Positions 1 through 64,000 of a stretch of 64,000 nucleotides of DNA are shown piece after piece. Both the position numbers and the translations under genes were made by a program. Position 1 is the first letter of the stretch, and the number at the start of each line of letters is the position of its first letter. Source of the stretch: Roseovarius bejariae (GTDB taxonomy: Bacteria > Pseudomonadota > Alphaproteobacteria > Rhodobacterales > Rhodobacteraceae); NCBI RefSeq assembly GCF_009669325.1, contig NZ_SZWE01000001.1, positions 2,795,501 to 2,859,500 of the forward strand, in the 5' to 3' direction. The notes beneath the pieces are model-generated. The model searched no databases. It saw only the letters and a list, made by a program, of their open reading frames with translations, and was not told where the DNA came from.

Positions 1-78
1 ATCAAGCGCGGCGAAGGCCGCAATGGTGCGGTGATCGGTCAACCCGATGTGATGACATCCGTCACGGTGACGGAATAA
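1..78 (+). CDS. 3' end of a truncated gene, unknown product
   Basis: The first reading frame is open from the window edge to a TAA at 76-78 and gives 25 C-terminal residues ending in SVTVTE. It stops 4 bases before the next start on the same strand, so the two genes are probably cotranscribed. The remaining piece is too short to assign to a family. Confidence 0.5.
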   Translation: MKRGEGRNGAVIGQPDVMTSVTVTE

Positions 79-82
79 CAGG

Positions 83-883
83 TTGGCAGGTCCGACGGGA
101 TATGAGCCGCTCAATACCCTCAAGCCTGTGGCTGAGGGCATCTGGCTGATCGACGGGCCTGCCATAACATTCATGGGCTTGCCGTTTTCGACCCGTGCCA
201 CGGTGGTGCGCTTGGAGAACGGCGATTTGTGGGTGCATTCGCCCACGCAATTGACCGATGGCTTGCGCGAAGAATTGGAGGCTGTCGGACCGGTGGCGCA
301 TCTGGTCGCGCCGAACTGGATTCATTATGCGCATGTCGCCGAGTGGCTGGCGGCCTTTCCCAAGGCCGCCTTCTGGGCAGCGCCCGGTGTCGTGGCGCGG
401 GCCGAGAAGAAGGGGCTGACGTTGCCGAAACCCCGAGATTTGCAGGCCGACAAAGCCGAAAGACCTTGGGCTGGCCAGCTACGGCAGATGATCGTGCAGG
501 GCAGTAAAGCGCATCGCGAGGCCGTGTTTTTTCACAAGGCCAGCAAGACATTGATCCTGACGGACCTGATCGAGGCCTTCGAGTCCGAGAAACTGCCGGT
601 CTGGATGCGGCCCTTGGTCTGGATCGCGGGGATCGACGACAGCGACGGGAAGATGCCGCCCGATATGCGCTGGAGCTTCAGGGACAAGGCGGCATTGGCC
701 CGGGATGTAGAGGCCATGATCGGCTGGGAACCCGAGCGGGTGATCCTTGCGCATGGGCGGTGGTATGAGCGCAATGGCGTGGCCGAGTTGGAGCGGGCCT
801 TTCGCCGGGTGTTGAAGGATCATCGCTGGGACAAATTGGTCAAGCATGCCAAGGACAAGCACGCGGAGCGCTCTGATAAGTGA
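83..883 (+). CDS. DUF4336 family protein
   Basis: 266 residues. The N-terminus (NTLKPVAEGIWLIDGP) and the central PNWIHYAHVAEW stretch match the DUF4336 family, which is thought to have a metallo-beta-lactamase-like fold; no biochemical role is established. A HGRWYERNG segment lies near the C-terminus. The start is a TTG, chosen because no ATG or GTG in this frame lies before the conserved N-terminus; a GGAACAGGTTG-like stretch precedes it. There is no signal peptide, so it should be cytoplasmic. It follows the truncated upstream gene by 4 bases and converges on the DUF1294 gene, whose stop lies 6 bases downstream. Confidence 0.8.
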   Translation: MAGPTGYEPLNTLKPVAEGIWLIDGPAITFMGLPFSTRATVVRLENGDLWVHSPTQLTDGLREELEAVGPVAHLVAPNWIHYAHVAEWLAAFPKAAFWAAPGVVARAEKKGLTLPKPRDLQADKAERPWAGQLRQMIVQGSKAHREAVFFHKASKTLILTDLIEAFESEKLPVWMRPLVWIAGIDDSDGKMPPDMRWSFRDKAALARDVEAMIGWEPERVILAHGRWYERNGVAELERAFRRVLKDHRWDKLVKHAKDKHAERSDK

Positions 884-889
884 TGGCCT

Positions 890-1165
890 CTAACGGGCCA
901 GCCAAAGACCTGCGACGATGATCTGGACGGCCAGGATCGTGAAGAGATAACGGCGGAACGGCTGTTTGCGGGTTTTGTGTGAAAACCCGTGGATAGCGGC
1001 AAAGATGCCCGGCGTGCCGCCAAGGGCCGCGAGCCAGAGCAGGCGGCGTTCCGGGATGCGGCGGCGGCGCTTTCGGGCGGCGCGTTTATCCAATGCCATC
1101 CACAAAAATGCCGCGATGTTGATCGCGGTGATCCATATCAGGGCAAATTCAAAGAGATTTGGCAT
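890..1165 (-). CDS. DUF1294 family small membrane protein
   Basis: 91 residues with two hydrophobic helices (about residues 5-24 and 74-90) around a basic loop (KRAARKRRRRIPERRLL) and the DUF1294 signature ALGGTPGIFAAIHGFSHKT. Members are small inner-membrane proteins of unknown function, sometimes fused to cold-shock domains. It reads away from the XRE regulator gene, so the 146-bp gap at 1166-1311 holds both promoters. The ATG start gives the usual family length. Confidence 0.8.
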   Translation of the reverse strand: MPNLFEFALIWITAINIAAFLWMALDKRAARKRRRRIPERRLLWLAALGGTPGIFAAIHGFSHKTRKQPFRRYLFTILAVQIIVAGLWLAR

Positions 1166-1238
1166 GGCGGGCCTGTGGTTTGGCGAACCTGTGCGATAGC
1201 TGCTGATTGGGCCGCTCGCAAGGGTGCTGCACTGCGGC

Positions 1239-1302
1239 GTGAAATTTTTGTTGATTTTTTCATGGATTCGGTTGAGCGTGAAAAACGGGACGAATTTTTC
1301 AC
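1239..1302. promoter_or_regulatory. two inverted repeats upstream of the XRE-cupin gene, likely operator
   Basis: GTGAAAAA (1278-1285) and TTTTTCAC (1295-1302) form a perfect 8-bp inverted repeat with a 9-bp spacer, ending 9 bp before the regulator ATG. A second, looser pair, GTGAAA (1239-1244) and TTTTTTCA (1255-1262), lies just upstream. Twin palindromes this close to a regulator start suggest autoregulation. The binding protein is inferred. Confidence 0.5.
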
Positions 1303-1311
1303 GGAAGTTAC

Positions 1312-1884
1312 ATGCAGCAAAACGCGATCAGCACGTCACAAACGCTCGGAAAGGACCTGCGGGCCCTGCGCAAGGCGCGGGGTCTGACCCTGTCGGATTT
1401 GTCCGAGATTTTGGGGCGGTCGGTTGGATGGCTGAGCCAGGTGGAGCGCGACCTTTCGGAGCCGTCGATCAGTGACCTGCGCGAGATCGCGGCGGCACTG
1501 GGCGTGCCGATGTCGATGCTGTTCGGCCATGCGAGCGCGCCGGTGGAAGAACAGGGCTATGTCGTGCGGGCCGGGGCACGGCGGCCCATGGGCGCGGGCG
1601 AGGAAGGGTTGGTCGAGGAGTTGCTTTCGCCCGACCTGACCGATGATTTCGAGGTGATCCACTCCACTTTTGCGCCGGGATCGAAAATGCGAGTGCCCGC
1701 CAAACGGCCGACGCAGGAGGTGGGTTATGTCATTTCCGGGCAGTTGGAGTTGCAGATCGGAGAGCGGGTGTTTTCGCTTGGGCCCGGCGACAGTTTCCGC
1801 TTTCGTGGAGAGCTTTATAGTTGGTCCAACCCGCATGACACCCCTTGCGTGGCGATCTGGGTAATCGCCCCGCCGGTGTATTGA
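1312..1884 (+). CDS. XRE-family regulator with C-terminal cupin
   Basis: 190 residues. An N-terminal HTH_3 domain (about residues 11-68: LGKDLRALRKARGLTLSDLS, then SVGWLSQVERD) is joined to a cupin_2 sensor domain (about 110-185, with VGYVISGQLELQIGERVF and LGPGDSFRF). The arrangement is that of PuuR-like regulators of amine and amino-acid catabolism. The ligand is unknown; the adjacent betaine and dimethylglycine genes make a methylated amine or its product a reasonable guess. The ATG at 1312 lies just after a perfect inverted repeat. The gene ends 9 bases before the first LysE-type exporter and probably heads that operon. Confidence 0.85.
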   Translation: MQQNAISTSQTLGKDLRALRKARGLTLSDLSEILGRSVGWLSQVERDLSEPSISDLREIAAALGVPMSMLFGHASAPVEEQGYVVRAGARRPMGAGEEGLVEELLSPDLTDDFEVIHSTFAPGSKMRVPAKRPTQEVGYVISGQLELQIGERVFSLGPGDSFRFRGELYSWSNPHDTPCVAIWVIAPPVY

Positions 1885-1893
1885 GGGGATGAA

Positions 1894-2514
1894 ATGAGTT
1901 TCGAGGCTTGGACCATATTCGCGCTGTTTTGGGTGGTGTTCGTGACCACGCCGGGGCCGAACCATTTGAATTGCCTGCGCAACGGCATGACCGTGGGGTT
2001 TCGCCGGGGGCTTTGGGGTGTCTTGGCGATCCTGTGTCAGGCGAGCCTGTTCCTGACGCTGTCGGCGGCGGGGGTGACGGCGCTGATCGCCACTTCGCCT
2101 TTTGGGTTTGCCGTGGCCAAGTGGATCGGGGCCGGGGTCCTGATCTGGTTGGGGGCGCGCGGCTGGATCATGGCACGGCGGCCCGTTGCAGAGGAACCCG
2201 TCACGCGTGGGTCGGTGTTTTGGCGGGGATTCATGATCGCGACCATCAACCCGAAAAGCGTGGCAGGGTATCTGGCGGCCTTCAGCCAGTTCGTGCAACC
2301 CGATGTGCCGATCTGGGAGCAGATGTGGGTTATTTTCCCCACGGCCCTGACCATCACCGCGCTGAGTTACACCGGCTTTACCGCCTTGGGCGCGGGATTG
2401 GGCCGGGTGGCGTTGAACGCGGTGTTCAACGTCTGGCTGCGCCGCGCGATGGCCGCCTGTTTCGTGGCCTATGGCGTGGCGCTTGGCGCGGCTTCGGTGC
2501 CGGGAAGGGGGTAG
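1894..2514 (+). CDS. LysE/RhtB family exporter
   Basis: 206 residues, about six hydrophobic segments. The LysE hallmark TTPGPNHLNCLRNGMTVG follows the first helix, and the later INPKSVAGYLAAFSQFV segment is typical of the RhtB branch. The family exports amino acids and related small zwitterions through the inner membrane. GAGGGGATGAAATG supplies a clear ribosome site. It sits between the cupin regulator and a second LysE-type gene that starts 3 bases after its stop. The substrate cannot be read from sequence. Confidence 0.85.
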   Translation: MSFEAWTIFALFWVVFVTTPGPNHLNCLRNGMTVGFRRGLWGVLAILCQASLFLTLSAAGVTALIATSPFGFAVAKWIGAGVLIWLGARGWIMARRPVAEEPVTRGSVFWRGFMIATINPKSVAGYLAAFSQFVQPDVPIWEQMWVIFPTALTITALSYTGFTALGAGLGRVALNAVFNVWLRRAMAACFVAYGVALGAASVPGRG

Positions 2515-2517
2515 GCG

Positions 2518-3143
2518 ATGCTTTGGGATGTTTTGACCGGATTCGAGCCTGCCCTTCTGGCAGGGTTCATTGCCGCCGGGTTGCTTTTGAATATCACGCC
2601 GGGGCGGATTTCGTCTTTGTCTCGGCCAGCGGGATGCGGGGCGGGCCGCGCATGGGGATGGCCGCCGCCTTGGGCGTCAATCTGGGCATCGTTGTGCATG
2701 TGGCGATGGCGGCTGCGGGATTGTCGGCGATATTGCTGGCGCGGCCGGCGCTTTATGACGTGATCCGCTATGCCGGGGCGGCCTATCTTGTCTGGCTGGC
2801 AGTACAGGCGTGGCGCCATGCCGATAGGGTCGAGGAAGGACGCGCCGCGCAAAGCCTGTGGCGCGCGGTACGGCGTGGGTTCGTGACCAATGTGCTGAAC
2901 CCCAAGACGGCGCTGTTCATCTTTGCCTTCATTCCGCAGTTCACCGACCCCGCGATCGGCCCGCTTTGGGCGCAGATCGTGGTTTTGGGGGCGATATTTA
3001 CCGGGTTTGGCTTTGCCTTTTCGCTGTGCCTTGGCGCGGCGGCGGGGGGATTTGCCCATGTCTTGCGGGCCCGTGCGGGGCTTTTGAACCGTGTGGCGGG
3101 AGTGATGTTTGCCGGGCTGGCGGCGCGGCTGATCTGGGATTGA
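2518..3143 (+). pseudogene. second LysE/RhtB exporter, broken by a 1-base frameshift
   Basis: The reading frame from ATG 2518 encodes the start of a LysE protein up to LLNITPG, then leaves the family. The continuation (ADFVFVSASGMRGGPRMG, later VTNVLNPKTALFIFAFIPQF) runs in another frame to TGA 3141-3143. The break is in the G run at 2601-2604: one more G would restore NITPG-ADFVFV, the expected family motif. The remaining sequence has no other damage and gives a normal length of about 208 residues. Either a very recent inactivation, a phase-variable G tract or a sequencing error would explain it. It lies between an intact paralogue and the first FAD/GcvT oxidoreductase. Confidence 0.8.
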
Positions 3144-3187
3144 GGCAAGGGCCCTGGCAAACGGGGCCAGTACAAAGGGAGAAAGAC

Positions 3188-5635
3188 ATGGCGGATTTGC
3201 CAAACAAAGCAAAGGTTGTGGTGATTGGCGGCGGCGTTGTCGGGGCCTCGTGTCTTTATCATTTGGCCAAAAAGGGCTGGAGCGATTGTGTACTGCTGGA
3301 GAAAAACGAGCTGACCGCCGGGAGTACTTGGCACGCGGCGGGCAATGTACCATCGTTTTCGACCTCATGGGCCATCATGAACATGCAGCGCTATTCCATC
3401 GATCTTTATGCCCGCTTGGGCGAAGAGGTGGATTACCCGATGAATTACCACCAGACCGGATCGATCCGGTTGGCGCATTCCAAGGAGCGGATGCAGGAGT
3501 TCGAGCGCGCCAAGGGTTGGGGCAAGAACCAAGGCATGGATCTTGAAATTCTGAGCGTCGAGGAGATCAAGGAACGCTATCCCTTCATCGAAACCCATGA
3601 CCTTGAAGGCGCGTTATACGATCCCAACGATGGCGATATCGACCCCGCGCAAATCACCCAAGCCTTGGCCAAGGGCGCGCGTGACATGGGGGCAAAAGTT
3701 ATCCGTTTCTGCCCCGCGACCGGGGTGAGCCAAGACGGCGAGGGGTGGATCGTACATACCGACAAGGGCGATATTGCCTGTGACTACGTGGTGAACTCGG
3801 CCGGGTATTACGCGCAGCGCGTGGGTGAGTGGTTCAAGCCCTATGGCGGGCGGACCGTGCCGATGATGGTCATGAGCCATCAATATGTCCTGACCGAGGA
3901 GATCCCCGAGATCGAGGCATGGTCGAAGGCCAATGGCTGTAAGAAGCTGCCGCTTTTGCGGGATGTGGACGTGTCCTATTACTTCCGGCAGGAAAAGCAT
4001 GGCTTCAACATCGGCCCCTATGAGCCGAATTGTAAGGCGGAATGGGCCGAGTCGGGTGAGGCGATCCCCGAGGATTTCTCGTTCCAGCTTTGGTCGGACG
4101 ATCTGGACCGGATCGGGGACATCGTGGCCGATAGCATGGAGCGTGTGCCCTTGGCGGCGACTGCGGGGATCAGCCAGATCATCAACGGCCCCATCCCCTA
4201 TGCCCCCGATGGCATGCCCTTGATCGGGCCGATGCCGGGGGTGAAGAACGCCTTTGAATGCTGTGTCTTTACCTTTGGCATTGCCCAAGGGGGCGGCGCG
4301 GGCAAGGTGCTGGCCGAATGGGTGATTGATGGCGGGACCGAGTGGGATATGTGGGCCGTCGATCCGCGCCGTTACACCGATTACACCGATCACGACTATT
4401 GCGTGGCCAAGGGGATGGAAGTCTATGGTCACGAATACGCCATGCATTTCCCGCACCACGAATGGCCCGCGGGCCGCGACAAGAAGTTGTCGCCGGTGCA
4501 CGAGAAGGTCAAGGCGCTGGGCGGTCAGATGGGGGCTTATAATGGCTGGGAGCGGGCCAATTGGTTTGCCAAGCCCGGCGATGACACCAGCGAAGAGGCC
4601 ACGCAAACTTGGAATCGCAACGGGCCATGGGCCGTGCGCGTCAAGGAAGAATGCGAGGCGGTGCGCGATGCCTGTGGCGTGCTGGATCTGCCCGGGTTCA
4701 CCCGGCTTAGGGTTTCCGGTGCGGGGGCCGATGAGTGGTTGCGCGGCTTCGTGACCGGTGGCTTGCCCAAGGTGGGGCGGATGAACCTTGTTTACGTGGC
4801 CGATGATCGGGGTCGTATCCTGACGGAGTTTTCCTGTATCCGGTTGGAGGAGGACAGTTTCGTTTTGATCACCGCCGCCACGGCCCAGTGGCACGATGGC
4901 GAATTGGTGCGTAATGCCTTGCCCGAGGGGTTGGAGTGCTGCGAAACCACCACCGAGCGGGATGCTTTGCTGGTGGCCGGGCCGCAAAGCCGCGAGGTGC
5001 TGTCCGGGCTGACCGATGCCGATTTGTCCCTGCCGTGGCTGAGCCATCAGCATTGTACGGTGGCGGGCCAGAAGGCGTTTTTGATCCGGGTGAGTTTCAC
5101 CGGCGAGTTGGGCTGGGAAGTGCATGCCGAGAACGAGGCCATCCCGGCGATTTACGACGCGCTTCTTGAGGCCGGGGCCAAGCCCTTTGGCATGTATGCG
5201 TTGAATGCCTTGCGGATCGAAAAGGGCTATCGCGCGTGGAAAGGCGATTTGTCGACCGATTATTCGATGTTGGAAGGGGGATTGGAGCGCTTCGTGACGT
5301 TCGACAAGCCTCAGGAGTTCCCCGGCAAAGCCGCCCTGTTGGCCGAGAGACAGCAAGGCCGCAAAAAGGCCTTTGTGCAGTTGATCGTGGATGCGGGTGA
5401 GGCGGATGCGCCTTACATGGCCCCGATCTGGCACGAGGGCCAGATTGTCGGTGAGGTGACCAGCGGTACATGGGGCTACCGTGTCAATGCCTCGGTCGCG
5501 CTGGCCATGGTGCGGGCCGAGCTGGCGGTGCCGGGAACCGAACTGGAGGTCGAGATTTACGGTGAGCGGTGTCGCGCCGTTGTGCAACCCGATGCGCCCA
5601 TGTGGGACCCCGAGAACGAAAGGCTGTGGGCGTGA
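3188..5635 (+). CDS. FAD/GcvT oxidoreductase, dimethylglycine-dehydrogenase-like (copy 1)
   Basis: 815 residues. An N-terminal DAO-type FAD domain carries the dinucleotide motif VIGGGVVG (13-20) and TAGSTWHAAG (43-52); His49 matches the histidine that binds FAD covalently in dimethylglycine and sarcosine dehydrogenases. An FAO linker follows, then GCV_T (about 435-700) and GCV_T C-terminal (about 715-805) tetrahydrofolate domains. The expected reaction is oxidative N-demethylation of a methylated glycine with transfer of the one-carbon unit to folate. GGGAGAAAGACATG sets the start; longer in-frame starts run back into the LysE gene and are rejected. It heads a run with the quinone-oxidoreductase-like gene, betaine methyltransferase and a same-length paralogue. 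The exact substrate is inferred. Confidence 0.85.
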   Translation: MADLPNKAKVVVIGGGVVGASCLYHLAKKGWSDCVLLEKNELTAGSTWHAAGNVPSFSTSWAIMNMQRYSIDLYARLGEEVDYPMNYHQTGSIRLAHSKERMQEFERAKGWGKNQGMDLEILSVEEIKERYPFIETHDLEGALYDPNDGDIDPAQITQALAKGARDMGAKVIRFCPATGVSQDGEGWIVHTDKGDIACDYVVNSAGYYAQRVGEWFKPYGGRTVPMMVMSHQYVLTEEIPEIEAWSKANGCKKLPLLRDVDVSYYFRQEKHGFNIGPYEPNCKAEWAESGEAIPEDFSFQLWSDDLDRIGDIVADSMERVPLAATAGISQIINGPIPYAPDGMPLIGPMPGVKNAFECCVFTFGIAQGGGAGKVLAEWVIDGGTEWDMWAVDPRRYTDYTDHDYCVAKGMEVYGHEYAMHFPHHEWPAGRDKKLSPVHEKVKALGGQMGAYNGWERANWFAKPGDDTSEEATQTWNRNGPWAVRVKEECEAVRDACGVLDLPGFTRLRVSGAGADEWLRGFVTGGLPKVGRMNLVYVADDRGRILTEFSCIRLEEDSFVLITAATAQWHDGELVRNALPEGLECCETTTERDALLVAGPQSREVLSGLTDADLSLPWLSHQHCTVAGQKAFLIRVSFTGELGWEVHAENEAIPAIYDALLEAGAKPFGMYALNALRIEKGYRAWKGDLSTDYSMLEGGLERFVTFDKPQEFPGKAALLAERQQGRKKAFVQLIVDAGEADAPYMAPIWHEGQIVGEVTSGTWGYRVNASVALAMVRAELAVPGTELEVEIYGERCRAVVQPDAPMWDPENERLWA

Positions 5636-5649
5636 CGAGAGGGGCAACA

Positions 5650-6705
5650 ATGTCAGGTGTCTATCTGACCCGCCACGGCGGGCCAGAGGCGCTTGAATGG
5701 CGCGAGGATATTCCCATGCCAAGCCCGGGGCCGGGGGAGGTGTTGGTCAAGGTGCTGGCCGCTGGTGTGAACAACACCGATATCAACACGCGCGAGGGGT
5801 GGTATTCGGCGGATGTGACGGGGGCCACTGGTGAGATGCAGGAGGGCGTTGAGGCCGGCGGCTGGGCCGGGGCCTTGCGCTTACCGCTGATCCAGGGCGG
5901 CGATCTGTGTGGCCGGGTGGTGGCCCATGGGCCGGGGGCCGGGGCGATTGCTGTGGGCCGCCGCGCGACTTGTCCGATCAACCAGCCGCGCCCTAGCCCG
6001 GAAAACCCCGTGGGTTTCGAGGCCTTGGGCTCGGAATACGATGGGGCTTTTGCGGAATATTGCGTGGTGCCGGAGGGCGATCTTTACGATGTCACCGAGG
6101 CGCCACTCAGTGATGTCGAGATTGCCGCGATGCCCTGTGCCTTTGGTACGGCGGCGGGATTGTTGGACCGGGTGGGCTTTGGCCCGGGGCAACGGGTGTT
6201 GATCACCGGCGCCTCGGGCGGGGTTGGGTTGGCCGCAGTGCAACTGGCCGCGCAGGACGGGGTGGAGGTTGTCGGCGTCGCCTCCCCCGCCAAGACCGAT
6301 ATCGTGCAAGAGGCCGGGGCGGCACAGGTGTTGACCCGCGAGGACACTCCGCCAGCGGAGACCTTTCATGCGGTGATTGATCTGGTGGCCGGTCCGGCGT
6401 GGGCGGCCCTGATCGATGCCCTACGCCCCGGCGGGCACTACGCCGTGGCCGGGGCCATCGCCGGGCCTATGGTGGAGGCCGACCTGCGGCGGATCTATCT
6501 GCGCGACATCACGATCCATGGCTGTACCTATCAATCGCGAGAGGTGTTCGCGCAGCTGGTCAAGAAGATCAACGCGGGGCAACTGACGCCGAAGGTTTCC
6601 AGAACCTATGCGATGCGCGACATCCGTCAGGCGCAGAAAGATTTCATGGCCAAGACCTATGCGGGCAAGCTTGTGCTGCTGCCGCCCGACGGGGCGACGT
6701 CGTAA
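5650..6705 (+). CDS. alcohol dehydrogenase / quinone oxidoreductase family protein
   Basis: 351 residues of the zinc-type medium-chain dehydrogenase superfamily. The GroES-like N-terminal domain (GPGEVLVKVLAAGVNNTDIN) is followed by a Rossmann domain with VLITGASGGVGLAAVQLA (about 190-207). The catalytic zinc cysteine and histidine pattern is not evident, which fits the zinc-free quinone oxidoreductase branch using NADPH. An insertion (GWYSADVTGATGEMQEGVEAGGW) lies after the GroES core. The start at 5650 lies 14 bases after the upstream stop with GAGGGGCAACA before it. Translation appears coupled to its neighbours in the betaine cluster; its role there is unknown. Confidence 0.75.
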   Translation: MSGVYLTRHGGPEALEWREDIPMPSPGPGEVLVKVLAAGVNNTDINTREGWYSADVTGATGEMQEGVEAGGWAGALRLPLIQGGDLCGRVVAHGPGAGAIAVGRRATCPINQPRPSPENPVGFEALGSEYDGAFAEYCVVPEGDLYDVTEAPLSDVEIAAMPCAFGTAAGLLDRVGFGPGQRVLITGASGGVGLAAVQLAAQDGVEVVGVASPAKTDIVQEAGAAQVLTREDTPPAETFHAVIDLVAGPAWAALIDALRPGGHYAVAGAIAGPMVEADLRRIYLRDITIHGCTYQSREVFAQLVKKINAGQLTPKVSRTYAMRDIRQAQKDFMAKTYAGKLVLLPPDGATS

Positions 6706-6718
6706 AGGAAACAGCTCG

Positions 6719-7615
6719 ATGACCAGAATAACCCTTCTAGACGGATCGATCGGCCAGGAAGTGGTCAAGCGCGCGGGGGAAACCCCGACCCCGCTATGGT
6801 CGACGCAGGCCATGATCGACCATCCGGACTTGGTTGAGCAGGTGCATCTGGATTATCTGCGCGCCGGGGCAACCGTGATCAGCACAAACACCTACGCGGT
6901 TTTGCGGGATCGGTTGGCGCGGGTCGGATTGGAGGACCAAATGGGGGCATTGACCGATGCCGCCATCGCCGCCGCGCAGCGTGCAAGGGTCACCTGTGGC
7001 CGGGGGCGCATTGCCGGGGTGGTCGGGCCACTGGTTCAATCCTACCGCCCCGACCTCAGTCCGCCTGCACCCGAGGCCGCCCAGATTTACGCCGAGCCGG
7101 TGGCCCATTTGAAAGATCAGGTGGACCTATTGTTGCTTGAGACCATGGCCTCGGTCGATCAGGCCGAAGGATCCTTGCGCGCCGCCTCTGGACAGGGCCT
7201 TCCGGTTTGGCTGGCCGTTACGGTGGATGATGCCGATGGAAGCAGCCTGCGTTCGGGCGAGCCGCTCGCCGATCTTGCCCCGCTTGTGGCACACTTTCGG
7301 CCCGACGCGCTTTTGATCAATTGTTCGCGCCCAGAGGTCATTGCCCCGGCGCTGGAGGTGCTCAAAACCTTCGGCCTGCCCTTCGGGGCCTATGCCAATG
7401 GCTTCACCGCGATCAGCGAGGGGTTCCTGCAAGAGGCCCCCACCGTCGATGCCCTCAGCGCGCGGCACGACCTTGGCCCCGAAGCCTATGCGGATTTCAT
7501 CATGGACTGGATCGCGCAAGGCGCCACGATTGTTGGCGGCTGCTGCGAGGTGGGGCCGGAGCACATTCGCGCCATGGCGCATAAGATCAGGCAGGCGGGC
7601 CATGAGATCATCTGA
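6719..7615 (+). CDS. bmt: betaine-homocysteine S-methyltransferase family protein
   Basis: 298 residues of the homocysteine S-methyltransferase family. LLDGSIGQEV near the N-terminus, LLINCSRPEV and the C-terminal GGCCEVGPEHI supply the three zinc-binding cysteines. In this family a methyl group moves from glycine betaine (or another methyl donor) to homocysteine, giving methionine and dimethylglycine. The placement between two dimethylglycine-dehydrogenase-like genes supports betaine as donor. AAGGAAACAGCTCGATG gives the start, 13 bases after the upstream stop. Cytoplasmic. S-methylmethionine as donor is the main alternative. Confidence 0.85.
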   Translation: MTRITLLDGSIGQEVVKRAGETPTPLWSTQAMIDHPDLVEQVHLDYLRAGATVISTNTYAVLRDRLARVGLEDQMGALTDAAIAAAQRARVTCGRGRIAGVVGPLVQSYRPDLSPPAPEAAQIYAEPVAHLKDQVDLLLLETMASVDQAEGSLRAASGQGLPVWLAVTVDDADGSSLRSGEPLADLAPLVAHFRPDALLINCSRPEVIAPALEVLKTFGLPFGAYANGFTAISEGFLQEAPTVDALSARHDLGPEAYADFIMDWIAQGATIVGGCCEVGPEHIRAMAHKIRQAGHEII

Positions 7616-7656
7616 TTTACGGGTTTTTTCTTGGCAAAAATACCCCGGGGGTAACG

Positions 7657-7725
7657 TTGAAAATCCATGGATTTTCAATGTAGGGGGCAGCGCCCCCGAC
7701 CGGTCGGATCGCGCAAGCGATCCGA
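7657..7725. repeat. cluster of three palindromes between bmt and the second FAD/GcvT gene
   Basis: A perfect 22-bp palindrome centred on CCATGG (7657-7678) is followed by a GGGGGC/GCCCCC hairpin (7683-7697) and a TCGGATCGC/GCGATCCGA hairpin with a GCAA loop (7704-7725). They follow a TACCCCGGGGGTA stretch at 7641-7653. The 141-bp gap has no gene. Similar GC-box hairpins recur after ribD, which points to a dispersed extragenic element or a processing/attenuation site. Confidence 0.6.
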
Positions 7726-7756
7726 GACATGACTTCAAGGCAAAATGAGGAAAACA

Positions 7757-10204
7757 ATGGTTGATCTCCCGCAAAAGGCCCGTGTGGTCATCATCGGTGG
7801 TGGTGTGGTGGGTTGCTCGGTGGCCTATCACCTGACCAAACTGGGCTGGCGCGATGTGGTTTTGCTGGAACGCAAGCAATTGACCAGTGGCACCACATGG
7901 CATGCCGCAGGTCTCATCGCGCAGTTACGGGCGACGGCGAATATGACCAAGCTCGCCAAGTACTCGCAAGAGCTTTACGGCAACCTCGAAGAGGAAACCG
8001 GCGTTGCCACCGGATTCAAGCGGGTGGGGTCGATCACCGTGGCCCTGACCGAGGAGCGGCGCGAGGAGATCTACCGTCAGGCGGCCATGGCCCGCGCCTT
8101 TGGCGTGGATGTCGAGGAAATCAGCGCAGCGGAGGTGCAGGCCAAATATCCGCATCTGAATATCGAGGGCGTCAAAGGCGCGGTCTATCTGGACAAGGAC
8201 GGGCAGGGCGATCCGGCCAATATCGCGCTGGCCTTGGCCAAGGGCGCGCGGCAGAGCGGCGCGGTGATCAAGGAACGTGTCAAGGTCAGCGGCGTGGCGC
8301 GCAGTGGGCAACGGATCACGGGCGTCGATTGGCAGGCCGAGGATGGCGGCGCGGGGCATATCGAGGCCGAGATGGTGGTCAATTGCGCGGGTATGTGGGG
8401 CCATGAAGTGGGCCGGATGCTGGGCACCAATGTACCGCTTCAAGCCTGCGAGCATTTCTATATCGTCTCGGAACCCATCGAGGGGTTGAGCCAGTTGCCT
8501 GTCCTGCGGGTGCCGGATGAATGTGCCTATTACAAGGAAGACGCGGGCAAGATGATGCTGGGTGCGTTCGAGCCCACATCCAAACCATGGGGGATGCAGG
8601 GTATCCCCGAGGATTTCGAGTTTGACCAACTGCCCGAAGATTTCGACCATTTCGAGCCCATCCTGGAATGGGCCGTGAACCGGATGCCGATGCTGGGCGA
8701 GGCGGGGATTCATACCTTCTTCAACGGGCCGGAAAGTTTCACGCCGGACGATGCCTATCACCTTGGGCGCTGCCCCGAGATGGAAAACGTCTGGGTTGCC
8801 GCCGGGTTCAACTCGGTCGGTATTCAAAGTGCCGGGGGCGCGGGCATGGCGCTGGCCCAGTGGATGGAGGATGGCGCGAAGCCCTTTGATCTGGGCGATG
8901 TGGATATTGCCCGGATGCAGCCTTTTCAGGGCAACAAGCGCTACCTGGTGGAGCGCTCCACCGAAACCCTGGGCCTGCTTTATGCCGATCATTACCCGTA
9001 TCGCCAGAAGGCGACGGCACGTGGTGTGCGACGTTCGCCCTTTCATGTGCAACTTCTGGAGCAAGGCGCGGTCATGGGTGAGGCCGCCGGATGGGAGCGG
9101 GCCAACTGGTTCGCCGAGCCGGGACAAGAGCGGGAATATGACTACAGTTGGGGGCGGCAGAACTGGTTTGACAATGCCGCGGTCGAGCATGCCGCGATCC
9201 GTGGTGGCGTGGGCATGTATGACATGTCGAGTTTCGGGAAACTGCGGGTCGAGGGGCCGGAGGCCGAGGGGTTCCTCAATCATGTCTGCGGCGCGGATAT
9301 GAGCGTGCCGGTGGGCAAGATCGTCTATACCCAGTTCCTGAATGACCGGGGCGGGATCGAGGCGGACGTCACCGCCACCCGGCTGTCGGAAACCGCCTAT
9401 TTGGTGGTGACCCCGGCGGCGACGCGGCTGGCCGATGAGACATGGCTGCGCCGGCATCTCGGGGGCCGCATGGTGGTGATCACTGATGTAACGGCGGGCG
9501 AGGGGGTGCTGGCCGTCATGGGGCCGCGCGCGCGGGAAGTCATGCAAGCGGTTTCGCCCGATGATTTCAGCAACGCGGGGCATCCTTTTGGCCATGCCCG
9601 GCAGGTCGAGATCGGCATGGGGCTGGCGCGGGCGCACCGGGTGTCTTACGTGGGTGAGCTTGGCTGGGAAATCTATGTCAGCGCCGATATGTGCGGCCAT
9701 GTTTTCGAGACCTTGATGGAGGCCGGGGCCGCGCATGACCTGACCCTGTGCGGGATGCATGTGATGGACAGTTGCCGGATCGAAAAAGGGTTCCGGCATT
9801 TCGGGCATGACATCACCTGCGAGGATCATGTTCTGGAGGCGGGGCTTGGTTTTGCGGTGTCGAAAACCAAACCCGATTTCATTGGTCGCGCGGCGGTGGA
9901 GCGCAAGCGCGACGAGGGATTGCGCCATCGCATGGTGCAATTCCGGCTGAGCGACCCCGAGCCGATGCTCTATCATAACGAGCCGATCCTGCGGGATGGG
10001 CAAATCGTCGGATACTTGAGTTCGGGCAACTATGGCCATCACCTTGGCGGGGCCATTGGGCTTGGCTATGTGCCCTGCGAGGGGGAAAGCGCGGCGGAGG
10101 TTCTGGCCTCAAGCTATGAGATCGACGTGGCGGGTACGCGCGTGATGGCCGAGGCGAGCCTGAAACCGATGTATGACCCATCATCCGAACGCATGCGCGG
10201 CTAA
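7757..10204 (+). CDS. FAD/GcvT oxidoreductase, dimethylglycine-dehydrogenase-like (copy 2)
   Basis: 815 residues, exactly the length of copy 1 and collinear with it. FAD motif VIIGGGVVG (11-19), TSGTTWHAAG (43-52) with His49 as the expected covalent flavin site, then FAO, GCV_T and GCV_T C-terminal domains. The expected activity is folate-linked oxidative demethylation of dimethylglycine or sarcosine. Of two in-frame ATGs, 7757 is preferred: AGGAAA lies before it and MVDLPQKARV aligns with MADLPNKAKV of copy 1, whereas 7745 has no ribosome site. It follows bmt across a palindrome-rich spacer and may be expressed separately. Differences in the substrate domain suggest the two copies act on different methylamines. 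Confidence 0.85.
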   Translation: MVDLPQKARVVIIGGGVVGCSVAYHLTKLGWRDVVLLERKQLTSGTTWHAAGLIAQLRATANMTKLAKYSQELYGNLEEETGVATGFKRVGSITVALTEERREEIYRQAAMARAFGVDVEEISAAEVQAKYPHLNIEGVKGAVYLDKDGQGDPANIALALAKGARQSGAVIKERVKVSGVARSGQRITGVDWQAEDGGAGHIEAEMVVNCAGMWGHEVGRMLGTNVPLQACEHFYIVSEPIEGLSQLPVLRVPDECAYYKEDAGKMMLGAFEPTSKPWGMQGIPEDFEFDQLPEDFDHFEPILEWAVNRMPMLGEAGIHTFFNGPESFTPDDAYHLGRCPEMENVWVAAGFNSVGIQSAGGAGMALAQWMEDGAKPFDLGDVDIARMQPFQGNKRYLVERSTETLGLLYADHYPYRQKATARGVRRSPFHVQLLEQGAVMGEAAGWERANWFAEPGQEREYDYSWGRQNWFDNAAVEHAAIRGGVGMYDMSSFGKLRVEGPEAEGFLNHVCGADMSVPVGKIVYTQFLNDRGGIEADVTATRLSETAYLVVTPAATRLADETWLRRHLGGRMVVITDVTAGEGVLAVMGPRAREVMQAVSPDDFSNAGHPFGHARQVEIGMGLARAHRVSYVGELGWEIYVSADMCGHVFETLMEAGAAHDLTLCGMHVMDSCRIEKGFRHFGHDITCEDHVLEAGLGFAVSKTKPDFIGRAAVERKRDEGLRHRMVQFRLSDPEPMLYHNEPILRDGQIVGYLSSGNYGHHLGGAIGLGYVPCEGESAAEVLASSYEIDVAGTRVMAEASLKPMYDPSSERMRG

Positions 10205-10266
10205 TCCCCCTCGCAATCGGGCTGTGATCGGGCTATGGCCACAGTCAACGGATTGGGAGTGAGAGA

Positions 10267-10743
10267 ATGGAAGACGAGGTTTTGGCGCGTATCTCGGCCT
10301 CGCCCGCGCGGCGTGTCATGGGGGTTCTGTCGATGGGCGCCCTTGGGGTGATCCTTGTTTACGTGGGGTTTGCACGTCCGCCCGACAGCTTTGCCTGGCA
10401 GATTGTCCTGATCGTTTTCGGGGTGGCCGCGCTGTTTCTGGCGGATCGGATGCGGCGGGCCACGGCGGAGGTTCTGGAATTGACCCGAACCGAGTTGCGC
10501 AGCACCGACGGGACGGTGATTGCGCGTGTCGAGGAAATCGAGCATCTGGACCGTGGGTTTTTCGCGTTCAAGCCGTCGAACGGGTTTTTGATGCGGTTGA
10601 GCACAAAGAAAAAGGCCCGGTGGGAACCAGGCCTGTGGTGGTGCTTGGGGCGGCGTGTGGGAATTGGTGGCGTCACGCCTGGGTCGCAATCCAAAGCCAT
10701 GGCCGAGATCATGGCCGCCCTGATGCATCAGCGTTCTGAGTAG
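10267..10743 (+). CDS. small conserved membrane protein, unknown function
   Basis: 158 residues with two adjacent transmembrane helices (about 18-35 and 44-60) and a soluble C-terminal half containing WEPGLWWCLGRRVGIGG and PGSQSKAMAEIM. The fold resembles small bacterial PH-like membrane proteins, but no family is assigned with confidence. GGGAGTGAGAGAATG gives the start. It follows the second oxidoreductase by 62 bases on the same strand and converges with the pilus assembly genes. Confidence 0.65.
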   Translation: MEDEVLARISASPARRVMGVLSMGALGVILVYVGFARPPDSFAWQIVLIVFGVAALFLADRMRRATAEVLELTRTELRSTDGTVIARVEEIEHLDRGFFAFKPSNGFLMRLSTKKKARWEPGLWWCLGRRVGIGGVTPGSQSKAMAEIMAALMHQRSE

Positions 10744-10782
10744 CGGCAGCCCCGTCTGTCGGTGTCTAGACCGGCTACAGTG

Positions 10783-11340
10783 TCATTTGTAGTCGACCTT
10801 GGGCACCAAACGCGGTGCGGTGAATATTCTCGTTTCGACATTGAGCGCATCGCCCAAGCCGACCTTGAAGCTGGGTGTGTAGACCGAGACCGCTTCGACG
10901 AGAATGATCTGCTGTCCTTCGATCAGTTCCGGCAAGCGATCCGTTTGTTCGTTGATGGACGTATCGTCCAGATCCTCTAATGTGCCAGTCCCGCGTGTAT
11001 GCGACCAAGATACATGGTATTTTTGAGTGTCTTCATCGTATTCAACAACCGAAACGCGAATTTGGTTTTCGCCTTCATCATTGGTCATGTCATCAAAGAC
11101 TGTCAGGGTCCGATCCAGATAGTTGGAGGTGATAGCAAATTCTTCGCGCGAAATCATGTCTGCGATGGTATAGGTCGCCTTTTCGCGCGCGCTTTGATAG
11201 CGGTGAACTTCGTGAAACTCATACGTGGCCGCCGTGGCCCAGAACAGCATGGGCAGGGCGATCACCGTTTCCACCATGATGCTGCCATGTGTGTCTTTGC
11301 GGAAGTCTTTCAGAAGGCGTTTCAATCGTTGAAAAAGCAT
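10783..11340 (-). CDS. TadE-like pilus assembly protein
   Basis: 185 residues. A basic N-terminus (FQRLKRLLKDFRKDTHGSI) precedes a TadE-type helix with VETVIALPMLF, including the conserved Glu, then a periplasmic domain. TadE and TadF pseudopilin-like proteins are cleaved by a TadV-type peptidase and help assemble Flp pili. The ATG at 11340 follows the upstream stop by one base and has AGGAG 10 bases before it; a longer frame would use a TTG inside the neighbouring gene. It is the last of three cotranscribed genes. Confidence 0.75.
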   Translation of the reverse strand: MLFQRLKRLLKDFRKDTHGSIMVETVIALPMLFWATAATYEFHEVHRYQSAREKATYTIADMISREEFAITSNYLDRTLTVFDDMTNDEGENQIRVSVVEYDEDTQKYHVSWSHTRGTGTLEDLDDTSINEQTDRLPELIEGQQIILVEAVSVYTPSFKVGLGDALNVETRIFTAPRLVPKVDYK

Positions 11341-11341
11341 T

Positions 11342-11875
11342 TTACTTGGGCTCCTGAACAAATGCCGTCATCGCAACGATGCTAGCGTCGCCGCTTGCGT
11401 CTTTCGTGAGTTTGCTGCCCAAAAGCGCCGCCGGGAACAGCGGGCGATATTTGTAGCAGGCCCGCAAAACCATCAAATCATTCTCGCCACCGGTTTGAAA
11501 TGCGACGGGATTGGTTTCTTCGGCGCGATCGGTGCAGTCGACAGTGTCACTCAGCGACGTATAGTTGCGAATGCTTTTCTGCCGCATTTCAAGGCGAAGC
11601 GATTCCTTGCAATGAGCAACCGATAGGGCATTGTCGCAGATCTTGTCCTTGATCTCATCATGCTGCCAGTCCGCGCCGGTGCCGAGACGAATTTCACGGA
11701 CGGTCATGTCGAGGCCGCGCTCAAGTAGGGCGTAGCGCATGGTGATGAAGCCAAGTTCGACCGCGATCAAGAGCAAGGCAATGAAGACCGGGAAGATGAT
11801 CACGAATTCCACCGTGACTACACCTTCAGTGTCGTCTCGGAAGCGCCGGAGAAGGGGAAGCTTGAGACGTCTCAT
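11342..11875 (-). CDS. TadE/TadF-like pilus assembly protein
   Basis: 177 residues. DDTEGVVTVEFVIIFPVFIALLL is the TadE-type prepilin-like segment with the conserved Glu; a periplasmic domain with four or five cysteines follows (ICDNA, HCKES, VDCTD, RACYK), suggesting disulfides. The start ATG overlaps the stop of the vWA gene (ATGA, 11872-11875), so translation is coupled. A longer in-frame extension lies wholly inside that neighbour and is rejected. Confidence 0.75.
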   Translation of the reverse strand: MRRLKLPLLRRFRDDTEGVVTVEFVIIFPVFIALLLIAVELGFITMRYALLERGLDMTVREIRLGTGADWQHDEIKDKICDNALSVAHCKESLRLEMRQKSIRNYTSLSDTVDCTDRAEETNPVAFQTGGENDLMVLRACYKYRPLFPAALLGSKLTKDASGDASIVAMTAFVQEPK

Positions 11876-13920
11876 TGGGTCAACTTCAAGGCCATGACAT
11901 TGGAGGCGATGGCGCCGAATGTCTGATTGATATCCAATGTCGTCGAGATGAAGTGATTGGCCGGCGTACTGGCACATTTCTCAAGTTCCTCGGCGGCAGT
12001 ATCACCTTCGCCCAGTTCGAAGGCGATGGTGTAGATCGTTACCCCCTCATTATCGGCGGCATTGCAGACATCCTCCATGCGCGAGTTCTTTTCATAAGGT
12101 GTCAAGCGCGAGGAGGAGCCCGAGTTGTATTGATTGTAAGCGCCCCAGTCACCGCTGATGTCGCCGTATTCATAGGGGGTCATAAGGCCCCAGGCCTCTT
12201 CCCAGGAAAAACGCTCGTAGAACTTGTCTTCAGGTTGAGTGAAGTTTTCCTCGACATAATCAAGGGTCTCTTCTGCCAAGTCGATCGTATCCACGGCCAC
12301 ATTGAAACCAGCCGACAAATTGCTCAGATTCCCGTTGTATTCGGTCAGTTCGTCGATTTTGGCGTTGAACTCCGACGTGGAGTATCTATCGCCGTCAGAG
12401 AAACCCTGGTCTGGATCGAGCTTGATGTATTCATGCGACGAAGGGGAATAGAGGTAGAAGGACGGTTCGGGTTGCCCGGTCATGTCGGCCCCCACTTCCA
12501 CTTCGTTGTACTCGCATGTCCAATACCAGTACGCACCGCAGAGCCATTCGCTATAAGACACGTGCCCCCATGGCGTGGTTGCGCGAACGAATACCATTTC
12601 CGTTTCCGCCGCTGCCGGTTCATTGAGCAGGTAGAGGTTAGAGTTGGGCCCACGGTAATCGCTGGAGGCATGGCTTTCGGGTACATCGGGATCCAACAGA
12701 TTGTTCGGATCGCTCAGGAGATAGGTGTTGGAGTTGGCCCCGTCGCCCATGACGACCATGATCTTCATGGCCTTGGGGCTGCTGTAGGATTCGGGAAGTG
12801 TCTCAAAATCGGAATCGACGAGCATGGTGTGCGTCGTCGTCAGGTTCCCGTCGTTGTCGACTTCAGGGATGTCCTGTGTATTTGCTTGCAGGGCAGTTGC
12901 AACCGGCTGGAATTTCGGGTCCAGCAGGGCGGCGCCCCATTTGACGCCCATGTCAGACGATGTACCGCCCGCCGCGGTCAGTGCATCAATCTTGTCATGC
13001 AGATCGGCCTCGTTGCTTGAGTAGGCAAGGATTTCGAAACGCGGATCGGCATAGCAAGACGAGTTGTAGGCGCTTGAATAGCCGTTCTCGATGTCACCGT
13101 TGCCGACGGTGCCGAAATCGGCGTTGTTCCAGCTACCGTAGTCGACCGAGGTGTAAATCGTTTGCGCGTAGTCGCGATCGGGATCGATATAAGGATCCGC
13201 GAAGTCGCCGTCGTCAAACGAAAGGCAGCGTGTGTAGTGATGTGTCGTGTTGGCGCTCAGCGCATTGTAGATCGCCGCGGGCGGTGGTGCGTTGAAGCTG
13301 TAGGGCACGATTGAGAAGGCGACCTTGCCACCCTCGGAATTGTTCAGGATTTGTGTGACGAAGTCTTTCGCGGCATCTTGGAGCGCATCCAGGCGATCAC
13401 CGGCCATAGAGCCGGACACGTCGAGCACAAGGGCGATTTCAAGCTGTTGAACACTTGTACGCGCGGTCGAGGCCGCGGCGGCGCTCAGGGTCTCGACGCC
13501 GGTCAGGCGCATAAGGTGGGTGTCGAGTGTCTCGCTGGCTGATGCCGAGACTTTTGCCGAGGCTTGCGTCACGACAATATCGCCCTCATTGATGGCATGG
13601 AGGGCATCTTCGAGGCCGGCTTTCTTGAAGTGATCCTTGAGTCGGTCTTCGGCGTCAGGTGTGTCGGGATCTTCGTCATACGGTACGGTTGCGGCTGACA
13701 GCACGGCGGCATCAAGATTGGCCTGAAGCTTGGCGCGGTGCATTTCTTGACGCATGACGTCAACACCGAAGCTGGCGATCAGCAAAATGATAAACAGGAG
13801 ATAAAGTGTTAAAAGTGTAGCGCCGCCATCTTCATCATGGCGAAACCGTTTTGACGCAATCAGCCGTGTATGAACACCCGCCAACTTTTTGCAGCGCGAC
13901 TTCAAATTGATCGTTCGCAT
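11872..13920 (-). CDS. TadG-like protein with von Willebrand A domain
   Basis: 682 residues. A TadE/G-like N-terminus (about 28-77, EDGGATLLTLYLLFIILLIASFG in two pieces of helix) anchors the protein. A von Willebrand A domain follows with a complete MIDAS start, LVLDVSGSM (Asp167, Ser169, Ser171), interrupted by long acidic, Tyr/Ser/Asn-rich insertions, and ends near GVTIYTIAFELGEGD. Such proteins are linked to Tad pilus assembly and surface adhesion. It heads a three-gene minus-strand operon with two TadE-like genes. GC is visibly lower than in the flanking genes. No Flp pilin, TadA ATPase or secretin lies beside it. Confidence 0.85.
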   Translation of the reverse strand: MRTINLKSRCKKLAGVHTRLIASKRFRHDEDGGATLLTLYLLFIILLIASFGVDVMRQEMHRAKLQANLDAAVLSAATVPYDEDPDTPDAEDRLKDHFKKAGLEDALHAINEGDIVVTQASAKVSASASETLDTHLMRLTGVETLSAAAASTARTSVQQLEIALVLDVSGSMAGDRLDALQDAAKDFVTQILNNSEGGKVAFSIVPYSFNAPPPAAIYNALSANTTHHYTRCLSFDDGDFADPYIDPDRDYAQTIYTSVDYGSWNNADFGTVGNGDIENGYSSAYNSSCYADPRFEILAYSSNEADLHDKIDALTAAGGTSSDMGVKWGAALLDPKFQPVATALQANTQDIPEVDNDGNLTTTHTMLVDSDFETLPESYSSPKAMKIMVVMGDGANSNTYLLSDPNNLLDPDVPESHASSDYRGPNSNLYLLNEPAAAETEMVFVRATTPWGHVSYSEWLCGAYWYWTCEYNEVEVGADMTGQPEPSFYLYSPSSHEYIKLDPDQGFSDGDRYSTSEFNAKIDELTEYNGNLSNLSAGFNVAVDTIDLAEETLDYVEENFTQPEDKFYERFSWEEAWGLMTPYEYGDISGDWGAYNQYNSGSSSRLTPYEKNSRMEDVCNAADNEGVTIYTIAFELGEGDTAAEELEKCASTPANHFISTTLDINQTFGAIASNVMALKLTQ

Positions 13921-14226
13921 ATGACCACCTCGTAGGACGGACTTCGCCCATTGCCACGGAATAAACTCCGAATTTTATGTACTCCGGAGTTGGCAGAATT
14001 AGGGCGAAATTAGGAAAGAAAGTGGCGCACCGGGGCCCATACGGTGACGATACGTATTGTTTTCAAGGATTGTCCTGAAAACTGGGATAATTCGCGCGGC
14101 AAGGTAAAACTTGGCAAGTCTTGTTCGCTGTGGGTGGACAAAATTGTCGCATGCTTTAACGATACCTGAACGTAATGATTGCTATCAAAGCTGGCGGCAA
14201 GACCAGCCCACACCGGGGAGAAAGAC
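13921..14226. other. intergenic region with divergent promoters (306 bp)
   Basis: No gene was found. It separates the minus-strand vWA/TadG gene from the plus-strand dehydrogenase and must hold both promoters. AACTCCG (13967-13973) and CGGAGTT (13984-13990) form an inverted repeat. The part near the dehydrogenase is AT-rich; no promoter box could be assigned with confidence. Confidence 0.5.
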
Positions 14227-15657
14227 ATGACCAAGACCAAGGAACCCACATTTCGCGAAAGCGTAGACTTGATGTTCAACCGCGCGGTTTCGCTGATGGA
14301 TCTCCCCCCCGGGCTGGAAGAAAAGATCAGGGTATGCAACGCGACGTATACAGTACGGTTCGGCGTGCGCCTGCGTGGTCAGATTCATACATTCACCGGC
14401 TATCGCAGCGTGCATTCGGAACATATGGAGCCGGTCAAGGGTGGTATTCGGTACGCGACATCGGTCAATCAGGACGAGGTCGAGGCCCTGGCGGCGTTGA
14501 TGACCTACAAGTGTGCGCTTGTGGAGGCTCCTTTCGGGGGGTCGAAAGGCGGGCTGTGTGTCGATCCGCGCGAGTGGGATGAACATGAGCTTGAACGCAT
14601 CACCCGGCGCTTTGCCTATGAATTGGCCAAGCGCGACCTGATCCATCCTTCCCAGAACGTGCCCGCGCCTGACATGGGCACGGGTGAACGTGAGATGGCA
14701 TGGATCGCGGACCAGTATCGCCGGATGAATACCACCGATATCAACGCGCGGGCCTGTGTGACAGGCAAGCCGGTGAATGCGGGTGGTATCCAGGGCCGGA
14801 CCGAGGCCACCGGCCGTGGTGTGCAATATGCCCTGCGCGAGTTCTTCCGCCATCCCGAGGATGTCAAGAAGGCGGGGCTGAGCGGTAAGCTGGACGGTAA
14901 GCGCGTTGTGGTGCAGGGGCTTGGTAACGTGGGCTATCACGCGGCGAAGTTCCTGTCAGAGCAGGACGGCTGCAAGATCACGGCGGTTATCGAGCGTGAC
15001 GGCGGGTTGATGGATGAAAACGGCCTTGATGTCGAAGACATCCGCAACTGGATCGCCAAGCATGGCGGCGTGGACGGGTATCCTTCGGGCAAGTACATCC
15101 GGGATGGCTCGAAGTATCTTGAGCACGATTGCGATATCCTGATCCCTGCGGCGCTTGAAGGGGTGATCAACCTCGACAATGCCGAGAACATCAAGGCGCC
15201 CTTGATCATCGAAGCGGCGAATGGCCCGGTGACGGCCGGGGCCGATGCCATACTTCGCCAGAAGGGTACGGTTATCATTCCCGATATGTATGCCAACGCG
15301 GGTGGTGTGACGGTGTCCTATTTCGAATGGGTCAAGAACCTGAGCCATATTCGCTTTGGCCGGATGGGCCGCCGTCAGGAGGAGGCTCGGCACGAATTGA
15401 TCGTCAACGAGCTTCACAAGCTGGATGAGCATCTGGGCGAAAAATGGTCGATGTCGCCGGACTTCAAGCAAAAGTACCTGCGCGGGGCCGACGAGTTGGA
15501 GCTTGTACGCTCGGGCCTCGATGACACGATGCGCACGGCGTATCAGTCGATGCGTGCAATCTGGCACGAGCGCGAAGATTGCGAAGACCTGCGCACGGCG
15601 GCCTATCTTGCGTCGATCGAGAAAGTCGCCGCCAGCTACCGCGCCTTGGGCCTTTAA
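14227..15657 (+). CDS. Glu/Leu/Phe/Val dehydrogenase, probable glutamate dehydrogenase
   Basis: 476 residues. The catalytic segment KCALVEAPFGGSKGG holds the active-site lysine, PVKGGIRY the substrate-binding lysine, and VVQGLGNVGYHAA the NAD(P) Rossmann turn. ANGPVTAGAD and NAGGVTVSYFEWVKN are typical of glutamate dehydrogenases. It interconverts glutamate with 2-oxoglutarate and ammonia. The start follows GGGGAGAAAG by 3 bases; an upstream in-frame ATG at 14179 lacks a ribosome site. Monocistronic or joined to the DUF6151-like gene 9 bases downstream. The nearby sarcosine and betaine genes release amine nitrogen, so a catabolic role is plausible. Confidence 0.85.
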   Translation: MTKTKEPTFRESVDLMFNRAVSLMDLPPGLEEKIRVCNATYTVRFGVRLRGQIHTFTGYRSVHSEHMEPVKGGIRYATSVNQDEVEALAALMTYKCALVEAPFGGSKGGLCVDPREWDEHELERITRRFAYELAKRDLIHPSQNVPAPDMGTGEREMAWIADQYRRMNTTDINARACVTGKPVNAGGIQGRTEATGRGVQYALREFFRHPEDVKKAGLSGKLDGKRVVVQGLGNVGYHAAKFLSEQDGCKITAVIERDGGLMDENGLDVEDIRNWIAKHGGVDGYPSGKYIRDGSKYLEHDCDILIPAALEGVINLDNAENIKAPLIIEAANGPVTAGADAILRQKGTVIIPDMYANAGGVTVSYFEWVKNLSHIRFGRMGRRQEEARHELIVNELHKLDEHLGEKWSMSPDFKQKYLRGADELELVRSGLDDTMRTAYQSMRAIWHEREDCEDLRTAAYLASIEKVAASYRALGL

Positions 15658-15666
15658 GGGGCCATC

Positions 15667-16278
15667 GTGGCCTTGACGGTGCGCAAGGCCTGCCGGTGCG
15701 GCGGGGTTCAAATGACTTTAGCAGTGCCCGCCCCATCGGCGGGCACGCGCGTGACATGCCATTGCAGGGATTGCCAGACAGCGGCGCAAGCCTTTGGTGG
15801 AGGGGTCGATATTCTCAATCCTGCTGGTGGCACAGAGATTTGGCAGACCACGCCAGATCGCTTGTGCTTCGAGCGGGGTGAAGAGCTTTTGGAGATACGG
15901 CGGCTTTCGCCCAAGGGGCTTTATCGTTGGGTCGCACGCTGTTGTGATACGCCGATGATCAACACCATGAACAAAGTGCATCTGCCCTTTGCTGGGGTTG
16001 TGTTGCGCCAATCAGAGGTGGAGGGCGAGGCGGCATGCCTTGGCCCGTCGCGATGTCTGGCCTTTACCAAGGATGCAATGCCCGGGGCGGGCACCCCTGC
16101 GGCCGACCGTGGGTTTTACGGGGCCGCTTTTCAAGTTCTGGGGCGTATGGCCCAGGCTTGGCTTTCGGGGCGGGCGAGGCGCAACCCGCTTGTGGCCGAG
16201 GATGGCACGCCGATTGCCCCGGTCAGCGTGATCTCCAGGGAAGCGCGTCAGGCGGCAACTCCAGAGCACCTGCACTAG
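15667..16278 (+). CDS. DUF6151-like / GFA-like zinc protein
   Basis: 203 residues. CRCGGVQMTL, then TCHCRDCQTAAQAFGGG and RCCDTPM form a cysteine pattern like that of glutathione-dependent formaldehyde-activating (GFA) enzymes; the overall layout fits DUF6151. Zinc binding is expected. No reaction is proven for this branch, although a formaldehyde link would fit the neighbouring demethylation genes. The start is GTG, 9 bases after the dehydrogenase stop. Confidence 0.65.
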   Translation: MALTVRKACRCGGVQMTLAVPAPSAGTRVTCHCRDCQTAAQAFGGGVDILNPAGGTEIWQTTPDRLCFERGEELLEIRRLSPKGLYRWVARCCDTPMINTMNKVHLPFAGVVLRQSEVEGEAACLGPSRCLAFTKDAMPGAGTPAADRGFYGAAFQVLGRMAQAWLSGRARRNPLVAEDGTPIAPVSVISREARQAATPEHLH

Positions 16279-16428
16279 AACGGATTGGACTGCTTCAAGG
16301 GGGTCATGGCGTGGCGCTTGGCGGCCGGGAAAAGGGCGTGGGAAAATAATCGCTTTCCGGCCTTGGCGGCCATTGCCATCGGGCATGGAACTTGGTTCAC
16401 TCCGCGGCGAAGTATCAGGGAGATGGCG

Positions 16429-17682
16429 ATGCGCTTTTCCGGTTTGCGCGTGTTGAAAGAGGGGTTGACGGGCAACAAGGGCTGGCAGGCGCATTGGCGC
16501 GATGCGACGCCAAGAGAGGCCTATGACGTGGTGATCATCGGCGGCGGCGGGCATGGCCTTTCGACCGCTTATTACCTTGCCAAGGAGCACGGGATCACCA
16601 ATGTCGCAGTGCTTGAGAAGGGATACCTTGGTGGCGGCAACGTGGGGCGCAACACCACGATTGTTCGCGCCAATTACTTCCTGCCCGGCAATTCGGAATT
16701 CTACAGCCATTCCCTGAAACTTTGGGAGGGGCTGGAGGAGGACCTGAATTACAACGTCATGCATTCTCAGCGCGGGCAGATCGGATTGTTCCACTCCGAT
16801 GCGCAGCGGGATGCGGCGATCCGGCGAGGCAATGCCATTCGCAATCAAGGGGACGATGCCGAACTGCTCAGCGTGGCGGACCTCAAGCGGATGCTGCCCT
16901 ATCTGGATTACGACCAGGCGCGCTTCCCGATCTACGGCGGGTTGTTGCAGCGCCGCGCGGGGACCGCGCGGCATGATGCCGTCGCCTGGGGCTATGCCCG
17001 CGGGGCGAGCGAGCGGGGCGTGGACCTGATCCAGAATTGCGAGGTCACGGGGATTGATATCGAGGGTGGTGTGGTCAAGGGCGTGCAGACCACGCGCGGC
17101 GCGATCCGGGCCAAGAAGGTGGCGATCATCGTGGCCGGAAGGTCCAGCCAAGTGGCGCAAATGGCGGGCATGCGCCTGCCCATTGAAAGCCATGTCTTGC
17201 AGGCCTTCGTGACCGAAGGCCTCAAGCCCTGTATCGACCACGTGGTGAGCTTCGGCATGGGGCATTTTTATATCAGCCAGTCGGACAAGGGCGGGCTTGT
17301 GTTTGGCGGGGATCTGGATTTCTATGCTTCCTACGCGGCGCGCGGCAACCTGCCCATGGTCGAGCATGTGATGGAGGCGGGCATGACCCTGATGCCCGCC
17401 ATCGGCAAGGCCAAGGTGTTGCGCAGTTGGGGCGGCATCATGGATATGACGCCCGATGGCTCGCCCATCATCGACAAGACCGGGGTCGAGGGCCTCTATC
17501 TGGATGCGGGCTGGTGTTACGGCGGGTTCAAGGCGGTGCCGGGGTCGGGATTCGGTATGGCGCATCTGGTGGCCACGGACAGGCACCACGAACCCGCGGC
17601 GCGGTTCCGTCTGGATCGCTTCCGCACTGGGCGGGGCCTGATGGACGAAGAAGGCACCGGCATGCAGCACAACCTGCATTGA
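16429..17682 (+). CDS. soxB: sarcosine oxidase beta subunit
   Basis: 417 residues. MRFSGLRVLKEGLTGNKGWQ is the classic SoxB N-terminus; GGGGHG (38-43) binds FAD; RAGTARHDAVAWGYARGA holds the histidine (His182) expected to bind FMN covalently. In heterotetrameric sarcosine oxidase this subunit oxidises sarcosine and passes the methylene group to folate on the alpha subunit. Two ATGs lie close together; 16429 is preferred because GGGAG sits 6 bases before it and it gives the family N-terminus. First gene of soxBDAG. Confidence 0.95.
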   Translation: MRFSGLRVLKEGLTGNKGWQAHWRDATPREAYDVVIIGGGGHGLSTAYYLAKEHGITNVAVLEKGYLGGGNVGRNTTIVRANYFLPGNSEFYSHSLKLWEGLEEDLNYNVMHSQRGQIGLFHSDAQRDAAIRRGNAIRNQGDDAELLSVADLKRMLPYLDYDQARFPIYGGLLQRRAGTARHDAVAWGYARGASERGVDLIQNCEVTGIDIEGGVVKGVQTTRGAIRAKKVAIIVAGRSSQVAQMAGMRLPIESHVLQAFVTEGLKPCIDHVVSFGMGHFYISQSDKGGLVFGGDLDFYASYAARGNLPMVEHVMEAGMTLMPAIGKAKVLRSWGGIMDMTPDGSPIIDKTGVEGLYLDAGWCYGGFKAVPGSGFGMAHLVATDRHHEPAARFRLDRFRTGRGLMDEEGTGMQHNLH

Positions 17683-17731
17683 GGCGCGGCATGGGTATCT
17701 GGACGAAACGGATGAGTTGGGAGAGCGCGGC

Positions 17732-18004
17732 ATGAGGATCACTTGCCCTTATTGTGGAGAGCGTGACCGGCGAGAGTTTTATTATCAGGGCGATGCTGTC
17801 GCGCTTGACCGTCCCGAGCCGGACGCCGGGGAGGCGGCATGGGATGACTACATCCACAACCGTGACAACCCGGCGGGGGTGACCCGCGATTTGTGGTATC
17901 ACGAAAGTGGTTGTGGCGCTTGGGTGGTTGTCACGCGCAATACCGTCACGCATGAGGTTTTGAATTGCGAGTTGGCGTCAGAGGCCAAGGAGGCGGGCGC
18001 ATGA
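17732..18004 (+). CDS. soxD: sarcosine oxidase delta subunit
   Basis: 90 residues. Zinc ligands Cys5 and Cys8 (CPYCG) with His57 and Cys61 (YHESGCGAW) match the delta subunit, a small structural zinc protein of the tetramer. The sequence RDNPAGVTRDLWYH is typical. Its stop overlaps the soxA start (ATGA), so translation is coupled. Confidence 0.95.
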   Translation: MRITCPYCGERDRREFYYQGDAVALDRPEPDAGEAAWDDYIHNRDNPAGVTRDLWYHESGCGAWVVVTRNTVTHEVLNCELASEAKEAGA

Positions 18005-20931
18005 GGCTTGCAGGAGAGGGACAGATCGACCGCAGCCGCCCGGTCAAGTTTCGGTTCGACGGGGTGGAGTACGAGGGACTGGCGGGTGACACGCTGGCCT
18101 CGGCGCTATTGGCGAATGACATTCGGATGGTGGCGCGGTCGTTCAAGTATCACCGTCCACGCGGGATCATGACGGTCGGGAGCGAAGAACCCAATGCGCT
18201 TGTCACCCTCGGGCTTGGCCCGGCGCAGGATCCTAATGTGCGGGCGACCATGGTGGAACTGTCCGAGGGGCTGATGGCCCGACCGCAAAATTGTTGGCCC
18301 TCGCTGGGGTTCGATATGCTGTCGCTCAATGACTTGGCCGCGCCGTTCCTTGGGGCAGGGTTCTATTACAAGACATTCATGTGGCCCAAGGCGGCGTGGG
18401 AAAAGCTGTATGAGCCGTTTATCCGGCGCGCAGCGGGGCTTGGCGCACTGTCGATGGAGGCCAATGCCGACCGATATGAGAAGGCCTTTGCGCATTGTGA
18501 TCTTCTGGTGATCGGGGCGGGGCCTGCGGGGCTGATGGCGGCCTTGGCGGCGGGGCGTGCGGGGGCCGATGTGATCCTGTGCGATGAGGATATGCGCACC
18601 GGCGGGCGGCTTAACGCGGAACGCCTTGAGGTTGGCGGGCAGAGCGGCGCGGCATGGGCTGAGGCGGTGACCGCCGAGTTGCACGAGATGCCCAATGTGC
18701 GGGTGATGACCCGCACCACGGTCACGGGCGCTTATGATCAGGGCACCTATGGCGCGCTTGAGCGGCTGGCCCCGGACGTGGCCATGCGCCCCGGTGCCCC
18801 GCGTGAGTGTTTCTGGCGGATCGTGGCCAAGCGCGCGGTTCTGGCGGCGGGGGCCTTGGAGCGGCCCGTGGGTTTTGCCAACAACGACCGGCCCGGCGTG
18901 ATGATGGCGGGCGCGGTGCGGGCCTATGTCAACCGCTGGCGGGTCAGCCCGGGGCGGAGCGTGGCGGTTTTCGGCAACAACGACAGCGCACATCGCACCG
19001 CCGCCGACCTGATCGCGGCGGGCGTGCATGTCAGTGCCCTGATCGACAGCCGCGCGGAGGCGCGCTGTGATCTGGACGTGCCGTTTTATGCGGGCCGCGA
19101 GGTGAGCGCCGTGCACGGCGGGCGTGGGGTCGAGGCGATCTCGATCAGTTCCATCAGTGGGGTTGAGAAAATCCAGACCGATACACTGGCCGTGTCGGGC
19201 GGTTGGAACCCGTCTGTGCACCTGACGTGCCATATGAACGGGCGCCCGGAATGGAATGAGCGGATCGCGGGGTTCATCCCGAAGGAGGGAGCCATCCCCG
19301 GAATGGTGACCGCCGGGGCCTGTCGTGGCGACTTCTCGACCCGTGCTTGCCTTGAGGGCGGTTTGGCCGCCGCGCGTGAGGCGATGCAGGATTTGGGCCG
19401 GTCGGTACCGGAAATTGATCTGCCCCGCGCCGAAGATAGCGCTTATGATATAGCACCGCTTTGGGTGGTCCCGGGCAAGGGGCGTAAATGGCTGGATTTC
19501 CAGAATGACGTGACAGTCAAGGACGTCAGGCAGGCGGCCACCGAAAACTTTCAAAGCGTGGAGCATATGAAGCGCTATACCACGCAGGGTATGGCGCCGG
19601 ATCAGGGGAAGAACTCCAACATCGGGGCCTTGGCGGTGTTGGCCGATGCCACCGGGCGGAGTATTCCCGAAACAGGCACCACCACGTATCGTCCGCCCTT
19701 CGTGCCGGTGTCGATCGCGGCCATGGGCGCGGGCGGGCAGGGCAAGGGGTTTGCGCCCGAACGGTTCACCTCCTCGCATAAGGCGAGCGTTGCGCGCGGG
19801 GCGCCGATGATCGAAGCGGGGCTCTGGTTCAGGCCCAGCTACTTCCCGCAAAAGGGCGAGACCCATTGGCGGCAATCGTGTGACCGCGAGGTGCGCATGG
19901 TGCGCGAGGCCGTGGGCGTGGCGGATGTCTCGACCCTTGGCAAGATCGACATTCAGGGGCCGGATGCCGGGGCGTTCCTGGATTTCGTCTATACCAATAT
20001 GTTCTCGACGCTGAAGGTGGGACGCGTGCGCTATGGCCTGATGCTGCGCGAGGATGGCCACGTGATGGACGATGGCACCACCGCGCGCTTGGGCCAAAAC
20101 CATTACCTGATGACCACCACCACGGCGGCAGCCGGGCAGGTGATGCGGCATCTGGAATTCGTGCATCAGGCCTTGCGGCCCGATCTGGACGTGCGGTTCA
20201 CCTCGGTCACCGAACAATGGGCGCAGTTTGCCGTGGCGGGCCCCAAGGCGCGAGATGTGCTGAATGGTTTGCTCGACGCGCCGTTGAACGATGAGAATTG
20301 GCCCTTCATGTCCTGTGGCTCGGTCACTTTGGCCGGTGTTGGCGGGCGGCTGTTTCGCATCTCCTTCTCGGGCGAACATGGCTATGAAATCGCGGTGCCG
20401 TCGCGCTATGGTGATGCGCTGTTCCGGGCCTTGGTCAGCCGGGCCGAGGGCTTGGGCGGCGGGCCTTACGGGATGGAAGCACTCAACGTCTTGCGGCTTG
20501 AGAAGGGCTTTATCACCCATGCGGAAATTCATGGACGCGTCACCGCCTTTGACATCGGCATGGAGCGCATGATGAGCGCCAAGAAGGATTGCATCGGCAA
20601 AACCGCCGCCTCGCGTGAGGGTCTCAACGGCCCGGAGCGAGAGCAATTGGTGGGCCTGCGCCCGGCGGGTGAGGTCAAGATGCTGGTGGCCGGGGCGCAT
20701 TTGTTCAACGCGGATGACGCGGCGGTGCGGGAGAATGATCAGGGCTATGTCACCTCGGTCGGCTATTCCCCGACATTGGAGACCAATCTCGGCCTTGGTT
20801 TCCTACGCAATGGCCGGGCGCGGCATGGCGAGGTGGTGCGCATGGTGGACCACCTGAATGATGTGGAGACCCTGTGCGAGGTCTGTGACCCGGTGCAGTT
20901 CGATCCAGAAGGAGGGCGGATGCGTGGTTGA
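18001..20931 (+). CDS. soxA: sarcosine oxidase alpha subunit
   Basis: 976 residues, the usual size. An N-terminal 2Fe-2S-ferredoxin-like domain without cluster ligands (to about 100), an NAD-binding FAD/NAD domain with LLVIGAGPAGLMAALAAGRAG (in two overlapping turns near 170-190), then GCV_T and GCV_T C-terminal folate domains (from about 590). It binds NAD+ and tetrahydrofolate and makes methylenetetrahydrofolate from the sarcosine methyl group. The start is the ATG overlapping the soxD stop. FGNNDSAHRTAADL is a second nucleotide-binding loop. Confidence 0.95.
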   Translation: MRLAGEGQIDRSRPVKFRFDGVEYEGLAGDTLASALLANDIRMVARSFKYHRPRGIMTVGSEEPNALVTLGLGPAQDPNVRATMVELSEGLMARPQNCWPSLGFDMLSLNDLAAPFLGAGFYYKTFMWPKAAWEKLYEPFIRRAAGLGALSMEANADRYEKAFAHCDLLVIGAGPAGLMAALAAGRAGADVILCDEDMRTGGRLNAERLEVGGQSGAAWAEAVTAELHEMPNVRVMTRTTVTGAYDQGTYGALERLAPDVAMRPGAPRECFWRIVAKRAVLAAGALERPVGFANNDRPGVMMAGAVRAYVNRWRVSPGRSVAVFGNNDSAHRTAADLIAAGVHVSALIDSRAEARCDLDVPFYAGREVSAVHGGRGVEAISISSISGVEKIQTDTLAVSGGWNPSVHLTCHMNGRPEWNERIAGFIPKEGAIPGMVTAGACRGDFSTRACLEGGLAAAREAMQDLGRSVPEIDLPRAEDSAYDIAPLWVVPGKGRKWLDFQNDVTVKDVRQAATENFQSVEHMKRYTTQGMAPDQGKNSNIGALAVLADATGRSIPETGTTTYRPPFVPVSIAAMGAGGQGKGFAPERFTSSHKASVARGAPMIEAGLWFRPSYFPQKGETHWRQSCDREVRMVREAVGVADVSTLGKIDIQGPDAGAFLDFVYTNMFSTLKVGRVRYGLMLREDGHVMDDGTTARLGQNHYLMTTTTAAAGQVMRHLEFVHQALRPDLDVRFTSVTEQWAQFAVAGPKARDVLNGLLDAPLNDENWPFMSCGSVTLAGVGGRLFRISFSGEHGYEIAVPSRYGDALFRALVSRAEGLGGGPYGMEALNVLRLEKGFITHAEIHGRVTAFDIGMERMMSAKKDCIGKTAASREGLNGPEREQLVGLRPAGEVKMLVAGAHLFNADDAAVRENDQGYVTSVGYSPTLETNLGLGFLRNGRARHGEVVRMVDHLNDVETLCEVCDPVQFDPEGGRMRG

Positions 20932-21472
20932 GTTGAAAGCAAAAACGCCCTGTGATGGTTTGTTGCCGCTTGAGGTGGGCGCGCTGCGTCTGAGCGAGGT
21001 AGAGACCGGGCCGATAACCTCGGTCGCCGCTTTCAAGGGACAGGAGGCCGCGTTGTGCAAGGTCATGCAGGCAGCGTATGGTCTGGACATGCCCGAGCCT
21101 AATCGGGTGAATGAGGCTGGCGAGGTGCGCGCAATCTGGTTCGGCCCGCAGATGGCACTTTTGACAGGCGTTGTCGCCGAGGACGGCCTGTCGACCCACG
21201 CAGCCCTGACCGATCAGTCGGATGCCTGGGCGGTTGTTCGACTGGACGGCGTGGGGGCCGCCGATGTCTTGGCACGCTTGACGCCGATTGACCTTCGAAA
21301 GGACACTCTTGGCCCTGGAAAAACGGCGCGCACGGAAGTGCAGCATATGCAGGCTTCTGTCACCTGTCTGGGCAAGGAAATCTATCAGATCATGGTCTTC
21401 CGGGCCTTCGCGGAAACACTTGTGCATGATCTGAAATGCGCGATGCAAGCCGTGGAGGCGCGGCGGGTCTGA
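20924..21472 (+). CDS. soxG: sarcosine oxidase gamma subunit
   Basis: 182 residues, with the GcvT-like fold of SoxG (WAVVRLDGVGAADVLARLTPIDLR). It completes the soxBDAG operon. The start is a GTG 8 bases after AAGGAGG and overlaps the soxA stop by 8 bases; the usual folD or purU genes do not follow. Confidence 0.9.
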   Translation: MVELKAKTPCDGLLPLEVGALRLSEVETGPITSVAAFKGQEAALCKVMQAAYGLDMPEPNRVNEAGEVRAIWFGPQMALLTGVVAEDGLSTHAALTDQSDAWAVVRLDGVGAADVLARLTPIDLRKDTLGPGKTARTEVQHMQASVTCLGKEIYQIMVFRAFAETLVHDLKCAMQAVEARRV

Positions 21473-21569
21473 GGGGACGCAATGGCGGAGTTTCCCCGGC
21501 GCACCCCCTTTCATTCCTTGGCAGGGGCATTAAGTTGAACGCGATGATTCAAGACACCACGAGGTGACC

Positions 21570-21866
21570 ATGACCCGCTTTGCCGTGCTTATTTCTGCCC
21601 TTGTTCTTGCCACACCTTTGGCCGCGCAAGACAAGGAAAGCATTTGTTCCACTTCGGCCGGGATCGTGGATGCCGCGGTTGAAGCGCGTACTGAGGGAAT
21701 GGGCCAGAAAAAAGCGGTGCAGACCATCGGCAATGGCCTTGAGGGCGATGCGGCGATTTACAAGGCTGCCGTTCAGCCGATCGTCAATTGGGTCTACGGC
21801 CTTGAAGAAGCGCAACTGAGCGAAGAGGTCGGCGCAACCTACGAGAAGGCCTGTCTGGCGCAGTAA
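21570..21866 (+). CDS. small secreted protein, unknown function
   Basis: 98 residues with a clear Sec signal peptide (MTRFAVLISALVLATPLAAQ, cleaved before DKE). The mature part is short and helical with two cysteines (SICSTS and KACLAQ) that may pair. No family is recognised. GAGGTGACCATG gives the start. It lies between soxG and dnaG on the same strand. Confidence 0.65.
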   Translation: MTRFAVLISALVLATPLAAQDKESICSTSAGIVDAAVEARTEGMGQKKAVQTIGNGLEGDAAIYKAAVQPIVNWVYGLEEAQLSEEVGATYEKACLAQ

Positions 21867-21919
21867 ACTCTGCGCCTCACCGGCTTGCTCAATCGGTCGG
21901 CTTGCCCATATATGGACGT

Positions 21920-23866
21920 ATGAGCCTGCCCCCCGGATTCCTTGACGAGCTACGCTCGCGCCTGTCGTTGACCGATGTCGTCGGGCGCAAGGTGATGTGG
22001 GATACCCGCAAATCCAATCAGGGCAAGGGCGACATGTGGGCGCCGTGCCCTTTCCACCACGAAAAAACCGCCAGCTTTCATGTCGATGACCGGAAGGGGT
22101 TTTATTACTGCTTTGGCTGCCATGCCAAGGGTGATGCGATCTCTTTCGTGCGTGAAACCGAGAACGTGGATTTCATGGAGGCGGTGCGTATTCTGGCCGG
22201 TGAGGCGGGTATGCCGATGCCCGAGCGTGACCCTAGGGCACAGGAAAAGGCCGACCGCCGCACCCAGCTTATTGAAATCATGGAAATGGCGGTGCAGCAT
22301 TTTCGCCTGTCGTTGAAGACGGGTGCGGGGGCTGCGGCGCGCGACTATCTGGCCGGGCGGGGTCTTGAGGAGGCTGCACAGGAGCGGTTTGAGATCGGGT
22401 TTGCCGCCGATGCCTGGCAGGGGCTATGGGATCACTTGAAGAACAAGGGTGTCGAGGATCAGTTGATCCTCGATGCGGGGTTGGCCAAGCCCAGCCAGAA
22501 GGGCGGGCGGCCCTATGATACCTTTCGCAACCGGATCATGTTCCCGATCCGCGATCCGCGTGGGCGGTGTATCGCCTTCGGCGGGCGGGCCATGGACCCC
22601 AACGATAACGCCAAATACCTCAACTCGCCCGAGACCGAGTTGTTTGATAAATCCCGCACGCTTTATCATCACGGGCCTGCGCGTGAGGCGGCGGGCAAGG
22701 GCCAACCCCTGATCGTCGCCGAAGGCTACATGGATGTGATCGCACTGGCCAAGGCGGGGTTCGGGGCTTCGGTGGCGCCCTTGGGGACCGCGGTGACCGA
22801 GCATCAGTTGCAGATGCTTTGGCGCATTGCGGATGAGCCGATCATGGCGCTTGATGGCGATACGGCGGGCCTTCGGGCGGCGTACCGGGTGATTGATCTG
22901 GCCTTGCCGCTTCTGGAGGCGGGTAAGAGCCTGCGGTTCGTGTTAATGCCCGAGGGGCAGGACCCGGATGACCTGCTGCGCTCCAAGGGGGCAAGCGCGG
23001 TGCAAAAGCAGCTGGATGAGGCGATGCCCATGGTGCAGCTTTTGTGGCAACGCGAGACCGAAGGGCGCGATTTCGATAGCCCGGAACGCAAGGCGGCCCT
23101 CGACAAGGCCCTGCGCGAAAAGATCAAGCTGATCCGTGACCCGTCGATCAAGGCGCACTATGGTCAAGCGGTGAAAGACCTGCGTTGGCAATTGTTCAGT
23201 CCACGACGCAGTGTTGGGCAGGGGCAACCGCGCACAGGCAAGTGGCAGCCCATACCGACCGCACGCGCGAGTACCAAGTCATCGCTATTGGTCGCGGCAG
23301 GTGAAGACGCGCGGACCCATGTCCGCGAAGCTGTCATTCTGGCCAGCTTGCTGTGTTGTCCGCAGCTTTGCGATGAGTTCGAGGATGCGCTTGAAGGGAT
23401 GGAATGTACCGATCCCGACCACAACCGCCTGCGGGATTTGATCCTGCGGTTCGCGCCCGATGGGGCAGATGTCTTGCATGAAAGAATAGAGGCCACGATG
23501 GGGTTTGAGGCTCTTGAAAGGCTCTTGTCCCAGCCCCATGTCGCCATAATCCCCGCCGTGCGTCGCCGCGGCGACACCGAAGCTGCACGCATGACCGTTG
23601 CCGAGGAATTGGCCAAGCTGAAGGCCGAGGCGGGTTGGAGTGCGGAAGTGAGTGAGGCCTCGGAAGAGATTGCTGGCATTGCGGATGAAGCCATGACATG
23701 GCGGCTTGGGCAGGCGGCGGAAACGCGCAATCGCGCACAGCGCAGCCAGCAAGAAGACAAGGCCGAGTACGAGGTTGGGGATAACGGTGCGCGAATCAGT
23801 CGTGACGAACGTGACGCTTTCGAGGCGTTGCTGGAAAGGATCAATTACTCCAAGTCAGGCCATTGA
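21920..23866 (+). CDS. dnaG: DNA primase
   Basis: 648 residues. The CHC2 zinc finger (Cys43, His46, Cys64, Cys67) is followed by the RNA-polymerase core and a Toprim domain with EGYMDV (about 269) and LDGDTAG (about 312). The C-terminal helicase-binding region is low in conservation, as is usual. It primes replication. MSLPPGFLDELRSRLSL is the standard alphaproteobacterial start; an earlier in-frame TTG at 21902 is not needed. It is followed by rpoD, as in many proteobacteria. Confidence 0.95.
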   Translation: MSLPPGFLDELRSRLSLTDVVGRKVMWDTRKSNQGKGDMWAPCPFHHEKTASFHVDDRKGFYYCFGCHAKGDAISFVRETENVDFMEAVRILAGEAGMPMPERDPRAQEKADRRTQLIEIMEMAVQHFRLSLKTGAGAAARDYLAGRGLEEAAQERFEIGFAADAWQGLWDHLKNKGVEDQLILDAGLAKPSQKGGRPYDTFRNRIMFPIRDPRGRCIAFGGRAMDPNDNAKYLNSPETELFDKSRTLYHHGPAREAAGKGQPLIVAEGYMDVIALAKAGFGASVAPLGTAVTEHQLQMLWRIADEPIMALDGDTAGLRAAYRVIDLALPLLEAGKSLRFVLMPEGQDPDDLLRSKGASAVQKQLDEAMPMVQLLWQRETEGRDFDSPERKAALDKALREKIKLIRDPSIKAHYGQAVKDLRWQLFSPRRSVGQGQPRTGKWQPIPTARASTKSSLLVAAGEDARTHVREAVILASLLCCPQLCDEFEDALEGMECTDPDHNRLRDLILRFAPDGADVLHERIEATMGFEALERLLSQPHVAIIPAVRRRGDTEAARMTVAEELAKLKAEAGWSAEVSEASEEIAGIADEAMTWRLGQAAETRNRAQRSQQEDKAEYEVGDNGARISRDERDAFEALLERINYSKSGH

Positions 23867-23985
23867 AGGGCTTTTGGCTAGGAATATGTAAGGAAAACAG
23901 GGTAAACGGGTGTGCGAATCATGCGAACGCGTTATTGATTCGATTTTAAGAATCACCCGATCGCCCTTTCGTTCAGGAGAGCTCC

Positions 23986-25980
23986 ATGGCCGCCAAGGAC
24001 ACCGACGACCAGAAACCCGAAGATCAGGAGGCCGAAATCTCGCTCGATATGAGTCAGGCCGCGGTCAAGAAGATGATCGGGGAGGCGCGTGAGAAAGGCT
24101 TTATTACCTACGATCAGCTGAACAAGGTGCTGCCGCCCGATCAGGTGAGCAGTGAGCAGATCGAGGACGTGATGTCGATGCTCAACGAGATGGGCATCAA
24201 CATCATCGAGGCCGAAGAGGCCGAGGAAGAGGAAAGCAAGACCACCGCCGTTGCCGAGATCGGCAAGAAGGGTGAGATCACGCTTGGCTCGGGCAAGGAA
24301 GAAAAACTTGACCGCACGGATGACCCGGTGCGCATGTACCTGCGCGAGATGGGGTCGGTCGAACTGCTGAGCCGCGAGGGCGAGATCGCCATTGCCAAGC
24401 GGATCGAGGCGGGGCGCAACACGATGATCGCGGGCCTGTGCGAAAGCCCGCTGACCTTCCAGGCGATCACCATCTGGCGTGACGAACTTCTGGGGGAAGA
24501 CATCCTGCTGCGCGATGTGATCGACCTTGAGACCACCTTCTCGGGCCAGATGGGTGATGAGGAAGAGGGCGCCGAGGATAGCGTTGTTGCCGAAGCGGCG
24601 AATGTCACCTCCGCGCCCAAGGAGAAATCGGAAGACAGCCAGCCGGAACTGGACGCCGATGGCAATCCGATCGCCAAGGACGATGACGACGAGGAAGACG
24701 AACAGGCCAACATGAGCCTCGCGGCCATGGAAGCCGCCCTCAAGCCGCGTGTCCTTGAAACGCTGGATCGCATCGCCGAGGACTTCTCGGAACTCAGCGA
24801 AATGCAGGACAGCCGGATTTCGGCCACCCTGAACGAGGACGGGTCATTCAGCGAAGCCGCCGAGGCCAAGTATCAGAAATTGCGCTCGGAAATCGTGGAA
24901 CTGGTGAATTCGCTTCACCTGCACAACAACCGGATCGAGGCCCTGATCGACCAGCTTTACGGCATCAACCGCCGGATCATGCAGATCGACAGCGCGATGG
25001 TGAAACTGGCCGACCAAGCCCGCATCAACCGAAAGGAATTCGTCGAGGCGTATCGGGGCCGCGAGTTGGACCCGACGTGGCTGGACGACATGGCACAAAA
25101 GCCCGGTCGTGGCTGGCAGATGTTCATGGAGCGCAACCCCGAAAAGGTGGCCGAGCTGCGCGCCGACATGGCGCAGGTGGGGCAGTACGTGGGGCTGGAC
25201 ATCAGCGAGTTCCGCCGCATCGTCAGTCAAGTCCAGAAGGGCGAGAAAGAGGCCCGTCAGGCCAAGAAGGAAATGGTCGAGGCCAACCTGCGGTTGGTGA
25301 TCTCGATTGCCAAGAAATACACGAACCGTGGCCTGCAATTCCTTGATCTTATTCAGGAAGGCAACATCGGCCTGATGAAGGCGGTGGACAAGTTCGAGTA
25401 TCGCCGGGGCTACAAATTCTCGACCTATGCCACGTGGTGGATCCGTCAGGCGATCACCCGCTCGATCGCCGACCAGGCGCGCACCATCCGTATTCCGGTG
25501 CATATGATCGAAACGATCAACAAGCTGGTGCGGACAGGGCGGCAAATGCTGCATGAAATCGGCCGTGAACCCACGCCCGAGGAACTGGCCGAGAAGCTGC
25601 AGATGCCGCTTGAGAAGGTTCGCAAGGTGATGAAGATCGCCAAGGAACCGATCAGCCTTGAAACCCCCATCGGGGACGAGGAAGACAGCCAGCTTGGCGA
25701 CTTCATCGAGGATAAAAACGTTGTTCTTCCGCTAGATAGCGCGATTCAGGACAACCTGAAGGAAACCACGACGCGGGTTCTGTCGAGCCTGACACCACGC
25801 GAGGAGCGGGTTTTGCGGATGCGTTTCGGCATCGGTATGAACACCGACCACACGCTGGAAGAAGTGGGCCAACAGTTCAGCGTGACGCGCGAACGTATCC
25901 GGCAGATCGAGGCCAAGGCGTTGCGCAAGCTCAAACACCCGAGCCGTAGCCGCAAGTTGCGCTCGTTCCTGGATCAATAA
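23986..25980 (+). CDS. rpoD: RNA polymerase sigma factor RpoD (sigma-70)
   Basis: 664 residues. Region 1.1 (about 20-95), region 1.2 ([21 protein letters not shown]), a long acidic non-conserved insert, region 2 ([20 protein letters not shown] onward, with [20 protein letters not shown]) and region 4 ([28 protein letters not shown]). It is the housekeeping sigma factor. AGGAGAGCTCCATG sets the start. The 119-bp gap after dnaG holds its promoter and a GATTC/GAATC inverted repeat. Confidence 0.97.
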
Positions 25981-25988
25981 GCGCCGGT

Positions 25989-26267
25989 ATGTCCTTGTTT
26001 TCCAAGCTTTTTGGCGGCGGAAAGCCCAAGCCTGAACCGGAGGCGGAGACGGAAACCTATGAGGGGTTCCGTATCACGCCTGCGCCGCAAACGGACAAAG
26101 AGGGCTTTCGCGTGGCCGCGCGGATCGAAAAGGAGATCGACGGCGAGGTGAAGGTGCATCAACTGGTGCGGGCCGATACCTTGCGGTCTTTGGACGAGGC
26201 GCAGGAGTTTTCCCTGCGCAAGGCCAAGCAGCTTATCGACCAGCAGGGCGAGCGGATTTTCCGCTAG
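25989..26267 (+). CDS. HlyU family protein
   Basis: 92 residues. GFRITPAPQTDKEGFRVAARIEK and SLDEAQEFSLRKAKQLIDQQGERIF are the HlyU (PF10115) signature. The family was named for a Vibrio regulator of haemolysin, but this branch is small and its action is unknown. It starts 8 bases after rpoD and is likely cotranscribed, ending at the terminator at 26307. Confidence 0.8.
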   Translation: MSLFSKLFGGGKPKPEPEAETETYEGFRITPAPQTDKEGFRVAARIEKEIDGEVKVHQLVRADTLRSLDEAQEFSLRKAKQLIDQQGERIFR

Positions 26268-26288
26268 GCCCGCAGCCTGCCGATTTCT

Positions 26289-26455
26289 GTACAGATTGTA
26301 CGTTTGACCCCGGAGTTTTGTGCAAACCTCCGGGGTTTCGTTCGTGCCTCTGTACAAGTTGTACATTTCGTACGAGTCGTACGCTTGCCCCCGGTGTTTC
26401 GTACGAAAATCGGGGGGTGCCGGGCGGGGAACGTACGAACCGTACGAGTCGTACG
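26289..26455. repeat. array of GTAC repeats with a 9-bp period (operator-like palindromes)
   Basis: GTAC occurs at 26289, 26298, 26352, 26361, 26370, 26379, 26401, 26433, 26442 and 26451, with one more at 26545. Within each cluster the sites are exactly 9 bp apart. Pairs form near-perfect 15-bp palindromes with one central base: TGTACAAGTTGTACA (26351-26365) and CGTACGAGTCGTACG (26369-26383 and again 26441-26455). The 393-bp gap 26268-26660 has no convincing gene. The array lies upstream of the secreted-protein gene and after the hlyU terminator. It resembles a multi-site operator or an iteron array. Confidence 0.75.
26307..26338 (+). terminator. Rho-independent-type hairpin after hlyU
   Basis: CCCCGGAG (26308-26315) and CTCCGGGG (26328-26335) form a perfect 8-bp stem, extended by A-T, with a 12-base loop, followed by TTTC. 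It lies 40 bases after the hlyU stop and would end the dnaG-rpoD-hlyU transcription unit. Confidence 0.7.
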
Positions 26456-26660
26456 ATTTGAGCGTGCGCGGTGTTTACCATTGCGTAGGCTTCGTAAACG
26501 CGCGCCCCGATGCGCCCCTTGGGTTAAGGCTTGGTTGCCCATGCGTACGCAGGCCGAGAGTAAACGGGCCGTGCGCCCTGTTCACGGCATTGAAAGGGTT
26601 GGTCCGGGGCGGTTTGCGCGTGCTACACCCGAGCCAAATGACCGTCAGGGAGCTTGCCGG

Positions 26661-27170
26661 ATGCGAAAGACGATCCTGAGTTTTGCGATGCTCATCGCCG
26701 CCAGTGGCGCGGCCCGCGCCGAGGGTTGTTTCGGCCCGGGTGTGCCGCTGTTTCATTGCACCGTGGCGGGCGGGGCAAATTCCGTTGACCTGTGTTTGCA
26801 GGGCGATGTTGCTTATTACCGCTTTGGTCCGGTGAATGCTGTGGCAGAGATGCTGTTGGCGCGGCCCGTGACCGAGGTTCATATGTGGCCGTGGAACGGC
26901 ATCGGGCGAACGATCTACGAGGAGGCGGGTTTTACCAACGGCGCCTTCGATTACACCGTGCATTACGCGATTGATCGCATTCCCGAAGGGGGGGAGATGA
27001 CGGCCGAAATCTCGGGCGGGGTGACGGTGATCAAGGGGGATCAGACCATGGCGCAGATGACCTGCGATGCCGGGTCGGTGACGATCAATGATGTCTATCC
27101 GCTGTACGAGGCCAAGGCGGCGGCGGGCCAGTGTTGGGATCGTGAGGCCTTTCAATGGGGGCCATGTTGA
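26661..27170 (+). CDS. secreted protein, unknown function
   Basis: 169 residues with a Sec signal peptide (MRKTILSFAMLIAASGAARA, cleaved before EGCF). The mature part has four cysteines at intervals (EGCFGPG, FHCTVAG, LCLQGD, MTCDAG, QCWDREAF region) and reads as a compact beta protein. No family is recognised, though homologues appear common in this group. AGGGAG lies 9 bases before the ATG. Longer in-frame starts run back through the GTAC array and are rejected. It overlaps the yjbQ start by 16 bases. Confidence 0.7.
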   Translation: MRKTILSFAMLIAASGAARAEGCFGPGVPLFHCTVAGGANSVDLCLQGDVAYYRFGPVNAVAEMLLARPVTEVHMWPWNGIGRTIYEEAGFTNGAFDYTVHYAIDRIPEGGEMTAEISGGVTVIKGDQTMAQMTCDAGSVTINDVYPLYEAKAAAGQCWDREAFQWGPC

Positions 27171-27592
27171 GCGCGTCGCAGACAGAGTTTCAGATCGGCA
27201 CCCGGGGGCAGGGCCTGTATGAGTTTACCCGCGAGGTGCGGAAGTGGGTCGGCCAGCAGGCTGTGCAGGCGGGGCTGTTGACGCTGTTCGTGCGGCATAC
27301 CTCCTGTTCCCTGATTGTTCAGGAGAATGCCGACCCCGAGGTTCAGACCGATTTGCGCAATTACTTTGCCCGGCTGGTGCCGCCCACGACGGACCCCACG
27401 ATGGCCTATCTGACACATACCTACGAGGGCCCCGATGACATGCCCGCGCATATCAAGGCGGCGATGATGCCGGTGAGTTTGAGCATTCCGGTCAGCGGTG
27501 GCGTGCCCGTGTTGGGCACATGGCAGGGGATTTACCTGTTCGAGCATCGCGATGCGCCGCACAGCCGGAAGGTGGCGGCGCATCTGGCCTGA
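27155..27592 (+). CDS. YjbQ family enzyme (UPF0047)
   Basis: 145 residues. HTSCSLIVQENADPEVQTDL and the C-terminal GTWQGIYLFEHRD are the conserved blocks of the YjbQ/UPF0047 family, for which weak thiamine-phosphate synthase activity has been reported; its true role is unknown. The ATG at 27155 has GTGAGG 8 bases before it; a second in-frame ATG at 27164 has poorer spacing. It overlaps the upstream gene and ends 3 bases from the convergent SDR gene. Confidence 0.85.
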   Translation: MGAMLSASQTEFQIGTRGQGLYEFTREVRKWVGQQAVQAGLLTLFVRHTSCSLIVQENADPEVQTDLRNYFARLVPPTTDPTMAYLTHTYEGPDDMPAHIKAAMMPVSLSIPVSGGVPVLGTWQGIYLFEHRDAPHSRKVAAHLA

Positions 27593-27595
27593 CGG

Positions 27596-28273
27596 TTAGC
27601 CGGTGGGCATGATCGTCAGGTTGCGGACATCTGCGCGCTTGGGCTGTTCCAACGCGAAGATCACCGTTTGGGCCACATCCTCAGGCTTGAGCTTGTCGGG
27701 TTTGGGTTGCTCGAAGAAGGGGGTATCGACCATGCCCGGTGCGATCACGGTACAGCGCCCGCCCCAACCGCGCATCTCCTCGCTCATGTTGCCGCCGAAG
27801 CCGTGGACGAACCACTTGGACGCGCCATAGACCGAGCCGGGCAGGTGAATTTGCCCGGCGACCGAGCCGGTCAGGATCAGGTGGCCTTTGGTGTCTTTCA
27901 GTGCCTCGTAGCTGGCCTTGACCGTCCAGAGCACGCCCATGACGTTGAGGTCCATCATCGCCTGCCATTCGTCCGGGTCGCCCTCGGCCACGCCGGGGGT
28001 ATCGAGGCCCATACCCGCGTTGGCGAAGACGGCGTCGATCTGGCCGAACTTGTCCTTGGTGGCGGAGACGGCGGCGGTCAGATCGTCGTATTTGGTGACG
28101 TCGCCGGTTATGGCGAGGGCGCTGTCGGCGCCCAGCTCCTGCACGAGGGTCTTAAGTTTGTCGGCGCTACGGGCCATGAGGGCCACGCGCCAGCCCTTGG
28201 CCACGGCGGCGCGGGCGGTTTCGGCCCCTATCCCAGAGGAGGCACCGGTGATGAAAAGGGTCTTGTCGGTCAT
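27596..28273 (-). CDS. short-chain dehydrogenase/reductase (SDR)
   Basis: 225 residues. TGASSGIG is the cofactor-binding turn, NAG (FANAGMG) the second motif, and SVAGQIHLPGSVYGASKW holds the catalytic Ser, Tyr and Lys. It should be a cytoplasmic NAD(P)-dependent oxidoreductase; the substrate is unknown. It resembles the YdfG type (3-hydroxy acid dehydrogenases). It is divergent from nrdR, with about 190 bp between them. Confidence 0.85.
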   Translation of the reverse strand: MTDKTLFITGASSGIGAETARAAVAKGWRVALMARSADKLKTLVQELGADSALAITGDVTKYDDLTAAVSATKDKFGQIDAVFANAGMGLDTPGVAEGDPDEWQAMMDLNVMGVLWTVKASYEALKDTKGHLILTGSVAGQIHLPGSVYGASKWFVHGFGGNMSEEMRGWGGRCTVIAPGMVDTPFFEQPKPDKLKPEDVAQTVIFALEQPKRADVRNLTIMPTG

Positions 28274-28466
28274 GTCATGGCCTTTCTTTTGCTGGCGTTG
28301 ACCCTGACCTAAGCCGGTTTTCGCGTTCTTAAACCCCCGGTGCCCTGCTTATCTAGCGGTGTAAATTCCCCTCTACCCAAAACCTTGCGGGTGTCCTATA
28401 GTGGCTGTGGATAACTGGGCTTGAGACCCATGACCGAAGAGGCAGAGAAGAAAAGGGGGACGGCCC

Positions 28467-28952
28467 ATGCGCTGCCCGTTTTGTGGAAATGTTGACACCC
28501 AGGTAAAAGATTCCCGACCGGCCGAGGATCATGTTTCGATCCGGCGGCGGCGGTTTTGCCCGGCCTGTGGCGGTCGGTTCACCACCTATGAGCGCGTGCA
28601 GTTGCGCGATCTGGTGGTGGTGAAAACCAATGGGCGGCGCGAGGATTTCGACCGTGACAAGCTGGAACGCTCGATCCGGATCGCGTTGCAGAAGCGCCCG
28701 GTGGAGCCGGAGCGCATCGAGCAGATGATTTCCGGCATCGTGCGGCGATTGGAAAGCATGGGCGAGACGGATATCCCGTCGAAAACCGTGGGCGAGATCG
28801 TCATGGAAAGCCTGGCGCGGATCGATACCGTGGCCTACGTGCGCTTTGCCAGCGTCTACAAGAATTTCCAGGCGGCCGATGATTTCGACAAATTCGTGAG
28901 CGAGTTGCGCCCCGACGAGGCGATCGCCGAAGCCAAGCAATCGGACGAGTGA
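28467..28952 (+). CDS. nrdR: transcriptional regulator NrdR
   Basis: 161 residues. The N-terminal zinc ribbon has Cys3, Cys6, Cys31 and Cys34 ([18 protein letters not shown]) and is followed by an ATP-cone (about 49-139, [20 protein letters not shown]). It represses ribonucleotide reductase genes by sensing (d)ATP. The stop overlaps the ribD GTG start, the usual nrdR-ribD arrangement. AAGGGGG lies 8 bases before the ATG. A class II reductase gene (nrdJ) lies 20 kb downstream in this window. Confidence 0.95.
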
Positions 28953-30046
28953 GCCGGGACACCGACGCGCGGTTCATGGGGCTGGCCCTGTCGCTTGGGC
29001 GGCGGGGGCAGGGGCAATGCTGGCCCAACCCGGCGGTGGGTTGTGTCCTGGTGCGCGACGGGCGGATCGTCGGGCGCGGCTGGACCGCGCCGGGTGGGCG
29101 GCCGCATGCCGAAGTTGTGGCTTTGGCGCAGGCGGGCGCGGCGGCAAAGGGGGCCACGGCCTATGTCACGCTGGAGCCTTGCGCGCATCATGGAGAAACC
29201 CCGCCCTGTGCCGAGGCTTTGGTTCAGGCGGGGGTGGCGCGGGTGGTGTCATGTTTGACCGATAGCGACCCGCGGGTGTCGGGCAAGGGGTTCGATATTC
29301 TGCGCGCGGCCGGTGTCGAGGTCGAGACCGGGGTGCTGGCCGAGGAGGCGGCGCGCGATCTGGGCGGGTTCCTGAGCAAGGCGGCGGGCGGGCCGCCGCA
29401 TGTCACCCTGAAACTGGCCACCTCGTTCGACGGACGGATCGCCACGGCGACGGGCCATAGCCAGTGGATCACCGGGGGCGCGGCACGCCGCATGGTGCAT
29501 GGGATGCGCGCGCGGCATGACGCGGTGATGGTGGGCGCGGGCACGGCGCGGGCGGATGACCCGATGCTGACGGTGCGCAATATGGGCGCAATACGCCAGC
29601 CCGTGCGCGTTGTGGTCTCGCGCCGCTTGGATATTCCCTTGATGTCGCAGCTGGCGCGTACGGCGCGGGAGGTCCCCGTTTGGTTATGTCACGGGCCGGA
29701 TGCCGATGCGGCGCTGGTCGAGGCGTGGGAGGGCGTGGGTGCGGAGGTGATCCCCTGCGGCTTGACGGGGCGGCAGTTGGATATGGCCTCGGTTCTGGAG
29801 CGCTTGGGCGAGGTGGGGCTGACCCGGGTGTTCTGCGAAGGCGGGGGCGCGCTGGCGGCCTCGCTTCTGGCCGGGGATCTGGTGGATGAGTTGATAGGCT
29901 TTACCGCGGGGTTGGCCATCGGAGCCGAGGGCCTGCCGGGGATCGGCGCGCTGGGGCTGGAGCGGCTGGACGAGGCGCGGCGGTTTGAGCTGGTCGAGAC
30001 CCGCGACATTGGCGGCGACGTGATGCACCGCTGGCACCGGCATTAG
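28949..30046 (+). CDS. ribD: bifunctional riboflavin biosynthesis deaminase/reductase RibD
   Basis: 365 residues. The deaminase half has the zinc site HAEV (His53, Glu55) and [11 protein letters not shown] (Cys78, Cys87). The reductase half (from about 145) starts [19 protein letters not shown]. It performs the second and third steps of riboflavin synthesis from GTP. The GTG start overlaps the nrdR stop. The next pathway gene, ribE, is 15 kb away beyond capsule and peptide-transport genes. Confidence 0.95.
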
Positions 30047-30050
30047 ATCG

Positions 30051-30149
30051 GGGGCGCTGCCCCCGTCGCCCTGTGGGCGACTCCCCCGGAGTATTTTCAG
30101 AAAGATGAAGCTTCATATGTGTCGGGCTTCATCTTTCCCCAAATACTCC
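30051..30149. terminator. bidirectional hairpin block between ribD and kpsC
   Basis: GGGGGC/GCCCCC and GTCGCCC/GGGCGAC hairpins are followed by a long interrupted inverted repeat: GGAGTATTT (30088-30096) with AAATACTCC (30141-30149), and AAAGATGAAGC (30101-30111) with GCTTCATCTTT (30126-30136). It lies between two convergent genes and could stop transcription from both sides. The GC-box resembles the one after bmt. Confidence 0.65.
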
Positions 30150-30199
30150 CGCCGGAGGCATCCGCCGTTTGCCAAGAGAGATGATGTTTGAGTTGCGTG

Positions 30200-32215
30200 T
30201 TACCGCCAGAGCCAAGCGTGGCTGGCCAGTGCGCCTTGCAGTTTCGCCGTGAGGCGGTTGGCGGGGCCCGGCTGTGGCAAGGGGCCGTGGGCGAGGCGGT
30301 CGATCACCAGTTCGGCGGGGCAGGCTGTGTCTGTGACGGGGTCGTAATAGCGGGGATAGTCGATGAGGGTGGCGTGGACCAGCCCGTCGAGGGAGGGCCG
30401 GGCGGTGCGGCGTGGGGACGGATTGCCCAGATCGCGGGTGAGGCCCCATCCGGCGTAGAAGGGCGCGCCGGTGGTGGTGACGCGCAGGCCGCGCAAGAGG
30501 GCTTCGAACCCCAGGAGCGAGGTCATCGTCCAGACCTCTTGCACGTGGTCCAGCAATTGCGCCGGGTCGGTGTTGGGGAGCACGGCCTCTGCCAGCGTTT
30601 TTAGCTTGTCTTCGGGGATCGCACCCGGGCGCAACCCGGCTTCGACATCGGGGTGGGGTTTGTAGAGGATCACCGCTTCGGGGTTGGCCTTGCGGGCGGT
30701 TTGCAGCAGGGCGAGGTTGGTGTTCACCTGCCCCGCGCCAAGCCGGATGGAGGCGTCATTCTCGACCTGACCGGGGACAAGGATGCGGTGGCCTTGGGGC
30801 AGGTCGGGCAATGGGCCGCCGAGGTTGTATTTCGAGAGTTTGAGATCGATCAGCTTGGCGATGAGCGCCTCGGCGCGGCGTTGTTGATCGGGGCGCAGGG
30901 TGGCGCGTTTGGCGATCAGGGTTTCAAGGCGTGAGGGCTGACCGGGGTCGTAGTAGATGCCCAGATCATCCAGCACCAGCGAGAGTGGCGGGATCAGGTC
31001 GGCGCCGAGGCCACGTGAGCGCAGGAAGCCATCCTCAAGGCGCAGGGCACCTTCGGGGGCCTCATTCGCGCGGTTGGCCCAGACCATGTGGCGGCGTTGG
31101 CCGTTGGCCTTGGAGTTGAAGCTGACCCCGCGCGGTTTGCCGAAGAATTGCTGAAGTGGTTTGCGTTTCCAAAGGCGCATGCCGTGGGCTGCCCAGCCGT
31201 GCCTGTCCTCGCGCCATGCACGGGTTTGGGCGGCGAGGGTTTCGATCGCCTCTTCCATGGTGCAGAGCCGGTCGTGGTAGGGGTCGTACCATGTGGGGTA
31301 GAGCACCATGGCCCCGGCGAAAAGCTGTGCGCGGCTGAGGGGGCGGCCCCGGCGGGGCAGGGGGGCGGGGTGGTGATCTTGGGTTAGGTCCCATCCGGCA
31401 TAGAAGGGGTGCCCGAAGACATGCGGTTTGTGGCCCGCGAAAATCGCCTCGAACCCCAGTTGCGAGGTGACGGTATAGACGGCGATGGCCCCGTCGAGCA
31501 GCGCCCATGGGCTGACCGGATCGGACAGGAGCGTGATGCGGTCGGTTCCATCGTCGGGCCCGAAATAGCCCGGGCGGTGGCCCGTCATGGTTTCGGGGTG
31601 GGTCTTGATCACGATGCGGGCACCGGGGTGGTCGACCTGCGCGGCGGTCAGCATCTCGCGGAAGGTATTGGCATCGGCCCCGCCGTGGGTGACCGAGGCA
31701 TCGCCGCGGGTCTGGTCGATCACCAGAACATAGCCGGGATCGGGGCAGGGGGTATGGGGGTCGAAGCCGGAATATTTGCTGAGCTGCGCCTCTTGCATGC
31801 GGGCGATCCCGGCGCGGGCGCGGTCCATCAGGGTGGTGTCGTCGAAGGGGTGGGTGGCCAGCAGGGTTTCGAGATCGGACGGCGCGCTGGCGTCGAAGTA
31901 GATGCCTGTGTGGTCGATGATGAGGCCCAGGGGCGGCTCGCCCTCGCGGCCCGGGTGCAGCGAGCGCAGGAAGGCATCTTCGAGACGCAGGAGGGCGGCG
32001 CCGGTTTTCGCGGCCATCGCCTCGCCGCGCTGGGCGTAGGGGCTTTTGCCCCAGACGGCGATCAGGTCGTCCGGGTCGGGGCGGCCAAGGTGCAGCGGCA
32101 GGCCCGCAAGCGCCATGATACGGCGGATGCGGGATTGGCGCAGGAAGCCCGCGTTGAAATAGAAAACCCGCCGCGAGGATGTCGCGGCGGGTTGTTTCGG
32201 ATCGGGTGCGGGCAT
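30200..32215 (-). CDS. kpsC: capsule polysaccharide biosynthesis protein KpsC-like
   Basis: 671 residues, about the length of KpsC, a dual beta-Kdo transferase that builds the linker on the lipid anchor of group 2 capsules. Two related halves are visible. The first has GGADANTFREML, KTHPET and YTVTSQLGFEAIFAG-FYAGWDL; the second has NDASIRLGAG, YKPHPDVEAGLR and WTMTSLLGFEAL-FYAGWGLT. The ATG at 32215 shares one base with the stop of the export gene (TGATG), so translation is coupled; a longer frame lies inside that gene. Last of three capsule genes. Confidence 0.85.
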   Translation of the reverse strand: MPAPDPKQPAATSSRRVFYFNAGFLRQSRIRRIMALAGLPLHLGRPDPDDLIAVWGKSPYAQRGEAMAAKTGAALLRLEDAFLRSLHPGREGEPPLGLIIDHTGIYFDASAPSDLETLLATHPFDDTTLMDRARAGIARMQEAQLSKYSGFDPHTPCPDPGYVLVIDQTRGDASVTHGGADANTFREMLTAAQVDHPGARIVIKTHPETMTGHRPGYFGPDDGTDRITLLSDPVSPWALLDGAIAVYTVTSQLGFEAIFAGHKPHVFGHPFYAGWDLTQDHHPAPLPRRGRPLSRAQLFAGAMVLYPTWYDPYHDRLCTMEEAIETLAAQTRAWREDRHGWAAHGMRLWKRKPLQQFFGKPRGVSFNSKANGQRRHMVWANRANEAPEGALRLEDGFLRSRGLGADLIPPLSLVLDDLGIYYDPGQPSRLETLIAKRATLRPDQQRRAEALIAKLIDLKLSKYNLGGPLPDLPQGHRILVPGQVENDASIRLGAGQVNTNLALLQTARKANPEAVILYKPHPDVEAGLRPGAIPEDKLKTLAEAVLPNTDPAQLLDHVQEVWTMTSLLGFEALLRGLRVTTTGAPFYAGWGLTRDLGNPSPRRTARPSLDGLVHATLIDYPRYYDPVTDTACPAELVIDRLAHGPLPQPGPANRLTAKLQGALASHAWLWR

Positions 32216-33363
32216 CAGCCGCCGCCGAGCGCGTCGCTGGCCGTTGTGACGGTGCTGACCGCGCCGAGCGTGCCGGTGAGGGCCGAGATGACTTTGCTCC
32301 ATTGGGCGAAGGGCGCTTCGGTGACGTAGAGCGTATCGTCGTCGCGCACCGAGAAGTCGCGCGCCATGAACATGCCGTTGGGCTTGGTCAGGTCCAGCAC
32401 GTAGATCAGGCGTTGTGCGCCCTGAAGGTCGGTGCGGCCCAGAACCTGGTTGGCGATGGCAGCGGGTTCGTTGCGCATGACGAAGACGCCGGTGGGGTCG
32501 GAGGCGGTGGCGCTGAGGCCGCCGACCTGTGCCAGGGCCTCGACCGCGCTGAGGGTTTGCGATTCAAAGGGGACACGGGCCTGTGCGCCGGTGGCGCCGA
32601 GCGCTGTGAAGGCGCGGGTGTCTTCCTCGACAAGGATACGGTCGCCCGCGCGCAATGCGATGTCGAACTCGGGGTGTTTGAAGAGGTCCTGGAACCAGAC
32701 CTTGGAGCGCTGATCGCCGCGGATCACGGTGATCTGGGCAATCTCGGGTTCGATGGCGATGCCGCCCGCGTTGGCCAGCATGGCCGAGAGGGTGCGGGTG
32801 GGCCGTTCGATCGGGTAGACGCCCTGGCCGCCCACGGCGCCCACGAGGCTGACCGTGGAGCCGTCGCCGGCGAGGCGGCGAACCTGGACCTGCGGATCGG
32901 GGGTTTGTTCGTCGAGTTTGGAGGTGATGATCCGGCGGATCGCCTCGGGGGTGTTGCCCGCGGCGCGGATGCGGCCGGCGTAGGGGACAAAGATGAAGCC
33001 CGCGCCATCGACCTGTACTTCTTCGAGGACGGTCTGGTTGGCGGCTTCGCCCGCAAGCAACCCATCGTCGACGTTCTCCCAGATCGTCAGGCCGAGTGTG
33101 TCGCCCGGGCGGATGGTGTCCGAGCCGAGCCGCCCCGCGTTGCGGAATTCTTCGGTAAAGCCAAGGGCGGGTTGCACGGCGGTGGCGCGCGTCACGCGGT
33201 CATTGACGGTGACGACGAAGGCGTCGCCCTGACGCTGCACGGAGCCGGAATAAATCTCGCGCTTGTTGGGGCCCACGCGGGGCAGGATACCACAGGACGA
33301 AATCATCGCCACCATGGCCACAAGGGCGACGGACCGCGCCCAACGGTTCGGTTTGGAATTCAC
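32215..33363 (-). CDS. Wza/KpsD-like polysaccharide export lipoprotein
   Basis: 382 residues. A signal peptide ends in a lipobox (MISSC), so the protein should be an outer-membrane lipoprotein. A Poly_export domain (IRPGDTLGLTIWENVDDGLL) and SLBB-type beta-grasp segments (VSLVGAVGGQGVYPI, LRAGDRILVEEDTR) follow. It forms the outer-membrane channel for capsule export. The start is GTG, preceded by GGTCGAGGAGA. It lies between kpsS and kpsC. Confidence 0.85.
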   Translation of the reverse strand: MNSKPNRWARSVALVAMVAMISSCGILPRVGPNKREIYSGSVQRQGDAFVVTVNDRVTRATAVQPALGFTEEFRNAGRLGSDTIRPGDTLGLTIWENVDDGLLAGEAANQTVLEEVQVDGAGFIFVPYAGRIRAAGNTPEAIRRIITSKLDEQTPDPQVQVRRLAGDGSTVSLVGAVGGQGVYPIERPTRTLSAMLANAGGIAIEPEIAQITVIRGDQRSKVWFQDLFKHPEFDIALRAGDRILVEEDTRAFTALGATGAQARVPFESQTLSAVEALAQVGGLSATASDPTGVFVMRNEPAAIANQVLGRTDLQGAQRLIYVLDLTKPNGMFMARDFSVRDDDTLYVTEAPFAQWSKVISALTGTLGAVSTVTTASDALGGG

Positions 33364-33458
33364 TGCTCGGTCTCCTCGACCTATTTCTGCCTCGGTCTTC
33401 TTTTTTTGTCACTTTAGCCAAGGTTGTCTGAAAAATCCAGAGTCTTGGCGGGGTTGGC

Positions 33459-34751
33459 TCAGGTGACCAGCTGCAACTGTTGCCTTGGGGCCGCGGTGCC
33501 GGATTTGAGCGCATCGTAGGGGTCTTCGGGGGCCAGCATCATGTCGACGGCTTGTCGCAGGAGTTGCCGACGGCCGCTGGAGGAATAGAAGCCGCCCGCC
33601 ACCTGGCTGGTTTCCAGGAGGTAGCGGCGGTAATCGGTATAGGCGCGCCGGTCGGGGCGTTCGGCCCCGGCGAAGAAATCGCGCAGGGGTTTGGTGCTGA
33701 CGAACTCGGGCTTGGCGTAGACGGCGGCGCCGAAGGTCTTGAGCGGGATGCCGCGCCAGAGCACCTGTTGGGCGGCGGTGGAATTGACGGTGACGGCGCT
33801 GCGCGCCTCGTTCAGAAGCTGGGCCAGTTTGCCGCCGCGCACGTAATGCACGCGGTCGGCGATCCCGGCGGCGCGGGCCAGCCGTTTCAACTCGGCCCGG
33901 ATGGGGGCGCGGCCATCCTCCAGCGGATGGGCCTTGATGACGAGGTGATGATGCGGAGGAGCGCCATGGGCGAAGCCGTCGATCACGGTTTCCAGGAACT
34001 CGGCCATGGTGGAAAAGGGTGAATGGGCCTGGAAGGAGCTGTCGTGTTCCAGCTGCAGGAGTGCCAGGTGATAGGGGAAGCCGCCATGCCGGATGCGCCA
34101 TGTGGCGATGCGTCGGTCGATGGCCTGTGCGGGCATCAGGAGCAGGCGTTGCAGGTAGAGCTTGAACTCCTGCGTCACGCTGAGCGCCCGGTGGGGGCGG
34201 AAACTTTTGTAGCGCCGGTTCAGGAGCATCACGCAGCCATGGTAGACCGCGCCGTAAAAGATGTGCTGGCGCATGTCGCCCCAACTGGCCGGGGGCAGGG
34301 GGGCGTCCATGTCGGAGTTTCGCAGCGCCGCGCGCATCTGCGGGACGGTCATCTCCATCAGCCGGGAATGGCCGTTGGTGCCGCCGCGTTCGTATGTCAC
34401 CCAGTAGGGGCGCATGTAGCCTTCCTCGAAGACATGCACGCGCAGCCCGCGGGCCTTGGCGGCCTTGACTGCCTCGGCGTGGATCGGGCGGGTGTCGCCG
34501 TAAAGCACGAGGTCGGTGACGGTTTTATCGGTAAGCAGGTTTTCAATGGTGTCGGGCCAGTCTTCGTGGCTGCCGAGATAGGGGATGTAGCTGTGCCGGT
34601 TGCGCCAGAAGGCCCGATCACCCGCGTTGAACCCCACGCGCCAGACTGTGGCCCCTGCGCGTTCCAGCATACGACCCAGACGCGCGAAGAAAGGCCCGTG
34701 GGGGCCTTGCAGGAACATAAATACCCGATTTTCGCCTGTCAGCGTGCTCAT
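33459..34751 (-). CDS. kpsS: capsule polysaccharide biosynthesis protein KpsS-like
   Basis: 430 residues. FLQGPHGPFFARLG at the N-terminus, VFEEGYMRPYWVTYERGG, KAHPLEDGRAP and TVNSTAAQQVLWRGIPLKTFG match KpsS, the first beta-Kdo transferase in linker synthesis. First gene of a minus-strand capsule unit (kpsS, export lipoprotein, kpsC). The 156-bp gap upstream holds its promoter and a GCTTTGGC/GCCAAAGC inverted repeat (34852-34877). No ABC transporter (kpsMT) or kpsE lies beside it. Confidence 0.85.
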   Translation of the reverse strand: MSTLTGENRVFMFLQGPHGPFFARLGRMLERAGATVWRVGFNAGDRAFWRNRHSYIPYLGSHEDWPDTIENLLTDKTVTDLVLYGDTRPIHAEAVKAAKARGLRVHVFEEGYMRPYWVTYERGGTNGHSRLMEMTVPQMRAALRNSDMDAPLPPASWGDMRQHIFYGAVYHGCVMLLNRRYKSFRPHRALSVTQEFKLYLQRLLLMPAQAIDRRIATWRIRHGGFPYHLALLQLEHDSSFQAHSPFSTMAEFLETVIDGFAHGAPPHHHLVIKAHPLEDGRAPIRAELKRLARAAGIADRVHYVRGGKLAQLLNEARSAVTVNSTAAQQVLWRGIPLKTFGAAVYAKPEFVSTKPLRDFFAGAERPDRRAYTDYRRYLLETSQVAGGFYSSSGRRQLLRQAVDMMLAPEDPYDALKSGTAAPRQQLQLVT

Positions 34752-34907
34752 GACCGTAATGACCCTTCAACGCCTGCGTATACACCATGCCTGACTAAAG
34801 TTTGAATAGGGCAAAAATGTGGCTGTGGCTTTGGCGCGTCCGGTGAAGGATGCTTTGGCAAACACGCATGCCAAAGCCGGGCCTTGGTGGGACGACAGCC
34901 TGCCGGA

Positions 34908-36335
34908 TTACCAGAGTTGGTCAAGCATTCGGGGCTCGTGGGTCATGTTCAGGTCCCCAAGCGCACGCAGCCTTGCATGGGCCGCCGCCGAGAGGGCCTG
35001 ACAATCGGCCAGAGCCTCGGCCATGCGCGCATGACTGAATTCGGTCAGAATCCGGGATGCCAATGCCTCTTCACCCACCTCCAGAAGGCGTTCTGCCGCG
35101 CGCAGGGTGTCGGGGATGCGGGCATTCACGTTTGCCTCGATTGCGCGCCAATGTGTCCAGACCTCTGTCAGGATCGGGTCCGGTTTCTGGATGGCCAAGT
35201 GCATCAGCCGCTTGAAGTCATGAAAGGCGGACGGTCCGGTCTCGATGCCTTGGGGCACGAGGGACACCGTGTCGGGGTCCTTGTCCTTCTTGCGGCAATC
35301 GAGAAACCGATGGCTTTCGCCCGTCGTCAGGTAGCGGTGCTGGCGCCAGGCCGGCGGAACCGTGTCCTGCCCCAGAAAAACCGGCAGGAGCGGCGCGGTG
35401 ACCGGGCCGACCGGTGCGTGCCACATCATGCGCAATGCGTCATGCGCGGGATGGATCAGCGGGACGACCTGACCATAGCCGGCGGTGTCACCCGTCAGGC
35501 GCTCGGTGCTGATGGACCAGAACACGTCTTCCAGCGCGATCTTTTCCGGCCGTTCGGCGCGGGCGCGCATCTCGTCCTCGATCCAGGTGACACCATCCCA
35601 GCGATGCTTGCCGTCCCCATAGATGCGGTTGACGTGGAATGGTCCGTCTTCTGGAGACCACCAGCCCTGTTCGCGGGCCGTGTCGAAGAAATGCGATGGG
35701 AAAAGGACGTCATCATCCGGGGTCTGAGGGATTTCGCCGATGTACCCCGGGCGCGAGGCGCGGATGCTGTCCGGGCCGAGCCGTTCGGCGCACCACAGGC
35801 CACGGCCCCCGGCAAACTCGATCACCACCCAGGCCTCGTCGGGGTCGGCGATCATGTGGGAATTTCCGCCATAGGTGGAATAGCCATGTGTGGCGATCAG
35901 TTTCCCGATCAGTTCCACGCCGTCACGGGCGCTACGGGCGCGTTCCACCACGATGCGGGCAAGATCCGAATAGTTCGGCCCGGTCTGGTCCTTCGGTGTC
36001 ATGGCGATCAAGTCGGCCCGGGACGTTGACCAGATGTCGCGCACCGCGACCCCGCATTCGTTCAGCCCGCCATTGGTCAGCGGCGCGGGCACACCAAGAT
36101 AGTAACTGTAGTTCACCCGCATGTTGCGCAACGTCTCGGACGCTTGCGGGATCTCGGTGAGGTGGCCGGGCATGTCCGCCTGTGGCGTCACGCCGACGGT
36201 GAGTGTCGCGCCCTCGGGGGGCTCTGCGCGGGGGGTGATTTCCAGCCAATGGCTGCTGGGTTCGTCCCCGTAACCGGCCAGATAGGCCGCCCCGTCGGCC
36301 GTGTGGTTGCGCCCGATATAAATACCATAACTCAT
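34908..36335 (-). CDS. C69-like dipeptidase family protein with Ser at the nucleophile position
   Basis: 475 residues. GRNHTADGAAYLAGYGDEPSS, the conserved LNECGVAV, STYGGNSHMIADPDEAWVVE-like and HFFDTARE blocks fit peptidase family C69 (PepD-like N-terminal nucleophile hydrolases). In that family the mature chain starts with Cys; here the start reads MSYGIYIGRN, so residue 2 is Ser at the aligned site. Ser can serve as an Ntn nucleophile, or the protein may be inactive. It ends a peptide-uptake operon, 31 bases after the ATPase gene. The ATG at 36335 is chosen since longer starts add no conserved residues. Confidence 0.75.
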   Translation of the reverse strand: MSYGIYIGRNHTADGAAYLAGYGDEPSSHWLEITPRAEPPEGATLTVGVTPQADMPGHLTEIPQASETLRNMRVNYSYYLGVPAPLTNGGLNECGVAVRDIWSTSRADLIAMTPKDQTGPNYSDLARIVVERARSARDGVELIGKLIATHGYSTYGGNSHMIADPDEAWVVIEFAGGRGLWCAERLGPDSIRASRPGYIGEIPQTPDDDVLFPSHFFDTAREQGWWSPEDGPFHVNRIYGDGKHRWDGVTWIEDEMRARAERPEKIALEDVFWSISTERLTGDTAGYGQVVPLIHPAHDALRMMWHAPVGPVTAPLLPVFLGQDTVPPAWRQHRYLTTGESHRFLDCRKKDKDPDTVSLVPQGIETGPSAFHDFKRLMHLAIQKPDPILTEVWTHWRAIEANVNARIPDTLRAAERLLEVGEEALASRILTEFSHARMAEALADCQALSAAAHARLRALGDLNMTHEPRMLDQLW

Positions 36336-36366
36336 GTGTTTTTGTCTCTTGTTGGGATATGCGCCG

Positions 36367-38430
36367 TTATTGGCCGAGTGGAAAATGGCAAGCGTGCCGC
36401 CGCCCATCCGCCATTGTCACATGTGGCGGTTTCTCGGCGCGGCAAAGGTCTTGTGCGAAGGGGCAGCGCCCCGCGAAATCACAGCCCTTCGGACGGTTGA
36501 GAAGGCTTGGCACCTCACCCGAGATCGACACATGCGCGCGGCGCCTGTCTGGGTCGGGTTGCGGCACGCCTTCGACCAGGGCTTGGGTGTAGGGATGCAC
36601 CGGGCGGGCAAAGACCTCGTCCGTGCGGCCCTCTTCGACGATGCGGCCCAGATACATGATGGCCAGCCGGTCGGCGATGTGGCGCACCACGGGCAGGTTG
36701 TGGGTGATGATCAGGTAGCCCAACCCGTGTTCGGCCTGAAGGTCGGCCATCAGGTTGAGGATTTCGCCCTGCACCGACACATCCAGCCCCGCGGTGGGTT
36801 CATCGGCGATGATCAGCTTGGGGTTCAACGCCAAGGCTCGCGCCACGCCGACGCGCCGCGCCTGCCCGCCCGACAGCTCATGCGGATAGCGTGACAGGAA
36901 GGGCTTGGGCAGGCGTACCATCTCGGCCAGTCGCTCGGCCTCGGCGTCAAGGTCAACGCCGGTGACGCCGTGAATCTGGAACGGTTCGGTGATCAGGGCG
37001 CGTATGGATTTGCGCGGGCTGAGCGACCCGACCGGGTCCTGGAACATCATCGCCATGTCGCGCCGCAGGGGTTTGAACCGGCCTTCCGGCATGTTGCGAA
37101 TTTCCTGCCCCTCGAAACGCACGCTGCCGCCTTGGGCCGGCACGAGGTTCAGCACGCACCGCCCCAGAGTTGTCTTGCCGGATCCGCTTTCGCCAACCAG
37201 CCCCACGGTTTCGCCGGGGGCGACCGAGAGGCTGACATCCAGCACCGCGTCCACGTGGCGTTGGTCGATGCCTTTCAGGCGCGCGCGCAGGGGGCCGACG
37301 GTTTCGAACTGCACGTTCAGGTCGGAGACCTCAAGCAGTGGTTCGTCGCTTTTCACGCGGGCGGGTTTACTGACGCTGGCCTCGCCTTGGCCCACGGTCA
37401 TCACGTCCAGTGGCGGTGGCCAGCTTGGATCGTGGTGCGGCCCGTCGAGGAGGTGGCAGCGTGCCAAGCTCATCCCGCCACGGGCGACATCCGGCGGAGT
37501 ATTTTCGCGGCACACCGGCAGGGCGCGTTGGCAGCGCGGCGCATAGATGCACCCCGAAAGCGCCTTGGTCAGGTCAGGGATGTCGCCGGGGATCACCGGC
37601 AGCTTGCGCGAGACATCGTCGATCCGGGCCGGGTCGCATTCCAGCAGCGCGCGGGTATAGGGGTGCTGCGCGTTGTGAAATATCTCATGCACTTCACCGG
37701 CTTCGACCACTTCGCCCGCGTACATGACAACGACGTCATCACAGAGTTCGGCAATCAGTCCGAGATTGTGCGAGACCACCACGACCGTCGCATCCAGTTC
37801 TTTTTGCAGGTCCTGCAACAGGTGGATGATCTGCGCCTCCATGGTCACGTCCAGCGCCGTTGTCGGTTCGTCCGCCAGCAAGAGTTGCGGCCCGGTCAGC
37901 AGCGCCATGGCGATGCCCGCGCGCTGGCGCATCCCGCCGGAAAAGTGGTGGGGATACTGATCAATCCGCTTGTCGGGGTCGGGGATGCCGACCTTGCCAA
38001 GCATTTCGACAGCCATGCGCCGTTTCTCGGCGGCCGAGACATCGGGCCGTCGGTACAGGATATCGCGCATTTGCCGACCATAGGTCAGCACCGGGATCTG
38101 GCTGGTCATCGGGTCTTGGAAGACGACCGAGATTTCCTCGCCGCGGGTGGCGCGCAGTTGTGTTTCGCTGGCGTGCAGCAGGTCACGGTCGCCAAAGCGG
38201 ACTTCGCCGCCCATAACTTCGGCGTTCTTGGCCAGAAGGCCGAGCAGCGCCCAGAGTACGGTGGATTTGCCCGAGCCGCTTTCACCCACGATCCCGATGA
38301 TCCGGTTTTTGCGAATGGGAAAGCTTATGTCGCGCAGCGCCTTGACCCGTCCGCGCGGCGTGCGAAAGTCGACTGACAGGTTACGGACGTCCAGAAGTGT
38401 CTCGGGTGTGTGTGTTGCATCCTTGGGCAT
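36367..38430 (-). CDS. peptide ABC transporter, fused double ATPase (DppD-DppF type)
   Basis: 687 residues with two complete ABC domains. The first has GESGSGKS, FSGGMRQR and LLADEPTTALD; the second (from about 355) GESGSGKT, LSGGQARR and IIADEPTAGLD. Each ends in an oligopeptide-type C-terminal cysteine cluster (CIYAPRCQRALPVC and CDFAGRCPFAQDLC), which may bind an Fe-S cluster. It powers peptide import. It lies 1 base after the permease stop and 31 bases before the peptidase gene. Confidence 0.92.
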   Translation of the reverse strand: MPKDATHTPETLLDVRNLSVDFRTPRGRVKALRDISFPIRKNRIIGIVGESGSGKSTVLWALLGLLAKNAEVMGGEVRFGDRDLLHASETQLRATRGEEISVVFQDPMTSQIPVLTYGRQMRDILYRRPDVSAAEKRRMAVEMLGKVGIPDPDKRIDQYPHHFSGGMRQRAGIAMALLTGPQLLLADEPTTALDVTMEAQIIHLLQDLQKELDATVVVVSHNLGLIAELCDDVVVMYAGEVVEAGEVHEIFHNAQHPYTRALLECDPARIDDVSRKLPVIPGDIPDLTKALSGCIYAPRCQRALPVCRENTPPDVARGGMSLARCHLLDGPHHDPSWPPPLDVMTVGQGEASVSKPARVKSDEPLLEVSDLNVQFETVGPLRARLKGIDQRHVDAVLDVSLSVAPGETVGLVGESGSGKTTLGRCVLNLVPAQGGSVRFEGQEIRNMPEGRFKPLRRDMAMMFQDPVGSLSPRKSIRALITEPFQIHGVTGVDLDAEAERLAEMVRLPKPFLSRYPHELSGGQARRVGVARALALNPKLIIADEPTAGLDVSVQGEILNLMADLQAEHGLGYLIITHNLPVVRHIADRLAIMYLGRIVEEGRTDEVFARPVHPYTQALVEGVPQPDPDRRRAHVSISGEVPSLLNRPKGCDFAGRCPFAQDLCRAEKPPHVTMADGRRHACHFPLGQ

Positions 38431-38431
38431 A

Positions 38432-39385
38432 TCAGCGTCCTTTCCCCATGCGAGGATCGAAAATGTCGCGCAGCGCTTCGCCGAGGAAGGTAAAGCCCAG
38501 CGTCGTGAGGATCAGCGGGATACCCCCGGCGATCACCATCCATGGTGCGTCGCGGATCACCAGATACCCCTCGTTCAGGATCGTCCCCCAACTGGCGGTG
38601 GGGGGCAGTACACCAAGCCCCAGAAAGCTTAGCCCGGCTTCGACGGTGACCACCACCGGCACGTCCATGGCGGCAAGGATCAGCAAAGGGCCGACGACGT
38701 TCGGCATCACGTGATGCAGCAGCGTCCGCGCCATGCTGGCCCCCAGCGAGCGTTCGGCAAGGATGAAATCGGTATTGCGCAGGGTCAGCGTGGCGGTGCG
38801 AGCCACGCGGGCATATTGCGGGATCGAGGTGATGATTACGATGGCCAGCACCATGCCAAGGCTTGGCCCGGTCAGTGCCACGGTGGCCAGCGCCAGCACG
38901 ATGGTCGGGAAAGATCGCACAGTGTCGAACAGCAAAAGCAGCAGGCTGTCCAGCCAACGGGGGCCGAAGCCGGCAATCATGCCGAGGATCAAGCCCACGA
39001 CCAAAGCGACAGAAACGCCAATGGCCGCGATCTTCAGCGCCACGCGCCCGCCATAGAGGATGCGCGAAAGAGTATCCCGCCCCAGTTGGTCCGTCCCGGC
39101 AAGGTGGTCCAAGGTCGGGCCGGACAGCCGTGCAGGAACATCCAGTGCGTTCGGGTCGTACGGCGCAAGCCAATGCGCGAAAATGGCGCTGGCAAAGAAC
39201 AGGGTGACAAGGATCAGCCCGGTCAGTCCCTGCCAATTGGTCAGGAACATGCGCAGCTTTTCGCGGCGCTCGCGGGCGGCGGATTCACGGACTTCGGCTT
39301 CGGTCAGGTGATCGGGAAGCCCCGATGCATCGACTGCCGGAATACCGGTTTCGGATTCAGAGAGATTCTCGGACACGGGGATCAA
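38432..39385 (-). CDS. peptide ABC transporter permease (DppC type)
   Basis: 317 residues. An N-terminal OppC_N segment (NWQGLTGLILVTLFFASAIFAHWLAPYDPN) is followed by DQLGRDTLSRILYGGRVAL and a BPD_transp_1 domain with the EAA loop (AERSLGASMARTLLHHVMPN). About six membrane helices. The start is uncertain: TTG at 39385 overlaps the dppB-type gene by 29 bases; a GTG at codon 4 is the alternative. Confidence 0.88.
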   Translation of the reverse strand: MIPVSENLSESETGIPAVDASGLPDHLTEAEVRESAARERREKLRMFLTNWQGLTGLILVTLFFASAIFAHWLAPYDPNALDVPARLSGPTLDHLAGTDQLGRDTLSRILYGGRVALKIAAIGVSVALVVGLILGMIAGFGPRWLDSLLLLLFDTVRSFPTIVLALATVALTGPSLGMVLAIVIITSIPQYARVARTATLTLRNTDFILAERSLGASMARTLLHHVMPNVVGPLLILAAMDVPVVVTVEAGLSFLGLGVLPPTASWGTILNEGYLVIRDAPWMVIAGGIPLILTTLGFTFLGEALRDIFDPRMGKGR

Positions 39386-40301
39386 ACCAAGCTATGAGGA
39401 TGTCGGAAAACAGGACGACGAATATATAGAGGCCGGTGGCCACCAGAACCGCGCCCTGCACGATCGGGAAATTGCGCGCCATCACGGCATCGAAGATCAG
39501 CTTGCCGATGCCGGGGCGGGCAAAGATGATTTCGGCAAAGACGGTTGAGGAAATCATGCCGCCAAAGCCCATGCCGATCAGCGTGATGGTGGGAAGGATG
39601 GCGACGCGCAGGGCGTAGCCGAAGATGACCCGTCGGGGCCGAAGGCCGAAGGCCCGCGCCGAACGAATGTAATTCTCGCCCATCACTTCAAGCATCGAGG
39701 CCCGCACCATGCGCGCGAGATAGCCCACCCAACTGAGCCCGATGGCGAAGGCCGGAAGGATCAGGTGGGAAAGCTGATCGCCGATGTTTCCGGGTTCACC
39801 CGCCCCGATGGCCGGAAGCCAGCGCAGTTGCACCGCGAATATCAGCAGCGCCCAGATGGATACGAGGAACGAAGGAACCGCGATGGTGCCGACCGATAAA
39901 ACGCCGGTGACGCGGTCAAGCCAACTGTTGGGTTTGACCGCTGCAAGGCAGCCCAGGGGAATACCGATCAACATGGCCCATCCCATCCCGGCGCCGACCA
40001 GCGCGAGGGTAAAGCCGACCCGCTCCATGATGATCGCCGTCACGGGGCGGTCCGAGAACACATCAAGGCCGAGGTCGCCGGTCATGGCATTGCCGATATA
40101 GATCAGGAACTGTCGCCAGACCGGCTCATCCAAGTGCATCTTCGCGGCATACCGGGCGATGGCCTCTTCCGTTGCGCGTGGCCCAAGGGCGATGGTCGCC
40201 GGATCTCCGGGGATCAGGTGCAGCAGCGAAAACAGCACAAGCACGACGAGGCAAATCACCACCGCCGACAGTCCCAGCCGCTTTGTCAGATAATAGAGCA
40301 C
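39357..40301 (-). CDS. peptide ABC transporter permease (DppB type)
   Basis: 314 residues with six helices and the usual EAA loop (SARAFGLRPRRVIFGYALRV). N-terminal YYLTKRLGLSAVVICLVVLVL and HLIPGDPA are DppB hallmarks. The start is GTG at 40301, preceded by GGAGGAGGACCCCT; an earlier in-frame ATG adds only a basic tail. Partner of the DppC-type permease. Confidence 0.9.
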   Translation of the reverse strand: MLYYLTKRLGLSAVVICLVVLVLFSLLHLIPGDPATIALGPRATEEAIARYAAKMHLDEPVWRQFLIYIGNAMTGDLGLDVFSDRPVTAIIMERVGFTLALVGAGMGWAMLIGIPLGCLAAVKPNSWLDRVTGVLSVGTIAVPSFLVSIWALLIFAVQLRWLPAIGAGEPGNIGDQLSHLILPAFAIGLSWVGYLARMVRASMLEVMGENYIRSARAFGLRPRRVIFGYALRVAILPTITLIGMGFGGMISSTVFAEIIFARPGIGKLIFDAVMARNFPIVQGAVLVATGLYIFVVLFSDILIAWFDPRVRESL

Positions 40302-40333
40302 AGGGGTCCTCCTCCTTCGCGGGGCCGCATCAG

Positions 40334-40370
40334 CGGTCGGGCCACACACATTTACGTGGCGGCCCGACCG
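40334..40370 (-). promoter_or_regulatory. intercistronic hairpin between binding-protein and permease genes
   Basis: CGGTCGGGCC (40334-40343) and GGCCCGACCG (40361-40370) form a perfect 10-bp stem just after the binding-protein stop. Such hairpins protect the upstream message and let binding protein exceed permease. No T run follows, so full termination is less likely. Confidence 0.6.
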
Positions 40371-40385
40371 GTATGGCCACGACGA

Positions 40386-41936
40386 TCAGGTCTTGGTGAA
40401 GCGCCGGTAGTTCAATTCGCCCGAGGGCGCGGCATTCACACCCACAGCGGTGCTGTGAACGAAGGCTTCCGGCTCATGGTTGATCCAGACATAGGCGCCG
40501 GTGTTCTCCATGATTTCCTGCATCCGCACATAGATGTCGTGGCGCTTTTGCGGGTCGGTTTCGTTGATGCCATCCTGGTACAGGCGGTCGTATTCCTCGT
40601 CTGTCCAGCGTTCCCAGTTCCAGATGCCGACCTGGTCCGAAGTGAACCATTGCGTGGCCTCATAGGGGTCGGGCGTGGTGCCGAAGCGCATCAGCCACAG
40701 TTCAAGGTCCTGCCATGTGTCGCCCTTGCTTTCCTGCCCCATTTCCCAGAAAGGCCCGCTGTCGAGCGGCAGCACCTTCACGGTGATCCCGATCTGCATC
40801 AGGTTGGCCTGGATGATCTGGGCGGCCAGCATCCGTTCCTGGTTGTTCAGGGTTCGCAAGGTCAGTTCAAGGCCGGAGGCGCCAGCCTCGTCCAGCAGCG
40901 CGCGGGCCTTGGCGGGGTCATAGTTGTAGCCCGCGCTGTCGCGCTGGCCGGTCAGCCCCGGACAGATGATACCATGGGATTTGGCCGTGGTGCCCGAATA
41001 GGCGCCTTGCAGGATCGTATCCACGTCGACCGCGTGCTGGATCGCCTTGCGCACCCGGATGTCTTGCAGCTTGGGGTGCTCGGTGTTCATGCCCATCCAC
41101 ATGTATTGCAGTTCGCCGGCCACGGCGATGCCGGTGCCCTCGGGCATGTCCTTGGTGTAGCGCGCCAATGTGTCGGCGCCGACCTCGGTGCAGTCAAGCT
41201 CTCCGGCCTCGAAGGCCAGTTCCGCGGCCTTGACCTCGGTGATGACGTTGCATTCCACCCGGTCAAAGGCCGGTTTCGGCCCGGTCCAGTCGGGGTTTGC
41301 CGAGAACACCGCGCGCTGGCCCGGTGTCGCCTCATAGGTATAGGGGCCGCAGACGGCGGGGAACGAGGTCGTGAACTTGCCGCCCGCATCGGCCATGGCC
41401 TTTTCGCTCAGAACCGCGCCAGGCCCGTGGCAGAGCGTGATCATGATGAAGGGCGCAAAGGGCTTGTTCAGAACGATGGTGCCCGTGCGGTCGCCGGTCA
41501 CTTCGACATGGTCCAGCGCGTCGAAGTATCCCGACCAATCGCTGTCTTTCATACGCTCGTAGGAAAACTTGACGTCCGAGGCCATGACCGGGCCGTAGCC
41601 GTTCGACCAGACAAGCCCCTCGGCCAGTTCAAAGTCGATGTGGGTGGCGTCGCGCTGTTCCAGCTTGGTGACGAAATAGGTCGGCTCCCAGGTGAAGGTG
41701 TCACCGTCGCGGGCGTATTGTGCCAGGAAGGGCAGGCATTGTTTTTGCGCCTCGATCTCGATGCCCCCCGTCATGAACCCGGGGTCCAGCACGTCGTTGT
41801 CGCCGTCTATGCGCAGACGCAGCGTACCGCCGGTTTGCGCGAAGGCCGCCGTTGTCCAGGCCGGGGCCAGCCCCAATGCGCCCAGTGCCGCGGTTGTGCC
41901 GAGAAAGCCGCGGCGGGTTGTTCCTGTGTGTTTCAT
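40386..41936 (-). CDS. peptide ABC transporter substrate-binding protein (SBP_bac_5)
   Basis: 516 residues. The signal has a twin-arginine motif (TRRGFLGTTAALGALGLAPA), so export via Tat is likely, cleaved near AFAQTGG. The SBP_bac_5 fold shows in FVTKLEQRDATHIDFELAEG and the conserved NPDWTGPKPAFDRVECNVI and VRKAIQHAVD segments. It delivers peptides or similar ligands in the periplasm. GGGAGGACAGAAACATG gives the start; a longer frame lacks signal features. Confidence 0.9.
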   Translation of the reverse strand: MKHTGTTRRGFLGTTAALGALGLAPAWTTAAFAQTGGTLRLRIDGDNDVLDPGFMTGGIEIEAQKQCLPFLAQYARDGDTFTWEPTYFVTKLEQRDATHIDFELAEGLVWSNGYGPVMASDVKFSYERMKDSDWSGYFDALDHVEVTGDRTGTIVLNKPFAPFIMITLCHGPGAVLSEKAMADAGGKFTTSFPAVCGPYTYEATPGQRAVFSANPDWTGPKPAFDRVECNVITEVKAAELAFEAGELDCTEVGADTLARYTKDMPEGTGIAVAGELQYMWMGMNTEHPKLQDIRVRKAIQHAVDVDTILQGAYSGTTAKSHGIICPGLTGQRDSAGYNYDPAKARALLDEAGASGLELTLRTLNNQERMLAAQIIQANLMQIGITVKVLPLDSGPFWEMGQESKGDTWQDLELWLMRFGTTPDPYEATQWFTSDQVGIWNWERWTDEEYDRLYQDGINETDPQKRHDIYVRMQEIMENTGAYVWINHEPEAFVHSTAVGVNAAPSGELNYRRFTKT

Positions 41937-41993
41937 GTTTCTGTCCTCCCTAGACAATCCCTGACCGGAGCATGGCATGATGACAAAACCGGT

Positions 41994-42012
41994 CAATTTC
42001 GCATTATTTCGC
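41994..42012. promoter_or_regulatory. CAATTTCGC half-site pair upstream of the binding-protein gene
   Basis: CAATTTCGC (41994-42002) and ATTTCGC (42006-42012) repeat in the 105-bp gap before the binding-protein gene. The same CAATTTCGCG sequence forms one arm of the inverted repeat near the divergent regulator (44141). A shared operator is inferred. Confidence 0.35.
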
Positions 42013-42041
42013 TATCTGACGCATTTATCGCGCCTTGTTGC

Positions 42042-44066
42042 TTACATATGGTCGCGCGAAATGCGCTCTTCCCAGTGTTTTTCAATCACCAAGTCATCCC
42101 CTTCCCAGGCTCGTAGTTCGGCCGTGATGATGAAGTCATCGACATCGGCGCGTAGAAGAGTCCGGGTTTCGGAGTGCACCGACCAATCGCCACGGCTAAG
42201 CCCGTACTGCCATTCGGTGCGCCCCCAGGCCGAGGTTACATCCTCCAGCGTCACGCCGTATGTCTCGTACCCCTGCTTGTGCAGGGTAAGATCATTGGTC
42301 AGCAGCCGCGTGATGCCTCCGCCGTCGGCGATCTGCATCTGTATGTCACCCTTCGCCGCGTCCTCGACAATTCGGAAATGGGTTTCGGCCTCGGCAATCT
42401 GTTCGGTCGGGGGCGGCGGGCCGGCCACTGGCGGATCGAAGTCAGCCAGAGTCTCGTCCAGAGCCGCAGGTGCGCGCAACGGTAACTCCAGCGCGCTACC
42501 TTCTGTATGCACGCGCAAGGTGACCGGCTCGGGCGCGGGCCAGATCATCGGGAAATAGCTGCTCGACAGTGCCAGTCGGAGGCGATGCCCGGCTGGCAGG
42601 GCCTGCGCCACATGTTTCATCGGGATGGTCACGTCATAGACCTTGCCCGGCACCAGCAGTTCGGGGCTGTCATGGCCTTGGCGGTGGTTCAGGTTGAATA
42701 CACCGAAGGACAGGCGTGTGCTGCGGCCATCAGGATGCACATCCACCAGCCGCGCGGCCACCTGTGCCACGGGTCGATCCACGCTGAGGCGCAGATGCAG
42801 GTTGGCATCGCCTGCAAAGGCCAGACCGTCCTCGGGGATGTCGATGTCGAAGCACAGGCTGCCGGCGTCCTCTCGCCGCTGATCCACGGGGGCATCCCCC
42901 GGGGTTCCGTAGCCACACCATTTGCCCGAGGCCATGCCGACATCCGCGGGGCTGTGGTGGTGGAGAACGGCCGTTTCGGATGGTTTCTCAAGGCTCAATT
43001 TGCCTTTCGGCGTCAGGTGAAACGGTGTCCGCGCCACTTGCGGTGAGGGCCAGCTGGGTTCTGCAATCCAACGGCCCGGGCGGGCCTCGTAGTGCCCCTT
43101 GGGCGAGACACTGTCCTGCATGTAGAGCCGCAACATCGGCTCTTCCATGATTCCGGTATCGCGCCCCTTCAGCCAATGATCCCACCAGCGCAATTCGTCC
43201 TGAAGAAAGCCAATGGCCGGGCCGGGTTCGCCCAGATGCGGGTAGCGATGCGCCCAAGGCCCCACCAGGCCCTTCTTGGGCCCCGGCAGGTTTTCCATGA
43301 GGCGAAACACGCTGCGCGGGTAGCCATCGGCCCAGCCCGACACCGCATAAACAGGGATCTGCACCTTCGACCAGTCCTCACAGATTGACCCATGTTGCCA
43401 GAAGGCATCGCGCCGCTGATGCTCAAGCCAGTTCTTCAGCCAGAGCCCGCTGCCCTCAAGGCGCTCAAGCCACATGTCGCGCCATTTTTCACCGACATTC
43501 GCCGGGTCGGGGGGCAGGGTATTCCGCCCGAACATGATGGAGGCCCAGCTGAGTTGTTCACCCAGCAGGCAGCCGCCCATGTAGTGAATATCGTCAGCAT
43601 AGCGGTCATCGGTGGAGCACAATGTCACCACCGCCTTGAGCGCGGGGGGTTGCAGGGCGGCGATCTGCAAGCCGTTGAAGCCGCCCCATGAAATGCCGAT
43701 CATGCCCACGCTGCCATCGCACCACGGTTGTTCCGCGATCCAGGCGATGGCGTCACAGCCATCCTGCAATTCCCGAGGCAGGTATTCATCCACCATAAGC
43801 CCTTCGGAATCGCCCGCGCCGCGCAGGTCCAGCCGGATCACCGCATAGCCATGCCCGGCAAGGTAGGGCTGCATCGATGCATCGCGCGCGGTGGTGAAAT
43901 CGTTTTTTCGATAGGGCAGGTATTCAAGGATCGCGGGAACCGGCGACTCCTCCGCGCCTTCGGGCATCCAGATGCGCGCGGCCAGCTTGCAGCCATCCGG
44001 CATCGGGATTTCCATATGGTGGATTTCCCGCACTTTGTGGGGATAGCCATCAACCTGCTCAATCAT
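42042..44066 (-). CDS. CocE/NonD family hydrolase (X-Pro dipeptidyl-peptidase-like)
   Basis: 674 residues. The alpha/beta hydrolase domain carries GISWGG with nucleophile Ser126, and RLDLRGAGDSEG before it; the C-terminal jelly-roll domain (PepX_C, with LRLSVDRPVAQVAARLVDV) is typical of CocE-type esterases and X-prolyl dipeptidyl peptidases. It probably cleaves peptides or acyl amides taken up by the adjacent transporter. The start is ATG 44066 with CGGAGGG 5 bases before it; a longer GTG start lies upstream of the ribosome site. First gene of a six-gene minus-strand operon. Confidence 0.88.
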   Translation of the reverse strand: MIEQVDGYPHKVREIHHMEIPMPDGCKLAARIWMPEGAEESPVPAILEYLPYRKNDFTTARDASMQPYLAGHGYAVIRLDLRGAGDSEGLMVDEYLPRELQDGCDAIAWIAEQPWCDGSVGMIGISWGGFNGLQIAALQPPALKAVVTLCSTDDRYADDIHYMGGCLLGEQLSWASIMFGRNTLPPDPANVGEKWRDMWLERLEGSGLWLKNWLEHQRRDAFWQHGSICEDWSKVQIPVYAVSGWADGYPRSVFRLMENLPGPKKGLVGPWAHRYPHLGEPGPAIGFLQDELRWWDHWLKGRDTGIMEEPMLRLYMQDSVSPKGHYEARPGRWIAEPSWPSPQVARTPFHLTPKGKLSLEKPSETAVLHHHSPADVGMASGKWCGYGTPGDAPVDQRREDAGSLCFDIDIPEDGLAFAGDANLHLRLSVDRPVAQVAARLVDVHPDGRSTRLSFGVFNLNHRQGHDSPELLVPGKVYDVTIPMKHVAQALPAGHRLRLALSSSYFPMIWPAPEPVTLRVHTEGSALELPLRAPAALDETLADFDPPVAGPPPPTEQIAEAETHFRIVEDAAKGDIQMQIADGGGITRLLTNDLTLHKQGYETYGVTLEDVTSAWGRTEWQYGLSRGDWSVHSETRTLLRADVDDFIITAELRAWEGDDLVIEKHWEERISRDHM

Positions 44067-44140
44067 TTCAGCCCTCCGTTCACCTTGCACCCCTGCGGTG
44101 CTGTTGTTGTGCGGAAGTCTACGTGGCGCATGAACAAGAG

Positions 44141-44165
44141 CAATTTCGCGACCATTCGCGAATTG
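44141..44165. promoter_or_regulatory. inverted repeat in the divergent promoter of the HTH regulator
   Basis: CAATTTCGCGA (44141-44151) and TCGCGAATTG (44156-44165) form an inverted repeat with one bulged base and a 4-base spacer in the 131-bp gap between the hydrolase and the regulator genes. It is placed to control both. The binding protein is inferred to be the adjacent regulator. Confidence 0.45.
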
Positions 44166-44197
44166 ACGCGCCTATCGCTTCATCTTAACAATGGCGC

Positions 44198-45010
44198 ATG
44201 TCTGAAGAACTTCGCCAAAACCTCGCCCTGCTTTGCAGTTACCATCCCTCCATTGCCGAAGTTTGCCGAAGGCTGGAAATCAACCGCCAGCAGTTCAACA
44301 AGTATCTCGCGGGAAACTCGCATCCTTCGCGCCGCAACATGCGGCGGATTTGCGATTTCTTCGGGGTCTCGGAGGCCGAACTATTGCTGGACCCCCGGCA
44401 ATTCGAGGACATCGTCGCGCTCAAACGAAAGCCGATCCAACAGGAGGCGCTGAGCAAGCAATTGCTCCATCTCGACAGGTTGTATCAGCAAAGCCAGGAC
44501 TTGGAAAAATACCTCGGGTATTATTTCAGGTACTTCTATTCCTTCGGCAATCAGGGAAAAATCATTCGCTCCCTCGCGCTCATCTACAGGGAAGACAACA
44601 AGTATTACTGGAAGAATATCGAGATTCTGCGCGACCCCGAAACCGGACGCTCGAATGGGTTGAACAAATACGAGGGTGTCTTGTTCTATCTTGCCGACCG
44701 CCTGTACATTCTTGAATATGAGGCGATCGAAGTGAATACGATCACACAGGCAACGTTTTATCCCAGTCACCGAAACCGGATCGGTCTCTTGCTTGGCATC
44801 CAGACCGGGGGCCCTACGCGTCGCGGACGCAAACCCGGTGCCTCGAAGGTCGCATTGGAATACCTGGGGCGCGATATAAATGTTCGACAGGCGATGAAGA
44901 GGACCGGGCTGTTCGATCCCGGTGATGGCTCGGTACGATCTGAAATCCTATCTTTGATCGAGAACACAATCGAGCCGTCGTCCTTCGTCCTTGACGTGGA
45001 CGAGCCCTGA
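44198..45010 (+). CDS. XRE-like HTH regulator of the peptide operon
   Basis: 270 residues. An N-terminal HTH_3-like domain (about 5-62, SIAEVCRRLEINRQQFNKYL, then SRRNMRRICDFFGVSEAELL) is joined to a larger C-terminal domain (YLGYYFRYFYSFGNQGKIIR, NKYEGVLFYLADRLYILEYEA) that looks like a sensor of unknown ligand. It reads away from the hydrolase-transporter operon, an arrangement typical of a local regulator. ATG 44198 has no strong ribosome site nearby. Confidence 0.75.
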   Translation: MSEELRQNLALLCSYHPSIAEVCRRLEINRQQFNKYLAGNSHPSRRNMRRICDFFGVSEAELLLDPRQFEDIVALKRKPIQQEALSKQLLHLDRLYQQSQDLEKYLGYYFRYFYSFGNQGKIIRSLALIYREDNKYYWKNIEILRDPETGRSNGLNKYEGVLFYLADRLYILEYEAIEVNTITQATFYPSHRNRIGLLLGIQTGGPTRRGRKPGASKVALEYLGRDINVRQAMKRTGLFDPGDGSVRSEILSLIENTIEPSSFVLDVDEP

Positions 45011-45088
45011 TACATATGCCGTTCCACACTTGTCGTTCTTTCCCGAGAGCGTTACCTCGGGGTGGAAACAGATCAAGGGGTAAGACGC

Positions 45089-45676
45089 ATGTTCACCGGG
45101 ATTATAACGGACGTGGGCCGGGTGCAGGCCTTGGACAAGCGCGGCGATCTGCGGGCGCGGATCGGCACGGGCTATGATATGGCGGGTGTCGACATGGGGG
45201 CCTCGATCGCTTGTGACGGGGTTTGCCTGACGGTCGTGGACAAGGGCGCGGATTGGTTCGATGTGGATATCAGCGCCGAAACGGTTTCGAAAACCAACCT
45301 TGACGGATGGACCGAAGGACGGCGAGTGAACCTTGAGCGCGCCCTCAAGGTCGGTGACGAATTGGGGGGGCATATCGTGTCAGGCCATGTGGATGGTCTG
45401 GCCGAGGTTGTCGCCATGGCAGATGAGGGTGACAGCACCCGCGTGACCCTGCGGGCGCCGGAAAGCCTTGCCAAGTTCATCGCGCCCAAAGGCTCGGTTG
45501 CGCTGAATGGCACGTCGCTGACGGTGAACGAGGTCGAGGGGTGCGATTTCGGGATCAATTTCATCCCGCACACCAAGGAGGTGACCACTTGGGGCGATGT
45601 GGCTCTGGGCGACCGGGTGAACCTTGAGATCGACACGCTGGCCCGGTACGTGGCGCGCCTGAACGAGATGGGTTGA
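45089..45676 (+). CDS. ribE: riboflavin synthase alpha chain
   Basis: 195 residues. Two lumazine-binding domains: MFTGIITDVGRV and GGHIVSGHVDGLAEV, then KGSVALNGTSLTVNEVEG. It dismutates two 6,7-dimethyl-8-ribityllumazine to riboflavin. The start follows AAGGGG by 9 bases; an upstream GTG at 45062 precedes the ribosome site and is rejected. It stands apart from ribD and has no other rib gene beside it here. Confidence 0.93.
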   Translation: MFTGIITDVGRVQALDKRGDLRARIGTGYDMAGVDMGASIACDGVCLTVVDKGADWFDVDISAETVSKTNLDGWTEGRRVNLERALKVGDELGGHIVSGHVDGLAEVVAMADEGDSTRVTLRAPESLAKFIAPKGSVALNGTSLTVNEVEGCDFGINFIPHTKEVTTWGDVALGDRVNLEIDTLARYVARLNEMG

Positions 45677-45780
45677 CCTGTCGGCGGGGTATATTCCGCC
45701 GGGCAACATATTCACAAAACATATTGCGTATCCGGGCGTGGCCCCTATCCTTGGGACAAATCACCAAAGGGAGGGAAATC

Positions 45781-46746
45781 ATGAGCCTGTTGAAACCCAC
45801 GCGCCGCGAGTTGTTCAAGATGGCCGCCGCCGCGCCGGCCTTTGCCATGCCCATGGCCGTGCGGGCCGAGTTGGGCGCGCCCGAGGGCGGCAACCCCTCG
45901 CATTTCAAGTTCTCGGTGGGGGATGCGCGGGTGACCATCGTGTCGGACGGGTATTTCCGTCTGCCGACCAGCGGTTTGGGCGTGAATGCCGACCCCGAGG
46001 AGGTGCAGGCTTTCCTCAAGCGGCATTTCCTGTCGCCTGAGTTGGGCTATTCCCACACCAACCACCTGTACGTCGAGGTGGGCGACGCCAAGGTTCTGGT
46101 CGATGTCGGGTCGGGCAACCGGTTCATGGAGAATGCAGGCAAGCTGATGGGGAACCTTGAGGCGGCGGGGATCGACCCCTACGGGATCACCCATGTGGTG
46201 ATCACCCATGCGCACCCCGATCACATCTGGGGTATTCGTGACGGGTTCGACGAGGCGATCATCCCTGATGCCGAGTACCTGATGGGGCAGGCCGAACACG
46301 ACTACTGGATGCAGGACGGCCTGGTGGAGCGCGTTCCCGCGGAAGATCAGCAATTCGTGTTGGGCGCGGTCAACTCGATCGAGGTGGATGGCGCGGAATG
46401 GACGCTGGTGCAGGGCGGGCACGAGGTGGTGCCGGGCCTGACCATGATCGACACGCCGGGCCATACGCCGGGGCATATGTCGTTGCGGGTGGATAGTGGG
46501 GACCAGACCCTGATCGCGCTGGGCGACAGCATGAGCCACGCCTATACGAATTTCGCCCATCCCGAGTGGTACAACGGGTTCGACAGTGATGGCGATCAGA
46601 CCGTGGCGACGCGCAAGCGGCTTCTGGATATGTGCGCCGAGGACCGGATCGCCATTCTGGGCTATCACTTCCCGTTCCCCGGTGTGGGGCATGTGCAGCG
46701 GGATGGCGATACCTATCGTTTTGTCCCGGCGCTCTGGCAGTTCTGA
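45781..46746 (+). CDS. exported metallo-beta-lactamase fold hydrolase
   Basis: 321 residues. A twin-arginine-like signal (TRRELFKMAAAAPAFAMPMAVRAELG region) suggests periplasmic export. Zinc motif HAHPDH (His143, His145, Asp147, His148), then DTPGHTPGHMS and ALGDSMSH. The family is large and the substrate is unknown. GGGAGGGAAATCATG gives the start. It follows ribE after about 100 bp that should hold its own promoter, and ends at a bidirectional terminator. Confidence 0.82.
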   Translation: MSLLKPTRRELFKMAAAAPAFAMPMAVRAELGAPEGGNPSHFKFSVGDARVTIVSDGYFRLPTSGLGVNADPEEVQAFLKRHFLSPELGYSHTNHLYVEVGDAKVLVDVGSGNRFMENAGKLMGNLEAAGIDPYGITHVVITHAHPDHIWGIRDGFDEAIIPDAEYLMGQAEHDYWMQDGLVERVPAEDQQFVLGAVNSIEVDGAEWTLVQGGHEVVPGLTMIDTPGHTPGHMSLRVDSGDQTLIALGDSMSHAYTNFAHPEWYNGFDSDGDQTVATRKRLLDMCAEDRIAILGYHFPFPGVGHVQRDGDTYRFVPALWQF

Positions 46747-46762
46747 GCGGGGCGTGATCTGA

Positions 46763-46800
46763 GAAAGGAGGGCCGGGGCAGGGCGTTGCCCCGGCTTTCT
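46763..46800. terminator. bidirectional terminator between convergent genes
   Basis: GCCGGGGC (46772-46779) and GCCCCGGC (46788-46795) form a perfect stem flanked by AGAAAG on the left and CTTTCT on the right, giving pyrimidine tails in both directions. It ends the hydrolase gene on the plus strand and the DUF2189 gene on the minus strand. Confidence 0.75.
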
Positions 46801-46804
46801 CGTG

Positions 46805-47665
46805 TCAGCCGCGCGGCACGGCAGCGCGGTAGATGTACCACGTCGCGTGGCCCAGGATCGGCAGCACGATGATCAGCCCGAGGAAGAAGGGCAGCGTTCC
46901 CAGCAACATGAGCATGGCCACGATGAAGCCCCATGTCGCGACGGTCACGGGGTTTTTCCGGGCCACTTTGAGGGATGTGACCACCGCGATCACCAGTCCG
47001 ACCCGCTGGTCAATGAGCATGGGTAGCGTTGTCAAACTGATGGCCAGCACCAATGCGGCGAAGGCGGCCCCCACGGACATGCCGAGGATCACCATCATCC
47101 AGCCCGCGCCGGTGGTGGCCACGTCGAGGACAAATTGCCCGAGGCTTTCGGGTGGCTGAGGGCCGAGGGTCCATTGGTAGATCTGCATGGCTGCAAGTAT
47201 CCACAGAAGGAAGAGGCCGAGCAGGTAGACTGCCATGACGAGGATTGGCCCGACATTCCGGGCCTTGAGCACCGCAAGCGCAGCGCCCCAGCCCACAGCG
47301 TCGTCACGCTCGCCCCGGCGGCTCATTTCGTAAAGCCCGACGGCGGCGATGGGGCCCAGAAGCAGAAAGCCCGCACCAAGCGGAAAAAGCATGGGCAGAA
47401 GTGCCTGATGGAAGGCGATGACAGACAGGCAGACCCCGATGATCGGGTATATGATCATGAGGAACATCACGTCGCTTCGGAAGCGTTTGAAATCTTCGTA
47501 GCCTTTGCGCAACGCAATGCGCAGGTCGTCTTGGGTCAGGGTCCTGACCTCGGGTGGTTGGGTGATTTCACCGCCCAATGCGCTTGTTGCATCGCCGACG
47601 GCGTGACCCGCGCCCGAGAGGCCCTGTGCGGCCCATGACAGCGGGTTTCCGATTGTTTTGACCAT
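46805..47665 (-). CDS. DUF2189 family membrane protein
   Basis: 286 residues with six hydrophobic helices. The DUF2189 features DDLRIALRKGYEDFKRFRSDVMFLM (two blocks), GFLLLGPIAAVGLYEMSRRGE and SLTTLPMLIDQRVGLVIAV are clear. It resembles cytochrome c oxidase subunit I-type membrane proteins only loosely; no function is known. AAAGGAGGGCACTATG gives the start at 47665. Confidence 0.85.
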   Translation of the reverse strand: MVKTIGNPLSWAAQGLSGAGHAVGDATSALGGEITQPPEVRTLTQDDLRIALRKGYEDFKRFRSDVMFLMIIYPIIGVCLSVIAFHQALLPMLFPLGAGFLLLGPIAAVGLYEMSRRGERDDAVGWGAALAVLKARNVGPILVMAVYLLGLFLLWILAAMQIYQWTLGPQPPESLGQFVLDVATTGAGWMMVILGMSVGAAFAALVLAISLTTLPMLIDQRVGLVIAVVTSLKVARKNPVTVATWGFIVAMLMLLGTLPFFLGLIIVLPILGHATWYIYRAAVPRG

Positions 47666-47820
47666 AGTGCCCTCCTTTGTCCATCCGGATGAGTGGAACA
47701 CGCATCGCGGGTAGGGGATGGCGGGCCTTGGCAGGGGGCGGAAGACCCGCCTTCTGAGAAGTGTAACATGCCTTGGGGCGCGGTGTGGTCACGATTTCGG
47801 GACTTGCGCGGTGGCGTGCC

Positions 47821-48249
47821 TCATAAAACCCCGATATCTGCCAATGCGGCGGAAAGATCGGCGGGCAGGTCGTCTTCTTCCTGCCGGTGGGCGGGCAGAT
47901 CGGCGGGGGCGTCCTCGGGCTTGAGATAGCGCCAGCCCTGGAAGGGGCGTTTGGGGGCGCTGGAGGTGCGGATGACCTCAGTGTCCAGCACGAAGGCGCA
48001 ACGACGTATGCCGTCGTTGCCGATCACCTCGTCGAACCGCACAAGGCGCTGGCGGCATTGCACGAGACCCTGCACCACCCAGTAGATCGAGCCGCCCTCA
48101 AGCAGTTCGGCCTCGCGTTTGGGCCACATGCGGGTGATGTGCCGGGGCAGACCATCGGGGCCCTTGGCGCGGGTCGAGGATTGCCACTGGATCAGGCTGT
48201 CGACACTTTCCGATCCGACGCTGAGTTTTATGAGGTGCAGTTTGGCCAT
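47821..48249 (-). CDS. DUF1489 family protein
   Basis: 142 residues. MAKLHLIKLSVGSESVDSL and RHITRMWPKREAELLEGGSIYWV match DUF1489, a cytoplasmic family found mainly in alphaproteobacteria with no known role. It is divergent from nrdJ; the 90-bp gap holds both promoters and no room for a cobalamin riboswitch. Confidence 0.85.
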   Translation of the reverse strand: MAKLHLIKLSVGSESVDSLIQWQSSTRAKGPDGLPRHITRMWPKREAELLEGGSIYWVVQGLVQCRQRLVRFDEVIGNDGIRRCAFVLDTEVIRTSSAPKRPFQGWRYLKPEDAPADLPAHRQEEDDLPADLSAALADIGVL

Positions 48250-48339
48250 GCGATTCCCCCGTTTCAGGGCATATAGGGTAGTGGAAATGTGGGTGGCTTC
48301 AAGCTATTGTGGGTCTCCGCCCAAGACAGGATTCGCCCG

Positions 48340-50631
48340 ATGACACGCTTTGCTGCCCCGATTGCCCAGTCCATCTGGGACATGAAATACCGCCTGAAAG
48401 AGGCCGATGGCACACCGATTGACGAAACGGTGGAGGATACATGGCGCCGCATTGCCCGCGCCTTGGCCAAGGTGGAAAACGACCCGGACCATTGGGAAGA
48501 GCGGTTTTATGCCGCCCTGGAGGATTTCAAGTACCTGCCCGCGGGCCGGATCACCGCCGGGGCGGGCACCGCGCGGAGTGTGACGCTGTTCAATTGTTTT
48601 GTCATGGGCACGATCCCCGACGATATGGGCGGCATTTTCGAGATGCTGAAAGAGGCCGCGCTGACCATGCAACAGGGCGGCGGGATCGGCTATGACTTCA
48701 GCACCATCCGGCCGAGGGGCGCCGAGGTGAAAAGCGTGGCCGCCGATGCCAGCGGGCCGCTGTCGTTCATGGATGTCTGGGACGCCATGTGCCGGACGAT
48801 CATGTCTGCGGGCTCGCGCCGGGGCGCGATGATGGCGACCATGCGCTGCGATCATCCGGATATCGAGGATTTCATCACCGCCAAAGCCGACTCGGCCCGG
48901 TTGCGGATGTTCAACCTGTCGGTGCTGGTGACGGATGCCTTCATGGAGGCGGTGAAGGCCGATGGGCCGTGGGACCTGCGGTTCGGGGACAAGGTGTACA
49001 AGACCGTCGAGGCGCGTGATCTGTGGAACCAGATCATGCAGGCCACCTATGATTATGCCGAACCGGGTGTGATCTTCATCGACCGGGTGAACGCCGCCAA
49101 CAACCTGAACTACTGCGAGACGATCAGCGCCACGAACCCCTGTGGCGAGCAACCCCTGCCGCCCTATGGGGCCTGCCTTTTGGGGTCGATCAACATGGCG
49201 CGGCTGGTGCGTGATCCCTTCGGCGAGGGGGCCGAGTTGGACGAGGCGGCACTGAACGATCTGGTCGCCACCGCCGTGCGGATGATGGACAACGTTGTGG
49301 ATGCCTCGAAGTTCCCGCTGGAGGCGCAGGCACAGGAGGCCGCGGCCAAGCGGCGGATCGGGCTGGGCGTGACGGGGCTGGCCGATGCCTTGTTGATGGT
49401 CGGCATGCGCTATGGCAGCGACGAGGCGGCGGCACAGACCGAAGCCTGGCTGCATCAGATCGCGCGGGCGGCCTACCTGGCCAGTGTGGAGCTGGCCAAG
49501 GAGAAGGGGGCGTTTCCGCTGTTCGATGCCGAGGCGTTCCTTGCGTCCGGTGCGATGCAGGAGATGGACGCGGATGTGCGCGACGCCATCGCCGAGCATG
49601 GCATTCGCAATGCGCTTTTGACCTCCATCGCGCCCACCGGCACGATCAGCCTTTATGCCGGGAACGTCAGTTCCGGGATCGAGCCGGTCTTTGCCTATAG
49701 CTATACCCGGAAGGTCCTGCAAAAGGACGGCACCCGCACCGAGGAAGAGGTGGTGGATTACGCCGTGCAGATGTGGCGCGAGCGGTTCGGCGATGCGGAC
49801 CTGCCCGAGTATTTCGTGAATGCCCAGACGCTGGCCCCGCAGGATCACGTGAAAATGCAGGCCGCCGCGCAGCGCTGGATCGACAGTTCGATTTCCAAGA
49901 CGATCAACTGCCCCGCCGATATTTCCTTCGAGGCGTTCAAGGATGTCTACCTTCAGGCCTACGAAACGGGCTGCAAGGGATGCACGACCTACCGGCCCAA
50001 CGATGTGACGGGGAGTGTGCTGAGTGTGTCGGAAAGCGCGGACAAGGCCCCTGGCGAGGCCCCGGATCAGGTCCGGGGGGCGATGCCGCCCGAGGGGGGC
50101 GAGATCGTTTACATGTCCGAGCCGCTGGACCGCCCGACCGAGTTGGAAGGCGCGACCTACAAGCTCAAGTGGCCCGACAGCAACCATGCGATCTATATCA
50201 CCGTCAACGACATCGTGTTGAACGGCCACCGGCGGCCGTTCGAGGTGTTCATCAATTCCAAGAACATGGAGCATTTCGCTTGGACCGTGGCGCTGACGCG
50301 GATGATCTCGGCGGTGTTCCGGCGGGGGGGCGATGTGTCTTTCGTAGTCGAGGAGTTGAAGGCCGTTTTCGACCCGCGCGGCGGGGCGTGGATGCAGGGC
50401 AAGTACATTCCTTCGATCCTTGCCGCGATTGGCGGTATCCTGGAGCAGCACATGATCTCGATCGGCTTTTTGGAGGGCGAGGGACTTGGCCTCAAGAGTG
50501 ATCCGACGCAATCGGTGGTGAACCTAGATGCGCCACGTGGCCCGGCCTGCCCGTCTTGCGGCAGTTTCGACATGCGCATGGTCGAAGGTTGTATGACCTG
50601 CGGCAGTTGCGGGCACTCGAAGTGTGGCTAA
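48340..50631 (+). CDS. nrdJ: adenosylcobalamin-dependent ribonucleotide reductase (class II)
   Basis: 763 residues. The radical-enzyme barrel has FNCFVMGTIPDDMGGIFE, QQGGGIGYDFSTIRPRG, SATNPCGEQPLPPYGAC (the catalytic Asn-Pro-Cys-x-Glu loop) and the later PTGTISLYAGNVSSGIEPVF. A C-terminal cysteine-rich tail (CPSCG, CMTCGSCGHSKCG) passes electrons or binds zinc. It makes deoxynucleotides with adenosylcobalamin and no oxygen. The ATG at 48340 gives MTRFAAPIAQSIWDMKYRLK, a normal start; an upstream in-frame ATG adds only non-conserved residues. NrdR is encoded 20 kb upstream. Confidence 0.95.
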   Translation: MTRFAAPIAQSIWDMKYRLKEADGTPIDETVEDTWRRIARALAKVENDPDHWEERFYAALEDFKYLPAGRITAGAGTARSVTLFNCFVMGTIPDDMGGIFEMLKEAALTMQQGGGIGYDFSTIRPRGAEVKSVAADASGPLSFMDVWDAMCRTIMSAGSRRGAMMATMRCDHPDIEDFITAKADSARLRMFNLSVLVTDAFMEAVKADGPWDLRFGDKVYKTVEARDLWNQIMQATYDYAEPGVIFIDRVNAANNLNYCETISATNPCGEQPLPPYGACLLGSINMARLVRDPFGEGAELDEAALNDLVATAVRMMDNVVDASKFPLEAQAQEAAAKRRIGLGVTGLADALLMVGMRYGSDEAAAQTEAWLHQIARAAYLASVELAKEKGAFPLFDAEAFLASGAMQEMDADVRDAIAEHGIRNALLTSIAPTGTISLYAGNVSSGIEPVFAYSYTRKVLQKDGTRTEEEVVDYAVQMWRERFGDADLPEYFVNAQTLAPQDHVKMQAAAQRWIDSSISKTINCPADISFEAFKDVYLQAYETGCKGCTTYRPNDVTGSVLSVSESADKAPGEAPDQVRGAMPPEGGEIVYMSEPLDRPTELEGATYKLKWPDSNHAIYITVNDIVLNGHRRPFEVFINSKNMEHFAWTVALTRMISAVFRRGGDVSFVVEELKAVFDPRGGAWMQGKYIPSILAAIGGILEQHMISIGFLEGEGLGLKSDPTQSVVNLDAPRGPACPSCGSFDMRMVEGCMTCGSCGHSKCG

Positions 50632-50716
50632 GGCATTGGGGGTGGCAGGTGTTTGTCGTTACGGGCGTAGTTATGCCAAATCGGCTGATTTTACTGCCAC
50701 GCGTCGGCGAAAGTTT

Positions 50717-50772
50717 TGCCAAGGGAGTCTAAGTATCTGTAAAACAGATACTTTTTAAGAACTCCCTTGGCA
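50717..50772 (+). terminator. nested hairpin terminator after nrdJ
   Basis: AAGTATCTG (50731-50739) and CAGATACTT (50745-50753), with a TAAAA loop and a T run, form a standard terminator. It is enclosed by a second perfect 12-bp inverted repeat, TGCCAAGGGAGT (50717-50728) and ACTCCCTTGGCA (50761-50772). The outer arms are unusual for a simple terminator. Confidence 0.7.
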
Positions 50773-50814
50773 GGCCCTGAGGAGACATTCTGGTCCAGAA
50801 TATGACCGGGCTTG

Positions 50815-50890
50815 GTGGGGGCTGCCGGAAGCGGCCCTCTTGGTGAGGCCGCGTCGGACAGCCCCCACCCCGGCCGGTCTCGCTTACACA
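50815..50890 (+). repeat. hairpin element, copy A
   Basis: GTGGGGGCTG (50815-50824) pairs with CAGCCCCCAC (50859-50868), with inner GCGGCC/GGCCGC (50831-50836 and 50847-50852). The hairpin is followed by CCGGTCTCGCT-ACAC. Copy B at 55341 matches over about 75 bases. It lies 106 bases upstream of a start codon. Confidence 0.7.
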
Positions 50891-50974
50891 AACATCTACA
50901 CAATCTAACCGGAGCAGGGATCTTCTGACGCGCCCCACGACTGGGCGCGCATTTCCACAAGGAAAGGTGATCCC

Positions 50975-51373
50975 TTGAAGCATATTCCCGACATCCATGC
51001 CCTGCTCCGGCACATTAACAAGCTTGGTGATTTTCTGCGCTGGCTTCGCGCAGAAGGTGACAGTCTTGTCGCCTCGGCCGAGCTGCTCGGTGGCCAGAAA
51101 TGGGCCGAGCGCGCCCGCAGTATCGTTGCGGTTGTTCAGAATGGCCACGACCTCGGCGCCCGCCGAGGGGAGCTCCTTGCCCTACAAAGGCTATTGAACC
51201 TTGATTTCACCACCGCTCTTGGCAGCCCAGAGGCAAAGCGCTTTGCGGCCATCCATCCGGATGATCCGCGGGCCGATGCTGCGCGACGATGCGCAGAGGC
51301 GCTTTGCCGAGGCCTGCGGGCGCTTGAGGCCCTGCGTCTGGCTGGCGTCGTCAACGTGCGGGAGGCGGTGTGA
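50975..51373 (+). CDS. helical protein, unknown function
   Basis: 132 residues, mostly helix-forming and rich in Ala, Leu and Arg, with no signal or membrane segment (HINKLGDFLRWLRAEGDSL, LLALQRLLNLDFTTAL). The start is a TTG preceded by AAGGAAAGGTGA; no ATG or GTG occurs earlier in frame. It shares one base with the next start (TGATG), so the pair is translationally coupled. It follows hairpin element A. No family is recognised. Confidence 0.6.
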   Translation: MKHIPDIHALLRHINKLGDFLRWLRAEGDSLVASAELLGGQKWAERARSIVAVVQNGHDLGARRGELLALQRLLNLDFTTALGSPEAKRFAAIHPDDPRADAARRCAEALCRGLRALEALRLAGVVNVREAV

Positions 51374-51759
51374 TGCAGGGCAGTCAATCGACAAAGCTGG
51401 CGCAAGCGCGTGTCTTGACGCTCTATGTCGGCCGGTGGCTGGATCTGCTTGATTTCCAGGCCCACCAGGCGGCGCCACCCTTCTCCCCGAGCGTTTCCAC
51501 CTATCACGACATGCTGGACCCGAACGGGACGGATGCCGCCCGGCTCGCGGCTTGTTGGGCAATGCAACACCATGTTCGACGCCGCGCTGAAGCCGAACGA
51601 ATGCACGGCGAAGCTGCCTACGCCCGCCTCCGTCCGGTTGATCCCTATGGTCACCGCTGGCGCACCACGCGCGAAGGTGCAGCCCTGGAGACGATTGCTT
51701 CTATGCTCTCATCGGCAATCGAGCTCTTCAGTAGCAGCACCAATGAGGCCGCCAGGTGA
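51373..51759 (+). CDS. small protein of unknown function, intact copy of a duplicated family
   Basis: 128 residues. DFQAHQAAPPFSPSVSTYHDML, TDAARLAACWAMQHHVRRRAEAE and RLRPVDPYGHRWRTTREGAA are well conserved in the truncated second copy at 57852. It appears soluble and helical, with a conserved His-Arg-Trp segment. The ATG overlaps the previous stop; a hairpin terminator (51765-51792) follows. It faces the pilin-BspA gene. No family is recognised. Confidence 0.6.
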   Translation: MQGSQSTKLAQARVLTLYVGRWLDLLDFQAHQAAPPFSPSVSTYHDMLDPNGTDAARLAACWAMQHHVRRRAEAERMHGEAAYARLRPVDPYGHRWRTTREGAALETIASMLSSAIELFSSSTNEAAR

Positions 51760-51764
51760 GAAAA

Positions 51765-51797
51765 AGTGGGGTCGCAAGGATGTGACCCCACTCTTCT
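51765..51797 (+). terminator. terminator hairpin after the 128-residue gene
   Basis: AGTGGGGTC (51765-51773) and GACCCCACT (51784-51792) form a perfect 9-bp stem with a 10-base loop, followed by CTTCT. It lies 5 bases after the stop. Confidence 0.65.
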
Positions 51798-51876
51798 GCA
51801 GGAGTTATGTTAAACCCGCAGTTCAGGCTTCAATAGCGCGCTACCGGATGAGGTTCACCCATCGTATTCAAAGAAA

Positions 51877-51898
51877 AACGCCGCCCGAGGGCGGCGTT
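51877..51898 (-). terminator. terminator hairpin after the pilin-BspA gene
   Basis: AACGCCGCCC (51877-51886) and GGGCGGCGTT (51889-51898) form a stem with a two-base loop; in the minus direction it runs into TTTTTC. It ends the minus-strand gene 24 bases after its stop. Confidence 0.75.
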
Positions 51899-51922
51899 GG
51901 TCTATCTCTTATGCGTTACGGC

Positions 51923-53023
51923 TTACGGGGTGCAGTTCTGGAAGTTGGGTGGCGTGAGTGCTCCAGCATTAGCAGCGAAATTTTGACAAAGAGTCACATT
52001 CGGATTCACCGTCCATCCGGACAGATTTTGGTTAAAGGCGACGGCATTTTGGAACATGCCGTGCATAGCCGTCACGCTCGATGTGTCCCAAAAACTGATG
52101 TCCTGGTTGAACGCGTTGGCGTGACCGAACATACCCCACATCTCCGTGGCACTGGACGTGTCCCAGCTTCCGATGTCCTGATTGAAGGCGCTGGTTTCGA
52201 AAAACATTTGGTGCATATCGGTGACGATCGAGGTATCCCAACTGCTGATGTCCTGATTGAATGCGGTGGTATAGGAGAACATTTTACCCATATCTGTCAC
52301 GCTTGAAGTATTCCAAGCGCTGATATCCTGATTGAAGGCGTCAGTGAAGCTGAACATGCTACTCATGTCCGCTACGCTCGAGGTATCCCAACCGCCGATG
52401 TTCTGGTTGAAGGCCTCGGCGTTGAAGAACATAAGGCTCATATCCGCTACGCTCGACGTATCCCATCCGCTGATGTCCTGATTGAACGCCGATGCACTGA
52501 TAAACATTCCGCTCATATCAATCACGCTCGACGTGTCCCAGTAGCTGATATCTTGGTTGAAGCCATTATCGAGGCGGAAAAGATTTGAAAAATCAGTGAC
52601 CTGGCCGGTGAAAATATTGCTCTGTGAATTGGCGAAGGTATAGCTGTTATTGTCGGGACCAGTGATCGCGTAACTTTCATCGCCGCCGGCTTCGCTGGAA
52701 GCCACCGCGCGCAGCATCGTGTTATCCACGATCAACATGCCCTCGCAAACTGATCCGGTGCCGACGGGGGCGATTGTCCCTACATTGGTCGGATCATAGC
52801 ACTCGCTGTCAGTCACGGGCTCTGAGCCTCCTGCGGATTCGCTGCCAGCACCAGCTCTACCACCTGCTTCCTTGTTCGCGACCTCTTTGGCCAAACCATC
52901 GAAGGTGTCTTTTGCCGTGGTGCCGTATTGGAGTACCGCGCTGATGGCCAAGATGCTGATCAGTCCTACCAGTAGGCCGTACTCTGTTGCACTCGCCGCT
53001 CTGTTGTGCATCGAAAGCCTCAT
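51923..53023 (-). CDS. Flp-type prepilin fused to BspA-like repeats, intact copy
   Basis: 366 residues. The first 49 ([20 protein letters not shown], then [19 protein letters not shown]) are a Flp/Fap type IVb prepilin: a short leader, Glu14-Tyr15 at positions +5/+6 of the predicted mature chain, one hydrophobic helix. After a Gly/Ser/Ala linker and a Cys-containing stretch, residues 155-329 are seven 25-residue BspA-like repeats ([20 protein letters not shown]), with a partial eighth. BspA repeats are surface binding domains. The ATG at 53023 is chosen because AGGGA lies 7 bases before it and it aligns with copy 2. A cleaved, pilus-displayed adhesin is inferred. GC is low for this genome. 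Confidence 0.85.
52037..52561 (-). repeat. seven tandem 75-bp BspA-like coding repeats
   Basis: Each unit encodes 25 residues starting FNQ and ending near MF plus five variable residues. Unit length is constant; the differences sit mainly in the last five residues and at the D/S positions. In-register repeats of this kind can recombine, so repeat number may vary between strains. Confidence 0.85.
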
Positions 53024-53409
53024 CATATTTCCCTTTGTTCTCTTGTGGCTTCTCAGCAAATAGGAACAGGCGGTGCGCGCCAGAAACAGTCTGTTCTGAA
53101 AACCCGAACTCAAAAGGCGAGCCATATACCCCTTTGGGTAGCCCGGAATGTTCCGAAGTTTTTGATCTGGATTTCGGGAGATCGCGACCCCACCCAGCGG
53201 AACCCCTCGTCTGATTTGACAGCTTCGGTGGCGGGGGCTTCGTTTAACATGGAGCCACCTGGCGCACAGCCCTTGATGGGCCCGCGCCTACGAATGGCGA
53301 CAGCAGATCAGATTGCCCACAGCGAGCTCTTGTCGCCAGGTCGACTATTCGGGACCTGTTTGAGACTATCCAATGCTGTCTTCGCGTGGAGAGTTCTTGG
53401 AATTTACAA
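53024..53409. other. promoter region of the pilin-BspA gene (386 bp)
   Basis: No gene was found. The 190 bp next to the gene are about 80 percent alike to the region upstream of copy 2 (59532-59715), including CCAGAAACAGT-TGTTCTGAAAA and the CTCAAAAGGCGAGC block. On the minus strand a TATATG/TATAAA-like hexamer lies within the shared part. The remainder, toward the nuclease gene, is unlike copy 2. Confidence 0.55.
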
Positions 53410-54861
53410 TCAGAGTTTGCTGGCCGACGCGCGCCGGGTGCCGTCCACAAACACTATCGGTGACACCTGTTCACCTCTTTCGGCCGCTTCATTCTTGATT
53501 TGCAGCAGCCGGGCATCTTTCTTGCCCATCTGGCCCACATCGACCACGACATAATAACCGTGAAGGGCTTCTTCTGCAGTCTTGTAGGTCTCCAGCTGCT
53601 TCGTGTACCCGCTCACGAGTTTGCCGTTGCGAGACAGCTTGATCTCGACCAGCACGCGGCCCGCGTACCCTTGCGATACCTTGAAATCGACCGGGCCGTT
53701 GCCAGTATCCGCCTCGGGCGTGAGGTCCAGATTGTTGGCTTTGCAGTAGGCATGCGCCACAGCGAAAAATAATCGCTGCGCCGCCTTTTCTGGTCGCGGC
53801 GCACCCGCATGATATAGTTCTTCAGAGAACCGGCGGTCTTCGATCAGAAATTGAAATTGCTTGATGATCTGCTCGACCACACTCACGACGCCTGCGTAAT
53901 CCAGGGTCGGTGGCTTTTCGATCGTCATGGGTGCCTGGTCGGCGAGCGTTGTCGCCAACCTGCGCCAGAATACTTCGCCGAGCGGATCGCCAGACAGGTC
54001 ATAGGGCTGGGGATCCGCCCCTTTTATCATTTCCAGGAAGGTCTCAAACTCGTCTCGGCCATTGAGCGCCCATCGGCGCAATTTGTCCTTGTCCTTCCGG
54101 CTCCGGACTTCCCAGAGCGCTGCAATCTGGTCGTTTACCCGGCTTCTGAGTTGCTCGTTTTTCGAGGCTGCGTCAGCGACACCCGACCAGTCCGTTACAA
54201 CGGGGAGATCGCGCAGGGCATCCGCAGGAACCAAGATAACCGGCTCGCCCTGAGATAGGTGCGGATTGGCGGGCAGTGTCGCCTCAAAGGTCTTGCCGTT
54301 GCGAAGGCTTATTTGCATGGGCTTCCCGGCCACGCCCAACTCAGCAAGTACGCGGTTGTTGAATTTCAGCAGATCACCCAGAATGACGTTCGTCGTCATA
54401 TCGCTGATGCGGTCTGGGCCAACGCCTTCTTCGAACAGTGCCATCGCGACGAAAAGATCGGGGTCCTCCACGCCCAACGAGACGATTTGCTTGGCCGTTT
54501 CGATGAAATGACCGGTCATGTGCGCACCCGATCCACTGCCCGACACTGACTCGGCACCGTATCCAAGGCAGCTCCACTTGATCTCAGGGAAGGACAGCAG
54601 GCGTTGCGCGCTACGCCAAGCAACATCGTTCGGGCCGGTTGTCCTGCTCAGGAACTTAATGACATTTGTGAAATGCTGCTCGTATGTGCGCCTGGCCCCC
54701 TTTGCGATTTCGGGGTGGCGGCTCTTGGCAAGCAGTAGTGGGTCGATGAACAGGCGTGTATCGACATTCAATGTCGGATCAAGCACGCCGGCCTTTACCA
54801 TCGCTTCCGGAGATATCCTGAAGTGGTCAGAGAAGCGCTCAGGGTTTCTTACCTTACCCAT
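53410..54861 (-). CDS. PD-(D/E)xK (RecB-like) nuclease-domain protein
   Basis: 483 residues, soluble. The C-terminal domain has the nuclease signature Asp392 (GPVDFKV), Glu406-x-Lys408 (VLVEIKLS) and the QxxxY motif Gln422-Tyr426 (KQLETYK), which together define RecB-family PD-(D/E)xK nucleases. The N-terminal two thirds (RFSDHFRISPEAMVKAGVLD, then DPLLLAKSRHPEI) belong to no family I can name. It follows a small RSAISGR-repeat gene after 62 bases on the same strand. Its setting in an accessory island suggests defence or mobile-element biology; the activity is inferred. Confidence 0.7.
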   Translation of the reverse strand: MGKVRNPERFSDHFRISPEAMVKAGVLDPTLNVDTRLFIDPLLLAKSRHPEIAKGARRTYEQHFTNVIKFLSRTTGPNDVAWRSAQRLLSFPEIKWSCLGYGAESVSGSGSGAHMTGHFIETAKQIVSLGVEDPDLFVAMALFEEGVGPDRISDMTTNVILGDLLKFNNRVLAELGVAGKPMQISLRNGKTFEATLPANPHLSQGEPVILVPADALRDLPVVTDWSGVADAASKNEQLRSRVNDQIAALWEVRSRKDKDKLRRWALNGRDEFETFLEMIKGADPQPYDLSGDPLGEVFWRRLATTLADQAPMTIEKPPTLDYAGVVSVVEQIIKQFQFLIEDRRFSEELYHAGAPRPEKAAQRLFFAVAHAYCKANNLDLTPEADTGNGPVDFKVSQGYAGRVLVEIKLSRNGKLVSGYTKQLETYKTAEEALHGYYVVVDVGQMGKKDARLLQIKNEAAERGEQVSPIVFVDGTRRASASKL

Positions 54862-54923
54862 TGATACATCTCACTAAGAACATGACACGGCGCAACCCGA
54901 TGTACTGGCACAGCCCGCTTCCT

Positions 54924-55133
54924 TCAGGATTCGCGAACCGTCGTGCGCGGGTGAGACTTGGCATATCCCTTTGATACAAACCGCCCGGATATCGCGCTGC
55001 GCGCGCTGCCGGTCGATCCGCCACCCCGTGCTTCTTTTACAGTGGTCTTGGGGCTCTTCTTGCCGTGTTTCGCCGTCACATAGCGACCGCTGATTGCGCT
55101 GCGATAACTGCCGCCTGCTGATTTCTTCGCCAT
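54924..55133 (-). CDS. small basic protein with two RSAISGR repeats
   Basis: 69 residues built from two related units: RSAISGRYVTAKHGKKSPKT (11-30) and RSAISGRFVSKGYAKSHPRT (45-64), each ending TTV(K/R)E, joined by a Gly-rich linker. Similar small proteins are scattered in bacterial accessory regions, without known function. GGAGG lies 8 bases before the ATG. It is encoded just upstream of the nuclease gene and probably cotranscribed with it; a nucleic-acid-binding or antitoxin-like role is only a guess. Confidence 0.75.
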   Translation of the reverse strand: MAKKSAGGSYRSAISGRYVTAKHGKKSPKTTVKEARGGGSTGSARSAISGRFVSKGYAKSHPRTTVRES

Positions 55134-55436
55134 CTCTGAGACCTCCATATGATGTGTCCAAGGCTGTGAACTCCACCACATATACCACAAACTGCATGAA
55201 GCACAAAGAGTGAACGCCATTCGGTGCCACAAGACAATGCGGGCGGTGACGTCGCGCTGTTTGTCGATCAAGGCATTTGAAGCTGGCGCCTCTGGCACGC
55301 AGTGAAAACACTCCGCTGATCCGGGAAATGGCCGACAAGGGTGGGGCTGTCTGACGCGGCCCTCCTGATGAGGCCGCGTCGGAAAGCCCCCACTCCGCCG
55401 GTCTCGCTGACACTCACTCTCCTGCGAGGTTTCCCG
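55134..55436. other. divergent promoter region with hairpin element B (303 bp)
   Basis: No gene was found. It separates the minus-strand small-protein/nuclease pair from the plus-strand S8 protease and must contain both promoters. Hairpin element B lies at its right end; the rest shows no clear repeats. Confidence 0.5.
55341..55415 (+). repeat. hairpin element, copy B
   Basis: GTGGGGCT (55341-55348) pairs with AGCCCCCAC (55385-55393, one bulged C), and GACGCGGCC (55353-55361) with GGCCGCGTC (55372-55380). The tail GCCGGTCTCGCTGACAC matches copy A. It lies 43 bases upstream of the protease start. Confidence 0.7.
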
Positions 55437-57746
55437 ATGACACGACGCGGCATGCTTTCTCTCACAACCGCCCTGAGCCTGGCTTTCTCGCCTGTGGCCG
55501 GACACGCCCAAGATCGCCAATTCTCCTACGCTGCTAACGAAGCGGCCTCTTCCGTAAGCGCAGGGGGCGGAATAAATATCGGCCTTTTCCTGGGCGGCCT
55601 TGTAATCGCCGGAGGTCTTGCCGCAACTATGATTGATTACACTATGTTTGGTTACGATAAAGAAGGCGTTAGTTACGACCCGACTCCCCTCCCTGGTCCA
55701 AGACCCGGCCCAGGGCCTCGATCGATCGACCCCAGACCCCGCGCGTCTTACGAGACCAACGAGTACCACCGTAATTGGGGGCTCGACTCGATGAATGCAG
55801 CGGCACGCTATGCCGATGGCGGGACTGGTCTTGGCAGTCTTATCGCCGTTTTTGACAGTGGCGCAGACGTCAATCATGTTGATCTTGCCGCGAATATCGA
55901 CGACAGCCTGTCGCATACCTACTATGAAGCGCCCAACAACGATATCTCCGATGTCTTCGATGACAGCGGGCACGGCACCTACATGGCGCATATCATCGCC
56001 GGAGCTAAGAACGATGTCGGCAGTCACGGCGTCGCATTCGATGCTGATCTAATGATCCTCCAAGGAATCGCCCACCAAGGGAAGCGACGGGTCCAGCTAC
56101 ACGGTTCATTGGCCCATGCCACGCGGAGCGCGATCAGTGCCGGCGCGCAGGCTATCAATCACAGCTGGATTTTCTTCGACGAAGAAAAACGGACCCGCAC
56201 GATCGACCGCTACTCCAGCAGATCTCATCTCGAAGGATTTTTTGGTTCTGACGTGATGGATGCGTTTGACACTGCCGTGGAAAACGACCTGGTGATGGTT
56301 TTTGCAACCGGAAACGATGGGCTTGCCCAGCCCTCGAACACTGCCGGCATGGCAGTTCTCTTCCCGGAAATGGGTAATCACGTTCTTGGGGTCACTGCGA
56401 TTGATCGGAATGACCAGATCGCAAGTTCTGCCAATAGATGTGGCGACGCGCGTAATTTCTGCCTCGCTGCACCGGGCGTCGGCATCTACGCCGCCCACGC
56501 CGATGAGCAGCGAAACGGAATCTTCAGCGGCACCAGCGGCACCTCGCCCGCAGCCGCGCACGTTAGCGGCGCCGTCGGCGTGATGGCGAGTAACTTTCCT
56601 GAGCTCACCGGGGCGGAGATCACGACGATCCTGCGTGATACCGCGCGCGATCTTGGTGCCGCCGGCGTGGATTCCGTCTACGGCCACGGCGCGCTCGATC
56701 TGGAGAATGCGGTCATGCCACAGGGGGAAATCACCCTTCAAACTACATCGACGCTGGGGGAGCGCGAAATTGCTGCTTCTGACAGCCATGTCTCCGCTCC
56801 TGGCGTGATGGCCGCGGCGCTTTCGCAATCCTTCGGGGATACCAGCGTGATGGTCACCGACGGCTACGACCGTGGCTACACCGCGTCGCTTGGCGCCTTC
56901 GTGGGTTCTGGGTTCGACAGTGCGCGCTCCCTTGACCGGATGGATGCCTTTGTCCAAGGACATGACAGTGCATCGCAAATCCGCGGGAACGACACGACCC
57001 TGGCGTTCTCGATGTCGAGCGGGGCCGCGCTTCCCGATGATCCCTATGCCGGGCTTTTCGAGACCGCCGGATCAGTTTCCATGGCCGCCGATCTTGGCGC
57101 GACTCGGGTCACCGTCGCGTCGGCCTTCGCCGGACGCGACAGTGCCATGGATGGGTATTATGCTTCGCTGGGTGCTGCCCATGATTTCGGCGGGGTCATG
57201 CTGGAAACCCGCTTCGGACTGACCCGGGAGCGCGACAGCTTCCTCGGCACTCAGGTGAGTGGTGCTTTCGGTGGAATCGACAGCCAGACCACCTTCGCCT
57301 CTCTGGGTGGGCAGATCGACATCGGCGCGGGGGCGGCTTTGAGCGCGACCGCCACGCTGGGTGAGACCTCGTTCGACGGCTCCAACCTGCTGCGCAAGGG
57401 TAGCGGGATTGGAACCCAGTCTATCCGCCTGGGTTATGAAGCCCGCGACATCATCGCGGCTTATGACAGCTTCGCTTTCGCGGCCTCCCGCGAGATGTCG
57501 TTGACTGGTGGCGAGATGACCGTCGCTCTGCCCACGGCACTCGGTGCCGCGGAAGGGAGCACGCGTTCCTCGGATGTCACGGTCGAAACCCAGAGCATTG
57601 CGATGGAACAGGTATCCGCGCCGCTCGACCTGGAAATGCGGTATACGCGCCAGGTGGGCCTGGGGCGCTTCGCCCTCGGCGCCAACTGGCGGCCCGATGT
57701 CTCCGGGCACGAAGTCGTGAGTGTCGGATATACCGTTCGGTTCTGA
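55437..57746 (+). CDS. S8 serine protease autotransporter
   Basis: 769 residues. A signal peptide (MTRRGMLSLTTALSLAFSPV, cleaved near GHAQ) is followed by a hydrophobic stretch and Pro-rich linker (PTPLPGPRPGPGPR), then a subtilisin domain with Asp140 (AVFDSGAD), His179 (DSGHGTYMAH) and Ser370 (SGTSPAAAHVSG). The C-terminal 350 residues are a beta-rich domain ending in YTVRF, typical of outer-membrane barrels. A surface or secreted protease is expected. The ATG at 55437 has CGAGG 8 bases before it. It may process island surface proteins, but no direct link is shown. Confidence 0.85.
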   Translation: MTRRGMLSLTTALSLAFSPVAGHAQDRQFSYAANEAASSVSAGGGINIGLFLGGLVIAGGLAATMIDYTMFGYDKEGVSYDPTPLPGPRPGPGPRSIDPRPRASYETNEYHRNWGLDSMNAAARYADGGTGLGSLIAVFDSGADVNHVDLAANIDDSLSHTYYEAPNNDISDVFDDSGHGTYMAHIIAGAKNDVGSHGVAFDADLMILQGIAHQGKRRVQLHGSLAHATRSAISAGAQAINHSWIFFDEEKRTRTIDRYSSRSHLEGFFGSDVMDAFDTAVENDLVMVFATGNDGLAQPSNTAGMAVLFPEMGNHVLGVTAIDRNDQIASSANRCGDARNFCLAAPGVGIYAAHADEQRNGIFSGTSGTSPAAAHVSGAVGVMASNFPELTGAEITTILRDTARDLGAAGVDSVYGHGALDLENAVMPQGEITLQTTSTLGEREIAASDSHVSAPGVMAAALSQSFGDTSVMVTDGYDRGYTASLGAFVGSGFDSARSLDRMDAFVQGHDSASQIRGNDTTLAFSMSSGAALPDDPYAGLFETAGSVSMAADLGATRVTVASAFAGRDSAMDGYYASLGAAHDFGGVMLETRFGLTRERDSFLGTQVSGAFGGIDSQTTFASLGGQIDIGAGAALSATATLGETSFDGSNLLRKGSGIGTQSIRLGYEARDIIAAYDSFAFAASREMSLTGGEMTVALPTALGAAEGSTRSSDVTVETQSIAMEQVSAPLDLEMRYTRQVGLGRFALGANWRPDVSGHEVVSVGYTVRF

Positions 57747-57764
57747 CAATGCACCTATTCGAAG

Positions 57765-57803
57765 ATCCGGACCGGCGCTCTCTCAAGCGTCGAGTCCGGT
57801 CTT
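57765..57803 (+). terminator. hairpin after the S8 protease gene
   Basis: CCGGAC (57767-57772) pairs with GTCCGG (57794-57799), with an inner GCGCT/AGCG stem, followed by TCTTC. It lies 20 bases after the stop. The T run is weak. Confidence 0.5.
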
Positions 57804-57851
57804 CACCACCATAAGAAATGGTGCCGGGGCGCACCCCTACTGCCACAATAA

Positions 57852-58181
57852 GGAGGTGAACTGGACCTGCAGGATTTCCAGGCTCAAAAGGCAGCGCCAG
57901 CCTTCTACCCGAGCGTTTCCACTTACCACGACATGCTCGACTCAGAAGGCACGGACGCGGCCCGGCTCGCGGCTTATTGGGCAATGCACCAACACATTCT
58001 GCGCCGCGTCGACGCCGAACGCTCGCTGGGTGAGGCCACCTACCCGCGTCTCCGTCCGGTTGATCCCTACGACCAACGCTGGCGCACGACACGAGACGGT
58101 GCAGCCTTGGAGACGATTGCTTGTATGCTCTCAACCGCAATCGAGCTTTTCGAATCTGGCTCCAACCAATTTAGAGCTTGA
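57852..58181 (+). pseudogene. 5'-truncated copy of the 128-residue small protein gene
   Basis: The frame opens after a TAA at 57849 and encodes 109 residues starting at the point matching DLLDFQ of the intact copy, so the first 25 or so codons are missing. DFQAQKAAPAFYPSVSTYHDML and RLRPVDPYDQRWRTTRDGAA are nearly identical. No normal start codon precedes ATG 57933, which would give only 82 residues. It faces the second pilin-BspA gene, as in copy 1. Confidence 0.7.
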
Positions 58182-58258
58182 AAATGGGTCGCTTTTATAC
58201 CTGGCCCGTGCCCAGTATTTAGGAATTGCCCACGAGTGGACATCTTTATAGTAAAAAA

Positions 58259-58285
58259 ACAGCCGCCGGGTATTCCGGCGGCTGT
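58259..58285 (-). terminator. terminator after the second pilin-BspA gene
   Basis: ACAGCCGCCGG (58259-58269) and CCGGCGGCTGT (58275-58285) form a perfect 11-bp stem with a 5-base loop, followed in the minus direction by TTTTTTT. It is a strong intrinsic terminator. Confidence 0.85.
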
Positions 58286-58349
58286 CTCAGTTTGCTTGCG
58301 TTGTGGAAACCAAAAGGGCCGTTTTTGTATTTTTCTTCGCCCAGTCGTG

Positions 58350-59531
58350 TTAGGGGGTTGGGCAGGTGCCCCATTGCGGCAGATTAGCGGAGCTGATCGA
58401 GGTTTCGAACAAGAGTGGCTCGCTTGGGATATTCGAAACGCACCAGCCACTGATATCCTGATCAAAAGCAAGGGGTCCATCACCTTCGGATCCGTTATCA
58501 TAGAACATGGTGTCCATATCCGTCACACTTGACGTATCCCACGCGCCAATGTCCTGGTTGAACGAAAGCGCTTCTCGAAACATGGCTCCCATATCGGTAA
58601 CATTCGACGTGTCCCAGGCTCCAATATCCTGGTTGAAGGCGTCGGTGGCTGTAAACATGAAGGACATATTAGTCACACTCGAAGTGTCCCAGGAGCCGAT
58701 GTCCTGGTTGAAAGCGTCGGCGCCTATAAACATGAAGGACATATTAGTCACACTCGACGTATCCCATCCGCCGATGTCCTGGTTGAAAGCGATGGCAGTG
58801 CGGAACATTTCGTTCATATCTGTCACACTTGAAGTATTCCAGGAGCTGAGATTCTGATTGAAGGTGTCAGCACTTTCGAACATCCGACCCATATCCGTCA
58901 CACTTGATGTATCCCACCCACTGATGTCCTGGTTGAATTCGTCAAGATAAGTGAACATGCCTTGCATATTCGTGACGCTTGAGGTGTCCCATCCTCCAAT
59001 ATCCTGGTTGAAGAGATCGGCGCTGTAGAACATTCGTCCCATATCCGTCACGTTTGACGTATCCCAGTAGCCGATATACGGGTTTGTGGAATCTGCAAAG
59101 AAAAGATTAGAGAAATCAGTTACTTGCCCGGTGAAGACGTTATATTGGGAATCGGCGAAAGTGTAGGTATTGCTGTCAGGACCGGTGATTGCGTAGCTTT
59201 CATCGCCACCGGCGCCGCTGGAGGCGGCAGGACGCAGCATTCCGTTATCAACGATTAGCATTCCTTCGCATCCGGTCCATCCGGTGCTACCGATCAGACC
59301 AACGTTTGCAGGATCGTAGCAGTCGCCACTGGTAACCGGCGTTGAACCAGCGCCAGCATCAACTCCACCACCTGATTCCTTGTTAGCGATATTTGCCGCC
59401 AAGCCATCGAAGGTGTCGCGTGCCGTGGTTCCGTACTCAAACACAGCGCCAATTTACAGGACGCCAATCAGTCCAAGCAGAATGCTGTACTCCGACATGC
59501 TTGCGCCCTTGTTGTTCGTCGTAAGCCTCAT
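58350..59531 (-). pseudogene. second Flp-prepilin/BspA-repeat gene, in-frame stop in the pilin helix
   Basis: From ATG 59531 the frame encodes MRLTTNNKGASMSEYSILLG and LIGVL, then TAA at 59454-59456, then continues in the same frame ([18 protein letters not shown]) to 58350. The leader is a canonical Flp site: Gly9, with Glu14-Tyr15 at +5/+6. The rest aligns with copy 1 and carries about nine BspA-like units, one with a 7-residue insertion ([12 protein letters not shown]). Restart at GTG 59444 would lose the pilin leader. Either a recent inactivation, stop readthrough or a sequencing error applies. RBS AGGGA precedes the ATG. Confidence 0.82.
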
Positions 59532-59947
59532 TGTATTTCCCTTTGTTCTATTGCGGCTTCCCAGCAATTAGGAACAGGCGGTACGCGCCAGAAACAGTTT
59601 GTTCTGAAAATCGGCACTCAAAAGGCGAGCTTTATATCCCTTTGGGGTATCCCAGAGTGTTCAAAAGTTATTGCTCTGGATGTCGGGAGATCGTGAGCAT
59701 ACTGAACAAAGAAGGCTTTGCCCTTACTTTGGGTGGCATACGAACTGTTCCATAGATGCTGACTTCAGACACCGTTCCTCGGGAGCGCTCAGCTTTGCTG
59801 CGATCGCTACGTCCATCGGCAGAGAGGTCGGACTCCAGTCAATTGCTGCGTTGGGCACGAATGACTGCAAGGCGCAAAATGCAAATTTGCGCGTCCTGAT
59901 CGATGGACACAGATGATGCAGTGTGGCCGCGTGTCGAGCTTAGACTG
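59532..59947. other. promoter region of copy 2 and island edge (416 bp)
   Basis: No gene was found. The first 185 bp match the region upstream of copy 1. The rest, toward the ArsR-rhodanese gene, contains GCGCAAA/TTTGCGC (inverted repeat near 59872-59892) that may end that gene's transcript, and is otherwise featureless. Confidence 0.5.
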
Positions 59948-60619
59948 TTACTCCGGTATTGCCCCGGCCAGCACGGGCCGTCCATCTTCACGCCATTCAG
60001 GAAGACCGCCGTCAAGCCGCTTTGCGTTCAGCCCATGCTTGCGCAAGGCCGCGACTGCCTGATGGGCATAGATGCAATACGGGCCACGGCAGTAGGCGAC
60101 GATCTCAGCGTGGGGGTCAAGTGAGGGCAGCATACGTTCCAGATCGGCCAACGTGATGTTGCGCGCGCCGGGGATATGCGCACTGGCGTATTCATCCGCG
60201 GGGCGCATGTCCAGAACCGTCACGGACCCTTCGGCCAATCGTGTGGCAAGCTCATCTCGGCTGACCGGTTCGGGCGCGTCTTGCCCGTCAGAGAGCCCCC
60301 GCAGGATGCGCTCGACCTGCGCCACGTTCCGCTCGGCGACGATACGCAGCAGGTCCATCAGTGCCAGCGTATGTCCGTCGGTCAGCCGGTAGATCACCGC
60401 CTTTCCGTCGCGCCGGCTGGTGACAAGGGCGGCGCGGCGCAACTGTTGCAGATGCTGCGAGCAATTGGCGATCGTGAGCCCGGTCTTGTCCGCCAGGGCC
60501 TCCACACCGCGTTCCCCTTGCGCGAGTTGTTCGAGGAGCGAAAGCCGCGCAGGTGCCGACAGCGCGCGGGCGACAAGCGCATATTCTTCGAGCAGGGCCG
60601 TCTTCGGGCTGGTTGACAT
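59948..60619 (-). CDS. ArsR-family regulator fused to a rhodanese domain
   Basis: 223 residues. An N-terminal ArsR/SmtB winged helix (about 10-100, GLTIANCSQHLQQLRRAALV) with a single cysteine (Cys53) is fused to a C-terminal rhodanese domain (about 120-220) whose active loop reads CRGPYC (Cys177, Cys182). Related regulators sense persulfide or metalloids. It is divergent from the sterol-desaturase-like gene across an 84-bp gap containing an inverted repeat, and probably controls that operon. No membrane segment. Confidence 0.88.
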   Translation of the reverse strand: MSTSPKTALLEEYALVARALSAPARLSLLEQLAQGERGVEALADKTGLTIANCSQHLQQLRRAALVTSRRDGKAVIYRLTDGHTLALMDLLRIVAERNVAQVERILRGLSDGQDAPEPVSRDELATRLAEGSVTVLDMRPADEYASAHIPGARNITLADLERMLPSLDPHAEIVAYCRGPYCIYAHQAVAALRKHGLNAKRLDGGLPEWREDGRPVLAGAIPE

Positions 60620-60641
60620 CGGGGCTTCTCAACCTTAATCG

Positions 60642-60659
60642 TTCAAGTGATGAATTGAA
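60642..60659. promoter_or_regulatory. TTCAA/TTGAA inverted repeat in the divergent promoter
   Basis: TTCAA (60642-60646) and TTGAA (60655-60659) form an inverted repeat in an AT-rich stretch between the ArsR-rhodanese gene and its divergent neighbour. The size and position suit an ArsR-type dimer. The assignment is inferred. Confidence 0.4.
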
Positions 60660-60703
60660 TGATAGCGATTTCGCCGCTTTCCGCAACCCCAAGGGTCAAA
60701 CCG

Positions 60704-61555
60704 ATGTCCGAAACCATCCTGTCCGCCGAACCTGCAATCCGGCTCAGCATCTTTCTTGGCGTGCTGGTGGCGATGGCGCTTTGGGAAGTGGCGGCGCCAC
60801 GGCGGCGGCGGGACATCCCGCGCGTCATTCGCTGGACGAACAACCTTGGTCTCGTGGTGCTCGACACCGTGATCCTGCGACTGACCTTTCCGATTGTCGC
60901 GGTGGGTCTGGCCGTGATGGCCGAGGATAGCGGCTGGGGTCTGTTCAACAACATCGATGCGCCCGTATGGGTGGCCATCGTCGCGTCCATGTTGCTGCTC
61001 GATCTGGCGATCTATCTGCAGCACGTGATGTTCCACGCGATCCCCGCGCTGTGGCGGCTGCACCGGATGCACCACGCCGATCTCGACTTCGACGCCACCA
61101 CGGGGCTGCGGTTCCACCCGGTGGAGATCCTCATCTCGATGGGCATCAAGCTGGCAGTGGTCGCCGCCCTCGGCCCGCCCGCCATAGCGGTGCTGCTGTT
61201 CGAGGTGATCCTGAATGCCACCGCGCTTTTCAACCACGCCAACATCGATCTGCCGCGCCCGGTGGACCGGGTGCTGCGCCTCATCGTCGTGACGCCGGAC
61301 ATGCACCGCGTCCACCATTCCGTCGATCCGCGCGAGACCAACTCGAACTACGGCTTCAACCTGCCGTGGTGGGACCGGCTGCTCGGCACGTACATCGCGC
61401 AGCCCGCCAAGGGCCATGAGGGGATGGAGATCGGTATCGAGCAGTTCCGCACGCGCCGCGATCTCTGGCTCGACCGGATGCTGATCCAGCCTTTGCGCGG
61501 ACCCGCCAGCGGCCACGCACTCGATCCGCGTATCACCGAAAAGGAACCCGAATGA
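60704..61555 (+). CDS. sterol desaturase / fatty acid hydroxylase family protein
   Basis: 283 residues with four or more membrane helices. The di-iron histidine motifs are HVMFH, HRMHH and HRVHHS, spaced as in the fatty acid hydroxylase superfamily. It would oxidise a lipid in the inner membrane; the substrate is unknown. The start at 60704 has AAGGG 8 bases before it; an earlier in-frame ATG at 60659 lies inside the operator. The stop overlaps the MFS start (ATGA). Confidence 0.85.
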   Translation: MSETILSAEPAIRLSIFLGVLVAMALWEVAAPRRRRDIPRVIRWTNNLGLVVLDTVILRLTFPIVAVGLAVMAEDSGWGLFNNIDAPVWVAIVASMLLLDLAIYLQHVMFHAIPALWRLHRMHHADLDFDATTGLRFHPVEILISMGIKLAVVAALGPPAIAVLLFEVILNATALFNHANIDLPRPVDRVLRLIVVTPDMHRVHHSVDPRETNSNYGFNLPWWDRLLGTYIAQPAKGHEGMEIGIEQFRTRRDLWLDRMLIQPLRGPASGHALDPRITEKEPE

Positions 61556-62853
61556 CCTACACCCTCGGCATCCGCGAGAACCTGCGCCCGTTCCTGGAGC
61601 AGCTTTTGCAGGTCTTCTTTGTCGGTCTGACCATCGGCCTGCAGCGTACGGTGATCCCCGCTCTGGCCGAAACCGAGTTTGGCGTCGTTCAGGGCTCGAT
61701 GACCGCGATCTTTGCCTTCATCGTCTCCTTCGGGATCGTGAAGGGTTCGATGAACTTCGTCTCGGGCCGCCTGTCGGAACGGGTGGGTCGGCGCCGCGTG
61801 CTGATCTGGGGCTGGCTGGTGGCGCTGCCGATCCCGTTCATGATCCTCTGGGCGCCAACCTGGGGTTGGATCGTCGCGGCGAACGTCCTTCTGGGCGTCA
61901 ACCAGGGCTTCGCTTGGTCAATGACCGTAACCGCCAAGATGGACATCGTGAAGGGGTCTCAGCGCGGGCTTGCTACAGGGTTCAACGAATTCGCGGGCTA
62001 TGGTGGCGTGGCGCTCGCGGGCCTCGTGACGGGCTATCTTGCCAGTTATTTCGACCCAAGGCTGAGCCTCTTCGTCTTCGGCCTTGTTGTGATCCTCCTG
62101 GCGCTGGTGGCGGGTCTCGTTTCGTTCACCGAAACGCTTCCCTATGCCCGCGCCGAAGCCGCGAGGCACAAATCCGGCGAAACAACCGGGCCGCGCCCGC
62201 GCTATGTCGAAGGACCCGAGAACCCGACATCGGGCCATATCTTTGCGCTGGTCACCTGGCGCAACCCGACCTTCATGGCGCTGGCTCAGGCGGGCAGCGT
62301 GGAAAAATTCGTCGATGCGCTGATGTGGGCGCTGGTGCCGGTATTCATGGTAGCCAAGGGCGCCAGCCTGATCGAGATCGGCTGGGTCACCGGGATTTAT
62401 GGTTTTGTCTGGGGCGGCAGCCAGCTCTGGACCGGTCCGCTGTCGGACCTGTTCGGACGCAAATGGCCCACAGTTGCCGGGTTCTTCCTGTGCTCGGGTG
62501 GCGTGCTGGCGTTCCCGTTTCTGACCACGGTCAGTGGCTGGGCCGTGGCGGCCGCTGTGACCGGCGTCGGCATGGCGCTGCTTTACCCCACCCTGATCGC
62601 CGCGATGGGGGACATTGCCCACCCGTCCTGGCGCGGTTCGGCGCTTGGCGTCTACCGGTTCTGGCGCGATCTGGGCTATGCCATCGGAGCGCTGGCCATG
62701 GGGCTGATCGCGGATGCGTCGGGGATGCTCGAGGCCGGGTTCTGGCTGACCGGTCTCGCCATGGCCGGTTCCAGTCTGTGGCTGATCATCGGGATGGAGG
62801 AAACCCACCCGCGTCTCAATCCCGCTACCGATCAGGAACCTGCCCATGCGTGA
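61552..62853 (+). CDS. MFS transporter
   Basis: 433 residues with twelve predicted helices and the MFS signature loop between helices 2 and 3 (NFVSGRLSERVGRRRVLIWG). A matching loop occurs in the second half (GPLSDLFGRKWPTVAGFF). The substrate is unknown. It overlaps the upstream stop and the downstream DUF1499 gene by a few bases, so the set is translated as one unit. Confidence 0.88.
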   Translation: MTYTLGIRENLRPFLEQLLQVFFVGLTIGLQRTVIPALAETEFGVVQGSMTAIFAFIVSFGIVKGSMNFVSGRLSERVGRRRVLIWGWLVALPIPFMILWAPTWGWIVAANVLLGVNQGFAWSMTVTAKMDIVKGSQRGLATGFNEFAGYGGVALAGLVTGYLASYFDPRLSLFVFGLVVILLALVAGLVSFTETLPYARAEAARHKSGETTGPRPRYVEGPENPTSGHIFALVTWRNPTFMALAQAGSVEKFVDALMWALVPVFMVAKGASLIEIGWVTGIYGFVWGGSQLWTGPLSDLFGRKWPTVAGFFLCSGGVLAFPFLTTVSGWAVAAAVTGVGMALLYPTLIAAMGDIAHPSWRGSALGVYRFWRDLGYAIGALAMGLIADASGMLEAGFWLTGLAMAGSSLWLIIGMEETHPRLNPATDQEPAHA

Positions 62854-63565
62854 TATGCTGATCCGCCGTCTCGGCATCTTGTCTGCCCTCTCGGGCGTCC
62901 TGTCGCTTGTGCTGCTGGCCGTCGCGGTCTGGGGGTTCCGGGCAGGCGGCTGGCCTTGGCCACGGGCCTATGACCTTGCCGGTTGGGCCGTATGGGCGGC
63001 CCTCGGTGGCGTCATCATGGCCCTTGCCGGGCTGGTGGTCTGGCTTCGCCTCAGGACAGGTGGCGCTGGCGCGGTCCTGCTGGGGCTGATCCTGTCGCTG
63101 CCGGTTGCGGGTCTTGGCGCGGCTTTCGACATCGCCGCGCGCACCACGCCGCCGATCAATGACATCTCGACCGATACCGATGATCCGCCGGTCTTCTGGT
63201 TCACCGCCACGCCCAGTGACTACCCCGCGCAGAACGCCGCGCCGCAGCGCGCCGCCTATCCCGATGTGCGGCCGCTGGAGCTGCCGGTCTCTGCAGACGA
63301 GGCCTTCGCCGCGGCGCTCGCCCTCGTGGAAGAGCGCGGCTGGGAGGTGCTGTCGGCCGATCCCGCGGAGAGCCAGATCGAGGCCATTGCCAAGAGCCGC
63401 CTCTTCGGCTTCGAGGACGAGGTGGCGACCCGTGTCACCGAAACGGACACAGGAACCCGTATCGACATGCGCTCTCGCTCGCGCCTCGGCCAGATCGACC
63501 GTGGCGCCAACGCCCGGCGGATCGAAGCCTTCCTGTCTGAACTCGAAACGCGCACTCCGAACTGA
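62846..63565 (+). CDS. DUF1499 family protein
   Basis: 239 residues. Three N-terminal helices (about 5-30, 44-66 and 73-93) are followed by the DUF1499 domain (PPINDISTDTDDPPVFWFTA, then SRLFGFEDEVATRV). Function unknown; the soluble part is probably periplasmic. It overlaps the MFS stop by 8 bases. Confidence 0.85.
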   Translation: MRDMLIRRLGILSALSGVLSLVLLAVAVWGFRAGGWPWPRAYDLAGWAVWAALGGVIMALAGLVVWLRLRTGGAGAVLLGLILSLPVAGLGAAFDIAARTTPPINDISTDTDDPPVFWFTATPSDYPAQNAAPQRAAYPDVRPLELPVSADEAFAAALALVEERGWEVLSADPAESQIEAIAKSRLFGFEDEVATRVTETDTGTRIDMRSRSRLGQIDRGANARRIEAFLSELETRTPN

Positions 63566-63574
63566 GGACCGACC

Positions 63575-63928
63575 ATGAAACACCTGATCCTGCTGAACGA
63601 CCCGCCCTATGGCACCGAGCGCAGCTTCAACGGGTTGCGCATGGCCCACGCACTGGCAAAGAATGACCCCGACGCGGATATCACGGTCTTCCTGATGGCC
63701 GACGCGGTGCTCTGCGCCAAGGCGGGGCAGAAGACGCCCGAGGGGTTCTACAACCTCGAACGGATGATCCGCCGTGTCCTCACCGCGAAGGGCCGCGTGC
63801 TGATGTGCGGCACCTGCATGGACGCGCGCGGCCTGACCGAAGGCGACATGATGGAAGGGGTGGCGCGCTCCACCATGGACGAACTCGCGCAGGCCACGCT
63901 CGCCGCAGACAAGGTGCTGGTGTTCTGA
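63575..63928 (+). CDS. DsrE family sulfur-relay-like protein
   Basis: 117 residues. MKHLILLNDPPYGTERSFNG and VLMCGTCMDARGL match the DsrE/YchN family; two cysteines (CGTC) may carry sulfane sulfur. It belongs to a set controlled by the ArsR-rhodanese regulator, which supports a reactive-sulfur role. GAGGACCGACCATG gives the start. Confidence 0.85.
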   Translation: MKHLILLNDPPYGTERSFNGLRMAHALAKNDPDADITVFLMADAVLCAKAGQKTPEGFYNLERMIRRVLTAKGRVLMCGTCMDARGLTEGDMMEGVARSTMDELAQATLAADKVLVF

Positions 63929-63971
63929 TGACCGGCCAAGAAAACAGAAACCGGAACGGAGGAACCCCCGG

Positions 63972-64000
63972 ATGACGCTTAAACAAATACTCGCGGCCAC
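63972..64000 (+). CDS. 5' end of a gene cut by the window edge
   Basis: ATG at 63972 follows GGAGGAACCCCCGG and gives MTLKQILAA before the window ends. It lies 44 bases after the DsrE-family gene on the same strand and is probably part of the same operon. The product cannot be assigned from nine residues. Confidence 0.45.

Follow-up and report, generated by a model that had tools for sequence, protein, structure and literature searches.

The question raised by this locus was whether a single reading frame joins a complete Flp prepilin to a BspA-like repeat domain, as a preliminary description had proposed, and what such a protein would do. The gene, designated copy A, is an intact frame of 366 aa (51923..53023, minus strand) in the window, that is, the whole stretch of Roseovarius bejariae DNA that was analysed (64 000 nucleotides); two paralogues, copies B and C, served for comparison. 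A Shine-Dalgarno-like AAAGGGA (53030..53036, minus strand) lies 5′ of the ATG at 53023. Because this element adjoins the ATG and copies B and C keep the same ATG, the start at 53023 is favoured; AAGGGA is kept in the alignment of all three copies, and a further ATG three bases upstream is found in copy A only, being missing from B and C. About 150 bases of upstream DNA are common to the gene copies (53027..53184, minus strand; shared by A and B and partly by C in blastn searches and alignment), and no sigma-70 consensus was found in the upstream region of copy A. An intrinsic terminator-like hairpin (nine pairs, T tail; 51877..51898, minus strand) follows about 25 bases past the stop codon; with two such sites in the region and 1.4 expected from shuffled sequence, it is weak evidence alone. 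The same kind of hairpin lies 3′ of copy C and of the orthologue tail in a genome of the same genus (G015). The GC content of copy A (52.7 % against 61.4 % for the window; 51–54 % against 61 % when copies A, B and C are taken together) suggests that the gene arrived recently.

The gene directly upstream of copy A (53410-54861, minus strand) encodes a protein of 483 aa, which neither Pfam nor NCBIfam recognises at E≤0.1 and which PADLOC relates weakly to PDC-M36A (28.8 bits). An S8 peptidase, assigned by Pfam above the cut-off, is encoded in the interval separating copies A and B (55341-57746, plus strand); NCBIfam likens it to mycosin and an autotransporter protease, in both cases below the cut-off. 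A dispersed repeat of 76 bp occurs at 50814-50889 and 55340-55413 and again in the sister genome G015 (L020:1246-1321), with 87 % identity inside the window and 91 % to G015. On the opposite strand, an ORF of 293 aa (51425-52306, plus strand) spans the repeats of copy A; according to the available text of PMC2996958, opposite-strand ORFs lie over many PARCEL coding regions.

Residues 1–50 (52874..53023, minus strand) form the Flp prepilin module, assigned by PF04964 and by an ungapped match to 8u1k and 8u2b. A leader (MRLSMHNRA, residues 1–9) ends at the predicted cleavage site A9|A10 and is followed by ASATEY, with Glu14 and Tyr15 at +5 and +6, a stretch of about 20 residues, most of them hydrophobic, and a short Flp-like tail. 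The Glu-Tyr pair after a leader and the single helix had been described before and were seen in the sequence; the residue preceding the predicted cleavage site is Ala and not Gly. Gly or Ala at −1 is the consensus stated for CpaA sites in the available text of PMC12607857, and copy A fits Glu+5/Tyr+6 after either residue plus one hydrophobic helix. The expected match to PF04964 (Flp_Fap) was borne out by its E value (1.6e-6; residues 8–46 on profile positions 6–44 of 46) but not by its score, which at 28.2 bits for the protein and 31.4 bits in a six-frame search stays just under the curated cut-off of 32.2; the newer model PF04964.20 is listed for the database protein of copy A (P0002). Aligned to the solved PilA 8u1k as a single sequence, the head matched without gaps from mature +1 over 35 residues (E 0.0017), and a fusion-family profile matched it, also ungapped, over 43 of 45 residues (E 4.5e-6). 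Since the alignment to PilA is ungapped from mature +1, the Flp subunit is retained whole, beyond a signal. The predicted structure has a helix over residues 12–51 at low pLDDT, and no N_methyl match (PF07963) was obtained for copy A at E≤0.1. The Flp_Fap match, the alignment to solved Flp pilins and the fusion family set out below uphold the earlier view that the first 50 or so residues are a complete Flp prepilin; the opposite outcome, a plain signal or anchor devoid of Flp likeness, did not come true. Flp pilins are all helical and of 50–80 residues (the length being that given in the available text of PMC12075869), against 366 for copy A, which therefore carries an Flp module and is not an ordinary Flp pilin.

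The linker (residues 51–73; 52805..52873, minus strand) is rich in Gly, Ser, Ala and Glu, with pLDDT of about 30 over residues 51–70. Between head and repeats lies a solenoid N-cap that was absent from the preliminary description (residues 74–150; 52574..52804, minus strand); it contains Cys75 and Cys93, is conserved in alignments and follows the pattern CYDP...C.GMLIVD...FTGQVT. Residues 151–366 (51926..52573, minus strand) are DUF285/BspA repeats, as seen from HMM matches, the structural model and cores spaced by 25 residues. Eight FNQ[DN] cores at 155, 180 and onwards to 330, each exactly 25 apart, correspond to seven full repeats and a last core, and the DNA has a period of 75 bp. PF03382 scored 382.9 bits (cut-off 25) and TIGR02167 matched seven stretches with 134 bits (cut-off 30), so that the linker followed by seven 25-residue BspA-like repeats, and the assignment of the latter to DUF285, were confirmed. 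A second Cys pair (Cys346/Cys364) lies in the C-cap. A protein related to the N-cap (47 % identity) is also encoded on a viral contig (L087, IMGVR_UViG_3300024319_000992).

In at least 11 further database proteins an Flp head is likewise followed by a linker, a Cys-pair cap and DUF285 repeats; together with one paralogue, these provide the related fusions that had been anticipated elsewhere. Members were gathered from protein-database searches, a motif scan of 157 N-termini and read sequences (P0017 and P0084 by eye), and their number is a lower bound, the initial protein search having been taken as the best 120 of 5974 matches. In the family alignment (n=13: copy A, copy C and 11 database proteins) Ala+1, Glu+5, Tyr+6 and both N-cap Cys residues are invariant (13/13), to be read in the light of the Glu/Tyr motif having been partly the selection criterion. 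Position −1 holds Gly in seven and Ala in five of the 12 tabulated members, the motif again being part of the selection. A DUF285 match was found in all 13 members and a Flp_Fap match at E≤0.01 in nine, leaving four without one at that threshold. Among the nine database members scored singly, P0127 alone exceeds the Flp_Fap cut-off (42.4 against 32.2 bits); P0017 gave no match and the remainder fell under it. Residues 1–60 used alone as query recovered copy A's own protein only (1 of 67 candidates at E≤1), whereas the Flp+cap query matched 42 of 499 candidates and was informative where the head-only query was not.

The distribution among genomes was surveyed in genus, family, order, class and phylum samples, which overlap and each count the own genome (G000). 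At 1e-5, P0001 was matched in 6 of 84 genomes of the genus, the own genome and five others: three of these (G043, G063 and G073) have other BspA proteins in which no Flp head is visible, in G039 the match begins off its contig, and in G015 synteny persists downstream of copy A (84.5 % over 1627 bases) and runs into the last 40-odd residues of a copy A orthologue, which stops near a contig edge. The upstream side of copy A was not found in G015 by a search run without a positive control. At this contig edge, just before the orthologue tail (L020:1-100), GTGGGTCAATTTT is present twice; the doubled sequence resembles the end of an insertion element. Matches were obtained in 7 of 394 genomes of the family sample, where besides the own genome only G202 has head and cap, in an interrupted frame; 20 of 390 genomes matched in the order sample (1e-6), and 2 of 385 and 5 of 398 in the class and phylum samples (1e-10), in all three with the Flp part only outside the own genome. 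Profiles of Flp plus cap gave whole-query matches in the own genome only (family, order, class and phylum samples).

Flp_Fap itself gave 51 matches, spread over 45 of 292 genomes of the order. Frames longer than 250 aa with this domain were limited to copy A and one in G171, which covers profile positions 12–36 only; copy A is the sole full Flp_Fap head in such a frame among these 292 genomes. Nineteen loci in named genomes were also inspected. No Flp head is visible in the 15 that give frames of at least 149 aa, of which L031, L032 and L041 start beyond the contig edge; the other four yield nothing but short frames, and the G202-type sequence (L046) is one of these. Separately, genome G663 encodes a 255-aa protein (L075:946-1713, minus strand) with an Flp-like head and a different C-terminal part; its head was matched by the fusion-family profile (E 5.0e-7) and by no Pfam model, Flp_Fap included.

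Copy A joins an Flp module, a linker and an LRR solenoid in one frame, the arrangement is conserved as a unit, and the genome holds one Tad machine. On balance, and with modest confidence, copy A is probably a Flp/Tad-type modular minor pilin that displays an adhesive LRR module, much as the preliminary description had suggested with its pilus-displayed adhesin or tip minor pilin. Given the Flp head, a pilus is the most likely carrier of the LRR module, and pilus display would be the most likely function. The prepilin would be inserted into the inner membrane and cut after Ala9 by TadV/CpaA; a few subunits would then be taken up into the Tad filament by means of the Flp helix. The linker of about 22 residues would let the solenoid, with its Cys pairs at both ends forming disulfides, protrude from the pilus, at its tip or along its shaft, to bind a ligand carried by a surface or another cell. 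The modular minor pilin is supported by the Flp_Fap match, the ungapped alignment to PilA, the twelve other sequences with the same arrangement, the dN/dS of the head between copies A and B, the Tad system, the Ala at −1 and the DUF285 repeats behind N_methyl heads, and also by the gene's own terminator-like hairpin and the upstream region common to the paralogues. Against it stand the Flp_Fap score under the Pfam cut-off, the four family members that miss Flp_Fap at E≤0.01, the Asp-Trp subtype of the resident pilins, the low GC content, the broken copy B, the Arg residues in copy C, the distance of the tad core, the rarity of the fusion in relatives and the mere orthologue tail at a contig edge in G015.

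The single Tad locus of the genome comprises CpaB, a secretin, TadZ-like and TadA-like ATPases, TadB, TadC, two TPR proteins and one A24 prepilin peptidase (the sole one at E≤0.001), so that the genome supplies both a peptidase and an export machine; the cognate TadV lies at L012:4508-5041. Its core lies about 335 kb from copy A. A dedicated tad locus beside the fusion was sought and not found, since both PF00482 matches and the one PF01478 match of the own genome (E≤0.001) fall in that one distant tad locus. The resident pilins (L012:15178-15390 and 14878-15066, minus strand) read G|AVTVDWV, with Asp-Trp at +5/+6, and have no PF04964 match at E≤0.1; Flp surveys made with PF04964 miss this subtype. 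Because the resident pilins have Asp-Trp and not Glu-Tyr, the fit of the copy A head to the resident machine is not a given, and the subtype mismatch is the strongest argument against simple incorporation of copy A into the Tad pilus. It favours an alternative that we consider unlikely, in which the Flp module is a mere membrane anchor that keeps the protein in the inner membrane with the LRR part periplasmic, never entering a filament. Other N-cap proteins, which begin with apparent plain signal peptides or membrane helices, agree with an anchor, and copy C and P0017, which lack the Flp tail, would fit it. However, most members retain the Flp subunit over its full length, tail included, the family profile covers nearly all of PilA, and Glu+5 and the tail would be superfluous for a simple anchor.

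Elsewhere in the window, and far from the tad core, lie a TadE-like protein (11342-11977, minus strand; Pfam), a small protein with a pilin-like start (10783-11361, minus strand; no Pfam match over cut-off) and a Tad/vWA protein (11872-13920, minus strand; Pfam); these are probably tip minor pilins of the Tad system.

Copy B (58350..59531, minus strand) has the same architecture as copy A but is broken within the pilin helix, where codon 26 is a TAA stop; the protein database contains a relative, P0020, whose helix is open. Copy C (G000:C1:2878759-2879649) lies 19 kb beyond the window end and is an open frame; it and its database relative P0017 have two Arg residues in the helix and miss the Flp tail. 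Two segments that adjoin copies A and B (51439-51729 and 57861-58151) are 82 % identical and hold similar small ORFs, and the duplication seems to have included flanking DNA. The region beside copy C (L014:5951-13390) encodes RES and Xre/MbcA/ParS proteins (toxin-antitoxin type), an MmeI-type IIG restriction-modification enzyme, a helicase and a T5orf172 protein, and is a putative defence island.

Signs of decay are seen in the local family. A further explanation, likewise improbable in our estimate, holds that a horizontally acquired family is decaying and that copy A is intact by chance, with little present function. The interrupted copy B, the Arg residues in the helix of copy C, the G015 orthologue cut at the contig edge, the low GC content and the rarity in relatives would all be expected from decay, but copy A is open over 366 codons and keeps its start region and terminator-like hairpin, and open members occur among the other database proteins. 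Values of dN/dS, which gauge past and not present constraint, also speak against decay: about 0.26 for the head (49 codons) and 0.23 for the repeats between copies A and B, and 0.34, 0.28 and 0.08 for head, cap and repeats between A and C; in the cap, synonymous sites between A and B are saturated (pS 0.77, pN 0.14).

A chance frame, in which a BspA protein happens to start with an ordinary signal or membrane helix resembling a Flp pilin, draws on the Flp_Fap score under the curated cut-off but is extremely improbable and, together with a plain signal peptide, was rejected because head, linker, cap and repeats are conserved as a unit in other sequences, the same head occurs in 12 of them (P0127 scoring far above the cut-off), the family profile matches solved Flp pilins and non-synonymous change is restrained on both sides of the junction.

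The repeat domain is found behind other N-termini too. DUF285 repeats, often with the same N-cap, follow apparent signal peptides or other membrane helices (P0102); they follow N_methyl heads over the curated PF07963 cut-off in P0055, P0089 and P0105, of which P0105 only has the N-cap. Heads of the form G|QAAxEFLxTYGW precede them in P0046, P0154, P0155 and P0157, in which no Pfam pilin family was matched and whose heads resemble archaeal-type pilin signals. Since the capped LRR occurs repeatedly on secreted and pilin-type N-termini, it is best read as a candidate ligand-binding surface module.

More tentatively, and possible rather than probable, Flp pilins may be a second, overlooked chassis for modular pilins, with DUF285, and possibly another domain in L075, as exchangeable binding heads. 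Because a Flp subunit consists of no more than a helix, a domain borne on a flexible linker could be placed anywhere along the Tad pilus and not at the tip alone. Tad pili are widespread, and their known variable, function-giving domains lie on TadG/CpaL/Kil-type tip proteins, as the available text of PMC12075869 and PMC12607857 has it. If the modular pilin reading is true, an Flp subunit that brings along a binding domain would offer a simple, movable route to altered pilus specificity, the way in which a pilin of 50 residues gives rise to a specific adhesive organelle would become directly testable, and the very large, function-unassigned DUF285/BspA family would gain a possible display route.

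The preliminary description knew of no described example. This stands for Flp, in that no published Flp pilin with BspA repeats was found in a PubMed Central subset holding few subscription journals (a description elsewhere being possible); it does not stand for modular pilins of the N_methyl type (IPR012902), which are known and include IPR026906 (PMC8179133, available part). As far as searched, the fusion architecture is new as the Flp version of modular pilins. In those parts of PMC8179133 that were available, modular type IV pilins are reported to number more than 1,200 proteins in 264 architectures (IPR012902 heads only), PilB of Streptococcus sanguinis is shown to act as an adhesin made by domain grafting, IPR026906 ranks with the 15 commonest extra domains, and Flp does not occur. 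IPR026906 is LRR_5, placed in BspA proteins in the available text of PMC5998147, and the S. sanguinis proteins PilB and PilC are named as modular pilin examples in that of PMC10191384. According to the available text of PMC2996958, in which pilins are nowhere mentioned, BspA/DUF285/PARCEL proteins have membrane-targeting sequences of assorted topology and include surface lipoproteins. Large exposed domains of Tad pili sit on TadG/CpaL/Kil-type minor pilins, and the exposed tip domain is proposed to set what the Tad pilus does, both according to the portions of PMC12075869 and PMC12607857 at hand.

Compared with these systems, copy A has the N-terminal prepilin module and the domain not specific to pili that define modular pilins. 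Like S. sanguinis PilB and PilC, which have a short class III prepilin head (PMC8179133, in part), it consists of a prepilin head, a linker and a large non-pilus domain; unlike the surveyed modular type IV pilins with IPR012902 heads (same part of that source), its head is a Flp pilin with no globular head of its own, and its repeats are DUF285. TadE/F/G, CpaL (vWA) and Kil Tip complexes are, in the sources available in part, Tad-associated proteins with predicted prepilin-peptidase sites and a large exposed domain, which copy A resembles, but unlike the TadE/F/G minor pilins it has no PF07811 (TadE) or PF13400 (Tad) match at E≤0.1. With Caulobacter PilA (8u1k) it shares the leader, Glu/Tyr at +5/+6, the helix and the tail, and with BspA/DUF285/PARCEL proteins, as described in the available text of PMC2996958, it shares 25-residue repeats with conserved cores, the 75-bp period and a long opposite-strand ORF.
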